From the NCBI RefSeq assembly GCF_000226975.2, contig NZ_CP019285.1, positions 1,984,001 through 2,048,000 on the forward strand: a DNA stretch of 64,000 nt, given 5' to 3'. Shown piece after piece: positions 1-64,000 of this stretch; within the stretch, counting starts at the first letter, position 1, and each line of letters opens with the position of its first letter. The position numbers and the translations under genes are program-made. The notes beneath the pieces are model-generated. The model made no database searches. It was not told the DNA's origin and worked only from the letters and a program-made list of their open reading frames with translations. The DNA is from Halobiforma lacisalsi AJ5. Its GTDB lineage: Archaea > Halobacteriota > Halobacteria > Halobacteriales > Natrialbaceae.

Positions 1-3000
1 ACGTCGATCGTCGGCGGCTCGTCGCCCTCGCCGTCGTCGACGACGGTCGTCTCCGCCACGAACGTCGACGGGAGCTCCGGGCGGGTCTCCTCGATACACT
101 CCTCGCCCTCCGGGTTGGGGTGGTCGATCCCCGCGACCGGGAACGCTTCGGGCGAGGTGATGCCCGTGATGGCGGTCCCGTAACTGCCGTAGTCGCCGAC
201 GGCCACCATCACCTCGTCGTCGGCGGTACGTGTGATCCGGTCGTCGGCTTCCCCGTCGACCTCGAAGACGATCGTTCCCGTGAACGGCGCCTCGACGTCC
301 TCACCGACCGTCACGAAGTCCTCGGCGATCGTGTTGCCGAACCCGCCGAGCGTGTAGAACCCGGTGCTGGCCGCGATGGAGTCGCCCTCCTCGAAAGAGT
401 CGCTGACCTCGGCGCGGCGACAGTCGACGAATTCGACCTCGAACCCCTCGTCGAGGGTGTACTCGAACGTCTCGTTGGCGAGGACGTCACCGTCGGTCGC
501 GTCGATCACCGCCGCCTCGAGCGTCGCGTCCGCCTCGAGGGGGTCGTCGAGGTCGATCGTCTCGTTCTCGAGGGATTCGTCGGCCGGGAAGGGGTCGGTT
601 TCGACGAGTGGGTCGTCACCGGCAGCGTCCGCCTCGGCGACCGTGAGCGCGTAGTCGACGGTGGCGTTCGCGGCCTCTATCGTCACGGTCTCGCCGTCAC
701 CGCGCTGATCGGTGACCGTGAGGTTCGCGTCCGGCGCGGGTTCCGGCGGTTCGGGTTCGGGTTCGGGTTCGGGCTCGGTGTCGTCTTCGACGGTGTACTC
801 GATCGACTCGGTCGCCAGCGCCTCGTCGTCCGCGGCGTCCCGGACAGAGACGTCCACCGTCGCGTTCTCCTCGAGCGGCGGCTCGAGCGCGAGCGAGAGG
901 TCCTCGACCGGTTCGCCGGCCGCGAAGACGTCGCTGTCGACGCGCTCGCCGTTGTACTGGGCGCTGACGAGGTAGTCGACGGTGGCGTTGGCCTCGTCGA
1001 CGGTCAGCGTCTCGCCGTCGCCGGCCTGGTCGGTGACGGAAAGGGTGGCTTCCGGCTCGGGTTCGGGTTCCGGTTCGTCCGCTTCGACCGTCACGAACGC
1101 CCCATCGAGGACCGGTCCGCCACCGTCGGAGACGTACGGTTCGTCGTCCTCGCCGTCGCTCTCGACGTAGCGGAACGTCTCGTCGTCGGTCGTGTCGTGG
1201 TGGACGACGGCGACGAGCGGACGGCTCTCCTCGAGCGGTTCGTCGAACTCCACGGTCACGTTCTCGTGACCTCCGGGCTCGAGGTACGCCGACGCGCCAA
1301 GCACGGCGTCGGGATCGGCGTCGACCGTGACCCCGTCGTAGACCGCGACGAAGCCGCCCTCGGAGAGTTCGACCGAGTCGATCACGACGCTGTCGCCGTC
1401 GGACTCCTGGTCGTCGAACGAGATCGTCGCCTCGCCCTCGCGTTCGTCGATTCGCTCGATGCGCTGGACGACCTCCACTTCGACGTACTGGACGAGCACG
1501 GTCGGATCGGCGGTTCCCTCGTCGACCGCGTAGGCGGTCGCGTCGGCCGCGGTCTCGGCCGTCACCCGCTGGAGTTGCGAGACGCTGATGCGCTGGGACT
1601 GCACCGCGCGGGCGGTCTCCTGGCTCGCGCTCGTCGCGGCGACCTGGATCTGTTCGACGGTCGCCTCCTGGTACTGAGAGAGCGCGCCGGTCGCGCTTCC
1701 GCTGGCGAGTCGCTGCACCTGCACGACGTCGACGACCTGTTTCTGGAGCACCGCGCCCTCGCCGGCGCCGGCCGCGGCGGCCTGGATCGCCTCGACCTCG
1801 ACGACCTGATACTGGACCGCCGACTCGACGGCCCCTTTCGCGGCCCCCGTCGCGGCGGATTGGATCTGCGTGATCGACACCTCCTGACGCTGGACGAGCG
1901 TCCCGCGGGCGCCCCCGTCCGCGGCGGCCTGGATCTGCTCGACCGTCGCCTCCTGGCGCTGGATCGCGCCCTTCGCCGCCCCGAACGACGCCTCCTGGAT
2001 CGCGGTGATCGTGATCCGCTGGACCTGCTGGACGGTCACCGATCGGGCAGCCTTGGCGGCCCCTTTGCTCGCACCCCGGGCCGCGGACTGTGTCTGCTCG
2101 ACGGTCACCCGCTGGCGCTGGACGAGCGCTCCCTTCGACGCGCCTATCGCCGCCTTCTGGACCTGTTTGACGTCGATTCGCTGGTACTGCTCGGCTTCGA
2201 CGGCGAGCGTCTCGGTCGCCCCCTCGAGGACGCCGGCGCTCGCGCCCGCAGCCGCGTGCTGGACGTGCTCGAGGGAGACCTGCTGGCGCTGTTCGACCGT
2301 GAGCTTCTGATACTGCGAGAGGACGCCGTAGGCCGCGCCCTGGCCGGCCTCCCGGATCGTCGGCCCGTGCTCGACGCCGGACGTGGCAGCTCCGCTCGCC
2401 GCCCCGGCCGCCGCCCCGCGGGTCGCGACCTGGATCTGTTCGACGGTCACGCGCTGCTCCTGGGCGATCGCGCCGTGGGTCGCGCCCCAGGCCGCGCTCT
2501 GCATCTGGTTCGCCTCGACTCGCGTGTACTGGGCGAGTGCGCCGTCGACCGCCCCGCCGACGGCGTACTGGATCGCCGTGACGTTGACCTCCTGGCTCGC
2601 CACCAGCGAGCCGTGGACCGCGCCCTTCGTCGCCTCCCGGACCTGCTCGTCGTCGGCGTCCCCGTGCCGGGCCGCGAACTCGGCCGCGCCCTCGAGGGCC
2701 GCCTCGCGCTGTTCCTGGGTCACCTCGACGCCTTGCTCCTCGGCGAGTTCGATCCCCGCGTCGACGCCGGCCTCGACGACGTCCTCACGGTCATCCTGCA
2801 ACTGGGGCTGACTCGCCGAGTTCGCGTCGTCGCCGTCTCCATCGCCGTCGGTCGCGGGCGACGGCATCGAGAGGGGTTCGTCGCCCGTATCGGCTGTCGA
2901 TCCCTCGGGCGTCGCCTCGAGGTCCGACGCGCCGTCGACACCACCCTCGTCTGCCTCTCCGTCGCCGATCGGCCCGAAGCCGACCCCGACGAACGGCAGT

Positions 3001-3068
3001 GCGAGGACGCTCGTCGTCGCGACGACGGCGAGGAATACCGCGATCGCCGCCGCTGTTTTTCCGGTCAT
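1..3068 (-). CDS. Large secreted Gln/Ala-repeat protein with DUF7282-like domain (3' end outside window)
   Basis: An uninterrupted frame runs from the ATG at 3068 to the window edge (over 1020 residues, C-terminus missing). The start opens with MTGKTAAAIAVFLAVV, a short hydrophobic signal segment, so the protein is probably exported. After an acidic linker, residues about 155-510 consist of imperfect units of about 23 residues with the pattern V-x-V-E-Q-I-Q-x-A-A-x-G-A-x-x-G-A-x-x-Q-x-Q, repeated at least a dozen times. Residues about 540-640 contain a stretch like the haloarchaeal DUF7282 domain (core ELSEGGFVAVYDG). Two further related segments follow (core VTDQxGDGETxTV), joined by Glu-Pro runs, then a beta-rich tail. 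Function is unknown; a cell-surface or matrix role is inference from export, repeats and domain type. No cleavage or anchoring signal can be seen because the end is missing. Confidence 0.85.
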   Translation of the reverse strand, partial: MTGKTAAAIAVFLAVVATTSVLALPFVGVGFGPIGDGEADEGGVDGASDLEATPEGSTADTGDEPLSMPSPATDGDGDGDDANSASQPQLQDDREDVVEAGVDAGIELAEEQGVEVTQEQREAALEGAAEFAARHGDADDEQVREATKGAVHGSLVASQEVNVTAIQYAVGGAVDGALAQYTRVEANQMQSAAWGATHGAIAQEQRVTVEQIQVATRGAAAGAASGAATSGVEHGPTIREAGQGAAYGVLSQYQKLTVEQRQQVSLEHVQHAAAGASAGVLEGATETLAVEAEQYQRIDVKQVQKAAIGASKGALVQRQRVTVEQTQSAARGASKGAAKAARSVTVQQVQRITITAIQEASFGAAKGAIQRQEATVEQIQAAADGGARGTLVQRQEVSITQIQSAATGAAKGAVESAVQYQVVEVEAIQAAAAGAGEGAVLQKQVVDVVQVQRLASGSATGALSQYQEATVEQIQVAATSASQETARAVQSQRISVSQLQRVTAETAADATAYAVDEGTADPTVLVQYVEVEVVQRIERIDEREGEATISFDDQESDGDSVVIDSVELSEGGFVAVYDGVTVDADPDAVLGASAYLEPGGHENVTVEFDEPLEESRPLVAVVHHDTTDDETFRYVESDGEDDEPYVSDGGGPVLDGAFVTVEADEPEPEPEPEATLSVTDQAGDGETLTVDEANATVDYLVSAQYNGERVDSDVFAAGEPVEDLSLALEPPLEENATVDVSVRDAADDEALATESIEYTVEDDTEPEPEPEPEPPEPAPDANLTVTDQRGDGETVTIEAANATVDYALTVAEADAAGDDPLVETDPFPADESLENETIDLDDPLEADATLEAAVIDATDGDVLANETFEYTLDEGFEVEFVDCRRAEVSDSFEEGDSIAASTGFYTLGGFGNTIAEDFVTVGEDVEAPFTGTIVFEVDGEADDRITRTADDEVMVAVGDYGSYGTAITGITSPEAFPVAGIDHPNPEGEECIEETRPELPSTFVAETTVVDDGEGDEPPTID

Positions 3069-3516
3069 CGTCGGCTACCTCCCCGACCGGCGAGTACTCC
3101 GAACGGCCGCGTGCACCGATCGCGGCCGCGCGCTCGAGCGTGCCGTTTCGATCCCGTTGTGACCCGTCGATACCCCCGCAGTTCGAACCTGGCGTGAGAC
3201 CGATCGAAACCCATTCGTCTCTCCTTCGAGCGGACCGAATCGGGGCATAAGCACGCCGGTCGTTCCGTCACGCCACGTGACACAAGAGCCGATTACCGCC
3301 GCGGAACGGTCGGCTCGGAGCGACACTCGAGTCCGCAGGCGACCGCGATCACTCTGGCAGAACGCGAACGGGGCGACGTTCGTCGCGTCCGACAGGAAGT
3401 ACCGGGTTTCGGTGGGATTCGCTCGGTCCGTGAGGTGGGCCATGATCGGGCCGACGACGAAAAGCGAGATCTCGGAAACCGAAGTTTTGAATTGGGTTTA
3501 CGAGAGAGAGGCGAGC
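3069..3516. promoter_or_regulatory. Intergenic region with the bioY promoter
   Basis: No convincing gene lies in this 448-bp stretch between divergent genes. A TTTTGAAT box at 3485-3492 lies about 28 nt before the bioY ATG at 3517, the spacing expected for a leaderless haloarchaeal transcript. This is the main reason for preferring that start over in-frame starts further upstream, whose translation is Arg/Ser-rich and unlike the rest of the protein. Confidence 0.5.
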
Positions 3517-4104
3517 ATGGCAACCGAACATGGCTCGGTAGAGCCGGTCGGAGACGTGGTCGTACGACAGTTCGCGCGGGCTGCGCTGCTCGCGGCGCTG
3601 ATCGGAGCCGTCGCCCCGGTCTCGATTCCGATCCCGTTTTCGCCGGCACCGATCACGCTCCAGGTGTTGTTCGTCTTCCTGGCCGGGCTCGTCCTCGGGC
3701 CGGTCTGGGGGACCGTCTCGCTGACGCTGTACCTGGCTGCGGGGGCAGTCGGGATTCCCGTCTTCGCCGGATTCAGCGCCGGCCCCGGCGTCCTGTTCGG
3801 CCGGAGCGGCGGCTACCTCTGGGCGTACCCGGTCGCCGCAGGCCTGATCGGCCTGCTCGCCCACCGGGGCACGGATCTCCGCGATCCCGCCGACGTCTCG
3901 CTCCCCGTACTCGTCGGCGCGCTCGTGGCGGGGACCGCCGTCATCTACGGGATGGGGTCCGGCTACATGGCCTGGCTTCTCGACATGACTATCGTGGAGG
4001 CGCTGCTGGTCGGCGCGGTCCCGTTCGTCCCCGTCGAACTGCTCAAGATGGTCGCGGCGATCGCGATCGTCAAGAGCGGCCGACTCCAACCGGTCGGAAC
4101 GTGA
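3517..4104 (+). CDS. bioY: BioY, substrate-binding S component of biotin ECF transporter
   Basis: A 195-residue integral membrane protein with about six hydrophobic segments. It carries the BioY hallmarks: an early PFSPAPITLQVLFVFLAG segment, the GPVWG turn, and GSGYMAWLL near the C-terminus. In this family the S component binds biotin in the membrane and works with an energising ATPase and a T component, both encoded directly downstream (4157-5565). The start at 3517 is chosen because the upstream extension has no membrane-protein character and a T-rich box sits 28 nt before it. The three-gene order Y-M-N forms a dedicated transporter. No biotin-biosynthesis gene is in the window, so import may be the main supply here (inference). 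Confidence 0.93.
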   Translation: MATEHGSVEPVGDVVVRQFARAALLAALIGAVAPVSIPIPFSPAPITLQVLFVFLAGLVLGPVWGTVSLTLYLAAGAVGIPVFAGFSAGPGVLFGRSGGYLWAYPVAAGLIGLLAHRGTDLRDPADVSLPVLVGALVAGTAVIYGMGSGYMAWLLDMTIVEALLVGAVPFVPVELLKMVAAIAIVKSGRLQPVGT

Positions 4105-4156
4105 GACGAACGGCGACCGATCGATCGAGGACGCACACCGTCGGCAACCGATACCG

Positions 4157-4867
4157 ATGATCGAGTTTCGCTCCGTCACCTACGCGTTCGACGCAGTTCC
4201 CGTCCTCGAGGAGTGCTCCCTCGAGATCGACGACGGCGAGTTCGTCCTCTTCGCCGGTGCGAACGGCAGTGGGAAGACGACCCTGTTGCGTCACTGTAAC
4301 GGGCTCCTGACTCCCGACTCCGGGGAGGTGCTCGTCGACGGCACGCCCGTCGCCGAGAACCCGATCCGGGCACGCTCGCGGGTCGGCATGGTCTTCCAGA
4401 ACCCGCGGGACCAGTTCGTCGCGGCGACGATCGGCGACGACGTCGCCTTCGGCCCCGAGAATCTCGGTCTCGAGCGCGCTGTGATCGACGAGCGCGTCGA
4501 GGACGCCCTCGAGGCGGTCAACCTCTCCGGTCGGGCCGACGAGCGGATCGCGGAACTCTCCGGCGGGGAACAGGCCCGCGTAGCCATCGCGGGCGCGCTG
4601 GCGATGGAGCCGACCCACCTCGTCCTCGACGAGCCGTTTACCGGGCTGGACGATCCGGCCCGGCGATCCGTGCTCAAGCGACTCGAGGCGCTGTCGGCCG
4701 ACGGGACGGGCGTGTTGCTGGCAACCCACGATCTCCGGGACGTGCTCGGGCTGGCGGACCGGGTGATCGCCATGCACGACGGCGAGGTGGTCGTCGACGC
4801 GTCGCCCGAGCGGGCTGTCCGGGAACTCGAGGGGGATGGACTCGCCGTTCGGGTGCCGCGATGTTGA
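4157..4867 (+). CDS. bioM: BioM, ATPase of the biotin ECF transporter
   Basis: A 236-residue ABC ATPase of the ECF A-component type. Visible motifs are Walker A GANGSGKTT (residues 34-42), Q-loop Gln81 in VFQNPRDQF, signature LSGGEQ (134-139), Walker B LVLDEP (155-160) and switch His191. It couples ATP hydrolysis to biotin uptake through BioY and BioN. It starts 52 bp after bioY, and its stop overlaps the bioN start by 7 bp, so the three genes are almost certainly one transcript with translational coupling. The QNPRDQF box is typical of ECF ATPases as opposed to ordinary importers. Only one A component is encoded, so it probably acts as a homodimer. Confidence 0.95.
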   Translation: MIEFRSVTYAFDAVPVLEECSLEIDDGEFVLFAGANGSGKTTLLRHCNGLLTPDSGEVLVDGTPVAENPIRARSRVGMVFQNPRDQFVAATIGDDVAFGPENLGLERAVIDERVEDALEAVNLSGRADERIAELSGGEQARVAIAGALAMEPTHLVLDEPFTGLDDPARRSVLKRLEALSADGTGVLLATHDLRDVLGLADRVIAMHDGEVVVDASPERAVRELEGDGLAVRVPRC

Positions 4868-5565
4868 GCTACGAACACGACGACACGATCGCCCACCGGC
4901 TCGATCCGCGCTCGAAGCTGGCGGTCCAGATCGCGTTCGCGGCGACCGCCCTCTCACACACGAGCGTTCGGGCACTGATCGCGCTGACGGGCGTCACGGC
5001 GCTCTTTCTGGCCGTCGCGGGCGTCTCGATCCTCCGGACGCTGTCCGCCTACCGGTTCGCGCTGGTGATCGTCGCCATCGCGCCGCTGGTCTCGGCCGCG
5101 ACGCTCGGCCCGCCGTGGATCGACGTGGCCGACGGGCTCGAGTCCGCCCGGGCCGGCTACCGGGTGGTACTCGTGTTGCTCGTCAGCGCCGCTTACGTCC
5201 GCTCGACGCGGATTCGGGACTCGCGGGCGGCCGTCCAGCGGACGATTCCAGGCAAACCCGGCCAGTTGCTTGGCGTCGGCATCGCGCTCGTCTTCCGGTT
5301 CTTCCCGGTGCTGCAGGCGGACGTCCGGCGGATCCGCCAGGCGTCGGCCGCCCGGCTCGGGACCGAACGCGGCGCGATCGACCGCGCGAGTCGTATCGGA
5401 CTCCTCGGGCTGACGCGTGCGTTCGAGCGGGCCGATCGACTCTCGCTCGCCCTGCGCGCTCGCTGTTTCGCCTGGAACCCGACGCTGCCGAGGCTGTCGT
5501 TTACGCGGTTGGACGCGCCCGCGTTCGCGGTCGCGGTCGTGCTGGCTGTGGGCGCGTTGCTATAA
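4861..5565 (+). CDS. bioN: BioN, transmembrane T component of the biotin ECF transporter
   Basis: A 234-residue membrane protein of the EcfT family. It begins with the family-typical HRLDPRSKL segment, followed by four or five hydrophobic helices. Two basic motifs occur where EcfT proteins place the helices that contact the ATPase: RIRQASAARLG (about residues 158-168) and LALRARCF (about 197-204). It overlaps bioM by 7 bp (GCGATGTTGA), a sign of coupled translation. It connects BioY to BioM; together they make a complete BioMNY importer at the cytoplasmic membrane. Confidence 0.93.
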   Translation: MLSYEHDDTIAHRLDPRSKLAVQIAFAATALSHTSVRALIALTGVTALFLAVAGVSILRTLSAYRFALVIVAIAPLVSAATLGPPWIDVADGLESARAGYRVVLVLLVSAAYVRSTRIRDSRAAVQRTIPGKPGQLLGVGIALVFRFFPVLQADVRRIRQASAARLGTERGAIDRASRIGLLGLTRAFERADRLSLALRARCFAWNPTLPRLSFTRLDAPAFAVAVVLAVGALL

Positions 5566-5630
5566 CTCGCGGCCAACAGCAGTGGCGCGCGTTCCGCAGC
5601 GCTCGCGAAACTGAAAATCGCCGCAAACGC

Positions 5631-6383
5631 TCACAGGACGTCGACCACCGGCTCCTCCTCGAGCAGTCGCGTCACGACCACCCGCGGCACGTCCCGGTGC
5701 TCGCGCAGTTCGGCCGCGATCTCGCGGGCCGTCGCCTCGAGTTCGGGGGTATCGGCCATGTTGACCAGGGGAACGACCGTCGCGCCCTCGGGAACGTCCT
5801 TCCAGCCGCCCGCGTCGCTCGCGAGAACGGTCGCGACGTCGACTGCGGAGATCCGGTCGCCCGGCTCGAGGTCGGCGACGTTGGCGACCCGTTCGGGCCG
5901 GTGGACGTGCTCCTCGTCGAGTCGTTTGCCGACGACGCGGGCGCTCGCGATCGGGACGACCACGTCCGTCCCCGCGGGCAACTGCGGTTCGTCCTCGTCG
6001 GGCGCTTTGAGCCAGCGGGTGCGCGCGCCGTCGGCTTTCACCAGCACGGTTTCCGGCCCCTCGAGGGCGTTCGCAAGCGCGTCGACGTCGGCCGGGTCGT
6101 AGCCGAGATACCGGTCGCCCTCGCGGGCCGCGGCGAGGCCCAGCGGCCGCGAGTCGGTTTCACGCGCCGCCGCGATCGGATCGTCGGCCACCGTCAGCGT
6201 CGCTACTCGGTCGTCGAACGGGGGGATACGGACCGTCGTCGTCACGATCGCTCGCTCGAGTCGCTCCGCGAGCGCGTACAGCGTCGATTTCTTCCCGCCG
6301 GCGCCGACGACGGCGAGGACGGTCGGCGACTCGGTGGCGGACGCGTGCGCGTCCAGCAGTGCCCGCTCGAGGGGGACCGTCAT
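5631..6383 (-). CDS. yqeC: YqeC-family P-loop protein (molybdenum hydroxylase / selenium cofactor accessory)
   Basis: A 250-residue soluble protein with an N-terminal P-loop-like VVGAGGKKSTLYALA followed by TTTVRIP, KADGARTRWLKAP and PIASARVVGKRL, all characteristic of the YqeC family. YqeC proteins are named for association with selenium-dependent molybdenum hydroxylases; biochemical activity is not firmly established. No hydroxylase, MobA or selenium gene is nearby, so the link here is only by family. The ATG at 6383 is preferred over an in-frame GTG 12 bp upstream. It is convergent with bioN, leaving 65 bp between the stops. Confidence 0.8.
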   Translation of the reverse strand: MTVPLERALLDAHASATESPTVLAVVGAGGKKSTLYALAERLERAIVTTTVRIPPFDDRVATLTVADDPIAAARETDSRPLGLAAAREGDRYLGYDPADVDALANALEGPETVLVKADGARTRWLKAPDEDEPQLPAGTDVVVPIASARVVGKRLDEEHVHRPERVANVADLEPGDRISAVDVATVLASDAGGWKDVPEGATVVPLVNMADTPELEATAREIAAELREHRDVPRVVVTRLLEEEPVVDVL

Positions 6384-6533
6384 CCTCGAGGCCACCTCCG
6401 GGTCGGACGGGCGCTGCCGGTCGACGTCTCGGCTCGATACGTCGGATCGTCGCTCATGCGTGCCGGTTCGCGGTGCTCGAGGAAAGGCCTGGCGTCCGGG
6501 CTGCGTTCGAACGTCGGCTCCTCGGGGCGATCT

Positions 6534-6860
6534 TCAATCGTCGTTGTACGCGCCCTGCCGGGAGTCGTCGTTCGGCTCGTTGGCTCGCTCGTCCGGGGAG
6601 CCGGTTCCGGTTCCCGTTCCTGTTCCCGTTTCCGTGTCCGTCTCGGTCAGCGTCACCTCACCAGTTCCGTCGACGCGAACCTCGTACCCGTGATAGGCGA
6701 ACGAGACCGTCGTGTCCGCGTCCGACGACTCGACGAGCGTGTCGAGGGCGTCGGGATCGATCGTGCTGTACAGCGGCGGGTCGAGCGTCGCCGGCTCGAC
6801 GTCGTCCGCCTCGGCGATCTTCGTCACGACGAGCTGGCTCGGCGGCGTCCCCCTACTCAT
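6534..6860 (-). CDS. HalOD1 output-domain protein with Gly-Thr repeat tail
   Basis: A small protein (108 residues from the ATG at 6860; an in-frame GTG lies at 6878). The core TKIAEADDVEPATLDPPLY, then IDPDALDTL, then VSFAYHGYEVRV matches the haloarchaeal HalOD1 output domain, a stand-alone or kinase-linked domain of unknown biochemical role. The C-terminus ends in a (Thr-Gly)n run encoded by a 6-bp microsatellite at about 6596-6640, then a charged tail. A TTATCA box at 6884-6893 lies about 28 nt upstream, supporting the ATG. A second HalOD1 protein occurs at 53407-53730. Confidence 0.8.
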   Translation of the reverse strand: MSRGTPPSQLVVTKIAEADDVEPATLDPPLYSTIDPDALDTLVESSDADTTVSFAYHGYEVRVDGTGEVTLTETDTETGTGTGTGTGSPDERANEPNDDSRQGAYNDD

Positions 6861-6969
6861 ACTGACCAGTTCGAACACCTGATTGATAAGCGCGGTGGCA
6901 GTTTCAGACCGGTGAGAGTCGACAACCGACCCACCCCAAAAGCTATAACCTATGGCAACACAGTACTAG

Positions 6970-7047
6970 TCGGTGGGCTCCCCCACCCTATCCCCACCGA
7001 CGGCGCACGCGCCGTCACCCCCCTGTTCCCCCTCTCCCCACTTCCCC
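6970..7047. repeat. C-tract/hairpin element, G-quadruplex-prone on the minus strand
   Basis: A non-coding block. The left part folds on itself: GGTGGG (6972-6977) can pair with CCCACC (6982-6987) or with CCCCACCGA (6992-7000). GACGGCGC (6999-7006) pairs perfectly with GCGCCGTC (7009-7016) across a 2-nt loop. It is followed by four C tracts of 6, 5, 4 and 4 (7018-7023, 7028-7032, 7036-7039, 7044-7047) with 3-4 nt spacers, so the minus strand meets the simple four-tract G-quadruplex rule. Function is unknown. Confidence 0.6.
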
Positions 7048-7068
7048 ACGGGTCGACGTTGTGAGACG

Positions 7069-7151
7069 TATAGTAGCCACTGAAAGTCAATGCAACCCGA
7101 TCGCACGACAGCTGTACGATCGGTGTGTAAATCGTTTCAGTTGTTACTATA
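7069..7151. repeat. Nested palindromic element (MITE-like)
   Basis: An 83-bp AT-richer island. The ends are inverted repeats of 17 bp matching at 15 positions: TATAGTAGCCACTGAAA (7069-7085) and TTTCAGTTGTTACTATA (7135-7151). The centre holds a second inverted repeat: CCGATCGCAC (7097-7106), a 7-nt spacer, GTACGATCGG (7114-7123), with 9 of 10 positions paired. No open frame fills it. The structure suggests a small non-autonomous mobile or dispersed intergenic element; no target-site duplication is evident. Confidence 0.6.
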
Positions 7152-7288
7152 GCGACTGCGGTAGAACGCGATACACGGATCGAAAACGAGGCCGTCGCGG
7201 GCACCTCATACGGATTGCTGTCCCGACGGACCGGCGCACCCGCCGCCCGGGTCGGGGTTGCGCGGGAACTGACGAACAGTAACCCGTC

Positions 7289-7981
7289 TCAATCGAGCGT
7301 CAACTCGAGTTCGAGCAGCCCGAGATACGAGGGGGCGTTGCCGCCACTGGTCCGGAACTCCGTCGGCGTCGAGTCGACGTACTGGTAGAACTCCGGCTGG
7401 GTCGAGGGAACCATCATCGTGCCGTCTTCCCCGCGCAGGTACGCGGGCGAATCCGTCGCCTCGAGCCGGTCGGCGCGTTCCTGCCAGGCCTCGTCGTCGT
7501 AGAGGAAGATCCCGAACGAGAACCGTCCGCCGGCCAGCGCGTCCTCCTTGGTGTCGAACGCGTCGGCCTCGTCGACGCGGTACTCCTCGTCGGTCATCCA
7601 GGCCAGCGCCGACAGCCCCTGCGTACGCAGGAAGTAGAGGTCCCAGGACAGCGTCGCGTCGAAGATCGCCCAGGCGTTGCGCGGGCCGACCGCGTCGAGC
7701 TGGACGCTGAACGCGGGCCGGCCGCGCGAGCCCGTTGGCTCGTGGACGAACGTGGCGTCGTACGCGGGCACGCGGATGCCCCGGTCGTGGTAGACGACGC
7801 CGTTCGACGGCGTCTCGATATCGCTCCGGGCGGTCAGCCCCTCGACGAAGTCCAGGATCGGGATGCCGCCGGTGTCCTCGAGGCGTTCGAAGAACGAGGA
7901 GACGTGGTGGACCTCCGACCAGGGGCGGGGCCGTTCGCCGTCGTCGGGGCCGGGGCCGGGACCGGGTCCGGGTGCGCTCAT
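7289..7981 (-). CDS. Uncharacterised haloarchaeal protein with Gly-Pro N-terminal run
   Basis: A 230-residue soluble acidic protein. The start MSAPGPGPGPGPDDGERP contains a Gly-Pro run from a 6-bp microsatellite; the body begins at about residue 25 with WSEVHHVSSFFERLE and includes aromatic-rich segments (SWDLYFLRTQG, FSFGIFLYDDE, YLGLLELELTLD). I do not recognise a family or catalytic motif. The ATG at 7981 is chosen because further upstream the translation turns Arg-rich. It is divergent from rqcH across 302 bp in which I see no gene. Confidence 0.7.
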   Translation of the reverse strand: MSAPGPGPGPGPDDGERPRPWSEVHHVSSFFERLEDTGGIPILDFVEGLTARSDIETPSNGVVYHDRGIRVPAYDATFVHEPTGSRGRPAFSVQLDAVGPRNAWAIFDATLSWDLYFLRTQGLSALAWMTDEEYRVDEADAFDTKEDALAGGRFSFGIFLYDDEAWQERADRLEATDSPAYLRGEDGTMMVPSTQPEFYQYVDSTPTEFRTSGGNAPSYLGLLELELTLD

Positions 7982-8249
7982 GGGTCGCGTCGCCCTCCGT
8001 TTCGACGGGTCGAGTGGGTTCGGGGCCGCGGCTCGAGGCGGCGAGTCGATGTCGGTGTGGACGTCCCGCGACGTGCGGTGCTGGTGCCGGTCTCCGTTCC
8101 GGTGACGAAAGCGGATCCGGGACCCGTGACGACGGTGTGCATATGCGTTCGAAACGGCCCGATTCGGATTAGCTTTCCGAAGCGGGCGGCCTCGCGGCGG
8201 CCCCGACGTCGTCCCGGGTCGCGCGGCGAACGCCGCCGACACGGAGCGA

Positions 8250-8262
8250 CACGCCTTTTTGA
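8250..8262 (+). promoter_or_regulatory. Probable core promoter of rqcH
   Basis: GCCTTTTTGACA sits 22-34 nt before the rqcH ATG at 8284. A T-rich box at this distance is the pattern seen before most plus-strand genes of this window and implies a leaderless transcript. Confidence 0.4.
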
Positions 8263-8283
8263 CAGCGCCGGGCAGGTTGTGGT

Positions 8284-10440
8284 ATGGATCCAAAGCGGGA
8301 ATTCACAAGCGTCGACCTCGCCGCCCTCGTCGGGGAACTCGGGACCTACGAGGGAGCGAAGGTCGACAAAGCCTACCTCTACGGCGACGACCTCGTCCGC
8401 CTGAAGATGCGGGACTTCGACCGCGGCCGCGTCGAACTCCTGCTCGAGGTCGGCGAGGTCAAACGCGCCCACACCGTCGCCCCCGAACGCGTCCCCGACG
8501 CGCCGGGCCGACCGCCGCAGTTCGCGATGATGCTGCGCAACCGGCTCTCGGGCGCGGACTTCGCCGGCGTCGAACAGTACGAGTTCGACCGTATCCTCGA
8601 GTTCGTCTTCGAGCGCGACGACGGCACCACCCGGATCATCGTCGAACTGTTCGGCCAGGGCAACGTCGCCGTCACCGACGGCGAGTACGAAGTGATCGAC
8701 TGCCTCGAGACGGTCCGGCTGAAATCCCGTACCGTGGTCCCGGGCTCGCGCTACGAGTTCCCCGACACGCGGACGAACCCGCTCACCGTCTCGCGGGAGG
8801 CCTTCTACCGGGAGATGGACGACTCCGACACGGACGTCGTCCGCACCCTCGCGACACAACTCAACTTCGGCGGCCTCTACGCCGAGGAGATCTGTACCCG
8901 CGCCGGCGTCGAGAAGGCTATGGACATCACCGAGGCCGACGAGGCGGTCTACGACCGCCTCTACGAGGCGATCGAGCGGCTGGCGATCGACGTCCGGAAC
9001 CGGAACTTCGATCCGCGACTGTACCTCGAGGACGGTGACGATGAGGACGACAGCGAAGACGAGGACGCGAGCCCCGCACGCGTCGTCGACGTCACCCCCT
9101 TCCCGCTCGAGGAACACGAAGCCGAGGGGCTCTCCGCGGAGGCGTACGACTCCTTCCTGACGGCGCTCGACGACTACTTCTTCCGGCTGGAACTCGACGA
9201 GGAGGAGGAACCCGACCCGACCGAGCAACGGCCCGACTTCGAGGAGGAGATCGCCAAACACCAGCGGATCATCGAACAGCAGGAGGGGGCGATCGAGGGG
9301 TTCGAGCAGCAGGCCGACGAACTGCGCGAACAGGCCGAGTCGCTGTACGCCGAGTACGGCCTCGTCGACGAGGTGCTCTCGACGATTCGGCAGGCCCGCA
9401 AGCAAGACCGTCCGTGGGACGAGATCGAACAGCGCTTCGAGGAGGGGAAGGAACGCGGCATCGAGGCCGCCGAGACCGTCGTCGACCTCGACGGCAGCGA
9501 GGGCACCGTGACGGTCGAGGTCGACGGCGAGCGGATCGACCTGGTCGTCGACGACGGCGTCGAACAGAATGCCGACCGCCTCTACACCGAAGCGAAACGC
9601 GTCGAGGAGAAGAAGGAGGGCGCGCTCGCGGCCATCGAGGACACCCGCGAGGATCTCGAGGACGCCAAGCGCCGCCGCGACCAGTGGGAGGCCGAAGACG
9701 CCGCAGAAGACGACGAAGATGACGACGACGAGGACGAGGAAGAACGGAACTGGCTCTCGATGCCGTCGGTTCCGATCCGCGAGAACGAACCCTGGTACGA
9801 CCGGTTCCGCTGGTTCCACACGAGCGACGGCTACCTCGTGATCGGCGGCCGCAATGCCGACCAGAACGAGGAGTTAGTGAAAAAGTACCTCGAGCCGGGC
9901 GACGAGGTACTTCACACCCAGGCCCACGGCGGTCCGGTCACGGTCCTGAAGGCCACGGACCCGAGCGAGGCGTCCTCCCACGACATCGAACTCCCGGAGT
10001 CGAGCATCGAGGAGGCCGCCCAGTTCGCCGTCTCCTACTCCTCGGTCTGGAAGGACGGCCGCTACGCTGGCGACGTCTACGCCGTCGACTCCGATCAGGT
10101 GACCAAGACCCCCGAGAGCGGCGAATACCTCGAGAAAGGCGGGTTCGCGATCCGGGGCGATCGCACTTACTACCGCGACACGCCGGTCGGCGTCGCCGTC
10201 GGCATCCAGTGTGAGCCCTACACGCGGGTGATCGGCGGTCCGCCGTCGGCCATCGAGGGACAGGCCGAGACGACCATCGAACTCGAGCCGGGCCGGTACG
10301 CACAGGCCGACGCCGCAAAGCGGATGTATCGCCGGTTCCGCGAGCGGTTCGAGGACGAGTCGTTCGTCCGCAAGATCGCGAGCCCGGACCGCATTCAGCA
10401 CTTCATGCCGCCGGGCGGGAGCCGGATCGCCGAGGAGTAG
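8284..10440 (+). CDS. rqcH: RqcH, NFACT-family ribosome quality-control protein
   Basis: A 718-residue protein with the full NFACT layout. The N-terminal NFACT-N domain (about 1-200) begins MDPKREFTSVDLAALV and contains NRLSGADFAGVEQYEFDR. A helical and coiled-coil middle (about 330-490) includes a very acidic stretch near 470-485. The C-terminal NFACT-R domain (about 495-620) contains FRWFHTSDGYLVIGGRNAD. In the family it binds stalled 50S-nascent chain complexes and recruits charged tRNA to tag the incomplete protein with C-terminal residues for degradation. It acts in the cytoplasm as a single gene. Pelota, which splits stalled ribosomes, is encoded 8.6 kb away on the same strand. Confidence 0.92.
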   Translation: MDPKREFTSVDLAALVGELGTYEGAKVDKAYLYGDDLVRLKMRDFDRGRVELLLEVGEVKRAHTVAPERVPDAPGRPPQFAMMLRNRLSGADFAGVEQYEFDRILEFVFERDDGTTRIIVELFGQGNVAVTDGEYEVIDCLETVRLKSRTVVPGSRYEFPDTRTNPLTVSREAFYREMDDSDTDVVRTLATQLNFGGLYAEEICTRAGVEKAMDITEADEAVYDRLYEAIERLAIDVRNRNFDPRLYLEDGDDEDDSEDEDASPARVVDVTPFPLEEHEAEGLSAEAYDSFLTALDDYFFRLELDEEEEPDPTEQRPDFEEEIAKHQRIIEQQEGAIEGFEQQADELREQAESLYAEYGLVDEVLSTIRQARKQDRPWDEIEQRFEEGKERGIEAAETVVDLDGSEGTVTVEVDGERIDLVVDDGVEQNADRLYTEAKRVEEKKEGALAAIEDTREDLEDAKRRRDQWEAEDAAEDDEDDDDEDEEERNWLSMPSVPIRENEPWYDRFRWFHTSDGYLVIGGRNADQNEELVKKYLEPGDEVLHTQAHGGPVTVLKATDPSEASSHDIELPESSIEEAAQFAVSYSSVWKDGRYAGDVYAVDSDQVTKTPESGEYLEKGGFAIRGDRTYYRDTPVGVAVGIQCEPYTRVIGGPPSAIEGQAETTIELEPGRYAQADAAKRMYRRFRERFEDESFVRKIASPDRIQHFMPPGGSRIAEE

Positions 10441-10569
10441 GTCGGCCGCGGGAGGGTGTTCCCGCTTGCCAGCGCGATAGCGCGAACGATGTGTGCTGCA
10501 GTACTCGATGCTCGTCGTGGCCGGTCCGCCGGCGAAGCGGGCCGATACGGACAGCGTGCTCCCGAGGGG

Positions 10570-10977
10570 CTAGTTGACCACGAGTTCGGCGTTCAGTTGT
10601 TGGTCGAGGAACCCCTCCAGATCGACGCCGACGCCGAGGTGATCGGTCAGTAACTGCCGCCATCGAGCCCGCATCGACTGGCCGATCACGACGTAGTCGG
10701 CGTCCTGTTCGGCTGCCTCTTCGAGGATCGCTTTCTCGAGCAGGTACGCATCCCGGACGTGGCAACTCGCGTACGGCGGTGTCTCGATCCGCTCCTCGAC
10801 GGTACGCCGGAACTCCGTTCGATCGATGTCGTCCCCTTTGTGCAACACGTTCACGTGCAGGATGTACAGGTGGCTGTCGTCGAGTTCGTCGGCAACGTCG
10901 ATGGCGTGGGAGATCGTTTCCACGCTCGCTTCTTGCGGCGGGTACCGAATCGGTACCAACAGTGTAGTCCGGCTCAC
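10570..10977 (-). CDS. UspA-type universal stress protein
   Basis: A 135-residue single-domain Usp. It opens TTLLVPIRYPP, continues with HLYILHVNVLHKGDD, and ends with ADYVVIGQSMRARW and LDQQLNAELVVN. The usual ATP-binding glycine motif G-x2-G-x9-G-S is not clearly present (GQSMRARWRQLLTDHLG), so it may not bind ATP in the standard way. The start codon is GTG. Role is inferred as stress or dormancy related only from the family. An inverted repeat overlaps its promoter region (10983-11000). Confidence 0.8.
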   Translation of the reverse strand: MSRTTLLVPIRYPPQEASVETISHAIDVADELDDSHLYILHVNVLHKGDDIDRTEFRRTVEERIETPPYASCHVRDAYLLEKAILEEAAEQDADYVVIGQSMRARWRQLLTDHLGVGVDLEGFLDQQLNAELVVN

Positions 10978-10982
10978 AGTAG

Positions 10983-11000
10983 TACTACGCTCGAGTAGTA
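10983..11000 (-). promoter_or_regulatory. Inverted repeat at the uspA promoter
   Basis: TACTAC, a 6-nt spacer and GTAGTA form a perfect inverted repeat 6-23 nt upstream of the GTG start, next to a CATATAC box on the minus strand. The position fits an operator or a core-promoter-overlapping site. A related CTACTCAGTAGTA sequence occurs at the start of the membrane-protein gene at 18751. Confidence 0.35.
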
Positions 11001-11142
11001 TATGAACCCAACATCGGCTGCGCGTCTCTCCCGAACGTGGCCGTCCATTACGTTCGGCGGTTGGCGACAGTCACCTGTGGCTCGTCGTTGCGTCGATCCG
11101 GCTGCTCGGGTTGTCCGTGGAGAGTCCGGCGATGAACGGTCG

Positions 11143-12300
11143 CTATCGCTCGAGGACGTCGACCACGTGGGCATCCTCGGGATCGAATCCGACGACGACG
11201 TGGCCCGAGAGCGGATCCCGTGTCCGGACCAGGAGTTCGCGTTTCCGTTCTCGTTCCCGTTCCCGTTCCCGTTCGCAGCCGTGCCACTCGAGATGGACGC
11301 GGGTCGTCTCGCCGAGGAACTCCGCGCTGACGACGGTCGCGGTGATCGCGTTCGCGTCACCGTCGATCCGTAACTCCTCCGGGCGGACGCAGAAGACGAC
11401 TTCGTCGCCGACCGCGAGGTCGCCCTCGTGAGCGACCGTCAGCGTCTCGGGACCGACCTCGAGTCGTGCTCCCGTTTCGTCGATGGCCGTAACAGTGCCC
11501 GAGAAGACGTTGTTGTCGCCGACGAACTCCGCGACGAACCGGGTGTTGGGTCGGCGGTAGATCTCCCGAGGACGGGCGACCTGCTCCGGCGTACCCGCGC
11601 GCATCACTGCGAGGCGATCGGAGATGGCAAGCGCCTCCTCCTGGTCGTGGGTGACGTAGATCGTCGTGATCCCCAGTTCCCGCTGGATCTCCCTGACCTG
11701 GAGGCGCAGCCGTTCGCGCAGTTGGGCGTCCAGCGCGCTCATCGGCTCGTCGAGCAGGAGGACGTCCGGGCCGGGCGCGAGCGCACGAGCGATCGCGACC
11801 CGCTGTTGCTGGCCGCCCGAGAGCTGATCCGGCTCGCGGTCCGCCATGCCACCGAGGTCGACCAGCTCGAGCAGTTCCTGCACCCGCCGTTCGTCGGGGA
11901 CGCCGCCGGGCGCGTCGGCGAAGTTGAGCCCGTAGGCGACGTTCTCGCCGACGGTCATGTGCGGAAACAGCGCGTAGTTCTGGAAGACGACGCCGACGTC
12001 GCGGTCCTCCGGGGGGACGCCGGTGACGTCCTCGCCGCCGAACCGGACGGTGCCTGTCGTGGGGGACTCGAAGCCGGCGATCAGTCGCAGCGTCGTCGTC
12101 TTCCCGCAGCCGGAAGGGCCGACGAGGGTGAAAAACTCACCCTCGCGGACTGCCAGGGAGACGTCGTCGACGGCCGTCGTCTCGGCGTAGCGTTTGGTGA
12201 CGCCCTCGAGTTCGAGGGCGATCGGCGCGTCCGGCTCAAGGTCGCCTTCCCGCCGCTCGCGTTCGCGATCGCTCGCGCTCTCAGATGCCAACGCTCTCAC
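11143..12300 (-). CDS. ABC transporter ATPase, thiamine/iron-type (ThiQ/FbpC-like)
   Basis: A 385-residue importer ATPase: Walker A GPSGCGKTT (61-69), Q-loop VVFQNYALFPHMTVG, signature LSGGQQQR, Walker B VLLLDEP, D-loop SALDAQ and switch THDQEEALA, followed by a C-terminal TOBE-like regulatory domain. It starts with GTG, 20 bp inside the end of the permease gene, so it is translationally coupled to it. With the permease and the lipoprotein at 14832-15971 it forms one importer; the neighbouring MTH1187-family gene suggests thiamine as substrate (inference). The TOBE domain contains an alternating Arg-Glu run (RERERERERKRE) encoded by a 6-bp microsatellite at about 11240-11275. Confidence 0.88.
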   Translation of the reverse strand: MRALASESASDRERERREGDLEPDAPIALELEGVTKRYAETTAVDDVSLAVREGEFFTLVGPSGCGKTTTLRLIAGFESPTTGTVRFGGEDVTGVPPEDRDVGVVFQNYALFPHMTVGENVAYGLNFADAPGGVPDERRVQELLELVDLGGMADREPDQLSGGQQQRVAIARALAPGPDVLLLDEPMSALDAQLRERLRLQVREIQRELGITTIYVTHDQEEALAISDRLAVMRAGTPEQVARPREIYRRPNTRFVAEFVGDNNVFSGTVTAIDETGARLEVGPETLTVAHEGDLAVGDEVVFCVRPEELRIDGDANAITATVVSAEFLGETTRVHLEWHGCERERERERERKRELLVRTRDPLSGHVVVGFDPEDAHVVDVLER

Positions 12301-14212
12301 CTCCGAGGCGGTCGATCACGACGAAACTGACGCTCGTGACGGCGAGCAGAACGACGCCCATTGCGGTTGCGGGTCCGAGCCGCCGCCCGATGAACCGTTC
12401 GATCGCGACCGGCATCGTGAACTGGTCAGTTCCGGTCGCGAGGATCACCGTCGAGGAGAACTCGCCCATCGAGATCGCGAACGCGAAGGCCGCGCCGGCG
12501 ACGACACCCGGCCAGACCAGCGGGAGTTCGACGTCGACCAGCGCCCGCGCTCGCGACGCGCCCAGGGCCCGCGCGGATTCGATCAGCGTTCGGTCGACCG
12601 ACTCGAGGCCGGGCGCGACGGTGCGGACGACGAAGGGGTAACAGGAGACGGCGTGGGCGGCGACGATCGCTACCGCGCCGGCGACCGAGATCCGCCAGCC
12701 GCCGATCTCGATCCCGAAAACCGGCCCGCGGAGGAGTCCGATCCCGACGACGATCCCGGAGACGGCAAGCGGAGCCATCAGGACGGCGTCGACCAGCTTC
12801 CGGCCGCGGTAGCGACGGGTCGTCAGCACGGCGATGACGGTTCCCATCGGCAGGGAGAGCGCGAGCGCGCCCGCGGCGAAGACCAGCGAGTTGCGAACCG
12901 CCTCCCAGGGGCGAACCTGGAACGCCGCCGCCGTCTCCTGGCGCTCTAACAGGAACCGGTAGTGCTCGAGGGTGAGGCCGTTTGCCCCGTCGACGCTCGC
13001 GTAGAGCATGCTCAGGACGGGCGCGACGAAGACGAAGACGGCGACGACGCCGTAGAGGGCGAGCCCGAGCCGCGGCAGCAGTTCCCGGACCGACAGCGAC
13101 GGCGGGGAGAGCGGTCGCCGCGGCAGCGGACGGATCCCCCGCGAGCGGACGACGTGGGTCGCCTCGTACCGCAGGTAGCCGTAGAGGATCCCGAGCGAGA
13201 TGACGAGTTCGACGATCGCGAGCGCGGCACCCTCGGCGTAGTTCAGGTCCTGGATCAGTCGGTAGACGAACACCTCGACGGTCGCAAGCTGGAACCCGCC
13301 CAGCGCGAGGACGATCGGGAAGGTACCGAACGTGAAGACGAACGCCAGCGCCGCGCCCATCAGGACCGCGGGGTACAACTGCGGCGCGACCACGTCGCGG
13401 AAGGCCCGGAACGGGCTGGCTCCGAGGCTGCGGGCGGTCTCGATCGCGCTCGCGTCGACGGACTCCCAGGCCGCGGTCGTCACCCGGGTGACCAGCGGCG
13501 CGTTGTAGAACGCGTGAGCGAGCAGGATGACCGTCAGCGAGGGGAGCAGGTCGACGGAGCCGAGTCCGAGCGCGCCCAGGACGGCGTTGACGGTCCCGTT
13601 CTGGCCGAACGTCGCGACGAAGCCGATCGCGACCATGATCGACGGCATGACGAAGGGAAGGATCGTCAGGGCCCGCAGCGTTCGCCGGCCGCGGAACTCG
13701 TAGCGGGCGAGCAGGTAGGCCGCGGGTAGCCCGAGGGCGACGCTCAACAGCGTCGACAGCGCGGCCTGGTAGGCCGTAAAACCGACGACGCCGATGCTGC
13801 GGTCCGCGGAGAGCAAATCTAGCGCGACCGCGAGCGGTGACTCGCCCCGGAAGAGCCGTGCGAAGTCGCCGAAGTAGAGCGGATCCCGAAGGATCTCGAG
13901 GAAGACCGAGAGCGTGAGCGTGCCCCGGACGTAGACGGACTCGAGGAAGACGGTCGCGACGGGGTAATAGAACAGGACGACCAGGACGAGCGTCGTCGCG
14001 ACGCCGAAGACGGCGATGGCGCGGCGCTCGAGGCGGTTCTGGACGCGGCGGGTGAAGCCGTCGGTATCGGCGTCGGCGTCGGGTGCGGCGGTGTCGTCGG
14101 GCTGATCCGCAGAGCCGCCGGAATGGGCTCGATTGCCGTCGACGTCCGTCGCGGGAGCCACCGCATTGACGGCGGAACGATCGCTACGGGACGGATCGGA
14201 CGGGTCGGTCAT
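12281..14212 (-). CDS. ABC transporter permease, two fused binding-protein-dependent domains (ThiP/FbpB-like)
   Basis: A 643-residue integral membrane protein with about 12 helices. Two permease halves each carry an EAA loop: ETARSLGASPFRAFRDVVAP in the first half and ESARALGASRARALVDVELP in the second. Such double permeases are typical of ThiP and FbpB systems. An acidic low-complexity stretch of about 40 residues precedes the first helix. The ATG at 14212 is chosen; longer forms would add Arg/Ser-rich sequence overlapping the divergent promoter region. The stop overlaps the ATPase start. It moves the substrate delivered by the lipoprotein at 14832-15971 across the membrane. Confidence 0.9.
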   Translation of the reverse strand: MTDPSDPSRSDRSAVNAVAPATDVDGNRAHSGGSADQPDDTAAPDADADTDGFTRRVQNRLERRAIAVFGVATTLVLVVLFYYPVATVFLESVYVRGTLTLSVFLEILRDPLYFGDFARLFRGESPLAVALDLLSADRSIGVVGFTAYQAALSTLLSVALGLPAAYLLARYEFRGRRTLRALTILPFVMPSIMVAIGFVATFGQNGTVNAVLGALGLGSVDLLPSLTVILLAHAFYNAPLVTRVTTAAWESVDASAIETARSLGASPFRAFRDVVAPQLYPAVLMGAALAFVFTFGTFPIVLALGGFQLATVEVFVYRLIQDLNYAEGAALAIVELVISLGILYGYLRYEATHVVRSRGIRPLPRRPLSPPSLSVRELLPRLGLALYGVVAVFVFVAPVLSMLYASVDGANGLTLEHYRFLLERQETAAAFQVRPWEAVRNSLVFAAGALALSLPMGTVIAVLTTRRYRGRKLVDAVLMAPLAVSGIVVGIGLLRGPVFGIEIGGWRISVAGAVAIVAAHAVSCYPFVVRTVAPGLESVDRTLIESARALGASRARALVDVELPLVWPGVVAGAAFAFAISMGEFSSTVILATGTDQFTMPVAIERFIGRRLGPATAMGVVLLAVTSVSFVVIDRLGGESVGI

Positions 14213-14361
14213 CCCGCGACACCTCCTCTCCTCGCCCGCTCGAGCGGATTCGCTCGACGCGGCGTGTCGGGTCCGTCGGGTTTCGGACGGACGTAGCGTC
14301 GTCGATCCCGTCGGCAACGACAACGGCTATGTGGCCCACGGGACAACCCGGTGGTACCACG

Positions 14362-14694
14362 ATGACCGTATTCGCCCTGCTTCGCGTGACGCCCGTGACC
14401 GACGACGACATCACCGAGGACGTCGCCGCCGCGATCGACGCCCTCGAGGAGCACGACGTCGAGTATCGGACGACGCCGATGGCGACGATCCTCGAGGCCG
14501 AGGACGTCCACGAACTGTTCGCGGCGTGTGCCTCGGCCCACGAGGCGGTCGGTACCGCCGAGATCCAGACCACGGTACAGGTCGAGGAGAAACGCGAGGT
14601 CGAGATGGCGGCGGAGGACAAGATCGACGCCGTCGAGTCGGAACTCGGACGCGAGGCCCGCAGCGAGGGCGGGATCGACGGCGGCGGGGACTGA
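14362..14694 (+). CDS. MTH1187-family (COG0011) thiamine-binding protein
   Basis: A 110-residue ferredoxin-fold-like protein beginning MTVFALLRVTPV, with EEHDVEYRTTPMATILEAED and the helix DVHELFAACASAHEAV, matching the MTH1187/YkoF-type thiamine-binding family. Known members bind thiamine or related pyrimidines in small oligomers. It is on the plus strand, inserted between the solute-binding gene and the permease gene of the ABC system, both on the minus strand. Its presence is the best evidence that this transporter handles thiamine. The C-terminus is a flexible acidic Gly-rich tail. Confidence 0.85.
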   Translation: MTVFALLRVTPVTDDDITEDVAAAIDALEEHDVEYRTTPMATILEAEDVHELFAACASAHEAVGTAEIQTTVQVEEKREVEMAAEDKIDAVESELGREARSEGGIDGGGD

Positions 14695-14831
14695 TCGGAG
14701 CCGCGGCCGATCGCCGTCGCTCAGCGAGCGTCGACGGTGTGTGCTTCCGTCGCGAGCGGTGCGTGGGTCGTGGATCGTTCGGGACACGGAATGGTAGTCA
14801 GGCACGCTCGTTTGAGCGGTCGGTCGACCGA

Positions 14832-15971
14832 TCAGTTGCTCCCGACGACTTCTCGCTCCCACTCGTCGAGCCAGTCGGTGAGGTTACCCTTGAGTTCGTC
14901 GTAGCCGAAGAAGACGGTCTCCTCGGGTTCGATGGCGTACTCGGCGTAGGCCTCGGGGAGTTCGGTTTCCTCGTTGACCGGCCCGGTGACGTTGCGGTTG
15001 GCGATCTCGGCCTGCGTTTCGGGCTCGAGGATGAAGTCCATGAACTCGTGGGCGAGGTCGTCGTCGGAGCCGTCGGCGAACCGGGCCATCCCGGCCATGT
15101 TGGCGTACCCCTGGTCGTTCAGGGTCGAGACCCGGTGTTTCTCGAGGTCGTTGCCGAACCGACTCGCGTAGACTCGATCGTTCGTGTAGGAGACGACGAC
15201 CGGCACCTCCGCTTCCTCGAACTGGGTGTAGACGTCGCTCCAGGAGTTGAGCACCCGGACGTCGTTGTCGATGAGAGCCGACCAGTAGTCGAGGTAGCCG
15301 TCCTCGTCGAACCGATCGATCGTCCACAGCAGGAAGAGCAGTCCGGTCGTCGAGTCCTGGGGGTTCGAGAGCGCGATCTGGCCCTCGTAACGATCGCCGA
15401 GCAGGTCCTCGAACGTCTCGGGTTCCGCGACGTTCCGACCGTCGTAGACGATCCCGCAGTGGCTGCGGAACGTCGGCACCGCGCGGCCCTCCGGGTCGAA
15501 GTAGTATTCGTCGCCGACGTTCTCGGCGTTCGAGAGGACGCTCTCGTCCGTTTCGGCGAACAGGTCGCCCTCGAGGTTTTCCTCGACGCGGACGAGGTTC
15601 TGCGGACGCACACCGAGGAACAGTTCGGGTTCGATCTCGAGGCCCTGGTTGTGGCGTTCGGCGTAGTAGTTGAGTTCCTGGTCGGGGGTGTGCCACTCGA
15701 GTTCGACGTCGTGGCGCTCCTCGAAGGTCTCCTTGATCCAGACGCCCGGGCTGTCGCTCGGCGCGTCGACGAAGGTGCTGTAAGTACCGACCGCGAGGAC
15801 GTCGTCGTCTTCCACGGAGCCTTCGGTATCGCCGCTGGTGTCGCCGCCGTCGCTTCCCCCGTCGTCGCCGTTGCTGCCGTTCTCTCCGTTTTCGACGTCT
15901 ACTGCGGAGCAGCCGGCCAGCCCGGTCGTCACGAGTGCGCCACTGGATGCGAGAAACGCTCGTCGTCTCAT
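14832..15971 (-). CDS. Thiamine-type ABC transporter solute-binding lipoprotein
   Basis: A 379-residue exported protein. The ATG at 15971 gives MRRRAFLAS...LAGC: an RR Tat-type signal followed by a lipobox Cys at about residue 20, so it is probably folded before export and lipid-anchored outside the cell. The mature protein resembles TbpA-type family 1 binding proteins (LAVGTYSTFVDAPSDSPG, ALSNPQDSTTGLLFLLWTI, SWSDVYTQF, DFILEPETQAEIANRN). A TTACGTA box at about 15995-16004, in only 54 bp after the upstream gene, suggests its own promoter. Iron is an alternative substrate, made less likely by the thiamine-binding neighbour. Confidence 0.88.
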   Translation of the reverse strand: MRRRAFLASSGALVTTGLAGCSAVDVENGENGSNGDDGGSDGGDTSGDTEGSVEDDDVLAVGTYSTFVDAPSDSPGVWIKETFEERHDVELEWHTPDQELNYYAERHNQGLEIEPELFLGVRPQNLVRVEENLEGDLFAETDESVLSNAENVGDEYYFDPEGRAVPTFRSHCGIVYDGRNVAEPETFEDLLGDRYEGQIALSNPQDSTTGLLFLLWTIDRFDEDGYLDYWSALIDNDVRVLNSWSDVYTQFEEAEVPVVVSYTNDRVYASRFGNDLEKHRVSTLNDQGYANMAGMARFADGSDDDLAHEFMDFILEPETQAEIANRNVTGPVNEETELPEAYAEYAIEPEETVFFGYDELKGNLTDWLDEWEREVVGSN

Positions 15972-16025
15972 GACCTGGTGGTCGCACCCGGTGATACGTA
16001 AGGGAATCGTTTCGGTAGCCACAAG

Positions 16026-17825
16026 TCAGCGGCCGTCCTCGGCCGAATGACGGTCGCTATCGTCGATGGTTGGGAGGGCGATCCGGGCCGTCTCGGGGAC
16101 TGCCGCGTTCGGATCCGCGAACTCGAGGCGCCCCGTCGCGGCCAGGGTCCGGAGCGCGTAGAGGGTCCGGTCGTCCGGCGCGCGCTCGAGGATGCGATCC
16201 TCGACGGCGCCGTACCACGCGAGCGGGTGGTTCCCGGGCTCTCCCCACCCGGTTCGCGGGACGAGAAACGGCGGTTCCCAGTCCCCGTCGCGTTCGGTGA
16301 ACTGCCGTGCCGGGGTGTGTCTGATCAGATTCAGGCACCGATCGACGGGCGCGAGCGTCCGGTCGGTGACGGCCGCGCGCTCTCGAGAAACCTCCGCCGC
16401 GCGAGCGTAGTATCGGCGCGCGAGTTCGGCGTGGAGTTCCTTTTCCCGGCGCAAGCCCAGCGGAACGCGCTCCCAGGCCCGCACGTACGCCGGATCCCAC
16501 AGCGGGAGCCACCAGTCGACGCCAGCCTCCTCGTAGGCCCGACAGTCGCCGTTGGTGAACGTCGACATGCGGCCGCGCCACTCCCAGCGCTCGTAGGCCG
16601 CTGCGGCGGTCCCGGGGTCGGCGACCGCCTCGGCCTCGTGGTCTCCCAGCAGCCCCCGCCGGATCCGTTCGCGGGCGGCCTCGTGGAACCGGTCGTCGTC
16701 CCACTCCCAGAGCGCGTAGTGGGTCTCGAGGACGTAGTCGATCAGCGCCTCGAGCGAGGGTTCGATCGCGTCGTTCCCGTCGGCGCTCGAGCCGCAGCCG
16801 ACGGTCCCTGCCGCGGGTTTTTCGTCCTCTCCGACGAACGTCGGCACCCGCTCGCTCGGCGTCGCGACGGTGTGGCCGGGACAGTAGAGCCCGTCGGCGG
16901 GCAGTCGCCCCTCGTCTACGAGTGTTCGGAGGGCGGGCCACTCGGCGAGGAAGGGGAGCGCGTCGCCGCCGAACGCTCGCTCCCGGTACCGTTCGCCCGC
17001 CGGTCCGTGGTACCACTCCCGCCAGGTCGACTCGTCGTAGGGAACGTGGGCCCATTCGATACCGAGACGGTCGGCCACCTCCCGGCTCACCTCCACGTCG
17101 GGGTGGCCCGACCGGCCGAACGTGTAGCCGATCACCTCCCGGCCGCGCTCGGCGAGCGCCGCCGTCAGCAGCCGCGAGTCGTGGCCGCCCGACAGCGGGA
17201 GGACGATCGGCCGGTCGCCGGCGACGCGCTCGAGGCGGTCGAGCGCCGTTTCGAGGGCCGACTCGAGTCTCCGGAGGTGCTCGTCACGGCCGAACCGGGA
17301 CTCGCTTGCGTCGCGATTCGCCGCGCCGGCCGGCCAGTACTCGCTGTCGGTCCGTCGGGTGATCCGACCATCGCGGATTCGGACGACCTCGCCGGCCTGC
17401 GTGCTGTAGACGCCGCGCCAGACCGTCTCCGGCCCGGTCACGTACCGCGTCAGCAGGAACTCGCTCTCCGTGACCGGATCGGTTTCGGCCTCGAGCCGGT
17501 CGCGGACGAGTCGCCCTCGGTCGGAGACGATCGTCCCCTCGCCGTCGTAGTACAGCGGTATCGAACGTGCACCATCAGCGACTAGGAACGTCGCGTCGTC
17601 GCGGACGGCGACGACCGCGTAGAATCCCTCGATGTCGGCGGCGGTGGCCGCGACGGCCTCGAGTCGAGAGCCGTCGCTCGCCCCTCGCCCGTCATCCGCC
17701 AGCGGGTCCAGAAACCGTTCCGCGAGGTCGGGGCCGCCGAGGACGGCGTCGCCGTCGAACGCCCGGCCGCGAACCGCGACCCCGTCGACGCGTGTCCAGT
17801 CGGCCGATCGGAGGGCCGTTTCCAT
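16026..17825 (-). CDS. Asparagine-synthetase-like protein without the catalytic N-terminal Cys
   Basis: A 599-residue protein. The N-terminal half resembles the glutaminase-like fold (FYAVVAVRDDATFLVADGARSIPLYY), but the first residues are METALRSADW, so the nucleophilic Cys2 of true glutamine-dependent enzymes is missing. The C-terminal half has the ATP-pyrophosphatase loop LSGGHDSR (211-218), with His where most AsnB enzymes have Leu, Val or Thr, plus IGYTFGRSGHPDVEVS and a WWLPLWDPAYVRAW segment. It probably activates a carboxylate with ATP using ammonia or another nucleophile. Such proteins often serve glycan or secondary modification (inference). A CTATATACT box at about 17847-17856 gives a leaderless start at 17825. 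Confidence 0.85.
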   Translation of the reverse strand: METALRSADWTRVDGVAVRGRAFDGDAVLGGPDLAERFLDPLADDGRGASDGSRLEAVAATAADIEGFYAVVAVRDDATFLVADGARSIPLYYDGEGTIVSDRGRLVRDRLEAETDPVTESEFLLTRYVTGPETVWRGVYSTQAGEVVRIRDGRITRRTDSEYWPAGAANRDASESRFGRDEHLRRLESALETALDRLERVAGDRPIVLPLSGGHDSRLLTAALAERGREVIGYTFGRSGHPDVEVSREVADRLGIEWAHVPYDESTWREWYHGPAGERYRERAFGGDALPFLAEWPALRTLVDEGRLPADGLYCPGHTVATPSERVPTFVGEDEKPAAGTVGCGSSADGNDAIEPSLEALIDYVLETHYALWEWDDDRFHEAARERIRRGLLGDHEAEAVADPGTAAAAYERWEWRGRMSTFTNGDCRAYEEAGVDWWLPLWDPAYVRAWERVPLGLRREKELHAELARRYYARAAEVSRERAAVTDRTLAPVDRCLNLIRHTPARQFTERDGDWEPPFLVPRTGWGEPGNHPLAWYGAVEDRILERAPDDRTLYALRTLAATGRLEFADPNAAVPETARIALPTIDDSDRHSAEDGR

Positions 17826-18088
17826 ACCCGTGATTTCGGGAAGGAGTATATAGGCCCGGCGGTGGGGAGGACGTCGACCGGTTCGACGATCCAGCGGTCA
17901 CACCGGCAGCGCCGGACCGACGTGATGATATCCCCCCAGCCTCGGCTTCGGCCGTACGGTCGCTCGAGACGGGTGTCGGGCCGATTCACGGTTGTCGGTA
18001 CGGGACCGACCGGGAACGGGAGGAACACGATGGGGGGCTTCGACGTCCCGGCCAGTGAAATGGAGACCGGAGATATGGGACCTGGGAG

Positions 18089-18751
18089 CTACTGACGGCG
18101 GTACCGTTCGTCCACGGAGGGCTCCCGGACCGGGATTTCCACCGTCGACGTCTCGTCGAAGCCAGCCTCGGTCGCGGCCGACGAGCGGTCCGTCGTCGAC
18201 TCCTCGAGCGTGGCCGTAGCCTCGGTCCGCTCCTCGAGCGCGAGTTGCCGCTTCCGTTCGGCTGCGTCGTAGGACGAGCCGAGCGCGATCAGGAACCCCG
18301 TCATCGCGGTCACGAGAGCGACGCTTCCGATCGCGACGATACCGATCGAGACGAGCGTCCCCGAGAGAACCTGGCCGGCCGTCAGCAGCGACACCGCAGT
18401 CACGGCCGCGATGAGCGTGAACAGCCGGGCTAGCCGACCCGTATCGAGGCCGGCGATTTCCTTCTCGCCCGTCGTATCGCGCAGCACGGACAGGACTCCG
18501 TCGTAACTGTCGCCGCTTCGGGCGTTCCCGGCCGAGTGGATCGACTGGGCGATCCACATGCCGGCAGTGAAGTTGAGCAGCGCGACGAACGAGACCAGTC
18601 CGATCTGCCCGTCGACGAACAGTCCCGTCACGATCGCACCCGTGAGCGAGAGTGCCATGATACCGTGGGTCACTAGCGACCGCGTGCCGAAGTCTTCGAG
18701 GCTGTGGGAGTATCCAGAACTCATACTACTGAGTAGGGGCCCAGCGCTCAT
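18089..18751 (-). CDS. Uncharacterised membrane protein with charged C-terminal tail
   Basis: A 220-residue protein with four likely membrane helices at about residues 28-45, 50-68, 105-128 and 133-155, then a Glu/Thr-rich cytoplasmic or external tail. The segment HSAGNARSGDSYDGVLSVLRD joins the helix pairs. I do not recognise the family. Two starts are possible: ATG at 18751, or ATG at 18724 (MSSGYSH), with a CTACTCAGTAGTA sequence between them that could be a regulatory site. It stands alone between the asparagine-synthetase-like gene and pelA. Confidence 0.65.
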   Translation of the reverse strand: MSAGPLLSSMSSGYSHSLEDFGTRSLVTHGIMALSLTGAIVTGLFVDGQIGLVSFVALLNFTAGMWIAQSIHSAGNARSGDSYDGVLSVLRDTTGEKEIAGLDTGRLARLFTLIAAVTAVSLLTAGQVLSGTLVSIGIVAIGSVALVTAMTGFLIALGSSYDAAERKRQLALEERTEATATLEESTTDRSSAATEAGFDETSTVEIPVREPSVDERYRRQ

Positions 18752-19066
18752 AGAACGAACACCTACCAGTGCAACAGTTCGAACGCCGTGACTGTCCGCC
18801 GATTTCGACCCGTCCGGGTGGCGGAATCGCGTCCGACAGTTACTCCGTAATCGACTTCTCGAACTCGAGGTCCGGAAACGGTTCCCGAACGCCGACCGCT
18901 ACGAGGGACCGTTCCCGCGGTGGTGCGACGAATCGATCACCGACGTAGTGGCCAAGTAATCGAACGGCGGCCCGTCGCTGCTGGCGGATTCGGACGGTAG
19001 TTCGCGACGTATGGCCGCGTTCAACAGATCGCAGCCCACTTACCGCCACCCCGAGAATCCACGGGC
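18752..19066. other. Gene-poor stretch upstream of pelA with a doubtful minus-strand frame
   Basis: A 315-bp stretch. A minus-strand frame at 18840-19049 could encode 69 residues ending GVREPFPDLEFEKSITE; this end looks protein-like but the start is Arg-rich and has no promoter, so it could be a gene relic. A CACTTACCG box at about 19037-19045 lies about 27 nt before the pelA ATG and is the likely core promoter. Confidence 0.3.
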
Positions 19067-20134
19067 ATGCAGATCAAAGACCGGGAGCCCCTGGAGGGCG
19101 GACGCGAACGGGTCACGGTCGTCCCCGAGAGCGTCGACGACCTCTGGCACCTCCAGTACGTCCTAGAGCCCGGCGACCGCGTCGCCGGCGACACGACCCG
19201 GCGGATCCAGCGCAACGACGACCAGATACGCGACACCGGCGGCGAGCGAGAACACATGTGGGTCGCCATCGCCGCCGAAGACATCGAGTTCCACAAGTTC
19301 GCCAACCGGCTTCGGGTCGGCGGTGAGATCGTCGCCTGTTCGCGCGAGGACCAACTCGGCTTTCACCACACGTTGAACGTCGAGGAGCGCGACGAGATCT
19401 CCATCGAGAAGCGGTTCAAGCCCGACCAGGAGGCCCGCCTCGAGGAGGCCGAAGAGGCCACGGAGAACCCCGACGTTGCGATCGCGACCGTCGAGGAGGG
19501 GCAAGCCCACGTCCACACGGTCGCCCAGTACGGGGCCGAGGAGCGGGCGTCGATCACCGGCCCCACCGGCAAGGGGGAGTACGCCCGCGAGCGCTCGGAA
19601 CTGTTCGCCGAACTGGCCGACCTCCTGAACCGACAGGACGCGGACGCGATCATCCTCGCCGGCCCCGGCTTCACCAAACAGGACGCCTACGACTACCTCG
19701 AGGACGAATACCCCGAGGTCGCCGAGACGGTGACGATGGTCGATACGGCAAGCGTCGGCGACCGGGGCGTCCACGAGGTGCTGAAACGCGGCGCGGTCGC
19801 GGACGTCCAGCAGGAGACCCGCATCGAGCGCGAGGCCGAGTACATCGACGAACTCACCGAGCGCATCGCCCAGGGTGCGAAGGTCGCGTACGGTCCCGAA
19901 GCGGTCGAGAAGGCGGCCGAGTTCGGCGCGATCGACCGACTCCTGATCCTCGACGACCGACTCCGCAAGGAACGCGGCCCCGAGGGCGAGTGGGACGTCG
20001 ACGTCGACGGGATCGTCCGCACGACCGAGCAGAAAGGCGGCGATGTGACCGTCTTCTCGAGCGAGTTCCCGCCGGGCCAGCAGCTGTCGAACCTGGGCGG
20101 TATCGCCGCGCTGTTGCGGTATCGCCTGGATTGA
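19067..20134 (+). CDS. pelA: Pelota (aPelota/Dom34), ribosome rescue factor
   Basis: A 355-residue protein with the three-domain Pelota layout. An N-terminal Sm-like domain starts [21 protein letters not shown] and includes [14 protein letters not shown]. The central eRF1-like domain 2 has [15 protein letters not shown] and lacks a GGQ peptide-release motif, as expected. The C-terminal domain 3 ends [30 protein letters not shown]. It enters the A site of stalled ribosomes and, with aEF1A and ABCE1, splits them. The TGA overlaps the ATG of the next gene, suggesting coupled translation. RqcH, which handles the released large subunits, is encoded in the same window. Confidence 0.95.
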
Positions 20135-20511
20135 TGTGGTGTCCCCTGATGACGATACCGATGGCGACGGCGCCCGCGACGGTGACGGCGCCCGCGACGG
20201 CCGCCATCCTGTGGCTGCTCGCGATCCTTCTCTACGGCCTCGGCGACCTCGTCACGACTGCCGCGGGGCTGCGTGCGGGGCTGAAGGAGGGCCAGCCGTT
20301 CGTTCGGCGACTGCTCGGCGAGTCCCCCACGGCGTGGCGGCTCGGCCTCTTCGGTCTGTACAAGGCCGTTCTGCTGGGCGGGTTCTACCTGGCATATCTC
20401 GCGCTCGAGGGGCTGGAGGTCCGTTTCCGGTTCGCGATCCCGGCGGGGATCGCCGCGATCGGCAGCTACGCCGTCGCAACCAACGTTCGGACTATGCTGA
20501 CCGCTCGGTAG
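20134..20511 (+). CDS. Small membrane protein cotranscribed with pelA (DUF5658-like, tentative)
   Basis: A 125-residue protein from the ATG at 20134, which shares one base with the pelA stop; in-frame ATGs at 20149 and 20161 are alternatives. There are three likely helices: AAILWLLAILLYGLGDLVTTAAG, LGLFGLYKAVLLGGFYLAYLAL and FAIPAGIAAIGSYAV. The G-D-L-V-T-T helix followed by EGQPFVRRLLG is reminiscent of DUF5658-type proteins, but I am not certain. The last 20 bp overlap the 3' end of the convergent TrmB gene. A role in ribosome rescue is not implied by sequence. Confidence 0.7.
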   Translation: MWCPLMTIPMATAPATVTAPATAAILWLLAILLYGLGDLVTTAAGLRAGLKEGQPFVRRLLGESPTAWRLGLFGLYKAVLLGGFYLAYLALEGLEVRFRFAIPAGIAAIGSYAVATNVRTMLTAR

Positions 20512-21271
20512 ACGAAGATGGGTCGACGGGGATCGCTTCGCCCGTCTCGATCAACTGGATCAGTACCGATGCGAACAGCGACCCGGAGCTCCAGATCGCC
20601 GTCTCGCTGCCGTCGTCGTCGACCACGCTCAGCAGAATGCCGTCGTCCGCGATGGCGATCCGGCCCGATCGCCGGTCGGTCTCCGGGAAAGTCGCGGGCG
20701 TTTCGACCGTGACTCCCTCGAGGGCCTCCAATCGCTCGCGGACCCGGTCGTCGCGGCTCAGCCCGATGGCGACGGTTCCGGTGCTCGAACGCTCCTCGAG
20801 TGCCCGTTCGATCCGGTCCGTGAACAGTTCAGGGAGCCGCGTTCCGAAGACGATCCGTTCCTCGGCGTCCGAGATCAGGTCGACGACCCGGTCGTCGATA
20901 CGGTCCCGTCCCCGGACGGTCCAGATGTCCTCCCGCGTCTCCTCGCCGCTGGACTCGCGTTTGACCTCGTCGACGTACTCGAAGGCGCGCTCCCGCTCCT
21001 GCTCGAAGCGGTTGCGCAGCGTCTCCTCGGCCTCCTCGAGGCTGACCGGCCGGTAACGGATCGGGCTCGACTGCTGGGTTTCGACCAGGCCCCGGGCCTC
21101 GAGGCTCTCGGCGACGCTGTAGACCTGTGACCGCGGGACGTCGGCGACGCGGGCGACGTCCCGCGCGGTCCCGGAGCCGAGGCGGTGGAGCGCGATGAAC
21201 ACCTTGGCCTCGTAGCTCGTGAGCCCGAGCCGTTCGAAGGCGTCGATAGCCCCGTTCTCGTCGACGCTCAT
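20492..21271 (-). CDS. TrmB-family transcriptional regulator
   Basis: A 259-residue protein. The N-terminal winged helix (about 10-75) has LTSYEAKVFIALHRLGSGTARDVA and VPRSQVYSVAESLEARGLVET, the TrmB signature. A helical linker follows (ETLRNRFEQERERAFEYVDEV), then a C-terminal sensor-like domain (about 110-250) with REDIWTVRGRDRIDDRV and SDAEERIVFGTRLPE. TrmB proteins usually bind sugars or other small ligands and repress or activate nearby transport genes. It is directly downstream of, and overlaps by 4 bp, the MMPL exporter gene, so it is probably in the same operon and may control it. Confidence 0.9.
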   Translation of the reverse strand: MSVDENGAIDAFERLGLTSYEAKVFIALHRLGSGTARDVARVADVPRSQVYSVAESLEARGLVETQQSSPIRYRPVSLEEAEETLRNRFEQERERAFEYVDEVKRESSGEETREDIWTVRGRDRIDDRVVDLISDAEERIVFGTRLPELFTDRIERALEERSSTGTVAIGLSRDDRVRERLEALEGVTVETPATFPETDRRSGRIAIADDGILLSVVDDDGSETAIWSSGSLFASVLIQLIETGEAIPVDPSSSTERSA

Positions 21272-24200
21272 CGTCGATCACCCCGGTCGGCGTCCTCGGT
21301 CCCGTCGCCGGGGCCTTCGGAGTCCGTCCGTTCGTCGGCCTCCTCGACCGCCAGCCCGCCGTCGCTCGCCGCCGTCGTCGGGTCCCGGCTCCGGCGTCGG
21401 TCGAAGGAGACGTCCGGCCCGAAGTACCGCGTCCAGAACACCAGCAGCGCCGGCAGGACGACGACGCTGGCCAGGAACGCGTACGTGATCGTCAGCGCGG
21501 TGATGATCCCGAACTGGCGGAGCACCGGCAGGATTGCGAACGCGAGGGTCCCGAAGCCGCCGATGGTCGTCGCCGCACTGCCGAGCAACGCGCCACCGGT
21601 GCCGGTAACCGTCGTATCGAGCGCCGACCAGACGTTGCCCTGGCGCTCGAGTTCGAGCGTGTAGCGGGCGCTGACGTGGATGCTGTAGGCAACGCCGAGG
21701 CCGATCGTGAGACTGGTGATCATCCCGGTCAGCACGTTGAACGGCATCCCGACGAGGTACATCGTCCCCAGGATCCAGCTGGTGGCGAAAGCGACCGGCA
21801 ACAGGGTGACGGTCCCGAGCGTCGCGCTGTTGCCCGTCAGCCAGTAGGCGGCGGTCAGGAAGAGGAAGACCGCGACGAGTGTCACCAGCAGACTCTGGAG
21901 AACGGTGTCGAACAGGTCCTGTTCGACGATGTAGTTGACGATAGGATCGCCGGTCGCGATGGCGCTGACCCTGGCATCGCCGTCCTCGAGCCCGGCCGCG
22001 ATGGCGCGCATCTCGTCGGTCGTCTCCGCGAACGTCGCCTCGCCGTCGGTGGCCACGATCAGCCGAGCCGAATCGTACTCGCCGCCGTCGGTGCGGTGGA
22101 GGACGTCGCGTGCGCCTTCCTCGTTGGCCTCGAACAGTTCGTCGTACAGCGCCGTCACGTTCTCGTCGGGGACGCCGTCGCCGGTCGTGTCGGCGGCCTC
22201 GAAGGACTCGTTGAACGACTCGTTTCGTGCCGCGGTTTCCTCCATCACCGACAGCGGCCCGCGGACGTCCGCATCGCCGTTCGCCAGCGTGTACGCGACG
22301 GGGCTGTCCGCGGCCTCGTTCCGGGCCGCCTCGAGTTCCTCGAGGACGTCGCCGTCGGCCACGTCGCCCTCGACGAGGATCTGAGCCTGTGCGTCCTGGC
22401 GCTGGAAGTTGGCGTTGATGTAGTCCAGGTCGTCGGCGGCCTGGTACTCGCCGGGTGCCATCGCCGCGGGCAGGTTCTCGGTCCAGTCGGGCGGACTCTG
22501 CGCGAGGAAGTCCTCCTCCTCGAAGCTGGTGTCGACCTGGCTCGCGCCGTAGACGCCGCCGGCGGTGAGCAACAGGACGGCCACGACGAGGGCGAGCGGG
22601 ATCCGACGCGCCGCAACCGATCCCGCCGAGAGGACGGTACTGAACCGGCCGCCGCCGGTCCCGAACGCCCGCTTGTGGCGGTCGTAGCCCCGGTCCTCGA
22701 GCAGCGAGTCGATCTCGACCTTCGCGGCGGGGATCAGCCCGCCGAAGACGACGAGCGCCGCGAGGATGCCGACGGCGCTGACGACGCCGAACTCGCGGAT
22801 GGGCTGGATCGGGCTGACGAGGTTCGCGAGGAAGCCGATCGCGGTGGTCGCGGTAACCCAGACCAGCGCGACGCCGACGCCGGCGAGGGCGATCGTCATC
22901 GAACTCCGGATCGCGCTCGAGCCGGTTTCGGGATCGCGTCCCGCGGACCGGTCGGACCTGCGCTGTGTCTCCCGCTGTTCCCGGTGGCGCATGAACACGT
23001 GGATCGCGTAGTCGATCGAAAGCCCGATCAACAGGACGGGCACCGCGACGAACATCTGGTTGAACGCGATCCCGGTCCAGCCCATGAAGCCGAACGTCCA
23101 GACGAGTACTGCTACGATCCCGACCAGTCCGAGAGCGATGTCCAGCGGGTCCCGATAGGCGATCAGCAGCGCCGCGGCGACGAACGCCAGCGCGAGCGGA
23201 CTCACGATCGCGAGGCTGTCACCCATCGAGCGGTCGATCTCGTCGGTGATGACGCCCGCGCCGAAGACGATCTGGTCGTGATCGTGTGCCGTCGCCAGCT
23301 CCCGCAGGTCGAGTTGGGCCTGGACGACTCCCTCGTCGCTGTCGGCGGCCGCACCCATCTCGAGGCTCTCGCCGGCGGTCTCCTGGGTGATCGAGGTCAT
23401 CCGGGCGTCGGCCTCGGTCGAGCCGGGGTCGTAATCGGAGGGCATGAAGGCCAGCCCCGCGCCCCCATCGTCGTCGTCCGAGAGCGTCTCGTCGAGTGCC
23501 TCCTCGAACGCCTCGTCGTCGATCTCCTCCAGGGTCTCGATCTGCTCCTCGAGTGACGGTCGCCCGTCGTCCTCCTCGAGTTCCTGCCAGTCGTCCTCGA
23601 GGGCTTCCTGGTCCGCTTCGAACTCCTCGAAGTCCTCCTCGAGTTGCTGCTGGTCCGCTTCCAGTTGTTCGGAGTCCTCCTCGAGGGCCGCGTACTCCTC
23701 CTCGAGAATTCCGGTCGTCGCGCCGGCGTAGACGCCCTCGAGTTGCTCGTTCAGTTCCCCGTACTCGGGCACCGACTCGGGGTCGTCGGTCGACTGCTCG
23801 ATCCCGTACAGTTGCGACTCGATCTCTCGAGCCTGATCGGCGAACGCCTCGTACTCGGCCGCCCGCTCGTCGTCGAGGTCGGCGCTGGCAGTGACCTCCT
23901 CGAGGAGCGCCTCGTACTCGGCTTCGATCTCGTCGACGCCCTGCTGGTACTCGGGGTCGTCCTCGTCGTAGGTCTCCTCGAGTTGCTCGTACTCGCGCTG
24001 GAGGTCGCGGGCTTCGTCGATCCCGGCCTCGAGTTCCGCGCTGGTTGCCTCGAGTTCGGCCTGTCGCTGTCCGAGTTCCTCGCCGCGTTCCTCAAGGTCC
24101 GCACTGCGTTCTTCGAGTTCCTCGCCACGTTCCTCGAGGTCATCGCCCCGCTCCTCGAGATCCTCGATCTCCTCGTTGGTGATCGCCGTGATCGCGACGA

Positions 24201-24558
24201 GGTTCTCGACGCCGGTGATCGGCTCCTCGTCGACGAGCGTTTCGTTTATCGACTCGTTGTCCCTGATCTCCTGCTGGAACTCGAGGGACTCGAGCAACGA
24301 CTCGCGGGTGAGGACGTTCCCCTCCCTATTTATCAACTGGACGCCGGTCGTGTTCTCCTCGTCGCTGGCGACGAACCGGTCGTCGATCTCCTCCATCGCC
24401 TCGGCCTCGGGCGAGTCGGTCTCGAACTGCTCGAGCGAGGAGTCGTCGTCGACCATCGGTGCCCCCGCGCCGACCAGGGCGGTGGCCAAAAGAAGAACGA
24501 CGAAGACGGTTCGGGAACGGTTCGTGACGACGCCTGCGAGTTGCTCCGGGAGGCTCAT
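21268..24558 (-). CDS. MMPL/RND-superfamily exporter with long coiled-coil extracytoplasmic domain
   Basis: A 1096-residue membrane protein. TM1 lies near residues 15-35. A large external domain follows, with Glu-rich coiled coils at about 125-370 built of repeated EERGEELEERSADLEE-like heptads. A bundle of five helices near 430-640 contains GLSIDYAIHVFMRHREQ. A second external domain follows TM7, and the second bundle contains GLGVAYSIHVSARY. These GxSxDYxxH-type segments are typical of MMPL/HpnN transporters. It probably exports lipids or other hydrophobic molecules using ion gradients; substrate unknown. A TrmB regulator overlaps its 3' end. Confidence 0.88.
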   Translation of the reverse strand: MSLPEQLAGVVTNRSRTVFVVLLLATALVGAGAPMVDDDSSLEQFETDSPEAEAMEEIDDRFVASDEENTTGVQLINREGNVLTRESLLESLEFQQEIRDNESINETLVDEEPITGVENLVAITAITNEEIEDLEERGDDLEERGEELEERSADLEERGEELGQRQAELEATSAELEAGIDEARDLQREYEQLEETYDEDDPEYQQGVDEIEAEYEALLEEVTASADLDDERAAEYEAFADQAREIESQLYGIEQSTDDPESVPEYGELNEQLEGVYAGATTGILEEEYAALEEDSEQLEADQQQLEEDFEEFEADQEALEDDWQELEEDDGRPSLEEQIETLEEIDDEAFEEALDETLSDDDDGGAGLAFMPSDYDPGSTEADARMTSITQETAGESLEMGAAADSDEGVVQAQLDLRELATAHDHDQIVFGAGVITDEIDRSMGDSLAIVSPLALAFVAAALLIAYRDPLDIALGLVGIVAVLVWTFGFMGWTGIAFNQMFVAVPVLLIGLSIDYAIHVFMRHREQRETQRRSDRSAGRDPETGSSAIRSSMTIALAGVGVALVWVTATTAIGFLANLVSPIQPIREFGVVSAVGILAALVVFGGLIPAAKVEIDSLLEDRGYDRHKRAFGTGGGRFSTVLSAGSVAARRIPLALVVAVLLLTAGGVYGASQVDTSFEEEDFLAQSPPDWTENLPAAMAPGEYQAADDLDYINANFQRQDAQAQILVEGDVADGDVLEELEAARNEAADSPVAYTLANGDADVRGPLSVMEETAARNESFNESFEAADTTGDGVPDENVTALYDELFEANEEGARDVLHRTDGGEYDSARLIVATDGEATFAETTDEMRAIAAGLEDGDARVSAIATGDPIVNYIVEQDLFDTVLQSLLVTLVAVFLFLTAAYWLTGNSATLGTVTLLPVAFATSWILGTMYLVGMPFNVLTGMITSLTIGLGVAYSIHVSARYTLELERQGNVWSALDTTVTGTGGALLGSAATTIGGFGTLAFAILPVLRQFGIITALTITYAFLASVVVLPALLVFWTRYFGPDVSFDRRRSRDPTTAASDGGLAVEEADERTDSEGPGDGTEDADRGDRR

Positions 24559-24925
24559 TCGACCGCCTCCCTCGAGCGGCGCGGGTTGTTCGTGGCGACC
24601 ATGCTGTTGTTACGATCCTACAAACGACGCTCGCGTAAACACATTAGGATTTTTACACTATCGTGAACGTCACGATTCGCGACGGGTCGTCGCGTAACAG
24701 TGGGCAGCAGCGTAACTCCCTTATCGAGTCAAGATCCTGAATTAAACCAGGCGATTCGGCAACTACGTGTGAAAAGCGGGCATCAGCGTTTTTATCAGGT
24801 TCAGATTATGCCCAGTGAGCCGTACGAACTACAGAGCGTGCATGGTTCACGCTCGGTATCCAATCGTAGCGGCGTGATGATCGTTCAATCCAATTCGGAC
24901 GAAGGGAACGATACGTGAACCGGGG
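24559..24925. other. Intergenic stretch; exporter promoter and a doubtful microprotein
   Basis: A 367-bp AT-richer region. The exporter promoter is likely within 24600-24660: a GTAAAAATCC box on the minus strand at 24647-24656, implying a leader of about 65 nt, and ATCCTA/TAGGAT half-sites at about 24614-24652 that could serve a regulator such as the neighbouring TrmB. On the plus strand an ATG at 24809 could start a 36-residue peptide (MPSEPYELQSVHG...) behind a GTTTTTATC box, but nothing else supports it. Confidence 0.3.
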
Positions 24926-27382
24926 TCACTCATCCTGATTCTGACTTGCAGGAAGCGTAAACGAAAAGATCGACCCCTCTCCGGGTTCTGAGTCGACCCA
25001 GATCTCGCCGCCGTGGCGCTCGACGACCCGCCGAGCCAGCGCGAGGCCAATGCCTGTCCCCGAGTGTTCTTCGTGGGTGTGCAGTCGTTGGAACACTTCG
25101 AAGATACGCTCCTGTTCATCAGGATCGATCCCAATACCGTTATCCTGTACTGAAATACTCCATCGGTCGCCATCACGCGTGGCGGAAATGTCGACCTTCG
25201 GTGGCTCGTCGCCGCTGTACTCGATCGCATTACTCAGCAGGTTCTGGAAAACCTGGCGCAACTGGTTGTCGTCGCCATCTACACACGGGAGATCGTCGGT
25301 CGTGATATCAGCGTTCCTCTCGTCGATCCGCATTTGGAGATCGTCGCGAACGTCATCGAGGACATCGTCGAGGTCGACCGGTTCGAACGGATCGCCACGC
25401 GTTTCGATGCGCGAGTACTCGAGCAGCCCGTCGATCATTTGCCGCATCCGCTCGGCGCCGTCGATGGCGAACTCGACGAACTCTTCGCCGTCTTCGTCGA
25501 GCGCATCGCCGTATCGATTCTCGATCAATTGGAGGTAGCTCGTGACCATTCGCAACGGCTCCTGGAGGTCGTGGGAGACGGAGTAAGCGAACTGCTCTAA
25601 CCGTTCGTTCGACTCCTCGAGTTTGCGCTGGTACTCCCGTCGTTCGGTAACGTCTTGGACGACGAGCATCCCCGCAAACACCTCTCCGCCGTCGTTTCTG
25701 AGGGGCAAGGTATAGGCGAACAGATTTTGATCGTTGTACTCGGCCTCGAACGAATTCGCCTCGCCCTCCAGCGCAGCCTCGAAGTACGGTTCGATCTCCT
25801 CGACGATGTCGTCCGGATAGATGTCGTAGACACTGTTTCCGATCCGATCCTCCGGAGAGACACCGGTCGCGTCCAGCAACTCCCCACCGATGGCCGTGTA
25901 CTGCAGGTCATCGTCGAACAGGCCAACCGCACCGTTTGGGAAGTTTTTGACGAGTGTCCGGTAGCGCCGTTCGGACTCCTCGAGCGCACGTTCGCGCTCC
26001 TTTCGTTCGGTGATGTCAGTGTAATGCTCGATGCGGCCGCCGGCGTAGAGCCCGGACTCGATGGGCTGGCTCCAGTGGTTTACCCAGCGTTCCTCGAGGC
26101 TCCCCTCGCCGAGGACGTGGCTCTCGAACTCCTCGGTGTAAGTGTTGTCCTCGTAGGTGGCGGTCACGCGGTTGGCGAACCGTTCGGGCTCCTCGAAGAT
26201 ACCCGCGATCTCCGCCTCGATGAGCGCTCGTTTGTTCCGACCGACGATCGTCTCGCGATCGAGTCCGAAGAATTCCTCGATCGCCTCGTTGATCCAGACG
26301 ACCTCGAAGTCGGAATTCAGGATGAACGTTCCCACGTCTGATGTGTCGAGGACGTCGTTCGTCAGCGACCGATAGCGCGCCTCGCTCTCCCTGAGTGCCT
26401 GTTCGCGCTCCTTGCGCTCGGTGATGTTTTCGATGGCGAACACAGCACTCTCGATCTCTCCGTGGTCGTCGTAGACCGGCGCTCCGTTGATAGAGATCCA
26501 GACTCGTTCTCCATCCGGACGAGATATTCCACTGACATGATCGAACACGGGTTCTCCGGACTCCATAATTTGCGGGAAAGGCTTCTCGTCATCCGGGAGT
26601 GGTTCGCCGTCAACGTCGACTTCGGTCCACTCGGGATCGTCAAAGCTGAGGTCGTTGATCCGGTCTTTGCTCCGACCGTAGATTTCCTCAGCGCGGTCGT
26701 TGGCGAACTGCATTTCGCCGTCACTGTCAACGATCGTGATGCCGATTGGACTCGTTTCGACGATCGTTTCGTAGCGGCTCAGTTCTCGTTCACGTCGCTT
26801 CCGTTCGGTGATGTCCCGGGAGTAGACCGACAGGCCCGATTCAGAGGGATAGATGGCGTTCAGAAACCACTTGTCCCACGGAGGATAGTAGTCTTCGAAG
26901 ACTACGACCTCTTGTGTTTCAAGAGACTCATACAGTGCGTTCTCGTACGTCTCCGTGAGATTCTCGGTACGGATGTCCGAACCAATTGCGTCCTCGTTCA
27001 GTTCAAAAAGGTCCGCTGCAGTGTCGTTCAGATAGCGAAAGCGGAGTTCTTCGTCGAGGGCGTAGAACCCGTCCGAGATTCGATCGAAGACCTTGCCGAG
27101 GTCGCTGTCTACCGCATCCCTTTCCTGCCCCTTCGGTAACGCTTGTCCGTCCGTGAATGGCTGCCACCACACGCGTCCGTTCCCTCCGACTTTCTTTGTG
27201 TCGAGTCGGTCGTGACCGACGAGTCGTTCCAAGCGCTCGTAGGTGCTCCGGCGGCCGAGGTCGAGTTGTTCGGCCACCTCGGTTGTCGTCATGGGTGCCC
27301 CTCCCGATTCGAAGAGAGCGAGGGTTTCTCGAAGTGTACTCGTCAATTGCGAATCGGTCACTGCTTCAGTTACTGATGACAC
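24926..27382 (-). CDS. Sensor histidine kinase with N-terminal HTH and four PAS domains
   Basis: An 818-residue soluble kinase. The N-terminal winged helix (about 10-75) has MTTTEVAEQLDLGRRSTYERLERLV. Four PAS domains follow at about 95-195, 205-325, 335-455 and 465-580, each ending in the ITERKxRE or VTERREY linker. A HisKA domain carries SVSHDLQEPLRMV (phospho-acceptor His), and the HATPase domain has N-box NLLSNAIEYS, G1 DNGIGID and G2 GTGIGLALARRVVE. There is no membrane segment, so it senses cytoplasmic signals such as redox, light or small molecules. The start is GTG. An HTH at the front of a kinase is unusual and hints at DNA binding. No response regulator is adjacent. Confidence 0.9.
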   Translation of the reverse strand: MSSVTEAVTDSQLTSTLRETLALFESGGAPMTTTEVAEQLDLGRRSTYERLERLVGHDRLDTKKVGGNGRVWWQPFTDGQALPKGQERDAVDSDLGKVFDRISDGFYALDEELRFRYLNDTAADLFELNEDAIGSDIRTENLTETYENALYESLETQEVVVFEDYYPPWDKWFLNAIYPSESGLSVYSRDITERKRRERELSRYETIVETSPIGITIVDSDGEMQFANDRAEEIYGRSKDRINDLSFDDPEWTEVDVDGEPLPDDEKPFPQIMESGEPVFDHVSGISRPDGERVWISINGAPVYDDHGEIESAVFAIENITERKEREQALRESEARYRSLTNDVLDTSDVGTFILNSDFEVVWINEAIEEFFGLDRETIVGRNKRALIEAEIAGIFEEPERFANRVTATYEDNTYTEEFESHVLGEGSLEERWVNHWSQPIESGLYAGGRIEHYTDITERKERERALEESERRYRTLVKNFPNGAVGLFDDDLQYTAIGGELLDATGVSPEDRIGNSVYDIYPDDIVEEIEPYFEAALEGEANSFEAEYNDQNLFAYTLPLRNDGGEVFAGMLVVQDVTERREYQRKLEESNERLEQFAYSVSHDLQEPLRMVTSYLQLIENRYGDALDEDGEEFVEFAIDGAERMRQMIDGLLEYSRIETRGDPFEPVDLDDVLDDVRDDLQMRIDERNADITTDDLPCVDGDDNQLRQVFQNLLSNAIEYSGDEPPKVDISATRDGDRWSISVQDNGIGIDPDEQERIFEVFQRLHTHEEHSGTGIGLALARRVVERHGGEIWVDSEPGEGSIFSFTLPASQNQDE

Positions 27383-27680
27383 ACATGAATAAGCCCTCCG
27401 GCGTTGGAGTCTGTATAAGATAAGGAGAATTACAAGTATTCTTCGCGCAGGATATGCGCTCTATATTCACCACCCCACATCTGACAGGAACCGGAGAGGT
27501 CACAAATCGTCGTGTTACACCGCTCTCCTGTCCTGGGAGCGGATTCACGTAACAATTCAAATAAACGAATCTCGTTGATAATTGCTGGTAAAATGGCACC
27601 GGAAGTCCGACACGGACGCTAGCACGAGGGGGCGCCGAAAAAGCAACTGCTGCTGACAAGACGAATCGTCGGCGAACTCG
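27383..27680. other. Gene-free AT-rich stretch with kinase promoter
   Basis: A 298-bp region clearly lower in GC than its surroundings. A CTTATACAG box on the minus strand at about 27412-27420 lies about 33 nt before the kinase GTG. The rest shows no convincing gene. A minus-strand translation containing LNCYVNPLPGQESGV looks faintly protein-like and may be relic sequence, but I cannot assign it. Confidence 0.35.
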
Positions 27681-28415
27681 TCACTCCACGGTGACCGTCT
27701 TCAGATCCTCGGCGAACCGAACCTCGCCGTCGTAATGGGTGCCGATCGACTCGAGCATCTCGTCGTGGCGGCCGTCCGTGTGGGGGTAGAGGTGGGTGAG
27801 GTAGACCCGGCCGATGTCGTGGCCGGAGAGTTCCTGCCCGAGGGTTTCGGGCGTCGGGTGGTTCGAGACGTCGACGTCGTCCGGGAACGAGCAGTCGTGG
27901 GCCAGGATCGCCGACTCGTCGGCGAAGTTCGCCAGGCCGGCGAAGGCCTCGCTGTCGCCGCTGTACGTGAACAGGTCGCCGAACCGGTAGGCGAGACAGG
28001 GCAGCGAGTGGCGGGTTTCGTAGGCCGAGACGTCGAACCCGGCGACGGAGAACTCCCCGGCGACGACCTCGCGGACCTGCAGGTCGATCCGCCCCTCCAT
28101 GTAGTCGTGGACCGACAGCAGGTCGTCGACCAGCCCCTTCGTCCCCTGGGGGCCGACGATCTCTAGGTGCTCCTCGCCGGCGAGCCAGCGGGCTTTCATC
28201 AGCGGCAGCAGGTCCGCGACGTGGTCGAGGTGGTGGTGGGTAAGCAGGATCGTCGACACGTTCTCGTAGCCGACGCCGGACTGCTGGAGCCGGTGGAGGA
28301 CGCCGGACCCGCAGTCGATCAGGAGCGTGCGGCCGTCGTCCTGCACCAGGATACCGGTCTGGAAGCGTTCGCCGGTGGGCATCGCGCTTCCGGTCCCGAG
28401 AAAGGTGATGCGCAT
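27681..28415 (-). CDS. MBL-fold hydrolase, RNase Z-like
   Basis: A 244-residue metallo-beta-lactamase fold protein starting MRITFLGTGSAMPTGERFQTG. Metal ligands are visible in THHHLDHVADL, YETRHSLPCLAYR, YSGDSEAF, AHDCSF and YLTHLYPH. The layout matches RNase Z-like / arylsulfatase-like MBL proteins, but the family's exosite arm is not obvious, so the substrate may be RNA or a small molecule. A CCTTTTGCC box at 28438-28447 gives a leaderless start at the ATG at 28415, which is preferred over an upstream in-frame start. It is in the same orientation as trmO, 75 bp apart. Confidence 0.82.
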   Translation of the reverse strand: MRITFLGTGSAMPTGERFQTGILVQDDGRTLLIDCGSGVLHRLQQSGVGYENVSTILLTHHHLDHVADLLPLMKARWLAGEEHLEIVGPQGTKGLVDDLLSVHDYMEGRIDLQVREVVAGEFSVAGFDVSAYETRHSLPCLAYRFGDLFTYSGDSEAFAGLANFADESAILAHDCSFPDDVDVSNHPTPETLGQELSGHDIGRVYLTHLYPHTDGRHDEMLESIGTHYDGEVRFAEDLKTVTVE

Positions 28416-28490
28416 GCGAGTGGCTGTGCCCGGCCGGGGCAAAAGGATTGCGCTGGCCGCCGGATCCGGAGCCGACGACGGCGCTTTCCG

Positions 28491-28880
28491 TCACTCGAGG
28501 GGTGCCTTCAGGTCGACCACCGGCGATCCGTCGAGCATATCCACCCCGGAGACGGCGAGTCGACGCCCGTCGACCGCACGCACACGGCAGGTCGTCACGC
28601 AAATCGGGTTCGGACGGTGGGGCGACCGCGTCGAGAAGACTCCTCGCTCCCCGTCGCGGACCCGGAGGACTGACCGATCCGCCTCGTCCGCGATCCAGAG
28701 GACGTCGACCGTTTCGCCGTCCTCGATGCCCTCGAGTCCGGGCTCGAACGCCGGCGCAAGGACGATCTCGCCGTGGGTGGGCTCCTCTCCCTCGAGTCCC
28801 TGCCGCGGGGCCTCGTCGCTCGTCTCGAAGGGCGTCCGAACCTCACCGATCGGCTCGAGTTCGAACGGTGGTTCTGTCAT
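28491..28880 (-). CDS. trmO: TrmO, tRNA m6t6A37 methyltransferase
   Basis: A 129-residue protein of the TrmO (YaeB/VirR) family. It starts FELEPIGEVRTPFETSDEAPRQG, contains DRSVLRVRDGERGVFSTRSPHRPNP with the family-defining S-P-x-R-P-N-P box, and ends SGVDMLDGSPVVDLKAP. TrmO methylates N6 of threonylcarbamoyladenosine at position 37 of ANN-decoding tRNA using SAM. The ATG at 28880 fits the family N-terminus; the longer frame upstream is not conserved-looking. A weak TTCAAG box about 27 nt upstream supports this start. Confidence 0.9.
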   Translation of the reverse strand: MTEPPFELEPIGEVRTPFETSDEAPRQGLEGEEPTHGEIVLAPAFEPGLEGIEDGETVDVLWIADEADRSVLRVRDGERGVFSTRSPHRPNPICVTTCRVRAVDGRRLAVSGVDMLDGSPVVDLKAPLE

Positions 28881-29313
28881 CGGTGGGGGTTCGAGCGGGG
28901 ATGGCTTGAACCCCATCGCCAGTGGACCGCGGGACGACAGTCCGGACGATACTACCTTCACATATGAAGCTGCATTCATTCATCGGTCGACAGAGTTACC
29001 ATCGGGGTCCGACACAATACGCCTCCGTCTGGAAATCGAAGGCTACCAGCAACAGTTATTCGGCGTGGAAACGGACTCGAAGACCGTACCTCCGGATCGA
29101 TCGAACATCTCACCGCACCCGGATCGTAGCTATCGGATCGGAGTTCCCGAACACTCGGTTGGGCAGTATATTCATATAATCGGGGTAAAAACGACGGGGT
29201 AAGGATCAGGGCCGGCGGGATCGAGATGCGGGCTCGATCGGTCGGCCGGAAGAACGGGACGAGAGGAACGGACACCACGGGGTCACAGACCGGGTCACGA
29301 CGAGAGCTATCGT
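28881..29313. other. Gene-free intergenic stretch
   Basis: 433 bp between divergent trmO and the sensor kinase at 29314. I find no gene, repeat or clear core promoter for the kinase; an AT-rich patch at about 29166-29195 (GTATATTCATATAATCGGGG) is the best promoter candidate and would imply a 5' leader of over 100 nt. Confidence 0.3.
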
Positions 29314-31644
29314 ATGACTATGGCATCAACGCTCACCGAAACCGGGGGACGGACTGGAAACGACGAACAACGTGGCGGGAGTTTCTCGTCGTCGGTTACG
29401 GTGCTGCTCGTCGACGACGACGAGGCCTTCGTCGAACTGGTCGCTGACTACCTCGAGCGGGAACACGGGTTCGCGACCCACACCGTCACCCGGGCGGATC
29501 GGGCCCTCGAGTTCCTCGAGCGCGGAGCGGAGACCGTCGACTGTCTCGTCAGCGACTACCGGATGCCGGGCACGGACGGACTGGAACTGCTCGAGACGGT
29601 GACCGACAGCTACCCGGAGCTTCCATTCGTGATGTTCGCGGGGCAGGGCTCCGAGGAGGTTGCGAGCCGTGCGATCCAGCGGGGTGCGGACGACTACCTC
29701 CAGAAGGACACCGGCCGGATCCGGTACGACCTGCTCGCGACTCGGATCCGGAATTGCGTGACGATCGCCCGCCAGCAGCGACAGCTCCGGAACCTCTACG
29801 ATGCGATCGAGGACGCGGGCCACGCACTGGTGGTCACCGATCGGCAGGGGACGATCACGTACGCGAACCCGTCGATGGCGGCGCTGTCGGGATACGAGGT
29901 CGAGGAGTTGATCGGCGAGACGCCGGCGCTCCTCAAGTCCGGCGTCCACGACGACGAATTCTATCAGGATCTGTGGGAGACGGTTTCGAACGGCGAGGTC
30001 TGGCAGGGCGAGGTGGTCAACGAGCGCAAGGACGGGAGCCGGTACGTCATCGATCAGACGATCGCCCCGGTCACGGCGGGCGGACGGACGATCGGTATGG
30101 GGGACGGGGACGACGTCTCCGGAGATGGCCCTCGACCGGCTGTCGAGGGGTTCGTCGCGATCAACCGTGACGTCACCGAGCGCAAGGAACGCGAGCGGGA
30201 ACTCCGCCAGTTCCGCAACGCGGTCGAACGCGCCGGCCACGCCGTCCTCATGACCGACGCCGAGGGGAGGATCGAGTACGTCAACGAGGCGTTCGAACGA
30301 ATCACGGGGTACGACCGTGAGGACGCGGTCGGCCGGACTCCGGCGATCCTGCGATCCGGCGAACACGACGAGGCGTTTTACCGTGAACTGTGGGAGACGA
30401 TTACGGATGGAGAAGTCTGGCAGGGCGAGGTGATCAACGAGCGCAAGGACGGAACCCAGTACGTGGTCGATCAGACCATCGCACCGATCACCGACGCCGA
30501 CGGGGAGGCGGTCGAGGGGTACGTCGCGATCAACCGGGACGTCACCGAACGCAGGGAACGCGAGCGGGAACTTCGCCAGTTCCGCAAGGCCGTCCGCCAC
30601 GCAGGTCACGGTGTCCTGATCACCGACGCCGCAGGCACGATCGAGTACGTCAACGAGGCGTTCGAAGGGATGACCGGCTACTCGAGCGCGGAGGTCATCG
30701 GCCGAACCCCCGCGATCCTCAAGTCCGGCGAACACGACGAGGGGTTCTACCGGGAGATCTGGGAGACGATCCTCGAGGGCGAGGTCTGGCAGGGTGAGGT
30801 GATCAACGAGCGCAAGGACGGAACCCAGTACGTGGTCGATCAGACCATCGCGCCGATCACCGCGACCGGGCAGGGCGGAGGTGGCGACGGCACCCCTTCG
30901 CCGGACGACATCGAGGGCTTCGTCGCGATCAACCGCGACGTGACCCGACTCAAGGAGTACGAGCGGGAACTCGAGGGGCAAAACGAGCGGCTCAAGGAGT
31001 ACGGCCACACCGTTGCACACGACCTCCGGAACCCGCTGACCCTCCTCGAGGCCGAACTCGAGACGCTCCGGACGGTCGCCGAGACGGCCGATTGCGACGA
31101 CGAGAGGGTCGACCCCGCGGCCGTGCGGGACCGGTGTTCGAACGTCGACGAGGTCGTCGACCGGATGCGAACGCTGATCGACGACCTGCTGACGATGGCC
31201 GAACAGGGCCAGCTGGTGCTGGATCCGGACCCGGTCTCCCTCGAGACGGTCGCGGCCGAAGCACACCGACAGATCGGTTCCGACGTCGACCTGTCCGTCG
31301 AGGACACGACCGTCGACGCCGACCCGGACCGGTTGCGCGAACTCCTCTCGAACTTGCTTCGCAACGCTGTCGAACACGTCGGCGAGGACGTCGTGGTCCG
31401 CGTCGGTCCCCTCGACTTCGAGGACGGATTCTTCCTCGAGGACGACGGGCCGGGCATTCCGGAGTCGGACCGAGAGCGGGCGTTCGACCGCGGGTTCACG
31501 ACCGCCGAGGACGGCACGGGGTTCGGGCTGGCGATCGTCGAGCGGATCGCAAACGCACACGGGTGGGACGTCGCCGTGACGGAGGGGAGCGACGGCGGCG
31601 CCCGGTTCGAGTTCCGTGTCGAGGGCGGCGAGACGGATCGTTGA
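29314..31644 (+). CDS. Hybrid sensor: response-receiver, three near-identical PAS domains, histidine kinase
   Basis: A 776-residue soluble protein. The receiver domain (about 28-145) has acidic pair DDDE, phospho-acceptor Asp in LVSDYRMPGTDG and conserved Lys in YLQKD. Three PAS domains (about 160-285, 292-410, 415-545) share GxTPAxLxSGxHD and the EVWQGEVxNERKDG core, each followed by an INRDVTE/TR linker. HisKA carries VAHDLRNPLTLLEAELETL. The HATPase domain has NLLRNAVEH, DDGPGIPESDRE and GTGFGLAIVERIANAHGW. PAS domains 2 and 3 are nearly identical at DNA level at 123-codon spacing. It is likely a cytoplasmic multi-input kinase whose receiver is controlled by another kinase. No membrane segment. 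Confidence 0.92.
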   Translation: MTMASTLTETGGRTGNDEQRGGSFSSSVTVLLVDDDEAFVELVADYLEREHGFATHTVTRADRALEFLERGAETVDCLVSDYRMPGTDGLELLETVTDSYPELPFVMFAGQGSEEVASRAIQRGADDYLQKDTGRIRYDLLATRIRNCVTIARQQRQLRNLYDAIEDAGHALVVTDRQGTITYANPSMAALSGYEVEELIGETPALLKSGVHDDEFYQDLWETVSNGEVWQGEVVNERKDGSRYVIDQTIAPVTAGGRTIGMGDGDDVSGDGPRPAVEGFVAINRDVTERKERERELRQFRNAVERAGHAVLMTDAEGRIEYVNEAFERITGYDREDAVGRTPAILRSGEHDEAFYRELWETITDGEVWQGEVINERKDGTQYVVDQTIAPITDADGEAVEGYVAINRDVTERRERERELRQFRKAVRHAGHGVLITDAAGTIEYVNEAFEGMTGYSSAEVIGRTPAILKSGEHDEGFYREIWETILEGEVWQGEVINERKDGTQYVVDQTIAPITATGQGGGGDGTPSPDDIEGFVAINRDVTRLKEYERELEGQNERLKEYGHTVAHDLRNPLTLLEAELETLRTVAETADCDDERVDPAAVRDRCSNVDEVVDRMRTLIDDLLTMAEQGQLVLDPDPVSLETVAAEAHRQIGSDVDLSVEDTTVDADPDRLRELLSNLLRNAVEHVGEDVVVRVGPLDFEDGFFLEDDGPGIPESDRERAFDRGFTTAEDGTGFGLAIVERIANAHGWDVAVTEGSDGGARFEFRVEGGETDR

Positions 31645-31798
31645 GGGGCCGTCTCCCCGCGGCACGTCGATCGCGAGACGACGAGCGCGTCGAGAGTCGC
31701 GACGGGGCGCGACTGCACCGTCGCAGTTCGATTCTCACCCGGTCGTAATCGGCGAGGGGTTCTCGGTCCATGCGGGCATACCCTAACATAGAAGGCCA

Positions 31799-32065
31799 GT
31801 GACTCCCGCTCGAATCCACCTCGAGTACTACGACAAACTCCTGCTCGCCATTGTCGCGAGCCTCGGGTTCGGAATGGCGATCGGGCTTGCAACGTCGGTC
31901 GCTTTCCTCACGGGCCTGGCGGGTGGCGCGGTGCTCGCGACGGTGTTCGTCTACGACGCGATGTTCCGGAATCCGCCGATTCCGGCCGGCTCCGCGCGGG
32001 CGAAGGTCGCCGCCGTCGTCTGGCACGCGTTCCTGCTCGTCACAGTCGGCGCGGCGGTCGTCTGA
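31799..32065 (+). CDS. Small two- or three-helix membrane protein
   Basis: 88 residues from a GTG. It begins ARIHLEYYDKLLLAIVASLGFGMAIGLATSVAF, then a Gly-rich helix (GLAGGAVLATVFVYDAMF), a polar loop FRNPPIPAGSARAK and a last helix VVWHAFLLVTVGAAVV. I do not recognise a function. It lies between the kinase and lhr genes in the same orientation but with 154 and 81 bp gaps, so an operon is not certain. Confidence 0.6.
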   Translation: MTPARIHLEYYDKLLLAIVASLGFGMAIGLATSVAFLTGLAGGAVLATVFVYDAMFRNPPIPAGSARAKVAAVVWHAFLLVTVGAAVV

Positions 32066-32146
32066 CCTGTCGACGGTTTCCGGGCGCGTTTTACTTCCGC
32101 CTCGGTGGCCAAACCCTCTTACACGCCGGGTCCTCAGTCCACGGTG

Positions 32147-34912
32147 ATGGACGGAACCGACGGTCTCGAGTTGCCCGTCGACGACGCCCTCCCGTTCGAT
32201 CCGGCCGAGACGACGATCGAGGACGGCGACGTGTTCGCGTTGCTCGAGCCCGCGGTCCGCGAGTGGTGGCTCGAGGAGTTCGGCGAGTACGTCCCCGAGA
32301 ACGACGGCTTCTTCACGCCGCCACAGCGCGGCGCGATCCCGAACGTCCACGAGGGGGAGAACACGCTGATCTGTGCGCCGACGGGGTCGGGGAAGACGCT
32401 CGCGTCGTTTACCTCGATTATCGACGAACTGTACAAGCGCGACCGCGACAGCGAGGAGGGGCTGGAGAACTCCGTCTACTGCCTGTACGTCTCGCCGCTG
32501 AAGTCGCTGGCAAACGACATCCACCGCAACCTCGAGGTGCCCCTCGAGGGGATCGAGTCGATCGTCGCCGACCGGGACGACCAGGAGATGGGCGAGATCC
32601 GCCACGCCATCCGCCACGGCGACACCTCCTCGAACGACCGCCAGAAGATGCTCGAGGAGACGCCCCACATCCTCAACACGACGCCGGAGACGCTCGCGAT
32701 CCTGCTGAACTCGCCGAAGTTCCGCGAGAAGCTCCGCACCGTCGAGTACGTCATCGTCGACGAGATCCACTCGCTGGCCGCCGGAAAACGCGGCACCCAC
32801 CTCTCGGTGAGCCTCGAGCGACTCGCGGCGATGGCCGACGGCGAGATCACGCGGATCGGCTGCTCGGCGACGATCGAGCCGCTCGAGGAGGTCGCGGAGT
32901 TCCTCGTCGGTCGCCGGGAGCCTGGCGGCGAACCGAGGGAGTACGACATCGTCGATGCCCGCTTCGCCCGCGAGTTCGACATCGAACTCGAGTGTCCGAC
33001 CGACGATCTGATCAACACGCCCCGAGAGGTCGTCCAGGAGCGGTTCTACCGACAGCTCCACGAGCACGTCCAGGACCACACGAACACCCTCGTATTCACC
33101 AACACCCGGTCGGGCGCGGAACGGGTACTGCACAACCTCCGCGAGCGGTTCGACGGCTACGACGAGGACAACTCCGCCTGCCACCACGGCAGCCTCTCGA
33201 AGGAGGTCCGACAGGACGTCGAGCGGCGGCTCAAGGAAGGGAGCCTCGACGTCGTGACCTCCTCCACCAGCCTCGAGCTTGGGATCGACATGCCTCACGT
33301 CGACCTCGTCGTCCAGGTCGGATCACCGAAGTCGGTCGCCGCCCTCCTCCAGCGAATCGGACGGGCCGGCCACCGCGTCGGCCAGACCGTGACCGGCCGG
33401 GTCATCGCTCTGGACCGGGACGAACTGCTCGAGTGTGCCGTCATGCTGAAGAAAGCCGAGGAGGGGTTCGTCGATTCGGTGTCGATCCCGGAGAACGCCC
33501 AGGACGTCGCGTCCCAGCACGTCTACGGGATGGCCATCGCCGAGGTCCGCCCCGAGTCGGAGGTGAAAGCGATCCTCCGGCGGGCGCATCCGTACCGGAA
33601 CTACTCCGAGACGGAGTGGGAGTCGCTCTGTCGCTACCTCACGGCCGACTACGCCGGCCTCGAGGAGAAGAACGTCTACGCGAAGATCTGGCGCGACGAG
33701 AACGACCCGCCGGACGGCGAACACCACTACGAGGAGTTCCCGGTCGGCGAACCCCTCATCGGCAAGCGGGGCCGGCTGGCGCGGGTGATCTACATGACAA
33801 ACATCGGCACCATTCCGGACTCCTTTACCTGCGACGTCTACACCCGCGCGAGCGACGAGTGGGTCGGCCAACTCGACGAGGACTACCTCGACACCTTGGA
33901 GAAGGGTGACGTCTTCGTCCTCGGCGGCGATCACTTCGAGTACCGCTACCGGCGGGGCTCGAAGGTCTACGTCGACCGCACGAGCGCCCGCCCGACGGTT
34001 CCCTCGTGGTACTCCGAGCGGCTCCCGCTGTCGTACGACCTGGGCCGGGAAATCCTCGCGTTCCAGGGCCAGCTCCTCGCACACTACGACGAGGGCGGGC
34101 CGGCCCGCGTCCGCGCCTGGTTGCGGGAGTTCCCGCTCGACGACGACAGCGTGCGGGCGATCGCGCGGCTGTTCGACCACCAGTTGCGGTACGCCGGCGA
34201 GGAGAGCGTCAGCACCGACCGTCGACTCGCGGTCGAGGTCGAGCGTGACCGCGAGGAGTACGAGCGCCACTACTACGTCCACTCGACGTACGGCCGGAAG
34301 TTCAACGACGGGCTCTCGCGACTGCTGGCCTACCGCTGCGCCCAGGAAGCGACGGCCAACGTCCGCGTCGCCGTCGCGGACAACGGCTTCGTGCTCTCGA
34401 TGCCGCTCAACCGCAAGGTCGATCTCGAGGCGATCCTCGCGGACCTCGAGGCCGACCAGGTCCGGGCGGATCTGCGGGCAGCCCTCGACGGCACGGACCT
34501 GCTCCAGCGGTACTTCCGGATCAACGCGACCCGCTCGCTGATGATCCTCAAACGCTACAAGGGCTACGAGAAGTCCGCGAGCGAACAGCAGGTCTCGAGC
34601 GAGATGCTGCTGGGCTTCGCGGAGGACTTGTCGGAGTTCGCCGTCATCGAGGAGACGTACCGCGAGATTCTCGAGGACAAACTCAACGTCACGGAGATCG
34701 AGGACGTCGTCGACGCGATCGACACCGGCGATATCGACGTGGAACGGCACCTCGTCGACTCCCCGACGCCGCGGGCGTTCGGCCTCGCGACGCTGTCGGC
34801 CAGCGACGTCGTCCTCGCGGAGGACGAGAGCGCCGCCCTGCAGGCGTTTCACGACCGCGTGCTCGAGGAGATCGGCGACGACTCGCTTCCGGGGGTCGCG
34901 TCGGAGGACTGA
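32147..34912 (+). CDS. lhr: Lhr-type ATP-dependent helicase
   Basis: A 921-residue superfamily 2 helicase. RecA1 has the Q-like FTPPQRGAIPNVHEGEN, Walker A APTGSGKTL, YVSPLKSLANDI, the DEIH box with DEIHSLAAGKRGTHL, and SATIEPLEEV. RecA2 has VFTNTRSGAERVLHNL, TSSTSLELGIDM and QRIGRAGHR. It is followed by a winged helix and the Lhr-core C-terminal beta domain (FVLGGDHFEYRYRRGSKVYV). Archaeal Lhr proteins translocate 3'-5' on single-stranded DNA and act on replication or repair intermediates. The ATG at 32147 is preferred because a CTCTTACAC box lies 27 nt upstream. Length matches the Lhr-core family. Confidence 0.9.
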   Translation: MDGTDGLELPVDDALPFDPAETTIEDGDVFALLEPAVREWWLEEFGEYVPENDGFFTPPQRGAIPNVHEGENTLICAPTGSGKTLASFTSIIDELYKRDRDSEEGLENSVYCLYVSPLKSLANDIHRNLEVPLEGIESIVADRDDQEMGEIRHAIRHGDTSSNDRQKMLEETPHILNTTPETLAILLNSPKFREKLRTVEYVIVDEIHSLAAGKRGTHLSVSLERLAAMADGEITRIGCSATIEPLEEVAEFLVGRREPGGEPREYDIVDARFAREFDIELECPTDDLINTPREVVQERFYRQLHEHVQDHTNTLVFTNTRSGAERVLHNLRERFDGYDEDNSACHHGSLSKEVRQDVERRLKEGSLDVVTSSTSLELGIDMPHVDLVVQVGSPKSVAALLQRIGRAGHRVGQTVTGRVIALDRDELLECAVMLKKAEEGFVDSVSIPENAQDVASQHVYGMAIAEVRPESEVKAILRRAHPYRNYSETEWESLCRYLTADYAGLEEKNVYAKIWRDENDPPDGEHHYEEFPVGEPLIGKRGRLARVIYMTNIGTIPDSFTCDVYTRASDEWVGQLDEDYLDTLEKGDVFVLGGDHFEYRYRRGSKVYVDRTSARPTVPSWYSERLPLSYDLGREILAFQGQLLAHYDEGGPARVRAWLREFPLDDDSVRAIARLFDHQLRYAGEESVSTDRRLAVEVERDREEYERHYYVHSTYGRKFNDGLSRLLAYRCAQEATANVRVAVADNGFVLSMPLNRKVDLEAILADLEADQVRADLRAALDGTDLLQRYFRINATRSLMILKRYKGYEKSASEQQVSSEMLLGFAEDLSEFAVIEETYREILEDKLNVTEIEDVVDAIDTGDIDVERHLVDSPTPRAFGLATLSASDVVLAEDESAALQAFHDRVLEEIGDDSLPGVASED

Positions 34913-34987
34913 CCGGGCTGGGAGTCGTCCCCGAGGGACTGCCGGCGAGACGTAACGCTTGCATGCCCTCGGGACAGTCTCGAAAGT

Positions 34988-35530
34988 ATGACCGACGACC
35001 CGATCCTGAGCCCCGATCCCCCGGAGTGGGACTTCAAGGATCGCGACATCGCGATCCTCTGTGAGCTCTCGAACGATCCGCAACTCTCCTCGCGGGAGTT
35101 GACCGACGTCCTCGAGGCGGAGTACGGTATCGACGTCTCCCACGTCACGGTCAGCGAGTCGATCCGGCGGATGCGCGACGAGGGGGTCTTCCGCGAGGCG
35201 ATCATCCCCAACGAGGAGTACTACATCTTCGCGCTGTTCGAGTTCAAGTTCAACACGGAGAACTTCGCGGACGGGTGGCGCGACGCGATGGAGTACATCG
35301 AGTCGGACAAGCACACCCTCTTTTTCTTCCTCTCGGACGGCGAGTACCAGTGGAAGACGGTGATGATGTTCCGAACCCGCCAGCAGGTCTCGAAGTGGAT
35401 CCACGAGTTCTACAAGGAACACGGGGCCGTGATCTCGAACCTGCGAAACTCAGCGGTTCACAACGTGCTCAAGTTCCGGACGGATCCGGAGATTTACGAG
35501 GACCTGCGGCCCGACGGCGACGGCGAGTGA
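34988..35530 (+). CDS. Winged-helix regulator (Lrp-like N-terminus, haloarchaeal type)
   Basis: A 180-residue protein. The N-terminal winged HTH (about 15-75) reads FKDRDIAILCELSNDPQLSS, then VTVSESIRRMRDEGVFREA. The C-terminal domain has FALFEFKFNTENFADGW and KHTLFFFLSDGEYQWKTV, possibly a ligand or dimer domain distinct from the usual AsnC ligand domain. It probably controls transcription of metabolic genes; targets unknown, though the phosphotransferase gene ends just 48 bp downstream on the opposite strand. A GTAACGCTT box about 27 nt before the ATG implies a leaderless transcript. Confidence 0.75.
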   Translation: MTDDPILSPDPPEWDFKDRDIAILCELSNDPQLSSRELTDVLEAEYGIDVSHVTVSESIRRMRDEGVFREAIIPNEEYYIFALFEFKFNTENFADGWRDAMEYIESDKHTLFFFLSDGEYQWKTVMMFRTRQQVSKWIHEFYKEHGAVISNLRNSAVHNVLKFRTDPEIYEDLRPDGDGE

Positions 35531-35578
35531 CCGGCTCGCGCCGCTACGACGCGAACTGCCGACGCAGGGACGGAACGC

Positions 35579-36649
35579 TCACAGCGGCTCGTCGCCCTCG
35601 ATGATCCGCTTCGCCCGCGCGGCCAGCGCTGGAACGCGGTCCTCCATCTTCGGGTACATCGGATCGTCGCTGTTGCCCTCGAGGTAGCGCCGGAAGAACA
35701 TCTCGCCCAGCGCCGCGAGCTTGTAGACCGCAAGCGCGCGGTAGAACCGCTCGTGCTCGAAGGTAAAGCCGGTGCGGGACTCCCAGCGGTCGACCAACTC
35801 CTGGCGGGTTGGATACCCGTCTCGCTCCATGAACGTCGTCGTCAGTTCGGGCACCACGGGATCGGGGTCCTTCGGGTCCCGCCAGTACGAGAGCATCCAC
35901 CCCAGATCCGCACGCGGGTCGCCGAGCGTCGCCATCTCCCAGTCGAAGACGCCGATCAGTTCCGGGCGGCCGTCGTCGGTCCCGAACATCACGTTGTCGA
36001 GTTTGTAATCCCCGTGGACGAGCGTATGCGGGTGGTCCTCGGGGACGTTGTCCTGGAGCCACGCCCCGACCTCGTAGAGGTCCGGCACCTCGCGTTCCTC
36101 GGCGGTCGTATCGAACGCCCACATGAGTTGTTGCCCCCAGCGCTCGACCTGCCGTTCGGTGTAGCCCGGCGGATGGCCAAAGTCCGCGAGGCCGACGGCC
36201 TCGTAGTCGACGTCGTGGATCGCGGCCAGCGTGTCGACCAGTTCCTCGCCGATCCGTCGTCGGGAATCGGCGTCGGCGAACGCGTCGGGTTCGGCCTCGC
36301 GCAGGACCTCGCCCTCGAGTCGCTCCATCACGTAGAAGTCGCTGCCGATGACGTCGTGGTCCTCGCAGGCGAGCAGGGGTTCGGGGACGGGAACGTCGGT
36401 GTCGACCAGCGCCTCCGTCACGCGGTACTCCCGGAGCACGTCGTGGGCAGTCTCGGCCGTCTCGCCCGGCGGGGGCCGGCGAACGACGAGTTCGCGGTCG
36501 CCCCACGTGACGAACAGGGTCTCGTTGGAGTGGCCGGCCTGGTGGCGCTCGACGGCGTACTCCCCGTCGTCGACGTCGCCGAGGTGGTCGGTCAGGTACG
36601 CGGCCAGGGCCTCCTCGTCGACCAGCCGCTCGTAGTAGTCCTCGCTCAT
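35579..36649 (-). CDS. APH-family phosphotransferase (ACAD10-N-like)
   Basis: A 356-residue kinase-fold protein of the APH family. Motifs are GHSNETLFVTW with the lysine-equivalent strand REELVVRRPPPG-like (ELVVRRPPPGE), catalytic loop LVHGDYKLDNVMF (Asp and Asn), and metal-binding VFDWEMATLGDPRADLGW. The closest type is the phosphotransferase domain fused to or associated with acyl-CoA dehydrogenases (ACAD10/11), which phosphorylate hydroxyacyl-CoA intermediates, not aminoglycosides. Next to it are a HAD phosphatase-like gene (-) and an SDR gene (+), consistent with hydroxy-acid or fatty-acid metabolism (inference). A TCGTTAAGG box lies about 31 nt upstream of the ATG. Confidence 0.85.
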   Translation of the reverse strand: MSEDYYERLVDEEALAAYLTDHLGDVDDGEYAVERHQAGHSNETLFVTWGDRELVVRRPPPGETAETAHDVLREYRVTEALVDTDVPVPEPLLACEDHDVIGSDFYVMERLEGEVLREAEPDAFADADSRRRIGEELVDTLAAIHDVDYEAVGLADFGHPPGYTERQVERWGQQLMWAFDTTAEEREVPDLYEVGAWLQDNVPEDHPHTLVHGDYKLDNVMFGTDDGRPELIGVFDWEMATLGDPRADLGWMLSYWRDPKDPDPVVPELTTTFMERDGYPTRQELVDRWESRTGFTFEHERFYRALAVYKLAALGEMFFRRYLEGNSDDPMYPKMEDRVPALAARAKRIIEGDEPL

Positions 36650-36736
36650 CGTGATCGATACGCAATCCCACTCGCTCCTTAACGAAAATAGTTACGACGA
36701 GACAGTAAGTTTACAATGTATTCCAGTCCGGTACAC

Positions 36737-37444
36737 TCACTCGCCGCCGATCCCGAGGATTTCGAGCATCTCGAGCGGCGAGTCGATCCGGTAGGCGACC
36801 GCAGGGCCGTCCTCCGCGCCGAAGGCGACGCCGTCCATGCCCGCGGCGTCGGCTCCAGCGACGTCGTGGTCGTAGCGGTCGCCGATCATGAGCGCTCTAT
36901 CGGGCGCGACGCCGGCCTTCTCGAGCGCGGTCTCGAAGATCGCGGGGTCGGGTTTCGTCCGGCCCACCTCCTCGGAGGTCGTGATCGAGTCGAACCGGTC
37001 GCGGATCCCGAAGGCCTCGAGGATCCGTTTCCCCTCGTGATCGTCGACGTCGCTGACGACGCCGACGTGGTAGTCGGTCGTGGCGAGTCGGTCGACCGCC
37101 TCCACCGCGCCCGGGACGGGTTCGATCGCCCCGCGAACGCGCTCGTCGAAGGCGGGTTTCCACGCCGATTCCGACACCGGCTCGCCGACGACGGCGCTGA
37201 CGCCCTTGGCGTACCCCTCCCGGGCGGATCTGAATGCCGTTCCCTCCCGCTCGCGGAAGTGCTGCCCGACCGTTGCCCGCCAGGTTTCGACCGCTTCCTC
37301 CCGGTCGATCTCGAGGTCGTAGCGCTCGCAGAGCCAGTCGACGAACGCGGCGTGGGCCCGCCCGACCGACTCGAGGTCGAGGATCACGCCGCCGATGTCC
37401 CAGAAGACGGCGTCGTACGTTTCGGTGTTCGTCGCGTCGCTCAT
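36737..37444 (-). CDS. HAD-superfamily hydrolase
   Basis: A 235-residue HAD with a helical cap. Motif I is VFWDIGGVILDL: nucleophile Asp present, but the usual second Asp is replaced by Gly, as in several YihX/epoxide-hydrolase-N-like members. Motif II is VVSDVDDHEG, motif III Lys is in GRTKPDPAIF, and motif IV is MIGDRYDHDVAGA. It likely acts on a phosphorylated metabolite or a haloacid; substrate cannot be read from sequence. The ATG at 37444 (MSDATNTETYD) is chosen over an upstream in-frame start. It precedes the phosphotransferase gene in the same orientation with an 87-bp gap. Confidence 0.85.
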   Translation of the reverse strand: MSDATNTETYDAVFWDIGGVILDLESVGRAHAAFVDWLCERYDLEIDREEAVETWRATVGQHFREREGTAFRSAREGYAKGVSAVVGEPVSESAWKPAFDERVRGAIEPVPGAVEAVDRLATTDYHVGVVSDVDDHEGKRILEAFGIRDRFDSITTSEEVGRTKPDPAIFETALEKAGVAPDRALMIGDRYDHDVAGADAAGMDGVAFGAEDGPAVAYRIDSPLEMLEILGIGGE

Positions 37445-37690
37445 CGGTTGCCCCCGCGGAAGCGCGCACGGCGGCACGCTCGAGGACGGTTTCGGGCTCG
37501 ATCGGCGGTCGGTAGGGATCTCGACCCCATCGCTCTCTCACGGTCCGTCGCGGACGGACTCGTCCGTTGGGTGCTGGGCCACTCACTTAACTGTGCGGCA
37601 CTCGTGCGTATTTTTATTAACGTTGTGTACGTATCGGGTTCTATAGCTAACGATGGTAGCAAGACATCGGTTCGATACGGGTGACCGCGC

Positions 37691-38467
37691 ATGAGTACGT
37701 CCCAGTTCAGCGTCGACGGAGAGGTCGCCGTCGTCACCGGGGCCTCGAGCGGGATCGGGGAGGCGATCGCGAAGTCGTTCGCGGACGACGGGGTCGACGT
37801 CGTCATCTGCTCGCGCGAACAGGAGAACGTCGATCCGGTCGCCGAGGAGATCGCGGAGAGCGACCGGCCGGGCGAGGCGCTGGCCGTCGAGTGCGACGTA
37901 ACCGACCGGGAGGCGGTCGACGCCCTGGTTGAGGCGACCGTCGAGGAGTTCGACGGCCTCGACGTACTGATCAACAACGCCGGGGCCTCGTTCATGGCCA
38001 ACTTCGACGACATCTCCGAGAACGGCTGGAAGACGATCGTCGACATCAACCTCCACGGCACGTACAACTGCATTCAGGCGGCCGCCGACCATCTCAAGGA
38101 CGGCGGCGGCTCCGTGGTCAACTTCGCGAGCGTGGCGGGCCAGCAGGGAGCGCCGTACATGAGCCACTACGGAGCCGCGAAGGCGGCCGTCGTCAACCTC
38201 ACGACGACGCTGGCCTACGAGTGGGCGAGCGAGGACGTCCGCGTCAACTGTATCGCACCCGGGTTCGTCGCGACGGCGGGCGTCGAAAGCCAGATGGGCA
38301 TCTCGGCCGACGACGTCGACCGCTCGGCTGTCGAACGCCGGATGGGGACCGTCGAGGAGATCGCCGACCTGACCCAGTTCCTCGCCAGTCCAGCGTCGTC
38401 GTACATCGTCGGCGAGACGATCACGGCGCGGGGCGTCCCGGACGTCATGGAGTCGCCGGACGTCTAG
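37691..38467 (+). CDS. SDR-family oxidoreductase
   Basis: A 258-residue classical short-chain dehydrogenase: TGASSGIGEAIA nucleotide-binding motif, Ser-Arg after the second strand (VVICSREQ), which favours NADP(H), NNAG, and the YGAAKAAV active-site Tyr and Lys with upstream Ser in FASVAG. The substrate is probably a 3-oxoacyl thioester or a small alcohol. It is divergent from the HAD gene across about 245 bp that contain an AT-rich TATTTTTATTAACG (37610-37623); this would imply a leader of about 45 nt, unlike the leaderless genes around it. Confidence 0.88.
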   Translation: MSTSQFSVDGEVAVVTGASSGIGEAIAKSFADDGVDVVICSREQENVDPVAEEIAESDRPGEALAVECDVTDREAVDALVEATVEEFDGLDVLINNAGASFMANFDDISENGWKTIVDINLHGTYNCIQAAADHLKDGGGSVVNFASVAGQQGAPYMSHYGAAKAAVVNLTTTLAYEWASEDVRVNCIAPGFVATAGVESQMGISADDVDRSAVERRMGTVEEIADLTQFLASPASSYIVGETITARGVPDVMESPDV

Positions 38468-38501
38468 CACGCGCTCGAGGGAGCGAACCCCGTTCGGCCG
38501 C

Positions 38502-38876
38502 TCACAGCCGCGGCCACGCGGCGAGAAAGGCCAGGATCGCCAGGTTCGCGAGGATCCCGGCGAAGGCGACCGTCCAGTCGAGCGTCGTGAGGACCAGCGA
38601 CAGAACCGTCACCGCGAACAGCAGCGGTCGCCAGTGGGTCCAGCGGGTGACCATGGCGGCGGCCGACAGGACGAATCCGACGGCCGCGACGGCGTTCAGG
38701 GCGCCGACGACCCTGATCCCGCTATCGCCGACGTCGAGGACGCCGCCGAGCAGCGTCGTCTTGTACGGCAGTTCCGCCAACTCGAAGAGTTCCAGGTAGA
38801 CGCCGGTACCGAGCAGGTGGATGAGCCCGTGGATCGTGATCGCGACCGCCGCGATTCGGGTGAGCGTCCGTTTCAT
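38502..38876 (-). CDS. Small four-helix membrane protein
   Basis: 124 residues, about four hydrophobic helices: AVAITIHGLIHLLGTGVY, VVGALNAVAAVGFVLSAAAMV, PLLFAVTVLSLVLTTLDW and VAFAGILANLAILAFLAAW. The first helix with an IHGLIHLLG motif is seen in haloarchaeal membrane proteins of unknown role. Convergent with the SDR gene (34 bp between stops) and divergent from the AIR-synthase-like gene. Confidence 0.65.
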   Translation of the reverse strand: MKRTLTRIAAVAITIHGLIHLLGTGVYLELFELAELPYKTTLLGGVLDVGDSGIRVVGALNAVAAVGFVLSAAAMVTRWTHWRPLLFAVTVLSLVLTTLDWTVAFAGILANLAILAFLAAWPRL

Positions 38877-39075
38877 GACCGGTCACCGTCCGCTGGTTTC
38901 CCGGGGCTCGTCCTCCACTCGGTTCCGTCCAGGCGTACGATTCCGCACGGATGCACGTTCCGTCGTACGACGGCGGGGAACAAATACACCGACCTCGAGC
39001 GGGTGCTCGCGAGACGGCGTTCGCGACGATCGCGACGTCGACAGCTACAAACGCCACATCGTCCCAGTTGGTGAT

Positions 39076-40056
39076 ATGCCGGGGAAGGTACCACCCGACG
39101 AGTTGTTCGCACACGTCTTCGAGCGGACGGGAGAGGCCGACGTCGACGAGACCGTCCTCCAGGGACCCGCTGACGGGGAGGATGCCGCTGCCATCGACTG
39201 GCCCGGCGGCGACCTCGTCGTGAGTTCCGACCCGATCTCGCTCGCGGCCTCGCAGGTCGGCAACCTCGGCGTCCACGTCGCCTGCAACGACGTCGCCGCG
39301 TCGGGTGCCGACCCCCGGTGGCTCACCGTCGTCGTCCTCCTGCCCGACGAGACCGCCGACCTCGAGGCGATCACCCGCGACATAGACGCCGCCGCGAGCG
39401 AGGTCGGCGCGTCGGTCGTCGGCGGCCACTCGGAGTACGTCGACCAGCTCGAGCGGCCGCTCGTCTCGCTGACCGCGATGGGGGCGACCGAGTCGTTCGT
39501 TCCCACCGGCGGAGCCGAGCCGGGCGATGCCGTCCTGCTCACGAAAGCGGCGGGGATCGAGGGCACCGCGATCCTGGCGGCCGACTTCGCGGCGGACCTC
39601 GAGGTTGATTCCGAAACCGTCGATCGGGCGGGCGCCTTCCTCGAGGAGATCAGCGTCGTCCCGGACGGTCGGGCCGTCCGCGAGTTCGCGACGGCGATGC
39701 ACGATCCGACCGAGGGCGGCGTCGCCGCCGGCTTGCTCGAGATCGCACGTGCCTCCGGAGTTCGGCTCGAGATCGACCGCGAGGCGGTGCCCGTCCGCGA
39801 GGAGACCGAACGGCTCTGTGCGGCCGCGGGGGTCGATCCGCTCCGGATCTTCGGCTCCGGCGCGTTGCTCGCGACGGTGCCCGGCGAACGCCGAAATGAG
39901 GCCCTCGAGGCGCTTTCGTCGGCAGGTATCGAGGCTGCGACCGTCGGAACGGTTGCCGAGGGCGAGCCCGAACTGGTCCTCGACGACGTGGTGATCGGAG
40001 AGCCCGTAGCGGACGATCTCTATCCGCTCTGGGCGGCCGCCGACGCGACGGAGTAG
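39076..40056 (+). CDS. AIR synthase-related protein (HypE-like)
   Basis: A 326-residue PurM/HypE-fold protein: GPADGEDAAAIDWPGGDLVVSSDPI, HVACNDVAASGADPRWLTVV, GGHSEYVD and MHDPTEGGVAAGLLEIA are the conserved ATP- and metal-binding segments. It lacks a C-terminal Cys of the type used by HypE to carry the cyano ligand (the end is PLWAAADATE), and no hydrogenase genes are near, so a HypE role is unlikely. Function within the AIR synthase superfamily is unknown. Start at ATG 39076; the frame further upstream is Arg-rich and not coding-like. Confidence 0.82.
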   Translation: MPGKVPPDELFAHVFERTGEADVDETVLQGPADGEDAAAIDWPGGDLVVSSDPISLAASQVGNLGVHVACNDVAASGADPRWLTVVVLLPDETADLEAITRDIDAAASEVGASVVGGHSEYVDQLERPLVSLTAMGATESFVPTGGAEPGDAVLLTKAAGIEGTAILAADFAADLEVDSETVDRAGAFLEEISVVPDGRAVREFATAMHDPTEGGVAAGLLEIARASGVRLEIDREAVPVREETERLCAAAGVDPLRIFGSGALLATVPGERRNEALEALSSAGIEAATVGTVAEGEPELVLDDVVIGEPVADDLYPLWAAADATE

Positions 40057-40146
40057 CCGGAGTGGATCGCGACGGTCGCATTCTCGTCCCCGTACTCCTC
40101 ACCTCAACTCACCGCCCCCGTTACGTCCCTCGATTATATCATAGAC

Positions 40147-40158
40147 TATATTTATTGG
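40147..40158 (+). promoter_or_regulatory. Core promoter of the gene at 40187
   Basis: TATATTTATTGG, within a distinctly AT-rich 35-bp patch (40130-40165), centred about 34 nt before the ATG. One of the clearest archaeal TATA boxes in the window. Confidence 0.55.
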
Positions 40159-40186
40159 CAATCGGCATTATCACTCAGGGCCATTT

Positions 40187-40585
40187 ATGAACGATGTTCA
40201 TCCGCAGTCGATCTGGGACGACGTCTCGAATCGGATCGGCGAGGATCTACGGGCTGTCGTCTGCTACGAGGCAACCGACTTCGAACGCGTACTGCGCGAG
40301 GACGTCCGAACCGAGTACTCCGGGTCCGACCTCCAGGCCGTCGTCGATCGGACGATCGTTACCCAACTGTCACTCGATCGCGACACGGGCGCCTTTCGGG
40401 CGGGCGAGTTCAGCGGGTTCGTCCGGGCCTTCGACGACGCCTGGTTCCTCTCGGTCCCGGACCCGGCCGATCCCAAGGCGGGAATCCTGGTATCCGTCGA
40501 TCGGGGCAGCGACGAACTGATCGACGGCGACCTCGAGTGGTGTCTCGACTACCTCGAGAAGCGAGTGCCGACCTCGAGTCCCTGA
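40187..40585 (+). CDS. Uncharacterised small acidic haloarchaeal protein
   Basis: 132 residues, soluble, no membrane segment. It begins SIWDDVSNRIGEDLRAVVCYEATDFERVLREDV and ends DLEWCLDYLEKRV. The pattern (alpha-helical start, FSGFVRAFDDAWFLSVPD strand segment, ILVSVDRGSDE) suggests a compact alpha/beta domain. I do not recognise a named function. A strong TATA box at 40147-40158 and isolated position suggest independent regulation. Confidence 0.65.
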   Translation: MNDVHPQSIWDDVSNRIGEDLRAVVCYEATDFERVLREDVRTEYSGSDLQAVVDRTIVTQLSLDRDTGAFRAGEFSGFVRAFDDAWFLSVPDPADPKAGILVSVDRGSDELIDGDLEWCLDYLEKRVPTSSP

Positions 40586-40651
40586 AGGGAACTCGTCCGT
40601 TCGACGGTCGGCGATGGGCGTCGGCCGGGTCCGACTCTTCAGTTTTCGTAC

Positions 40652-40897
40652 TCACTCCGGGTCCGTCTCCGTTTCGTCGTTCCGGTCCTCGAGGAACAGG
40701 CGGATCCCCATCACCGGAATGAACAGGAAGAACACCAGCATGACCGCGCCCGAGAAGATCGAGAACAGAAACTCCGGCGTGGCCTCGAGCGGGCGCAGCC
40801 AGGCCGCGATCAGCAGGCCACCGAACAGCGATACGACGCCGAGCACGAGGAGGTCCTTTGGGTAGACCGGCAGGTCGTCTCCCTCTGCCTGGGACAT
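40652..40897 (-). CDS. Small two-helix membrane protein
   Basis: 81 residues with two helices, LLVLGVVSLFGGLLIAAWL and FLFSIFSGAVMLVFFLFIPVMGI, flanked by charged ends (MSQAEGDDLP, RLFLEDRNDETETDPE). It lies between an unknown gene and the symporter and may be cotranscribed with neither. No function recognised. Confidence 0.6.
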   Translation of the reverse strand: MSQAEGDDLPVYPKDLLVLGVVSLFGGLLIAAWLRPLEATPEFLFSIFSGAVMLVFFLFIPVMGIRLFLEDRNDETETDPE

Positions 40898-40977
40898 ATC
40901 GGCTCTTGCGAGAGGGGATACATAACGTTGCTCACGTAGAACGAGTGGAACGGGAGTAGTGGCGACCGAACTGGCGT

Positions 40978-42435
40978 TCAGTCCGTGGGGACGGTTCGTT
41001 CGTCGGCGTACTGCCCACGGCCGTCGTACGTCGCCACGCTCACGAGGACGAGCGTCGCGATCGCGACCGGCCAGACGAGGATCGGGAAGTAGTCGGAGAA
41101 GAGATAGAGGTTCCCGACCGAGCCCAGCAGGCCGACGATGATCGTCGCGAACACCCCTTCGGCGGTCGTCTTCTCCCAGATGACGACCGCGGCGAGGGGC
41201 ATCCCCAGCGAGGCGCCGAGTCCGACGAACGCGAACTCGATGATGTCGAAGATCGTCCCCGGCCGGACGTAGGCCAGCGCGATCCCGATCAAGGCGGCGG
41301 CGAGGACGACGCCGCGGCCGAAGAGGATCAGTTCGCGCTCGGTCGCGTCGGGGTTGAGGTGTTCCTCGTAGAATCGGGTGACGTCGGCCGAGGTGACGAT
41401 CATCATCGAGTCAGACGTAGAGAGGATCGCGCCGATGATCCCCGCCAGCAATAGCCCGGCGAGCCACGCCGGGAAGATGTCGATGATCGCGTACATTGCG
41501 ACGTTCTCGTGGTGGATGTCGGCGCCGTCGTAGAGCACGCGGCCCGCGGCACCCATGATCAGCGGGACCGTGAGCCGAAGCGACTGGAAGGCGACCGCGA
41601 TGACCGACGCTTTGCTGATGATCTTCTCCGAGCGGATCGCCTGGAACCGCATCAATCCGTGGGGCTGGCCGATCGCGCCCGCGGCGAAGGTCACCCAGGA
41701 GAGGACCGCGATCAGCAACGCGGTCCCTGCGTCGCCGCCGGTCATCGTCAGGAGCGACGGATCGACCGCCGACGCCTCGGAGACGAACGCGGACCAGCCG
41801 CCGATCTCGAGGACCATCCCGATCGGGACCAGGATGGCGGCGACGATCACGAGCGAGCCCATGAGCAGGTGGGCCGTGACGGAGGCGTTGAAGCCGCCGA
41901 GCGTAGTGTAGAACGCGACCGCGAGTCCGCCGATCAGGATGGCCGTAGTGTAGGGGATACCGAGGCCGACGTCCATCGCCTCGCCGATGGCGATGATCTG
42001 GGCCCCGATGTACGACATCAGGAAGACGACGATCGTCACGGTGCCGACGAGTCGGATCACCGGGCCCAGCCGGTGGTCGTCGAACGTGGACGCGAGGTGG
42101 TCGACGACGGTCTGACTCCCCAGCGCCTCGGAGGTTCGTCGGAATCGGGGAGCGACGAACCGGTAGAGAAACAGCACGATCAGGACCATCGTGATCGAGA
42201 ACCAGAGGCCGCTCATCCCGACCGTGAAGCCGATACCGACCCACGCGAAGAACGTCCATCCGCTGGCGACCGCCGTCACCTCGGAGATCGCGATCGGGAC
42301 TGTGCCGACGTCCCGATCCGCGAGCATGTAATCCGACAGCCGCTTCGTCTCCGTGGTGAAGAAGAAGTACAGCCCGATCGACAGCAGTACCAAGACGAAC
42401 AGTCCGAACGTCGCCTGTAGCTGTGTCTCTGACAT
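40978..42435 (-). CDS. Sodium:solute symporter (SSF family)
   Basis: A 485-residue transporter with about 13 helices. Family features are SEVTAVASGWTFFAWVGIGF in TM2, the loop GQPHGLMRFQAIRSEK, and GIIGAILSTSDSMMIVTSADV, the SSF sodium-site segment with Ser pair. It is a PutP/PanF-like secondary importer coupling sodium entry to uptake of an organic solute such as an amino acid or a carboxylate. It starts one base after the stop of a 46-residue membrane peptide (42437-42577), so the pair is coupled. ATG 42435 is preferred over a TTG 15 bp upstream. Confidence 0.9.
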   Translation of the reverse strand: MSETQLQATFGLFVLVLLSIGLYFFFTTETKRLSDYMLADRDVGTVPIAISEVTAVASGWTFFAWVGIGFTVGMSGLWFSITMVLIVLFLYRFVAPRFRRTSEALGSQTVVDHLASTFDDHRLGPVIRLVGTVTIVVFLMSYIGAQIIAIGEAMDVGLGIPYTTAILIGGLAVAFYTTLGGFNASVTAHLLMGSLVIVAAILVPIGMVLEIGGWSAFVSEASAVDPSLLTMTGGDAGTALLIAVLSWVTFAAGAIGQPHGLMRFQAIRSEKIISKASVIAVAFQSLRLTVPLIMGAAGRVLYDGADIHHENVAMYAIIDIFPAWLAGLLLAGIIGAILSTSDSMMIVTSADVTRFYEEHLNPDATERELILFGRGVVLAAALIGIALAYVRPGTIFDIIEFAFVGLGASLGMPLAAVVIWEKTTAEGVFATIIVGLLGSVGNLYLFSDYFPILVWPVAIATLVLVSVATYDGRGQYADERTVPTD

Positions 42436-42436
42436 G

Positions 42437-42577
42437 TTATTGCTTGCCAAGGACGGTTACGCGCCCGTCTCCGCGCTGGTGGTCGATCCTGTACAACAGG
42501 TACGTGACGATCGGAACGAGCACCATCACGAGGATCGCGACGGCCGTTCCGACCGGTAATCCTCCTAGCGACGTCAT
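42437..42577 (-). CDS. 46-residue single-helix membrane peptide, probable symporter accessory subunit
   Basis: Translation of the minus strand from the ATG at 42577 gives MTSLGGLPVGTAVAILVMVL..., one membrane helix (about residues 9-29) followed by a basic tail ending GRVTVLGKQ. It ends one base before the start of the SSF symporter. Very small hydrophobic partners are known beside several SSF transporters, so an accessory or stabilising subunit is likely by context. A CTACTATATGTG box read on the other strand (42602-42613) sits about 30 nt upstream, giving this peptide the operon's leaderless start. Confidence 0.7.
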   Translation of the reverse strand: MTSLGGLPVGTAVAILVMVLVPIVTYLLYRIDHQRGDGRVTVLGKQ

Positions 42578-42601
42578 AACACATCGCGGAATAGAATTGT
42601 T

Positions 42602-42613
42602 CTACTATATGTG
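42602..42613 (-). promoter_or_regulatory. TATA box of the symporter operon
   Basis: CACATATAGTAG on the minus strand, about 30 nt upstream of the ATG at 42577, in an AT-rich patch (42590-42655). It also contains GAATTTTTTCG further upstream, which may be an additional element. Confidence 0.5.
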
Positions 42614-42677
42614 ATTTTCGAACATCGATCGAAAAAATTCGTGATATTACACGTTCAGGGACGGACGGCGAAGAAAA

Positions 42678-42695
42678 CAGCGTTAATGAACGCTG
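42678..42695. terminator. Hairpin just downstream of the Dna2-like gene
   Basis: CAGCGTT, a 4-nt AATG loop and AACGCTG make a perfect 7-bp stem 19-36 nt beyond the stop of the minus-strand helicase gene and upstream of the symporter promoter. On the minus strand it is followed by TTTTCTT, a T-rich run compatible with termination. Confidence 0.4.
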
Positions 42696-42713
42696 TCACC
42701 GACGCTTCCGCAG

Positions 42714-45542
42714 CTACTGTCGTGCCCACTCGAGCATCCGTTCGTACACGGGGTCGGTCTCGAGCGCCGCGGGATCGCCGACGAGCACCAGCGCCCGCTT
42801 GGGCCGGGTCAGCGCGACGTTGATCCGGCGGTAGTCCTCGAAGATCGGTCCCTCGAGCGACCCGGTCGCGGTGAAGGAGACGACGATGACCTCCTGGCTC
42901 GAGCCCTGGAAGCGGTCGACGGTGTCGACGGCGACGTCGTCGGGGACACGTTTCGAAATCTCCGAGACCTGCGCCCGGAAGGGGGCGATGACCCCGATCT
43001 CGGAGCGCTCGAGCCCGGCGGCCTCGTAGGCGTCGATCAGGTCGGCGATCCGGGCGGCCTCCTCGCCGTCCGTGTAGCGGCCGCCGTCGCCCTCGACGCC
43101 GACGAACGAGACGGGGTCCTGCAAGTTCTCTGGTAAGTCCGCGCGGGCGACATCCTCGAGGTCGTCCAGGGTCCGCGCGGCGACCTCCGGTTCGGCGGGC
43201 CGGAGCTTCCCGTCGTAGAACTCCTGCGAGGCGAACGCCTGGATGCGCTGGTTCATCCGGTACTGGCGGTCGAGCATGACCCCGGCTTCGGGGTGGAGGT
43301 CGACGAGCCGTTCGAACAGCGACTCCGTGAGGTCGTTCTCTGCACGGACGACCGGCGGGAGCTGTTCGTGGTCGCCGACGAGGACGAACCGCTCCGCGAG
43401 GTTGATCGCCGCACAGGTGCCGGGCTCGGTCAGTTGAGCGGCCTCGTCGACCAGCGCGACATCGAACGACTGCTCTTTCATCACCCGCGAGCCGCAGGTC
43501 GCGGTCGTCGCCGCCACCACCTGCGCGTTCTGCAGTTCCGCGAGTCGATCCTCGGGGTCGCCGGCTCGCTCGAGGCGATACGGCTCCATGTCCTCGCGGA
43601 CGCCGCTCTCGGAGCCGACGCGGACGATCCGATCCTCGTCGATCACGTCCTCGAGTCCCTCGAGCAAGGCCTCGAGGACGTTGTCGACGGCGCGATTGGT
43701 GAAGGCCGACAGCAGGACGCGCTCGCCGCGCTCGACCATCGCGCGGACGGCGCGGGCGATGGTGTAGGTCTTGCCGGTGCCCGGCGGCCCGTGGATCAGC
43801 GCGACGTCCTCGGCCCCGACGGCCATCCGGACGGCCTCGTTCTGTGCGTCGTTGTTGCCGATGAACGTCTCGTCGGGCAGGTCGAATTCGGGTTCTTCGC
43901 GGCCGAACAGCACGTCTTTCCGTCGGTCGTCCCCTTTCAGGAGGAAGTCGTGCAGGGCAGCGAGCAGCCGGTCGGTCGTGAGTTCGGAGGGATAGACGTC
44001 CAACCGAGTGACCTCGACCGGCTCGTCCGCGGTCAGGACGATTTCGTCTCCCAATCGCTCGATCCGCGCCAGTTCCGAACTCCCTCGAACCGGATCGCCG
44101 TCGCTCGCCAGCACCAGGTCCCCTTCGCGAAGTTTCGAGGTCGCGCCGCTTTGCCGACGGGCGCGAAGCTCCCACCGCCCCTCCGAGAGTTCCCGCATCT
44201 CCGTGAACTCGAGGTCGATCAGCGCGCGGTCGTCGTCGGCCCGTTCCTCGGGGTCTTGCTCCCAGAGTTTGGCGTACTCGCGGTGGACCTCCCGACGCTC
44301 CTCCTCGATCGCGCGGTAGAACCGCTCGAAGTACTCGCGCTCGTCTTCGGGCAAGGCCTGGCCGATCTGCCCGGCTTTCGACTCCTGGTCGAGTCGGCCC
44401 GAGACGACCATGCAGGTGTCCTGCTCGAAGCAGTACTCGCACTTGGCGTCGCCCTCGTACCCCGTCGGCACGTCGCCGCCCGTCTCCATCGCGGCGATCT
44501 CGTTTCGCAGGCGGACGACGAACTTTAGAAGGCCATCGCCCATCGAGAAGTCCTTCGCGGGGGTGAGATCGCCGGTCTCCTCGTTGCGATCCAGCGCCGA
44601 GTTCTTCGTGTACAGCAGGGTCCCGGTATCGACGTCGCCCCCGTGTTCCTCGAGCAGGAGTGCGTAGCAGGCGGCCTGGACCTTGTCCTTGAACCGGGGT
44701 TCCTTCTTGAGGTTCTTGCCGGTCTTCAACTCGACCGGCGCGCCCCGGCGGATGGCGTCGGCCCGGCCGCGGATGCCGAAGGTTTCGCTGATCAGGAGTT
44801 GTTCCGACCGCCAGCTCCCCTCCGCGGGTGAGAACGCCCGCTCCGGGTTGTCGGCGGCTGTCGCCACCCCATCCTCCTCCGTCAGCCGGCCCTGCTCGAG
44901 CCAGCCCTCGATCGCCGCGGCGTTCTCCCGGACGTCGTCGGCGACGGCGTCGGCGGACTCGCCGAGCAGGCCGAGTTCGAGGCCGTGTTCCTCGACGCGG
45001 GCCTCGATGGCCTCCTCGAGGTCCCGGCCCCGCAGGAGGTCGCCGAACACCTCGTGGACGATAGTCCCTTTCACGACGGGGTAGTTCAGCGGGATCCCCG
45101 AGAGCTTGTTCAGGTAATAGAGGCGGGGACACTCCACCCAGTTGCGGATCGCCGTCACGTTCACGAGGAAACTCGGCTCGACGACGACGTAGGAGTCGCC
45201 GGTCGTCGCGTACTGGATCTCGCCGCGGTACTCCTCACGCTTGGCGTTCGTGACGAGCAGTTCCATCCCCGGCTCGAGGAGTTCTGCCGACTCGGTCCAC
45301 TTGTTCCACAGCGTGACCGTGGTCTCGGCTGTACCGGGCCGTTCGGTCGGCTCGTTCTCGCCCTGTTCCGGGGTGGCTGCCGCGTGTTCGTTCCCGTCCT
45401 CGTCGTCCTCGACCCCTTCGACCCCCTCGACCCCCTCGACTCCCTCGAGGCGAAGCGGTACCTCGGCGAGGTCGCTCTCGCCGTACGTCGTCGACACCGA
45501 GCGAACCTCGACCTCGCCCGCGACGGTTCCGCGTACGTGCAC
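42714..45542 (-). CDS. Dna2-like nuclease-helicase with Fe-S cluster cysteines
   Basis: A 942-residue protein starting at GTG. The N-terminus (1-125) is a poorly conserved lead with a Gly-Val-Glu repeat (GVEGVEGVEGVED, about 34-46). The PD-(D/E)XK nuclease has Asp262 in GRADAI and PVELKTGKN (Glu271, Lys273), flanked by four Cys for an iron-sulfur cluster: Cys138 in NWVECPRLYYL and Cys368/371/377 in CEYCFEQDTC. A linker domain follows, then an SF1 helicase with Walker A GPPGTGKT (586-593), SAFTNRAVDNVL, LVDEAAQLTEP, LDRQYRMN, TVDRFQGSSQE and NVALTRPKRAL. It fits archaeal Dna2-type enzymes acting on flap or resected DNA ends. A GTTTTTGATC box about 26 nt upstream supports a leaderless GTG. Confidence 0.88.
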   Translation of the reverse strand: MHVRGTVAGEVEVRSVSTTYGESDLAEVPLRLEGVEGVEGVEGVEDDEDGNEHAAATPEQGENEPTERPGTAETTVTLWNKWTESAELLEPGMELLVTNAKREEYRGEIQYATTGDSYVVVEPSFLVNVTAIRNWVECPRLYYLNKLSGIPLNYPVVKGTIVHEVFGDLLRGRDLEEAIEARVEEHGLELGLLGESADAVADDVRENAAAIEGWLEQGRLTEEDGVATAADNPERAFSPAEGSWRSEQLLISETFGIRGRADAIRRGAPVELKTGKNLKKEPRFKDKVQAACYALLLEEHGGDVDTGTLLYTKNSALDRNEETGDLTPAKDFSMGDGLLKFVVRLRNEIAAMETGGDVPTGYEGDAKCEYCFEQDTCMVVSGRLDQESKAGQIGQALPEDEREYFERFYRAIEEERREVHREYAKLWEQDPEERADDDRALIDLEFTEMRELSEGRWELRARRQSGATSKLREGDLVLASDGDPVRGSSELARIERLGDEIVLTADEPVEVTRLDVYPSELTTDRLLAALHDFLLKGDDRRKDVLFGREEPEFDLPDETFIGNNDAQNEAVRMAVGAEDVALIHGPPGTGKTYTIARAVRAMVERGERVLLSAFTNRAVDNVLEALLEGLEDVIDEDRIVRVGSESGVREDMEPYRLERAGDPEDRLAELQNAQVVAATTATCGSRVMKEQSFDVALVDEAAQLTEPGTCAAINLAERFVLVGDHEQLPPVVRAENDLTESLFERLVDLHPEAGVMLDRQYRMNQRIQAFASQEFYDGKLRPAEPEVAARTLDDLEDVARADLPENLQDPVSFVGVEGDGGRYTDGEEAARIADLIDAYEAAGLERSEIGVIAPFRAQVSEISKRVPDDVAVDTVDRFQGSSQEVIVVSFTATGSLEGPIFEDYRRINVALTRPKRALVLVGDPAALETDPVYERMLEWARQ

Positions 45543-45695
45543 GGCTACTCGTCACGGGCGACCGATCAAAAACGCTATCGGTCCCGGCTCGTCGCCCGGA
45601 TCCGGTCGTAAGCAACCATTACCGACCGAACCGGTCCGGGACGGATCGAAACGGTCGCGACTCCTTTTTGAATTACGGCCGAACCACCGGGTGCC

Positions 45696-46244
45696 ATGAG
45701 TGATCCGAACCGCGACGACCGGGGAACGGACTCGGAGCCCGGCGTCGACGATCCGAGCGGCCCGACGCCGGCCGAAACCGATTCCGGGACGGGAGCCGCC
45801 TCCGGCGAGCGGACCGGCCAGGGCGGTCACGCTCCCCGCGACGACGGCGCGGCACTCGCCAACGAGGAGCGCCGTCGGAACACGTCAGTCGTCAGCGGGA
45901 TCGTCGCCGTGCTCGGCCTGTGGGCCGCCGCGTCCGTCCTGATCTACGACGTCGGCAGCGAGATTCTCTGGAACAACGGTCTCGTTGGCGCGGTCGTCTT
46001 CGTCGCCGCGGGCTACAATTACTACCGGCTCTCGAACGACGTGCCGCTGAGCGTCGGCGTCGCGTCCCTCGTCGCAGTGCTCGGGATCTGGCTGATCATC
46101 TCGGCGGCGCTACTCGAGATGATCGGCGGCATGTTCTGGAGCACGATCGTCACCGGGCTGTTGATCGCGGGACTCGCCGGGTACAACGCCTACGAGGCTC
46201 GAGAGGCGCGGACCGTGACGACGGAACCGGAGGCGCGAACGTAG
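45696..46244 (+). CDS. SPW-repeat-type membrane protein
   Basis: A 182-residue protein: an unstructured acidic N-terminus (1-62), then four helices in two related pairs. IVAVLGLWAAASVLIYDVG...LWNNGLVGAVVFVAAGYNYYR and LVAVLGIWLIISAALLEMI...FWSTIVTGLLIAGLAGYNAYE resemble each other, as in SPW-repeat proteins. Function unknown; probably a membrane-stabilising or transport-associated protein. CCTTTTTGAATTA at 45663-45675 lies about 27 nt before the ATG. Confidence 0.8.
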   Translation: MSDPNRDDRGTDSEPGVDDPSGPTPAETDSGTGAASGERTGQGGHAPRDDGAALANEERRRNTSVVSGIVAVLGLWAAASVLIYDVGSEILWNNGLVGAVVFVAAGYNYYRLSNDVPLSVGVASLVAVLGIWLIISAALLEMIGGMFWSTIVTGLLIAGLAGYNAYEAREARTVTTEPEART

Positions 46245-46344
46245 CGAGTGCTGCGGCTGCGGGCGATTTCTACGCAGCGGCTTCCATCCCCGGGGCCGGG
46301 TCACGAAAGCGCAGGGTCCCGAGTCGAGCGGCCGAACGGCGAGG

Positions 46345-46614
46345 TCAGTCCGAGCTCTCGAGGTCCGCGTCGGAAACGACCTCGCGCTCGAGTTCGCGCA
46401 GACGGTGTTCGGCGGCATGGTGGCCGGTCGCGACGGCAGCAAACGTCAGCATAACGGCGGCGAAACCCAGTGATACGACCGGCGAGACGCCGTTGACGTA
46501 GCTGTTGAGCAGTTGTCCGACCGCGAGCGCGGCCGGTCCCAGCGTCAGGAGCGCGCTCTTTGCCGGTGCGGCGCGAAACAGTTCGATCAGCGGGAGTGGT
46601 TGGCGGACGGACAT
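46345..46614 (-). CDS. Small two-helix membrane protein
   Basis: 89 residues: a short amphipathic start, helices SALLTLGPAALAVGQLLNSYV and VSLGFAAVMLTFAAVATG, then a charged coiled tail HHAAEHRLRELEREVVSDADLESSD. No recognisable family. Convergent with the SPW gene. Confidence 0.6.
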   Translation of the reverse strand: MSVRQPLPLIELFRAAPAKSALLTLGPAALAVGQLLNSYVNGVSPVVSLGFAAVMLTFAAVATGHHAAEHRLRELEREVVSDADLESSD

Positions 46615-46734
46615 TGGAAACGATCGGTTACCGAGTACCGCTTACGATCCCTGTCGACGGAGCGGTCGTATTCCTTTTGGTTCGCCCACGTTCCGGGCGC
46701 GGAGACGGTCACCACGAGCGACCGGTTCGAAGGC

Positions 46735-46776
<42 letters not shown>

Positions 46777-46856
46777 TGCGATCGGGACGCGAGCGCGACC
46801 CGCGGGGGACCGCCGGGACCGATACGTTCATTCCGTCCGCGTCACAACCCTCACGT

Positions 46857-47408
46857 ATGCGGATTCGCGAGTGGCAGGACATACTCGAGGACGTCACCGA
46901 GCAGGACGTCGAGTCGGAGGACTGGCGCGCCGTCGCCGGTGACCGGGCCGGCGGCGTCGGCGAAGACATGTACCTCGCGCATCCCTCCGCTGGCGTCTTC
47001 TTCCTGAAGACGTACGCGAAGAACCCCTTCGAGGTGCGCGGCGTCGGCACCCAGGTCGCGCGCAAGATCGACGACGAGATCGGGGCGTTCATGCCCGAGG
47101 ACGACGGCAGCGGCCGATTCGCTGTCCAGTCCCCGCCCGAGGACGAGGACGAAGCCGAGACGCTTTCGAACCGGCTGGAGACCGTCCTCGAGACCCACGC
47201 CGACGCCCCGACGCGGCCCCAGGACCTGTTCGACGACGTCATGGAGGCCATCGAGAGCCCTGCGTTCGGCCCGATGGAGTACGACCAGTACGATCGGCCC
47301 GACGAACTCGAGGAACTGGCCGACCGGTTCGAGGAGGCCGACGAGTTGCTGAACGCGGAACTCGAGGACCTGATCGAGACGGACGAGGTCGGTCGGGGCT
47401 TCATGTGA
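46857..47408 (+). CDS. Uncharacterised conserved-looking haloarchaeal protein
   Basis: 183 residues, soluble, strongly acidic. It begins MRIREWQDILEDVTEQDV; a globular first half includes GVGEDMYLAHPSAGVFFLKTYAKNPF; the second half is helical and Glu-rich (DELEELADRFEEADELLNAELEDL) and ends GRGFM. I recognise no family. The next genes on the same strand (47496, 47927) are separated by 87 and 2 bp. Confidence 0.65.
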   Translation: MRIREWQDILEDVTEQDVESEDWRAVAGDRAGGVGEDMYLAHPSAGVFFLKTYAKNPFEVRGVGTQVARKIDDEIGAFMPEDDGSGRFAVQSPPEDEDEAETLSNRLETVLETHADAPTRPQDLFDDVMEAIESPAFGPMEYDQYDRPDELEELADRFEEADELLNAELEDLIETDEVGRGFM

Positions 47409-47495
47409 GCCGCAGTTGCTTTTCTCGCTTCCCAGCCGACCAGGCCTGCGTTCGCGTCCGGTGAACCTTTGAGGACGCGAGCCACCACTACGTCC

Positions 47496-47924
47496 ATGGT
47501 CGAAGCCGCCGAAACCGTCGTCCGGGACTACTACGAGGCGCTCCGCGAGGGCGATCCGCTCGCGCCGTACTTCCTCGAGGACGACTCGACGGTGAAGTTC
47601 GGCATTGAGGAATCGCTGTTCGGCTACGACGAGGTAGCCGATGCCCTCCGAAGCCAGACCGAGACGACGATGGACTGGACGGTCACGAGCGGTCGCCTCG
47701 TCGTCGAGGAACGCGATTCGGCCGCGTGGTTCGCGGACGAGGTGCGGATGGCGTGGACGGACGCGGAGAGCGGCGACGAGCGGGAGTTCGAGAGTCGCTG
47801 GAGCGGAACGCTGGTCCCGTCGCCGGCGAGGACGGACGCGAGTGCCGACGGACCGACTGCCGATCCCGACCCCCACTGGCGCTTCGCGACGATGCACGTC
47901 AGCACACCGCGGAGGCTCGAGTAA
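47496..47924 (+). CDS. SnoaL-like (NTF2-fold) protein
   Basis: 142 residues with the NTF2-like layout: helix VVRDYYEALREGDPLAPYFLED, SLFGYDEVADALRSQT, then strands WTVTSGRLVVEERDSAAWFADEVRMAW and HWRFATMHVST. This resembles DUF3225/SnoaL_3 proteins of unknown substrate. A low-complexity loop (about 105-125) splits the last strands. Its stop is separated by 2 bp from the next ATG, so the two are likely cotranscribed. Confidence 0.75.
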   Translation: MVEAAETVVRDYYEALREGDPLAPYFLEDDSTVKFGIEESLFGYDEVADALRSQTETTMDWTVTSGRLVVEERDSAAWFADEVRMAWTDAESGDEREFESRWSGTLVPSPARTDASADGPTADPDPHWRFATMHVSTPRRLE

Positions 47925-47926
47925 CG

Positions 47927-48181
47927 ATGGGGCGGCGAAACCGCAGTTCGGGATCGGGTTCGGGGTCGAGTTCGAGTTCGGGGTCACGGCCGAACCGAAA
48001 CACGGGCGATCCGGCGGGAAGACGCCGCCTCGCGGCCGGGTTCGTCCTGCTGGTCGGCCTCTCGGGAAGCATGATGGCGCTCCAGGGCGGCGCGTCGCTG
48101 CCGATGGTCGGGCTGGTGACCGCCGGTGGCCTGCTCGCAGGCGGCGCGCTGGTGTGGTATCTCGCCTGGATCGTCAGCTGA
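47927..48181 (+). CDS. Small membrane protein with Ser-Gly-rich N-terminus
   Basis: 84 residues. The N-terminus contains an alternating Gly-Ser run (SSGSGSGSSSSSGS, residues 7-20) from a TTCGGG/TCGGGT-type microsatellite, a basic patch, then two helices LAAGFVLLVGLSGSMMAL and MVGLVTAGGLLAGGALVWYLAWIV. Function unknown. It starts 2 bp after the SnoaL-like gene. Confidence 0.65.
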   Translation: MGRRNRSSGSGSGSSSSSGSRPNRNTGDPAGRRRLAAGFVLLVGLSGSMMALQGGASLPMVGLVTAGGLLAGGALVWYLAWIVS

Positions 48182-48196
48182 GCGGAGCAGCAGCTC

Positions 48197-49159
48197 CTAG
48201 CGCTCTACCCGGCGCAGCCAGACACCCGGCGCGTCCAGTTCCTCGTGACTCGGGAGGTACTCCGGTCCCTCCCAGACCAGGCTCGCGGTCTCGAGGTCCC
48301 GTGCGTCGACGATCGTCTCGAAGAAGTCCTTCCCGCGTTCGTACTGGCGACGCTTCAGGCCGAGGCCGAGCAGTCGGCGGAACAGCCGCTGTAGCGGGCC
48401 CCGTCCCTGCCGTCGCTCGTCGAGCTTCCGTCGCAGATCGGCGTACTCGCCGTCGAAGGCGTGGTCCATCAGCAGTTCGGCGTACCCTTCGACGACGGTC
48501 ATCGCGGCGTCGAGTTCGCGGAACGCCTGCCGGTCGAACGACCCCTCCGAGAGCTTCGCGATGCCGTCTTCCATCCGCCGCTCGAGGTGTTCCGAGAGCC
48601 ACGGTGCGGCCCCGAACTCGGCGGCGTGAGTCACTTCGTGGAAGGCGATCCAGCGGCGGAACCGGTCGGAATCGACCGCGAGCGCGTCGGCCGCCTTCAG
48701 GATGTTCGGACGGACGAAGTACAGTGCGTGGTCGTCGTCGGGCGTTTCGGCGAGCAACAGCGGGTCGTACTGGCCGAGGACGTTCCGCCCGAGGAAGGCG
48801 AGCAGAACGGTCATCGTCCCGGTGTTGATCGTTCGGGCGACGCCGGGGAACGCGCCGGGTGGGGCGTGGTCCTCGAGCGTGCCCATCACCCGCTCGAAGG
48901 TCGCGACGTTGGCGTCGATCCAGTGGTGGCGGTTCTGGATCTCGACGGTGTCCGGGACGTCGAACTCGAGGCCCGACACCGTGCGGATCCCTTCGCGAGC
49001 GTCGCGGACGTCGCGGGCGTACGCCTCCTGCTCCCCGGCCTCGAGCGCGATCGAGCCGGGATCGGTGGCGGCCTTTGCGGCTTCGGCTGCCGATGCCCAG
49101 TCGATCGCGTCGTCGCCGGACGCGCCGGCGACGGCCCGGGCACTACGATAGAGGTTCAC
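48197..49159 (-). CDS. DUF2342-type zinc metalloprotease-like protein
   Basis: 320 residues from the GTG at 49159 (an upstream TTG at 49186 is a weaker option). The family signature is FHEVTHAAEF with the zinc-binding H-E-x-x-H, preceded by YFVRPNILKAA and followed by TVVEGYAELLMDHAF with the downstream Glu. The N-terminal helical part has the motif DWASAAEAAKAATDPG. Members of DUF2342 are annotated as coenzyme F420-associated or zinc metalloproteases; activity is largely untested. No membrane segment, so it is cytoplasmic. Confidence 0.82.
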   Translation of the reverse strand: MNLYRSARAVAGASGDDAIDWASAAEAAKAATDPGSIALEAGEQEAYARDVRDAREGIRTVSGLEFDVPDTVEIQNRHHWIDANVATFERVMGTLEDHAPPGAFPGVARTINTGTMTVLLAFLGRNVLGQYDPLLLAETPDDDHALYFVRPNILKAADALAVDSDRFRRWIAFHEVTHAAEFGAAPWLSEHLERRMEDGIAKLSEGSFDRQAFRELDAAMTVVEGYAELLMDHAFDGEYADLRRKLDERRQGRGPLQRLFRRLLGLGLKRRQYERGKDFFETIVDARDLETASLVWEGPEYLPSHEELDAPGVWLRRVER

Positions 49160-49287
49160 GAACGTTCGTACGGGAAGCGAACGCAAAAGGGTTCGGCTCG
49201 GACCGCAGACGGTCTGCTGTCAGTCAGTCCCGGCGCACAGGGGACCCGTCTGCCGGGTGCGCCGGTAACCAGTTACAGCAGTCCGTC

Positions 49288-49641
49288 TCAGTTGACGATG
49301 ACGTCGGGTTCCTCTTCCGCCCGTTCCGTCTCCGATTCCTCGCCGCGGTACTTCCGGACGGCGACGCCGGCGGCGACGAGCACGGCCAGCGCAACGAGCG
49401 CGCCGATCGCCTTGCCGCCGCTGCCGCCCTCCTCGTCGGCCGCACCGCTCTCGTCGTCCTCGTCTTCGCGGTCGGTCTCGAGCGACGATCCGGCCTCGAG
49501 GTCAGTCTTCGTCCCCGTTTCCGATTCCTCGCCGCCACCGATTACTGCCTCGGCAAACGGGAGCGACTCGAGCGTTCGCGGCCCGAACTGTGTATCGCCG
49601 TCCAGGTGGAGTTCGATGAAGGTAAACTTCTTTTCTCCCAT
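49288..49641 (-). CDS. Small protein with one C-terminal membrane anchor
   Basis: 117 residues starting MGEKKFTFIELHLDGDTQFGP. A first domain of about 50 residues (THE core FIELHLDG...TLESLPFAEAVIGGG) precedes a long acidic linker and one helix AIGALVALAVLVAAGVAV followed by KYRGEE. The layout (head, acidic linker, C-terminal helix) suggests a surface or membrane-tethered protein; no family recognised. Confidence 0.65.
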   Translation of the reverse strand: MGEKKFTFIELHLDGDTQFGPRTLESLPFAEAVIGGGEESETGTKTDLEAGSSLETDREDEDDESGAADEEGGSGGKAIGALVALAVLVAAGVAVRKYRGEESETERAEEEPDVIVN

Positions 49642-49736
49642 ATCGGCGGGGTCAACGACGCCGCACTTAGCCGTTTGGTTCGGCTTACGATCGCGCGACG
49701 GATCCCGCCGGACTTCATACTGCCGGGCAAAACAAT

Positions 49737-49756
49737 ACACACACACACACACACAC
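49737..49756. repeat. (AC)10 dinucleotide microsatellite
   Basis: A perfect 20-bp AC run, 95 bp upstream of the minus-strand gene starting at 49641 and about 195 bp upstream of lsm, in a 308-bp gap without genes. It is unusual in such a GC-rich sequence. Confidence 0.9.
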
Positions 49757-49919
49757 CGATCGCACTCGAGACGCGATCGGGTGTGTACTGACTTTTGTCC
49801 AGTAGTATCAATATGCGATCACGCCGGACGGTCCCCGTCGAGGGACGGATCGGAATCCCGGCTCCGCCGCCGAATTAGCCTCACGTTGAAGCGCTTCCGA
49901 TCCGGTGGGTTCCGGTACG

Positions 49920-49927
49920 ATTAAGTA
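49920..49927 (+). promoter_or_regulatory. Core promoter of the lsm-rpl37e operon
   Basis: GATTAAGT lies 23-30 nt before the lsm ATG at 49950, giving a leaderless transcript. Confidence 0.45.
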
Positions 49928-49949
49928 GCCGTCACTAACGCTCTTTCGT

Positions 49950-50180
49950 ATGAGTGGACGACCGCTGGACGTCCTCGAGGCGTCCCTTGGCGAACGAGTC
50001 GCCGTACGACTCAAGAGTGGTGACGAGTACGTCGGCGAACTCGCCGGCTACGACCAGCACATGAACCTCGTGCTCGAGGAAGTCACGATTCCCGCGGACG
50101 AATCGATCTCCGGGGACGGCGAGCCGATCGAAGACACAACCATTATACGCGGCGATAACGTCGTTTCGATCACTCCATGA
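49950..50180 (+). CDS. lsm: Sm-like archaeal protein (Lsm)
   Basis: A 76-residue Lsm protein: Sm1 motif region [41 protein letters not shown] (seen in parts) and Sm2 [10 protein letters not shown]. It forms a heptameric ring binding U-rich RNA. Its stop overlaps the rpl37e start by 4 bp (ATGA), the widespread archaeal lsm-L37e pair, so the two are translationally coupled. Confidence 0.95.
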
Positions 50181-50353
50181 CTGGCGCAGGAACCCCGAGC
50201 CAAGGAAAGAAGAACAAGACGACCCACGTCAAGTGTCGTCGCTGCGGAGAGAAGTCCTACCACGTGAAGAAGAAGGTCTGCTCGTCGTGTGGCTTCGGCA
50301 AGTCGTCGAAGCGCCGCGACTACGAGTGGCAGTCGAAGACCGGCGACAACTAA
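50177..50353 (+). CDS. rpl37e: 50S ribosomal protein L37e
   Basis: A 58-residue protein starting at the ATG that overlaps the lsm stop: [20 protein letters not shown], a zinc ribbon [10 protein letters not shown]...[10 protein letters not shown] (two C-x2-C pairs), and RRDYEWQSK. These are diagnostic for eukaryote/archaea-type L37e of the large subunit. The basic composition differs sharply from neighbouring acidic proteins, as expected for a ribosomal protein. Confidence 0.96.
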
Positions 50354-50492
50354 CGCGAACGCCGTTCGCTCTCGCCCACCTGCCGGATCGATCTCGACCG
50401 GATTCTTCGCTTTCCACCTCGAGCGACGCGGTCCGACCTATCGACCTATCGGCGATGAACAACCATTAGTCCTGGGCCGCGAACACTCCGAT

Positions 50493-51692
50493 ATGAGTAT
50501 GGAGACGACAGCCGCCTTCGCGGGCCTCGAGTGTGTCGACTGCGGGACCGCGTTCGACGCTGCCGAGGTGACCCACCGGTGTCCGGACTGCGATGGGGTT
50601 CTCGACCCGACATACGACTACGACGCGATCGACCTCGATCGCGAGACCCTCGAGTCGCGGCCGTTCGACTCGATGTGGCGCTACGAGGAACTGCTGCCGT
50701 TCCGACGCGAGTCGGCGGTCACGATGGACGAGGGGACGACGCCGCTGGTCGACTGTCCGGCCCTCGCCGACGAGTTCGGCGTCGAGCGCGTCCTGATCAA
50801 AGACGAGGGACGCAACCCGACGAACACGTTCAAGGACCGCGGCCAGACGGTGGCGGTGACGGCGGCGAGCCAGCACGGCGCGAGCGACGTCGTCCTCGCC
50901 TCGGCGGGCAACGCGGGGCAGGCGGCCTCGGCCTACGCCGCCCGTGCGGGTATGGACTCTCACGTCTACTTACCGTCGCGGGCCGGCTTCACGAACAAGG
51001 CGATGGTCAACGTCCACGGCGGCGACATGAGCGTGGTCGGCGGGCGGATCGGCGACGCCGGCGAGGCCTACGAGGAGGCCAGCACGGACCACGACGACTG
51101 GTACCCGCTCCAGACGTTCGTCACCCCCTACCGCCACGAGGGGAAGAAGACGATGTTCTACGAGGTCGTCGAGCAACTCGAGTGGGAAACGCCCGACGCC
51201 ATCGTCTACCCGACCGGCGGCGGCGTCGGCCTGATCGGGATGTACAAGGCCGCGAAAGAGTACCGCGATCTGGGCCTGATCGACGACCTTCCGGAACTGT
51301 ACGCCGCCCAGGCCTCGGGCTGTGATCCGATCGTCGAGGCCTACGAGGAAGGGTGGGACGAACACGAACCCGTCGAACACCCCGACACGATCTGTGGCGG
51401 CCTCGAGATCCCCGACCCCGGCGCGAGTCCGTGGATCCTCGAGGCGCTCCGGGAGACCGACGGCGGCGCGGTCTCGACGGCCGATCCGGACATCCTCGAG
51501 GCCGGCGTCCAGGTCGCCAAGCAGGAGGGCCTCGAGATGGTTCCGAGTTCGGCGGCCGCAGCGAGCGGCGCGTGGGAACTCGCGGAACGGGGCGAGTTCG
51601 ACGGCGACGAGACGATCGTCATTCTCAACACCGGCGCCGGGAACAAGGAGGCGGACGTGCTCCGCAGCCACCTGATGAGTCAGGGCGTCTGA
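50493..51692 (+). CDS. thrC: Threonine synthase
   Basis: A 399-residue PLP enzyme. The N-terminal small zinc-ribbon-like segment is CVDCGTAFD...HRCPDCDG. The body has DEGTTPLVDCPALADEFGV, PLP lysine in NPTNTFKDRG, ASAGNAGQAASAYAARAG, YPTGGGVGLIGMYKA (phosphate loop) and AAQASGCDPIV. It converts O-phosphohomoserine to threonine. A related-enzyme option (cysteate synthase-like) is less likely given the standard PLP and glycine loop motifs. ACCATTAGTC about 27 nt upstream and the MSMETTAAF start fit a leaderless transcript. Confidence 0.92.
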   Translation: MSMETTAAFAGLECVDCGTAFDAAEVTHRCPDCDGVLDPTYDYDAIDLDRETLESRPFDSMWRYEELLPFRRESAVTMDEGTTPLVDCPALADEFGVERVLIKDEGRNPTNTFKDRGQTVAVTAASQHGASDVVLASAGNAGQAASAYAARAGMDSHVYLPSRAGFTNKAMVNVHGGDMSVVGGRIGDAGEAYEEASTDHDDWYPLQTFVTPYRHEGKKTMFYEVVEQLEWETPDAIVYPTGGGVGLIGMYKAAKEYRDLGLIDDLPELYAAQASGCDPIVEAYEEGWDEHEPVEHPDTICGGLEIPDPGASPWILEALRETDGGAVSTADPDILEAGVQVAKQEGLEMVPSSAAAASGAWELAERGEFDGDETIVILNTGAGNKEADVLRSHLMSQGV

Positions 51693-51725
51693 ACCGGCCG
51701 GCCCCACCACACTGACGACAGTTAT

Positions 51726-51824
51726 TTGCTCCTGACGGTCGTCGAACGGGACGAAGTCCGCGACGCCGACGGCGACCCGCTCGAGGACGTCTCCCGGGAG
51801 ATGGTCTGGATCGCCGAGCGGTGA
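51726..51824 (+). pseudogene. Possible gene relic downstream of thrC
   Basis: In the frame of the thrC stop, a run without initiation codon near its start encodes LLLTVVERDEVRDADGDPLE...SREMVWIAER and stops at 51824. Composition is typical of haloarchaeal protein rather than intergenic DNA, but there is no promoter or start, so it looks like the 3' remnant of a deleted gene. Family unknown. Confidence 0.35.
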
Positions 51825-51902
51825 CCCCGGCGTCCGCGGCGGGGACCGGAGCACGGGGCTCGTTTCGTAGCGTTTTTGCCGGCTGTCGGGAAACGGAGGG
51901 GT

Positions 51903-52610
51903 ATGACTACCACGACACCCTGGGACGACTGGGACCATATTCTCAAAATCGACCCCGACAAGGACCTCCCCGAGGGCGTCACCTACGGCGATCTCTGTGC
52001 GACCGGCACCGACGCGATCGAGATCGGCGGCACGATGGGCGTCACCGAGGAGAAGATGGCCGCCGTCATCGAGGCCTGTGCCGAACACGACGTGCCGCTC
52101 TACCAGGAACCCTCGAGCCCCGAGGTCGTCCTCGAGGACGATGCGCTCGAGGGGTATCTCATCCCGACGGTCTTCAACGCCGGCTCGCCGTTCTGGATCA
52201 CCGGCGCGCACAAGGAGTGGGTCCGGATCGACGACGATTACGACTGGGATCGAACGACGACGGAGGCCTACATCGTGATGAACCCCGAGGCCGACGTCGC
52301 CACCTACACCGAGGCCGACTGCGATCTCGACGCCGACGACGTCGCCGCCTACGCCACCGTCGCGGAACGGATGTTCGGCCAGGAGATCGTCTACCTCGAG
52401 TACTCGGGGACGCTGGGCGACGAGGGGATCGTCCGGGCGGCCGCCGAGGCGACCGACGACGCGACCCTGTTCTACGGCGGCGGTATCCACGACTACGACT
52501 CCGCGTACTCGATGGCCCAGTACGCAGACGTCGTGGTCGTCGGCGACCTCGCACACGACGAGGGCGTCGAGGCGGTCCGCGCGACCGTCGAGGGCGCTTC
52601 GGACGCCTGA
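51903..52610 (+). CDS. Geranylgeranylglyceryl phosphate synthase
   Basis: A 235-residue TIM-barrel enzyme. Markers are [84 protein letters not shown] and [11 protein letters not shown]. It joins geranylgeranyl diphosphate to sn-glycerol-1-phosphate, the first committed step to archaeal ether lipids, at the membrane surface. CGTTTTTGCC about 28 nt upstream gives a leaderless start. Confidence 0.95.
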
Positions 52611-52642
52611 TCGTTGGAATTAGCTCTTCTCGGGGCTGAAAA

Positions 52643-52656
52643 AGGCCGTTTGGCCT
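52643..52656 (+). promoter_or_regulatory. Perfect inverted repeat before the HTH-10 gene
   Basis: AGGCC-GTTT-GGCCT lies just upstream of a TAAACTGTTTTG promoter-like stretch (52656-52668) and about 36-49 nt before the ATG at 52692. The position fits an activator or autoregulation site, or a terminator hairpin for the gene ending at 52610. Confidence 0.35.
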
Positions 52657-52691
52657 AAACTGTTTTGCGTCTCCGTTCTCCATCGGATGGT

Positions 52692-53357
52692 ATGGCGCTC
52701 TTCGCCGAGTTCGACGCGGCTTCGCAGGAACTCGTCCTCGGTCCCACGCTCGAGGCGCTGCCCTCGCTCGAGGTGGAACTCGAGCGGCAGTACGCCGTCG
52801 ACCCGTCCCGGCCGATCGCGTTCTGCTGGATGCGGTGTGCCGGCGGGGACCGGAACCGAGTCGAACGGACCCTGGCCGACGACGACACCGTGGCCGAGTT
52901 CCAGCGGATCGCGGACGCCCACGACGGGGCGCTGTACCGCATCCGTCGCAGCGGCTCCGGGGTCGTCGGGGCATACCGTCGGTGGGTCGCACTCGGCGGG
53001 GAACTCCTCGAGTGCCGGGGATCGAGCGGTCGCTGGCGGATCGAGATGCGGTTTCCGGACCGGGGGGCGTTCACGCGGTATCACGCGTTCCTCGAAGGGG
53101 AGGGCGTCGAAATCGCCCTCCATCGCCTTTCGGAGGACGACGCGCCGAGCGACGACGACCTGTTGACCGACTCCCAGTACGAGGCCCTCGAGATCGCGTT
53201 CGAGTCCGGCTTCTTCGAGGTTCCCCGCGAGGCGGATCTCTCCGCGATCGCGAACGAACTCGAGATTTCGAACCAGGCGGTCAGCGAGCGGTTACGACGG
53301 GCACAGTCGAGCCTGGTCGCGGAGCACGTGGTATCGGGCGGGAGGCAAACGCGGTAG
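52692..53357 (+). CDS. HTH-10 (Bat-like) transcriptional regulator
   Basis: 221 residues. The N-terminal domain (1-150) has MALFAEFDAASQELVLG and RWRIEMRFPDRGAF, resembling the bacterioopsin-activator GAF/PAS-associated domain. The C-terminal HTH-10 (about 160-215) has LTDSQYEALEIAFESGFFEVPRE followed by LANELEISNQAVSERLRRAQSSL-like recognition helices. Such proteins activate or repress local genes in response to unknown cues. The ATG at 52692 is preferred to one 27 bp upstream. Confidence 0.88.
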   Translation: MALFAEFDAASQELVLGPTLEALPSLEVELERQYAVDPSRPIAFCWMRCAGGDRNRVERTLADDDTVAEFQRIADAHDGALYRIRRSGSGVVGAYRRWVALGGELLECRGSSGRWRIEMRFPDRGAFTRYHAFLEGEGVEIALHRLSEDDAPSDDDLLTDSQYEALEIAFESGFFEVPREADLSAIANELEISNQAVSERLRRAQSSLVAEHVVSGGRQTR

Positions 53358-53406
53358 GGGTCGGTGCCGAAAGCACACTTGCGGTCGGCGGTCGGTCGTC
53401 ACCCTT

Positions 53407-53730
53407 ATGCCGCGCAGTCCCCTCCCGATGATGATGGCAAGGCAGCCCTCCTCTCCCCCTGCCGACGAGCCGCTGTCGATCAGGGTTGTTCGTGCGATAG
53501 CAGCACACGACGGGGTCGATCCGGTCGACCTCTCGCCGCCGTTGTACGCCAGTATCGATCCCGCGGCGCTAGATTCGCTCTTCGAACCGACCAGCCCCGC
53601 CAGGCCCGGCGAACGCGTCGGTAGCCTGACCTTCGATTACGACGGCAAACAGGTCACCGTCGGGGCCGACGGCGAGATCACGATCGATTCGTCCCCCGAA
53701 ACCGACCGCTCCTCGCGTCGTTCCATATGA
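53407..53730 (+). CDS. HalOD1 output-domain protein
   Basis: 107 residues. The core SIRVVRAIAAHDGVDPVDLSPPLY, IDPAALDSLF and LTFDYDGKQVTVGADGEI is the HalOD1 domain. It is transcribed after the HTH-10 gene (50-bp gap) and its stop overlaps the next ATG by 4 bp (ATGA), so the three genes probably form a small regulatory operon. The role of HalOD1 is not known biochemically. Confidence 0.85.
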   Translation: MPRSPLPMMMARQPSSPPADEPLSIRVVRAIAAHDGVDPVDLSPPLYASIDPAALDSLFEPTSPARPGERVGSLTFDYDGKQVTVGADGEITIDSSPETDRSSRRSI

Positions 53731-53933
53731 AGGTCTGTCTCGCCTGCGACTGGTTCGCCTCCGCGGACGACGGAGCCACCGAAACCGAACGCTCGCGGCT
53801 CGCGGTCGAGCACTTCGTCGAAACCGGACACGCGATCGACACGAGAGAGTCGGCCGGTCGACCGACGCCGCCATCGGTCTGTGCGGAACTGCTGGTCCGC
53901 GAACTCTCGCCGTCGGCCGATCCGACCGCTTGA
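53727..53933 (+). CDS. Small putative zinc-finger protein
   Basis: 68 residues: MKVCLACDWFAS...SRLAVEHFVETGHAID gives C-x2-C and H-x5-H, a plausible C2H2 zinc site; a third Cys is in PPSVCAELL. It overlaps the HalOD1 gene by 4 bp. A nucleic-acid or protein-binding role is inference from the metal site and operon context. Confidence 0.65.
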   Translation: MKVCLACDWFASADDGATETERSRLAVEHFVETGHAIDTRESAGRPTPPSVCAELLVRELSPSADPTA

Positions 53934-53959
53934 TTCGATCGAGTCCGTCGGCTTGCCGC

Positions 53960-54856
53960 TTACTCACCGCCGTCCGCCCCGCGCTCGAGGAGCGACCGGA
54001 GCCGCGGCAACGCCTCGGTGACGTCGTCCCGGTAGACCACGTCGGCGGCCCCGTCGACCGGGGTCGACTCGAGGTTGACGACGCCGACTGTCGCGCCGGT
54101 GGCCCCGGCTTCCCGCGGGAACGAGGCGGCAGGTTCGACTACCAGCGACGAGCCGATCGCGAGGAAGACGTCGCTGTCGCGGGTCAGCGTCCGCGCTCGC
54201 TGGACGACCGCCCCGGGAAGCTGTTCACCGAAGAGGACGACGTCGGGTTTGTAGATCCCGCCGCAGTCGCAGGTCGGCGGGAGGTCACCCTCTGCGGCAC
54301 GGTCGAAGATCGGGTCACCGTCGCGTCGCCGTCCGCAGTCGGTACAGCGGACGCGGCGGGCGTTGCCGTGTAGCTCGAGGATCGGCGGTTCCCCGGTTCC
54401 GGCGGGTGTGTCATCCCCGGCCCCTGGGTCGTCCTCGCGCTTTCCGTCCTCGGCGGCCCCGTTAGCCCCGTCACCCCCGTCGGCCCCGTCGGCTGCATCG
54501 CGATGTAATCCGTCCGTATTCTGCGTGAGTACAGCGTCGAGGTAGCCGTCCCGACCCATCGCGGCCAGGGCCTCGTGGGCCGCGTTGGGCTCGTACTCCT
54601 CGCCGAACAGCTCCCGCTGGAGGGCGACCCGGTCGGCCCAGAACCCCTCCGGGTCGCTCCGGAACCGTCCGTAGGTGAACTGTCCCTCGTCGAAGTGCTC
54701 CCAGACGCCGTCCTCGCCGCGGAACGTCGGGACGCCCGAGGGGGCCGAAATCCCCGCACCCGTCAGGGCGACGACCGTCGCGTCCCGATCGATCTCGGCG
54801 GCGAGTCGCTCGAGGGCGTCGCGGTCACGGTCGGACGCCCGATCGGACTCGTCCAT
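53960..54856 (-). CDS. Sir2-family NAD-dependent protein deacylase
   Basis: 298 residues. Motifs: LTGAGISAPSGVPTFRG (NAD binding), TQNTDGLH, catalytic His163 in LELHGNA, zinc Cys171/174 and Cys196/198 (CTDC, CDC), and AIGSSLVVEPAA. It removes acyl groups from lysines using NAD. A low-complexity acidic insertion (about 121-156; DGADGGDGANGAAEDG) lies between NTDGLH and the catalytic His, longer than in typical members. Convergent with the small zinc-finger gene. Confidence 0.92.
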   Translation of the reverse strand: MDESDRASDRDRDALERLAAEIDRDATVVALTGAGISAPSGVPTFRGEDGVWEHFDEGQFTYGRFRSDPEGFWADRVALQRELFGEEYEPNAAHEALAAMGRDGYLDAVLTQNTDGLHRDAADGADGGDGANGAAEDGKREDDPGAGDDTPAGTGEPPILELHGNARRVRCTDCGRRRDGDPIFDRAAEGDLPPTCDCGGIYKPDVVLFGEQLPGAVVQRARTLTRDSDVFLAIGSSLVVEPAASFPREAGATGATVGVVNLESTPVDGAADVVYRDDVTEALPRLRSLLERGADGGE

Positions 54857-54932
54857 GTCGGGTCCTCGGCCTCGAGAGACAAAAACGGGAGCGGCTGTGG
54901 CTGCGGTTTCGGCTGCGGCTTCGGTAGCCCCC

Positions 54933-55652
54933 CTATCTCATCGACGACCCGTACGCCGCCGCCAGCTTCGCCTCGATCCGCTGGAGGTGTTCCCCGACAG
55001 TCCCCGGCGAGAGCCCGAGCCGGTCCGCGAGTTCGCGGTGCGTCGTTCGCCGCGGCACCTCGTAGTACCCCTCGCTGCGGGCCACCGCGAACAGTTCGCG
55101 CTGGCGGTCGGTCAGCCGGACCGAGCGCGACAGCGAGTCCGCTGATCCGCTCCCGAGCGAATCGGCCTCGTACGCCCCCGTCCGCCGGAGGTCGAACTCG
55201 ACTCCCGCCGGGAGCGTCCGCGTCGCCCGCCTGAGCGCCCGGCCCGGCCCCACGAGGGTCACCTCGAGGCCGCGGTCGGCGTTTCCCCGGCTGTCGCTCC
55301 CGCCCGCGGCGACGAACGGCAGCGGCCAGTCGATCACGACCTCGTACTCCCGGGGTACCGCGAGGAGGTCGTCGACCGGCGGGACGGTACGGCACCGAAC
55401 GTACGCGGCCCCGCGGCCGTCGTCGCCGGCGACGTCGTACTCGAGCACCTCGGGCGCGTCCGCCAGCGCGGTTCGGGCGCGCTCGAGGTCGCCTCGCATC
55501 TCGAGCAGTTCGGCGTGTCGGCCGTCGTCGGCGTCGATCGGGTTCAGGTGCCGGATCGCCTCGAGCGAGACACCCTCGCGTGCGGCGAACGCCTCGTCGA
55601 TACCCGTCAGGTGCTCGTCGGGCCAGGTCAGGACGACGGTCGCGTACCTCAT
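54933..55652 (-). CDS. HTH-10 (Bat-like) transcriptional regulator
   Basis: 239 residues. The N-terminal domain begins MRYATVVLTWPDEHLTGIDEAFA and contains EYEVVIDWPLPFVAAGG. The C-terminal HTH-10 has LTDRQRELFAVARSEGYYEVPRRT and ELADRLGLSPGTVGEHLQRIEAKL. Target genes unknown; the divergent cytochrome P450 gene starts 150 bp upstream and is a candidate. Confidence 0.88.
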   Translation of the reverse strand: MRYATVVLTWPDEHLTGIDEAFAAREGVSLEAIRHLNPIDADDGRHAELLEMRGDLERARTALADAPEVLEYDVAGDDGRGAAYVRCRTVPPVDDLLAVPREYEVVIDWPLPFVAAGGSDSRGNADRGLEVTLVGPGRALRRATRTLPAGVEFDLRRTGAYEADSLGSGSADSLSRSVRLTDRQRELFAVARSEGYYEVPRRTTHRELADRLGLSPGTVGEHLQRIEAKLAAAYGSSMR

Positions 55653-55802
55653 CGGGGACCACCACCCGGGACGGTCGTTCCGATTCGGTCGGCGGTCGCG
55701 TTCGTGCTTGCGCTCACGTCACTCGCCTCGACGTCCGCATATAAGTACGGCTAGTATGATCGGATACAGAGGGAGACGGCCGGACGTGGTTGGCAGTGAT
55801 AC

Positions 55803-57182
55803 ATGAGCAACGTTTCGTCGATCAGCGATCCGCCGCCGGGACCCGACGGGTTGCCGCTGCTCGGCAACCAGCTTGCTTTCCTGCGGGACCCGTACGGGTT
55901 CATGACCCGGACGGCACGCGAGTACGGCGATATCGCCCACTGGGAGGATCCGACCGGCCCCGTCTACCAGCTCAACCACCCCGATTACATCGAGCAGGTG
56001 CTGGTCCAGAACAACGAGAACTACGTCAAAGGGGACCGGTTCCAGCACATCCTCGGTCCGATCACCGGCAACGGCATCCTGAACAGCGAGGGTGCGGTCT
56101 GGCGACGCAATCGCCACCAGATCCAGCCGGCCTTCCGCCCCGACCGGATCCGGGAGTACGCGACGATGATGACCGACTTCGCGATGGAGACCCTCGAGGA
56201 CTGGGAGGACGGGCAAACTCGCCTCGTCCACGAGGACATGATGGAGGTGACCCTGCGCATCGTCGCCCGTGCGCTGTTCGGGGCCGACGTCGACGAGCAC
56301 GTGGACACGGTCGGCGCGGCCTTGGGGGAGTTCATGGCGGCCAGCGAGAACCTCGCACATCTTGTCCTGCCAGCCGGGATCCCGACGCCAGCCCGACGGC
56401 GGATCGAGCGCGCACGCGAGGACCTCGACGAGGTCGTCTACGACCTGATCGAGAAACGCAAGCGAAACCCGACGGAGCGAGACGTCATCTCGAAGCTCCT
56501 CGAGGGCGACGAAGGCGGGGACGGCCCGGGAACAGGGACGGGGACGGGGACGGGGACGGGGACGGGGATGTCCGTCGACCAGATCCGCGACGAGGTCGTC
56601 ACGCTCCTGCTGGCGGGCCACGAGACGACGGCCCTGTCGCTAACGCTTACCTTCTACCTCCTCGCGAAGAACCCCCGCGTCGAACGGGAACTGGTCGACG
56701 AACTCGAGACGGTGCTCGACGGCGACCCGCCGACGATGGCGGATCTCCCGGAGCTTTCCTACACGGAAAAGGTCGTCAAGGAGTCGATGCGGCTCTACCC
56801 GCCCGTGCCGGGAATCGTCCGCGAGCCGGTCAAACCGGACATCATCGGCGGCTACGAGATCCCGCCGGGGGCGACGGTGCGGATGCACCAGTGGGTCGTC
56901 CACCGCGACCCGCGGTGGTACGACGATCCGCTCGCCTTCCGGCCGGCGCGGTGGACCGACGGGATGGAGGCCGACCTGCCGAAACTCGCTTACTTCCCGT
57001 TCGCGGCGGGGCCGCGGCGCTGTATCGGCGACCGGTTTGCGATGCTCGAGGCGCGGCTCCTGCTTGCAACCGTCTACCAGCGGTACCACCTCGAACTCGT
57101 CCCGGGGACGGAACTGAACCTGCGGGCGACGATCACTGCCCGCCCGAAAGACGATATTCCGATGACCGTCTCCGAACGATAG
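55803..57182 (+). CDS. Cytochrome P450
   Basis: 459 residues. Motifs: I-helix AGHETTALS, K-helix KESMRLYPP (ExxR), PERF-like FRPARW, and the haem loop FPFAAGPRRCIGDR with Cys407 as the iron ligand. It resembles CYP174-like haloarchaeal P450s. No ferredoxin or reductase is adjacent. It inserts oxygen into an unknown substrate (carotenoid, fatty acid or xenobiotic). A Gly-Thr run at about residues 241-256 is encoded by a GGGACG microsatellite, in the loop before the I helix. A divergent HTH-10 gene could regulate it. Confidence 0.93.
   Translation: MSNVSSISDPPPGPDGLPLLGNQLAFLRDPYGFMTRTAREYGDIAHWEDPTGPVYQLNHPDYIEQVLVQNNENYVKGDRFQHILGPITGNGILNSEGAVWRRNRHQIQPAFRPDRIREYATMMTDFAMETLEDWEDGQTRLVHEDMMEVTLRIVARALFGADVDEHVDTVGAALGEFMAASENLAHLVLPAGIPTPARRRIERAREDLDEVVYDLIEKRKRNPTERDVISKLLEGDEGGDGPGTGTGTGTGTGTGMSVDQIRDEVVTLLLAGHETTALSLTLTFYLLAKNPRVERELVDELETVLDGDPPTMADLPELSYTEKVVKESMRLYPPVPGIVREPVKPDIIGGYEIPPGATVRMHQWVVHRDPRWYDDPLAFRPARWTDGMEADLPKLAYFPFAAGPRRCIGDRFAMLEARLLLATVYQRYHLELVPGTELNLRATITARPKDDIPMTVSER
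56535..56567 (+). repeat. GGGGAC microsatellite inside the P450 gene
   Basis: Six G tracts (GGG at 56535-56537, then GGGG at 56540, 56546, 56552, 56558 and 56564) separated by AC. It codes the Gly-Thr run and forms a textbook G-quadruplex motif with 2-nt loops on the coding strand. Unit number changes by 6 bp keep the frame. Confidence 0.9.
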
Positions 57183-57207
57183 GGGGCTCGGTACCGGCCG
57201 TTCGCGG

Positions 57208-57687
57208 CTACTTCTCCCAGTAGTCGACGTCGTCGTCGAGCCGGTAGTAGCCGTGGACCGATCGCTCTCCCCGGCCGCCAGGCGGCGAGCCGACGAAGAC
57301 GCCGATCTTGTCCATCTCGGGGTAGACGGTGACGTCGGGCTCGATCATCGTCGAGACCAGCAGGTAGCGAAGCACCCCGTCGCTGTCGTTGACGATCCGG
57401 TGTCCGCCCTCCTCGTTCGCCGGGAACGTCGCGAAGTCGCCCGCCGCCAGCGGCTCCGCTCCACGCTCGCACCGAAGGGTGCCCTCGCCCTCGAGGACGA
57501 ACATCGCCTCCTCGTTCGCGGTGTGGTAATGGTAGGGCCAGGAACGTTCGCCCGGGGGCAGTTCGTACAGGCTACAGCCGAGATGGGGCGCGCCGGCTGC
57601 CTCAGAAAGCTGTTTGCGGCGGAATCGGGACGACTCCTGGTCGTGCTCGGTCCACTCGAGGTCGGCTTCGTTGATCGGGGTCGTCAT
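57208..57687 (-). CDS. Cupin-domain protein
   Basis: 159 residues. Cupin motif 1 is [22 protein letters not shown] (His pair and Glu), motif 2 is [19 protein letters not shown] (His). The C-terminal segment ends [22 protein letters not shown]. The fold binds a metal; activity unknown (sugar isomerase, dioxygenase or simple binding). Convergent with the P450 gene, 26 bp apart, and divergent from aspS. Confidence 0.85.
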
Positions 57688-57814
57688 ACGGGAGGATACA
57701 CCGGACCGGCAAAGAGTCCCCGGGACGGACGGATCGAGGCGCTACGGCGACCGAGCGCCGGGACGGTCGCCTCGACCGGGCCCGAACTGGCAATCCAGAA
57801 CGATTGCGCTTAAG

Positions 57815-57829
57815 TTCCGGCGACCGGAA
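57815..57829 (+). promoter_or_regulatory. Perfect inverted repeat in the aspS promoter
   Basis: TTCCGG-CGA-CCGGAA lies between the CTTAAG box (57809-57814) and the ATG of aspS (57839), covering the expected transcription start. It could be a repressor site or a 5' hairpin. Confidence 0.45.
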
Positions 57830-57838
57830 TCGGAGGGT

Positions 57839-59143
57839 ATGCAGGACAGAACCTATACTGAAGACGCCGAGCCGGGCGACGAAGTTACCGTCGCCGGATG
57901 GGTCCACGAGATCCGCGACCTCGGCGGCATCGCCTTCCTGATCCTCCGGGATACCACCGGAAAGATCCAGATCAAGTTCGAGAAAGACGAGATGGACGAC
58001 GATCTCGTCGAGACCGGCCTCGACGTCGCTCGCGAGAGCGTCATCAGGGTCACCGGCGACGTCGAGGAGGAGCCCCGCGCACCGACCGGCGTCGAGGTCA
58101 CGCCGGAATCGCTCGAGGTCGTCTCCGAAGCCGATCCCGAACTGCCGCTCGATCCGTCAGGGAAGGTCGACGCCGACCTCTCGACGCGACTCGACAACCG
58201 CACGCTCGACCTGCGGAAGGAGGAGGTCCAGGCCGTCTTCGAGATCCGCGCCGAGATCCTGCGGGCCGTCCGCGAGCAGTTCCGCGAGTTCCGCTGTACG
58301 GAGATCAACACGCCGAAGATCGTCGCCACCGGGACCGAGGGCGGGACCGAGCTGTTTCCGATCACGTACTTCGGCGAGGAAGCGTTCATGAACCAGTCCC
58401 CGCAGCTGTTCAAGCAGCTGATCGCGGGCTCGAACGTCGAGCGCGTCTTCGAGATCGGCCCGATCTTCCGCGCCGAGGAGCACAACACGCCGCGGCACCT
58501 CAACGAGGCCACGTCGATCGACTTCGAGGGCGCGTTCTGTGACGCCCACGACGCGATGGACGTCGCGGAGGGCATCGTCAAGGCGGCCTACGAGGCGGTC
58601 AACGAGAACTGCAGCGAGGAACTCGAGGCGCTCGACCTCGAAGAGGAGTTCGAGGTTCCCGAGGGCGACTTCCTGCGTATCTCCTACGAGGAGGCCATCG
58701 AACGCATCAACGCGACGGGCGAACTCGACGAGCAACTCGTCTGGGGCGACGACCTCCCGACGGAAGCCGAGAAGGCGCTCGGACAGGACGTCGGCGGCCA
58801 CTACTTCATCACCGAGTGGCCAAGCGAGATCAAGCCGTTCTACATCAAGGACACCGAAGACGACGAGACGCTCTCGACGGGCTTCGACCTGATGCACCCG
58901 CGGATGGAACTGGTCTCGGGCGGCCAGCGTGAGCACCGCCACGAGCACCTCATCGAAGGGTTCGAACAGCAGGGACTCGACCCCGACCAGTTCGAGTACT
59001 ACACGAAGATGTTCAAGTACGGTATGCCGCCCCACGCCGGCTTCGGCCTCGGCGGCGAGCGTCTGATCATGACGCTGCTCGGGCTGGACAACATCCGAGA
59101 GGCTGTGTTGTTCCCGAGAGATCGTCAGCGTCTGAGTCCGTAA
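57839..59143 (+). CDS. aspS: Aspartyl-tRNA synthetase
   Basis: 434 residues. An N-terminal OB-fold anticodon-binding domain (1-105; [21 protein letters not shown]) is followed by a class II catalytic domain: motif 1 FTEINTPKI-like [15 protein letters not shown], motif 2 [17 protein letters not shown], motif 3 GLGGERLIM. It is the archaeal/eukaryotic-type AspRS; whether it also charges tRNA-Asn cannot be read here. CGCTTAAGTT (27 nt upstream) and a perfect inverted repeat precede it. Its last codons and stop are duplicated downstream (59110-59462). Confidence 0.96.
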
Positions 59144-59462
59144 CGAAGACGCTGAGAGCAAGCGAGACGAGTGAAACGAGTCTCGCGTGACCGACAGCGC
59201 CTGTCGCCGTAGGCGACGGCGCAGCCGTCGATCGGGAGCAGAGAGGGGCTTTGCTCCGACCGTGTTCCCGCGAGATCGTCAGCGTCTGAGTCCGTAACGA
59301 AGACGCTGAGAGCAAGCAAGACGAGTGAAACGAGTCTCGCGTGACCGACAGCGACTCTCGCCGTAGGCGAGGCGCTGTTCGTCGAGCGAGAGTTCGCAGG
59401 ATCGAAGATCCCACGTCGTTCCCGCGAGATCGTTGACGTCCGAACCCCTGACGAGGACGCCG
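59110..59462 (+). repeat. 154-bp tandem repeat duplicating the 3' end of aspS
   Basis: Units start at 59110, 59264 and 59418, exactly 154 bp apart. The first 90 bp of units 1 and 2 differ at 2 positions. Each contains the last ten aspS codons and stop ([10 protein letters not shown]) followed by 3' flank; only unit 1 is read as aspS. The remaining 64 bp are diverged except for a hairpin. Unit 3 is degenerate (its last 43 bp share about two-thirds of positions). Inside units 1 and 2 lie CGAGAC...GTCTCG (59163-59185 in unit 1) and GTCGCC-GTA-GGCGAC (59203-59217), which becomes CTCGCC-GTA-GGCGAG at 59357-59371. Also GGAGCA...TGCTCC at about 59235-59256. Confidence 0.9.
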
Positions 59463-59522
59463 GATCGTCCGTGGCTTTCGCGGCAAAAGCGTACACTCGA
59501 GGGTGAAGCGACCGTCCGGTTT

Positions 59523-59587
59523 CGTTTTCGTCTCGTTCTCCCTTCGTTCTCCCCTCGTTCTCCCTTCGTTCTCACCTCGTTATCCCC
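59523..59587. repeat. Six 11-bp tandem units between the aspS array and the Glu-His gene
   Basis: CGTTCTCCCTT-like units start at 59523, 59534, 59545, 59556, 59567 and 59578. The period is close to one turn of DNA. No gene spans it. It ends about 60 bp before the stop of the minus-strand gene at 59646. Confidence 0.75.
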
Positions 59588-59645
59588 GATGTCGGAGCCG
59601 TCACTATCCGGAGTGGATTCGCTCGAGTCCGGTTCAACGGAACGT

Positions 59646-60086
59646 TCACCGACAGTAGGACCAGTCCTGCGGTCGATTGTCCTCGTCCGTCCGGTCGGTA
59701 GGTCGGTTCTCGTGTTCGTGCTCGTGTTCGTGCTCGTGTTCGTGCTCGTGTTCGTGCTCGTGTTCGTGCTCGTGTTCGTGCTCGTGTTCGAGGTCGGGAT
59801 CGGGGAAACACGACTCGCTGCAGTAATGGCGCTCGACGCTCGCCGGTCCGTCGGAAAACTGCCAACTGAGCCGGTAGTCCGTCGGTCCAATGGTTGTGCC
59901 ACAGGCGGCACAGGTATCGTGTGCCACCTCGACGGCGGGACGCTCCGACGGCCGGACACCGGTCGGCCCGTCGACGGGATTCGAGTCGGTATCATCGTCA
60001 GCATCGACGTCAGGATCGGCGCTCGAGGCCGCCGGAAGTTCCGTGTAGGAGGACTCTACTGCGGGCGGATCGCCGCTGGGGGACAT
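59646..60086 (-). CDS. Zinc-finger protein with a Glu-His repeat tail
   Basis: 146 residues from the ATG at 60086. The middle has CAACGTTIGPTDYRLSWQF and RHYCSESCF, a C-x2-C ... C-x3-C site like short haloarchaeal zinc fingers. Residues about 100-126 are 13 Glu-His dipeptides encoded by a 12-bp (GAGCAC GAACAC) array at 59711-59788, then a short basic/acidic end. A His-rich tail could bind divalent metals (inference). A GTACGAGTATG start context and a TATTTGTAGCC box upstream fit a leaderless gene. Confidence 0.75.
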   Translation of the reverse strand: MSPSGDPPAVESSYTELPAASSADPDVDADDDTDSNPVDGPTGVRPSERPAVEVAHDTCAACGTTIGPTDYRLSWQFSDGPASVERHYCSESCFPDPDLEHEHEHEHEHEHEHEHEHEHEHEHEHENRPTDRTDEDNRPQDWSYCR

Positions 60087-60258
60087 ACTCGTACGTCCAC
60101 GATCGGCTACAAATACGCTTCCCTGACATTCATCGACTGACGAGAGTTCGACGACGGTGAACGCTGCGGACACTCGATCCCGACGCGTCCCGCGGTACCG
60201 GCCCGAAAGAGTCGGTCCCGACGGTCAGGCTTAACTCGGGGTCGACCGATCTCGAGGT

Positions 60259-61320
60259 ATGCGCGCTGCAGTCCTCGAGGCCTACGGCGAACCGCTGTCG
60301 ATCGAGTCGGTCGACGACCCCGCCCTCGACCCACAGGGGGTCGTCGTCGAGGTCGAGGCCTGCGGGATCTGCCGGAGCGACTGGCACGCCTGGCAGGGCC
60401 ACGGCGAGTGGGCCGACGACCGCGTGCCGATCGGGCAGATCCTCGGTCACGAACCCGCTGGTCGCGTCGTCCGTACGGGCGACCGCGTCGACTCGCTCGA
60501 GGCCGGCGACCGGGTGGCAGTCCCGTTCAACCTCGGCGAGGGCTCCTGTCGGTACTGTCGCAACGGCCACGGGAACGTCTGTACGGACGGGTACGCGCTG
60601 GGCTTCGAGCCCGAGGTCCCGGGCGCGTTCGCCGAGCGGGTCCACGTCCCCCACGCCGACTACAACCTCACGACGCTCCCGGACGGCGTCTCCGCGACGG
60701 AGGCGGCCGCGCTCGGCTGCCGGTACGTGACGGCCTTCCACGGGCTGGCCCACCGGGCCGATGTCGGGGCCGGCGACTGGGTCGCGGTCCACGGCTGTGG
60801 CGGCCTCGGGCTCGCCGCGGTACAGATCGCCGCCGCGCTCGGGGGGCGCGTCGTCGCCGTCGACGTGCGGGACGAACCGCTCTCGATGGCGGCCGACCTG
60901 GGCGCTGAGAAGACGGTTCGCGCGGACCGGACCGACGACGTTCCCGCGGTCATCGAGGGCGCGACCGACGGCGGCGCTCACGTCTCCGTCGACGCGCTCG
61001 GACGGGCCGAAACCTGTCGCAACAGCCTCGGCTGTCTCCGCCCGCGCGGGACCCACGTCCAGGTCGGGCTGACGACCGACGCCGAGCGCGGCGAGGTGTC
61101 GCTGCCGATCGACGAACTCACCCGCTGGGACGTCTCCTTCGTCGGCTCGCGGGGGATGCCGCCCTCGAGGTACGACGAACTGCTCGGGTTGATCGACGCG
61201 GGCCGACTCGAGCCCGCCCGGCTGGTCACTCGGGAGGTCGCCCTCGCGGACGTGTCGGATCGCCTCGCCGCGATGACCAGCTACGATACCCGCGGGATCG
61301 AAGTCGTCACCGAGTTGTGA
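60259..61320 (+). CDS. Zinc-dependent alcohol dehydrogenase
   Basis: 353 residues, MDR superfamily. The catalytic zinc site has EACGICRSDWHAW and LGHEPAGRV; the structural lobe is EGSCRYCRNGHGNVC, where the first of the usual four Cys is Glu, so the structural zinc site may be three Cys plus Glu. The NAD(P) loop is VHGCGGLGLAAVQIA with Asp after the strand (VVAVDVRD), favouring NAD. Substrate unknown. CTTAACTC about 27 nt upstream gives a leaderless start. Confidence 0.9.
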   Translation: MRAAVLEAYGEPLSIESVDDPALDPQGVVVEVEACGICRSDWHAWQGHGEWADDRVPIGQILGHEPAGRVVRTGDRVDSLEAGDRVAVPFNLGEGSCRYCRNGHGNVCTDGYALGFEPEVPGAFAERVHVPHADYNLTTLPDGVSATEAAALGCRYVTAFHGLAHRADVGAGDWVAVHGCGGLGLAAVQIAAALGGRVVAVDVRDEPLSMAADLGAEKTVRADRTDDVPAVIEGATDGGAHVSVDALGRAETCRNSLGCLRPRGTHVQVGLTTDAERGEVSLPIDELTRWDVSFVGSRGMPPSRYDELLGLIDAGRLEPARLVTREVALADVSDRLAAMTSYDTRGIEVVTEL

Positions 61321-61384
61321 CCCCGAACCGGCACAGGGGCTGAAATCTTCAACGTTTTACCGTTCGGGCCGAAACGCCGGGGTA

Positions 61385-62218
61385 ATGCGCGACGAGGCGA
61401 CAGCGTTCGTCCCCGGCCACATTACGGGGTTTTTCAGCGCCCATCCCCACGACGATCCGACGAAGGCGGGCTCCCGCGGTGCCGGACTCACCCTGACGGA
61501 CGGCGTCGAGGTGACGGTCGAGCCCACGACCGCGAGCGAGCCGACCGTCGTCCTGGACGGCGACGAGATCGAGGTCGAGCCGGTTCGGACGGTCCTCGAG
61601 ACGCTCGACGCGCCGGCCCGCGTCGAGGCTGAATCCGATCTGCCGCTGGGGGCCGGCTTCGGCATCTCGGGAGCGATGGCGCTCGGGACGGCGCTGGCCG
61701 CGAACCGCGTGTTCGAGCGGACGCTCTCGACGAACGAACTGGTGACGATCGCTCACGGTGCCGAGGTGAAAGCCGGGACCGGACTCGGCGACGTCGTCGC
61801 CCAGGCCCACGGCGGGATCCCGGTCCGCCTCGAGCCCGGCGGTCCCCAGGACAATAAACTCGACTCGATCCCCGCTCGAGCGCGCGTCGAGTACCTCTCG
61901 TTCGGCGAACTCTCGACGGCCGACGTGCTCTCGGGCGACACCGACCGGCTGACCGAGGCAGGCCGGAACGCGCTCTCCCGGGTCGTCGAGGAGCCGACCC
62001 TGCTCTCGTTCATGTACGCGTCGCGGCTGTTCGCTCGGGAGGCCGGCCTCCTTACTGACCGCGTCGCGGAGACGATCGCCGAGGTCGCCGCGGCGGACGG
62101 CCAGGCGTCGATGGCCATGCTCGGCGAGACCGTCTTCGCGCTCGGGACCGGCCTCTCGGACGCAGGGTACGAGCCTTCGGTCTGTGCGACCCACCCTGCA
62201 GGCGCGGTACTCAAGTAG
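61385..62218 (+). CDS. Pantoate kinase (PoK)
   Basis: 277 residues, GHMP kinase type, beginning ATAFVPGHITGFFSAHPHDDP, with DLPLGAGFGISGAMALGTALA (ATP loop) and KAGTGLGDVVAQAHGGIPVRL. It phosphorylates pantoate in the archaeal route to CoA, with phosphopantothenate synthetase. CGTTTTACC about 27 nt before the ATG gives a leaderless start. The ADH gene ends 65 bp upstream. Confidence 0.9.
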   Translation: MRDEATAFVPGHITGFFSAHPHDDPTKAGSRGAGLTLTDGVEVTVEPTTASEPTVVLDGDEIEVEPVRTVLETLDAPARVEAESDLPLGAGFGISGAMALGTALAANRVFERTLSTNELVTIAHGAEVKAGTGLGDVVAQAHGGIPVRLEPGGPQDNKLDSIPARARVEYLSFGELSTADVLSGDTDRLTEAGRNALSRVVEEPTLLSFMYASRLFAREAGLLTDRVAETIAEVAAADGQASMAMLGETVFALGTGLSDAGYEPSVCATHPAGAVLK

Positions 62219-62221
62219 TCC

Positions 62222-62534
62222 TCACCTACCAGCCGTCTTACACTGTCTCGAGCGGCCGCCGGAATCGCCGTACGGTTCGGCGGTACCCGGGTTGATTTTT
62301 CGCTGGGAAGGTCGAATTTCAGCTTTCGACCGGTCGGGTATTACGCTCGCCGACCCGTAATCGGCCGCGTGGATACCCGATCCGTCCGGTCTGGAGGTTC
62401 CGTCGGGACGGCGGTCGAACGCTACCGTCTGCGGGGATCCCGAGGGCAAATGCGTCTCCGAAGACATATAATTCATCGTATCTATGGCCGAAGCTTTATT
62501 ATATTACGTCAGAGTTATGCGCCCGAGATTACGA
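62222..62534 (+). promoter_or_regulatory. Intergenic stretch with the promoter of the gene at 62535
   Basis: 313 bp without a gene. A strong AT-rich patch holds TTTATTATATTA (62495-62506), centred about 34 nt before the ATG at 62535 and too close to the in-frame ATG at 62517, which supports the later start. Confidence 0.5.
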
Positions 62535-64000
62535 ATGTCAGTCGCAGGCGAAATTCATCAGAGCCTATACAGGCTTTACGAACACTACGTTGGGGAACCG
62601 GACTCGGGGAAGGACGTATACGGCTACTGGCTGTTCATTCTCGGTTACATCATCGGGGCCGCGGGTATCGTCGGCTTCATCGTCGGCTACGGTGGCAACA
62701 TCGCCGAGGAGATGATGATCCGTATCTCGGGGGTCGCGGCATCGGCCGGACTCGCGTTCTGTCTGTTCGGGATCGGGTTGATGCTCCCGGTACGACGACG
62801 GGGGATTCAGGCGAGCGTCGTCGGGTTGCTCGTTTCGCTGGTCGGCGTCGCGGCGTTCGGGGTCGTCTACCCCGACGACTGGCGGCATCTCGGGCGGGGG
62901 CTCGACGTCGAAGTGATCTCGATATACGCGGCCGGTATCGCCATCATCACAGGTGTCGCAGCCCTCGTTCCGGTGTTTACGGGGCAGAAAGGGATGTTCG
63001 TCGAAGAAGAGGGGACGACGGAAGATCCACCGATTCTCACCGGCAATGCGCTCGAGGACGCGCAGTTCGCCGTCTTCAGGAACGAGAACGGCGACTGGAA
63101 GTGGAACGTGCTCCACCGGGAGGCACTCGCCACGAGCGACAAGAGCGCCGTCACGCGCCCGGAGGCCCGCGAGGGAATCGAGCGGGTCAAGTCCCAGATC
63201 AGCTCTGCGGGGCTGATGGAGCTGACGACTTCGGCGTTCCGGCTCTACGAGGACCGCGACGGCACCTGGCAATGGACGCTCGCACGTGACGACGGGAGCG
63301 TCGTCGCCGACTGCGGGCTCGAGTTCGACCAGCGGGACGGCGCGGAGGAGTCGGTGAGCTTCCTGAAGGATCGCGGCCCGGAGGCCGACGTCATCGAGAT
63401 CGAGGGGGCGGCGTTTACCTACTCGGAGGACCGCGGCCAGTGGTACTGGCAACTGGTCGACGACGACCACACGCCGCTTGCGGGACACGACGATGGCTAC
63501 AGGGACAAGGACGAGGCCGAGAGCGCGGCCCGGACCTTCGCCGAGCGGTTCGAGGACGCCCGGCTGCTCGACGTCGGGCATCTCGGGGTCGAACTCTACG
63601 AGGTGGACGGGGACTGGACCTGGCGGTTCGTCGACGACGCGGACGACGTCGTCGCCGACGCCGTCGCCGCCTACGACACGCGCCGCGACGCCGAGGAGGC
63701 CGCCGAGGCGCTGCTGCCGGCCCTCGAGTCGGCGTCGGTCACGGTCGCCGGCGAGCCGACCTACGAACTGTACGAATCCGGCGAGGAGTGGCACTGGCGG
63801 CTCGTCGACGAGGGCGAGGACATCGTCGCTCGCAGTCCCGAGGGCGAGGCGGAGCACGGCCGGAGCGAGTGGCAGACCGAGCAGTTCGGCGAGAACGCTA
63901 CCGAAGCCGACGTCGTCGAGATCGAGGACGCGGAGTACGAGGTCTATCCGTCCGCTGACGCTACCGCCAGCGACGACACCGACGGAGACGCCGATGGCGA
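62535..64000 (+). CDS. Membrane protein with at least five tandem YegP-like (DUF1508-type) repeats (3' end outside window)
   Basis: A stop-free frame to the window edge (over 485 residues). The N-terminus (1-150) has four or five helices, beginning YGYWLFILGYIIGAAGIVGFI. From about residue 165 come repeats of about 75 residues with the shared core (F/Y)-x-x-Y/F-E/R-x-x-x-G-x-W-x-W-x-L-V: FAVFRNENGDWKW, FRLYEDRDGTWQW, FTYSEDRGQWYW, VELYEVDGDWTW, YELYESGEEWHW and the start of a sixth. This resembles the HVO_2922/YegP-like fold in haloarchaeal DUF7139-type membrane proteins. Function unknown; the repeats probably face the cytoplasm as interaction modules. Confidence 0.82.
   Translation, partial: MSVAGEIHQSLYRLYEHYVGEPDSGKDVYGYWLFILGYIIGAAGIVGFIVGYGGNIAEEMMIRISGVAASAGLAFCLFGIGLMLPVRRRGIQASVVGLLVSLVGVAAFGVVYPDDWRHLGRGLDVEVISIYAAGIAIITGVAALVPVFTGQKGMFVEEEGTTEDPPILTGNALEDAQFAVFRNENGDWKWNVLHREALATSDKSAVTRPEAREGIERVKSQISSAGLMELTTSAFRLYEDRDGTWQWTLARDDGSVVADCGLEFDQRDGAEESVSFLKDRGPEADVIEIEGAAFTYSEDRGQWYWQLVDDDHTPLAGHDDGYRDKDEAESAARTFAERFEDARLLDVGHLGVELYEVDGDWTWRFVDDADDVVADAVAAYDTRRDAEEAAEALLPALESASVTVAGEPTYELYESGEEWHWRLVDEGEDIVARSPEGEAEHGRSEWQTEQFGENATEADVVEIEDAEYEVYPSADATASDDTDGDADG

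Follow-up and report, generated by a model that had tools for sequence, protein, structure and literature searches.

The window analysed here, a 64,000-nucleotide stretch of the Halobiforma lacisalsi AJ5 genome, carries at positions 7069-7151 a palindrome that raises a simple question: is it a transposable unit and, if so, which enzyme moves it, or is it kept in place for the genes around it? A sequence-only reading had described a nested, gene-less palindrome, AT-richer than its surroundings, and had likened it to a MITE or a dispersed regulatory palindrome.

Structure and copies of the palindrome

The description itself was borne out by re-measurement, with limits that proved nearly exact. 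The outer 17 bases match their own reverse complement at 15 of 17 positions, and the inner arms pair at nine of ten. Self-complementarity across the 83 bp reaches 28 of 41 positions, the top value of the 64-kb window, and 50 random windows from a first-order Markov model reached a maximum of 27 (mean 25). The G+C content is 43.4%, against 65.8% in the 500 + 500 bp flank; only mechanical ORFs cross the palindrome, and the larger flanking ORFs leave it outside. The predicted folds are strong, both as single-stranded DNA (-14.9 kcal/mol, z -4.2) and as RNA (-33.3, z -6.5). The element proper has 79 bp, the outermost TA on each side being the target duplication (Table 1).

Table 1. Features of the palindromic element in window coordinates
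Feature	Position	Strand	Basis
Target-duplication TA, left	7069-7070		Single TA at the G002 empty site
79-bp MITE	7071-7149	+	Missing from G002 at the same site; 7 other own-genome copies
Left arm, resembles 3' ends of the 1,055-bp IS630-family element	7071-7097	+	Family consensus arm compared with IS ends
Right arm, resembles IS630 ends	7123-7149	-	Family consensus arm compared with 5' and 3' ends
Inner hairpin, left side	7097-7106	+	9/10 pairing with 7114-7123; paired changes in a set of 72 copies
Inner hairpin, right side	7114-7123	+	9/10 pairing with 7097-7106; paired changes in a set of 72 copies
Target-duplication TA, right	7150-7151		G002 empty-site comparison

The homologue search of haloarchaeal genomes proposed with the sequence-only reading revealed a multi-copy, dispersed element and not a single-copy feature. 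Eight copies were found in the H. lacisalsi genome (E 2.3e-13 or better, five further rows with E 2.5 or worse being left out), and their flanks differ, as in dispersed, unrelated sites. Matches occur in all five genomes of the genus, in 96 of the 121 genomes and 23 of the 29 genera of the family (E 1e-5) and, with another copy as query (L036, E 1e-8), in 116 of the 392 genomes of the order, which belong to families f1, f4, f5 and f7. Family f1 is read as Natrialbaceae, since one match (G120:C1:220755-220842) coincides in its coordinates with a match in NZ_CP082247.1 of Natrinema. Copy counts are bounded by the number scored, and one genome (G075) gave 217 first-look candidates without scoring. 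Among plasmids, 52 of 72,556 records have a match (187 places), and no copy was detected in 50,697 phage records. An apparent difference of one copy between pHH400 and its CBA1115 relative (10 and 9 matches, respectively) was discarded, as the copy concerned (W01:15465) is present in both.

Two neighbouring features were observed alongside. At about 6934-7040, upstream of the ORF at 6534-6878, the window has a stretch with two short hairpins that is essentially identical in genome G002, where the remaining flank is about 92% identical; the segment has no Rfam match and a minus-strand RNA fold with z -1.55. A further dispersed palindrome, about 78 bp long (ACGG...CCGT), occurs at 7210-7287 and 49207-49294, with 41 own-genome matches, some of which are the two strands of one place. 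Its copies have equal 3-base flanks in 14 of 28 cases, mostly TCA or TGA, as delimited by a crude end finder, and it seems to be a further MITE-like element, one that duplicates 3 bp (TNA). At locus L177 one of its copies sits within a MITE copy.

Empty sites and target preference

Genome G002 lacks the element at the corresponding site, with flanks that are 92% and 95% identical, and its joint reads GAAG-TA-GCGA where the window has GACG-TA[79 bp]TA-GCGA. Nine sites, this one included, were inspected overall: four gave a clean TA, two fitted in length, one disagreed and two were uninformative. An empty site with one TA was also seen for pHH400 398482 (compared with Natrinema zhouii), for W03:106383 (compared with W04) and, on the right flank only, for pHH400 233083 (compared with H. 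sinaiiensis). At W04:99635 and pHH400 9523 the length fits a TA duplication, but the relative has CA, and W03:46765 is 4 bp shorter than a TA duplication predicts. The W03:140560 site, rearranged in W04, was uninformative, and the comparison of G103 with G109, with 43 bp left against about 61 expected, was not used as evidence. For five further copies (W03:62855, W03:194612, W04:2232, W04:60114 and W04:185071) no match usable on both sides was available, and among the matches listed no empty site was evident for L090 and L042.

The reconstructed target is CTAG at 27 of the 51 distinct sites with both ends intact, drawn from 90 copies, and among the four empty sites with a clean TA two read CTAG. 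This tetranucleotide makes up a small share of TA sites (1.4% in the window, 2.6% in the loci and 2.3% in the flanks near copies).

The candidate transposase and the ends it would recognise

The TA duplication led us to consider the IS630 family as the partner of the element. DDE_3 matches are present in 70 of the 121 family genomes. The ends of 30 IS630 loci, then of 20 more and then of 80 more, were examined, and among the 30 fetched loci the prevailing type was a 1,055-bp haloarchaeal IS630-family element (L125-L154, L219-L298). Its transposase is spread over two overlapping reading frames, 187 and 178 amino acids long in copy L136, with matches to the IS630 model NF033545 and to HTH_33 and DDE_3 of Pfam. 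L125 has overlapping frames of the same lengths, and L144 has frames of 187 and 214 amino acids; this split of the transposase over two frames suggests a programmed frameshift.

Like the short element, the 1,055-bp element duplicates TA and prefers CTAG, its reconstructed target being CTAG at 36 of 50 sites; unlike it, it encodes a transposase, and the interiors differ. Between the TAs its ends read TAGTAACCGTTAGAAC... and TAGTAGACRTTAGAAATAATTGCTCAC; in both elements the ends start with TAGTA and have similar bases to about position 27, the IS having RTTAGAA or ACTAGAA where the short element has ACTGAAA, ACTGCAA or ATTGAAA. We compared the family consensus arms with 67 5' ends and 70 3' ends recognised in 80 loci, the remainder being left out. 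Of the 22 positions that follow TAGTA, the left arm shares on average 12.6 with the 3' ends (best 16); shuffles average 5.65, and none of 5000 scored as high. The right arm shares 10.0 of 22 with the 5' ends (p 0.0046), with a best case of 15 (p 0.0002), and 11.4 of 22 with the 3' ends (p 0.0018); it is not clearly nearer either IS end, so that only the left arm can be clearly assigned one-to-one to an end.

The search for a parent transposase, also proposed with the sequence-only reading, found IS630 ends similar to the arms, and no autonomous element with identical ends. The core end ACTGMAA is on none of the 137 IS630 ends, and a pattern search of the 392 genomes gave no autonomous element with core ends of this kind, the pattern that accepts the core hitting only three ordinary IS630 ends in three genomes. 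By eye, no outward-facing end pairs 1-2 kb apart were seen in the H. lacisalsi genome (up to two mismatches) or in four genomes of the genus (exact matches). Two loci where such ends flank a transposase (L125 and L144) turned out to be copies of the short element split by an IS630 inserted at a TA (1429-2483 in L125 and about 933-1991 in L144); the target inside the copy in L125 is CTAG.

These observations, namely multiple copies, TA duplication, IS630-like ends and a common CTAG preference, lead us to conclude that 7071-7149 is very probably a gene-less MITE of IS630/Tc1-mariner type, moved in trans by an IS630-family transposase. Its 79 bp without a transposase gene, terminal inverted repeats, dispersed copies and TA duplication against an empty site are those of a MITE, in agreement with one branch of the sequence-only reading, and its TA duplication, CTAG preference and IS630-like ends (the left arm being the strongest) are those of the IS630/Tc1-mariner group. 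Action in trans is the most likely mode; we infer the partner, because no autonomous element with exactly the MITE ends was found. A transposase encoded elsewhere would bind both ends, excise the MITE and join it to a TA, preferably within CTAG, and the TA would become duplicated on insertion. This cut-and-paste route is proposed by likeness to ISY100, for which it was demonstrated in vitro (PMC2170065, in excerpt).

Some evidence speaks against an IS630 partner, as G004 has at least 41 MITE matches and no DDE_3 match, and G017 has eight DDE_3 matches and no MITE match. This uncoupled presence, together with the core ACTGMAA lacking from all 137 IS630 ends, leaves a small chance that the MITE is moved by another TA-targeting transposase family, or by an unseen IS630 lineage, and that the likeness to the 1.06-kb IS630 is distant or convergent. 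Nevertheless, both arms score above shuffles against IS630 ends, and the CTAG target is common to the MITE and the 1.06-kb element, a preference that IS630 itself has according to the title of Tenzen and Ohtsubo (1991), cited in the excerpted text of PMC2170065.

The inner hairpin, related elements and significance

A set of 72 copies (A2: 85 bases long and like the consensus at no fewer than 58 of 84 positions) was used to follow changes across the palindrome. In this set 94.7% of the pair cells are paired. Changes on both sides occur in 82 cells, compared with 24.8 in shuffles, a signal abolished by sliding the partners. The paired changes lie mainly at 12/73 and 15/70, within the ends, and at 31/55 and 38/48, within the inner stem; independent events are few, because subfamilies are inherited. 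Each of three end types, ACTGAAA, ACTGCAA and ATTGAAA (28, 15 and 13 copies, respectively), is matched on the opposite arm, and A2 copies from Haloarcula and Halomicrobium plasmids belong to the ATTGAAA type or come near it. Such joint change of the two arms would be expected of ends that a single protein has to recognise. The paired changes of the inner stem are unexplained by end recognition alone and not required by the IS630 model; template switching within the palindrome could be an alternative source of paired changes.

Variants of the MITE were also observed. L175 (pHH400, about 269352-269394) is shorter and lacks the inner hairpin, and its left end, TAGTAGCCGTTGGAAA, falls between the MITE and IS630 ends in sequence; L144, L177 and L185 are copies with an additional hairpin-like insert in the central loop.

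The strong single-strand fold and the paired changes in the inner stem would also suit a HUH (Y1) transposase moving the repeat as a single-stranded hairpin, as with PATEs, IS200/IS605 or REP/RAYT elements. We consider this very improbable, since the insertions carry a TA duplication, and PATEs and IS605-type elements are described in the excerpted text of PMC3119063 as having neither terminal inverted repeats nor target duplication; both are present here, which rules out a PATE (IS200/IS605-derived). Least credible of all is a regulatory palindrome or transcript structure retained for neighbouring genes: the position outside the larger ORFs, the strong RNA fold and the retained paired changes would fit it, but the site is empty in G002 although the flanking DNA otherwise matches (92-95% identical), which leaves that branch of the sequence-only reading without support here, and Rfam gave nothing at gathering score in the window and nothing at E 1 within 6800-7350.

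As an IS630/Tc1-mariner-type MITE, the element can be placed among known systems. IS630 (Shigella sonnei) and ISY100 (Synechocystis) also duplicate TA, and IS630 prefers TA in CTAG according to the title of Tenzen and Ohtsubo (1991); both are bacterial and autonomous. The MITEs of Haloquadratum walsbyi, compared by their description, are likewise short and gene-less, with transposon-related ends and often target duplication (PMC3119063, in excerpt), and the term "IS630" is absent from the text of that paper. The SMRs of the same organism resemble the element in length (80-110 bp), terminal inverted repeats and many copies; as excerpted, PMC3119063 describes them without target duplications or related transposons, so the TA duplication and IS630-like ends rule out an SMR. 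Searches of the open-licence literature with the MITE motifs gave four papers, none of which deals with archaea by its title; those with motifs of the IS ends and the second repeat gave none with a haloarchaeal title among the 10 listed of 27, and topic searches gave PMC3119063 as the only close title among those listed. Within this literature the family appears to be undescribed, while the kind is already known.

A further reading, which we regard as unlikely, builds on the MITE assignment: the whole hairpin may be under selection, since the inner stem too shows paired changes, a cruciform or hairpin perhaps being needed for movement or tolerance, and CTAG avoidance or methylation could additionally answer IS630 and its MITEs, because both aim at a tetranucleotide that haloarchaea avoid and to which a conserved orphan methylase of theirs is directed.

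Overall, the analysis describes a widespread haloarchaeal MITE family whose ends and target are defined and which has a candidate transposase family; this makes trans-mobilisation in archaea directly testable. The rarity of CTAG in haloarchaeal chromosomes and the role of a conserved orphan methylase are called open in the excerpted text of PMC6471742, and the aim at CTAG common to the MITE and IS630 offers a concrete hypothesis for both.
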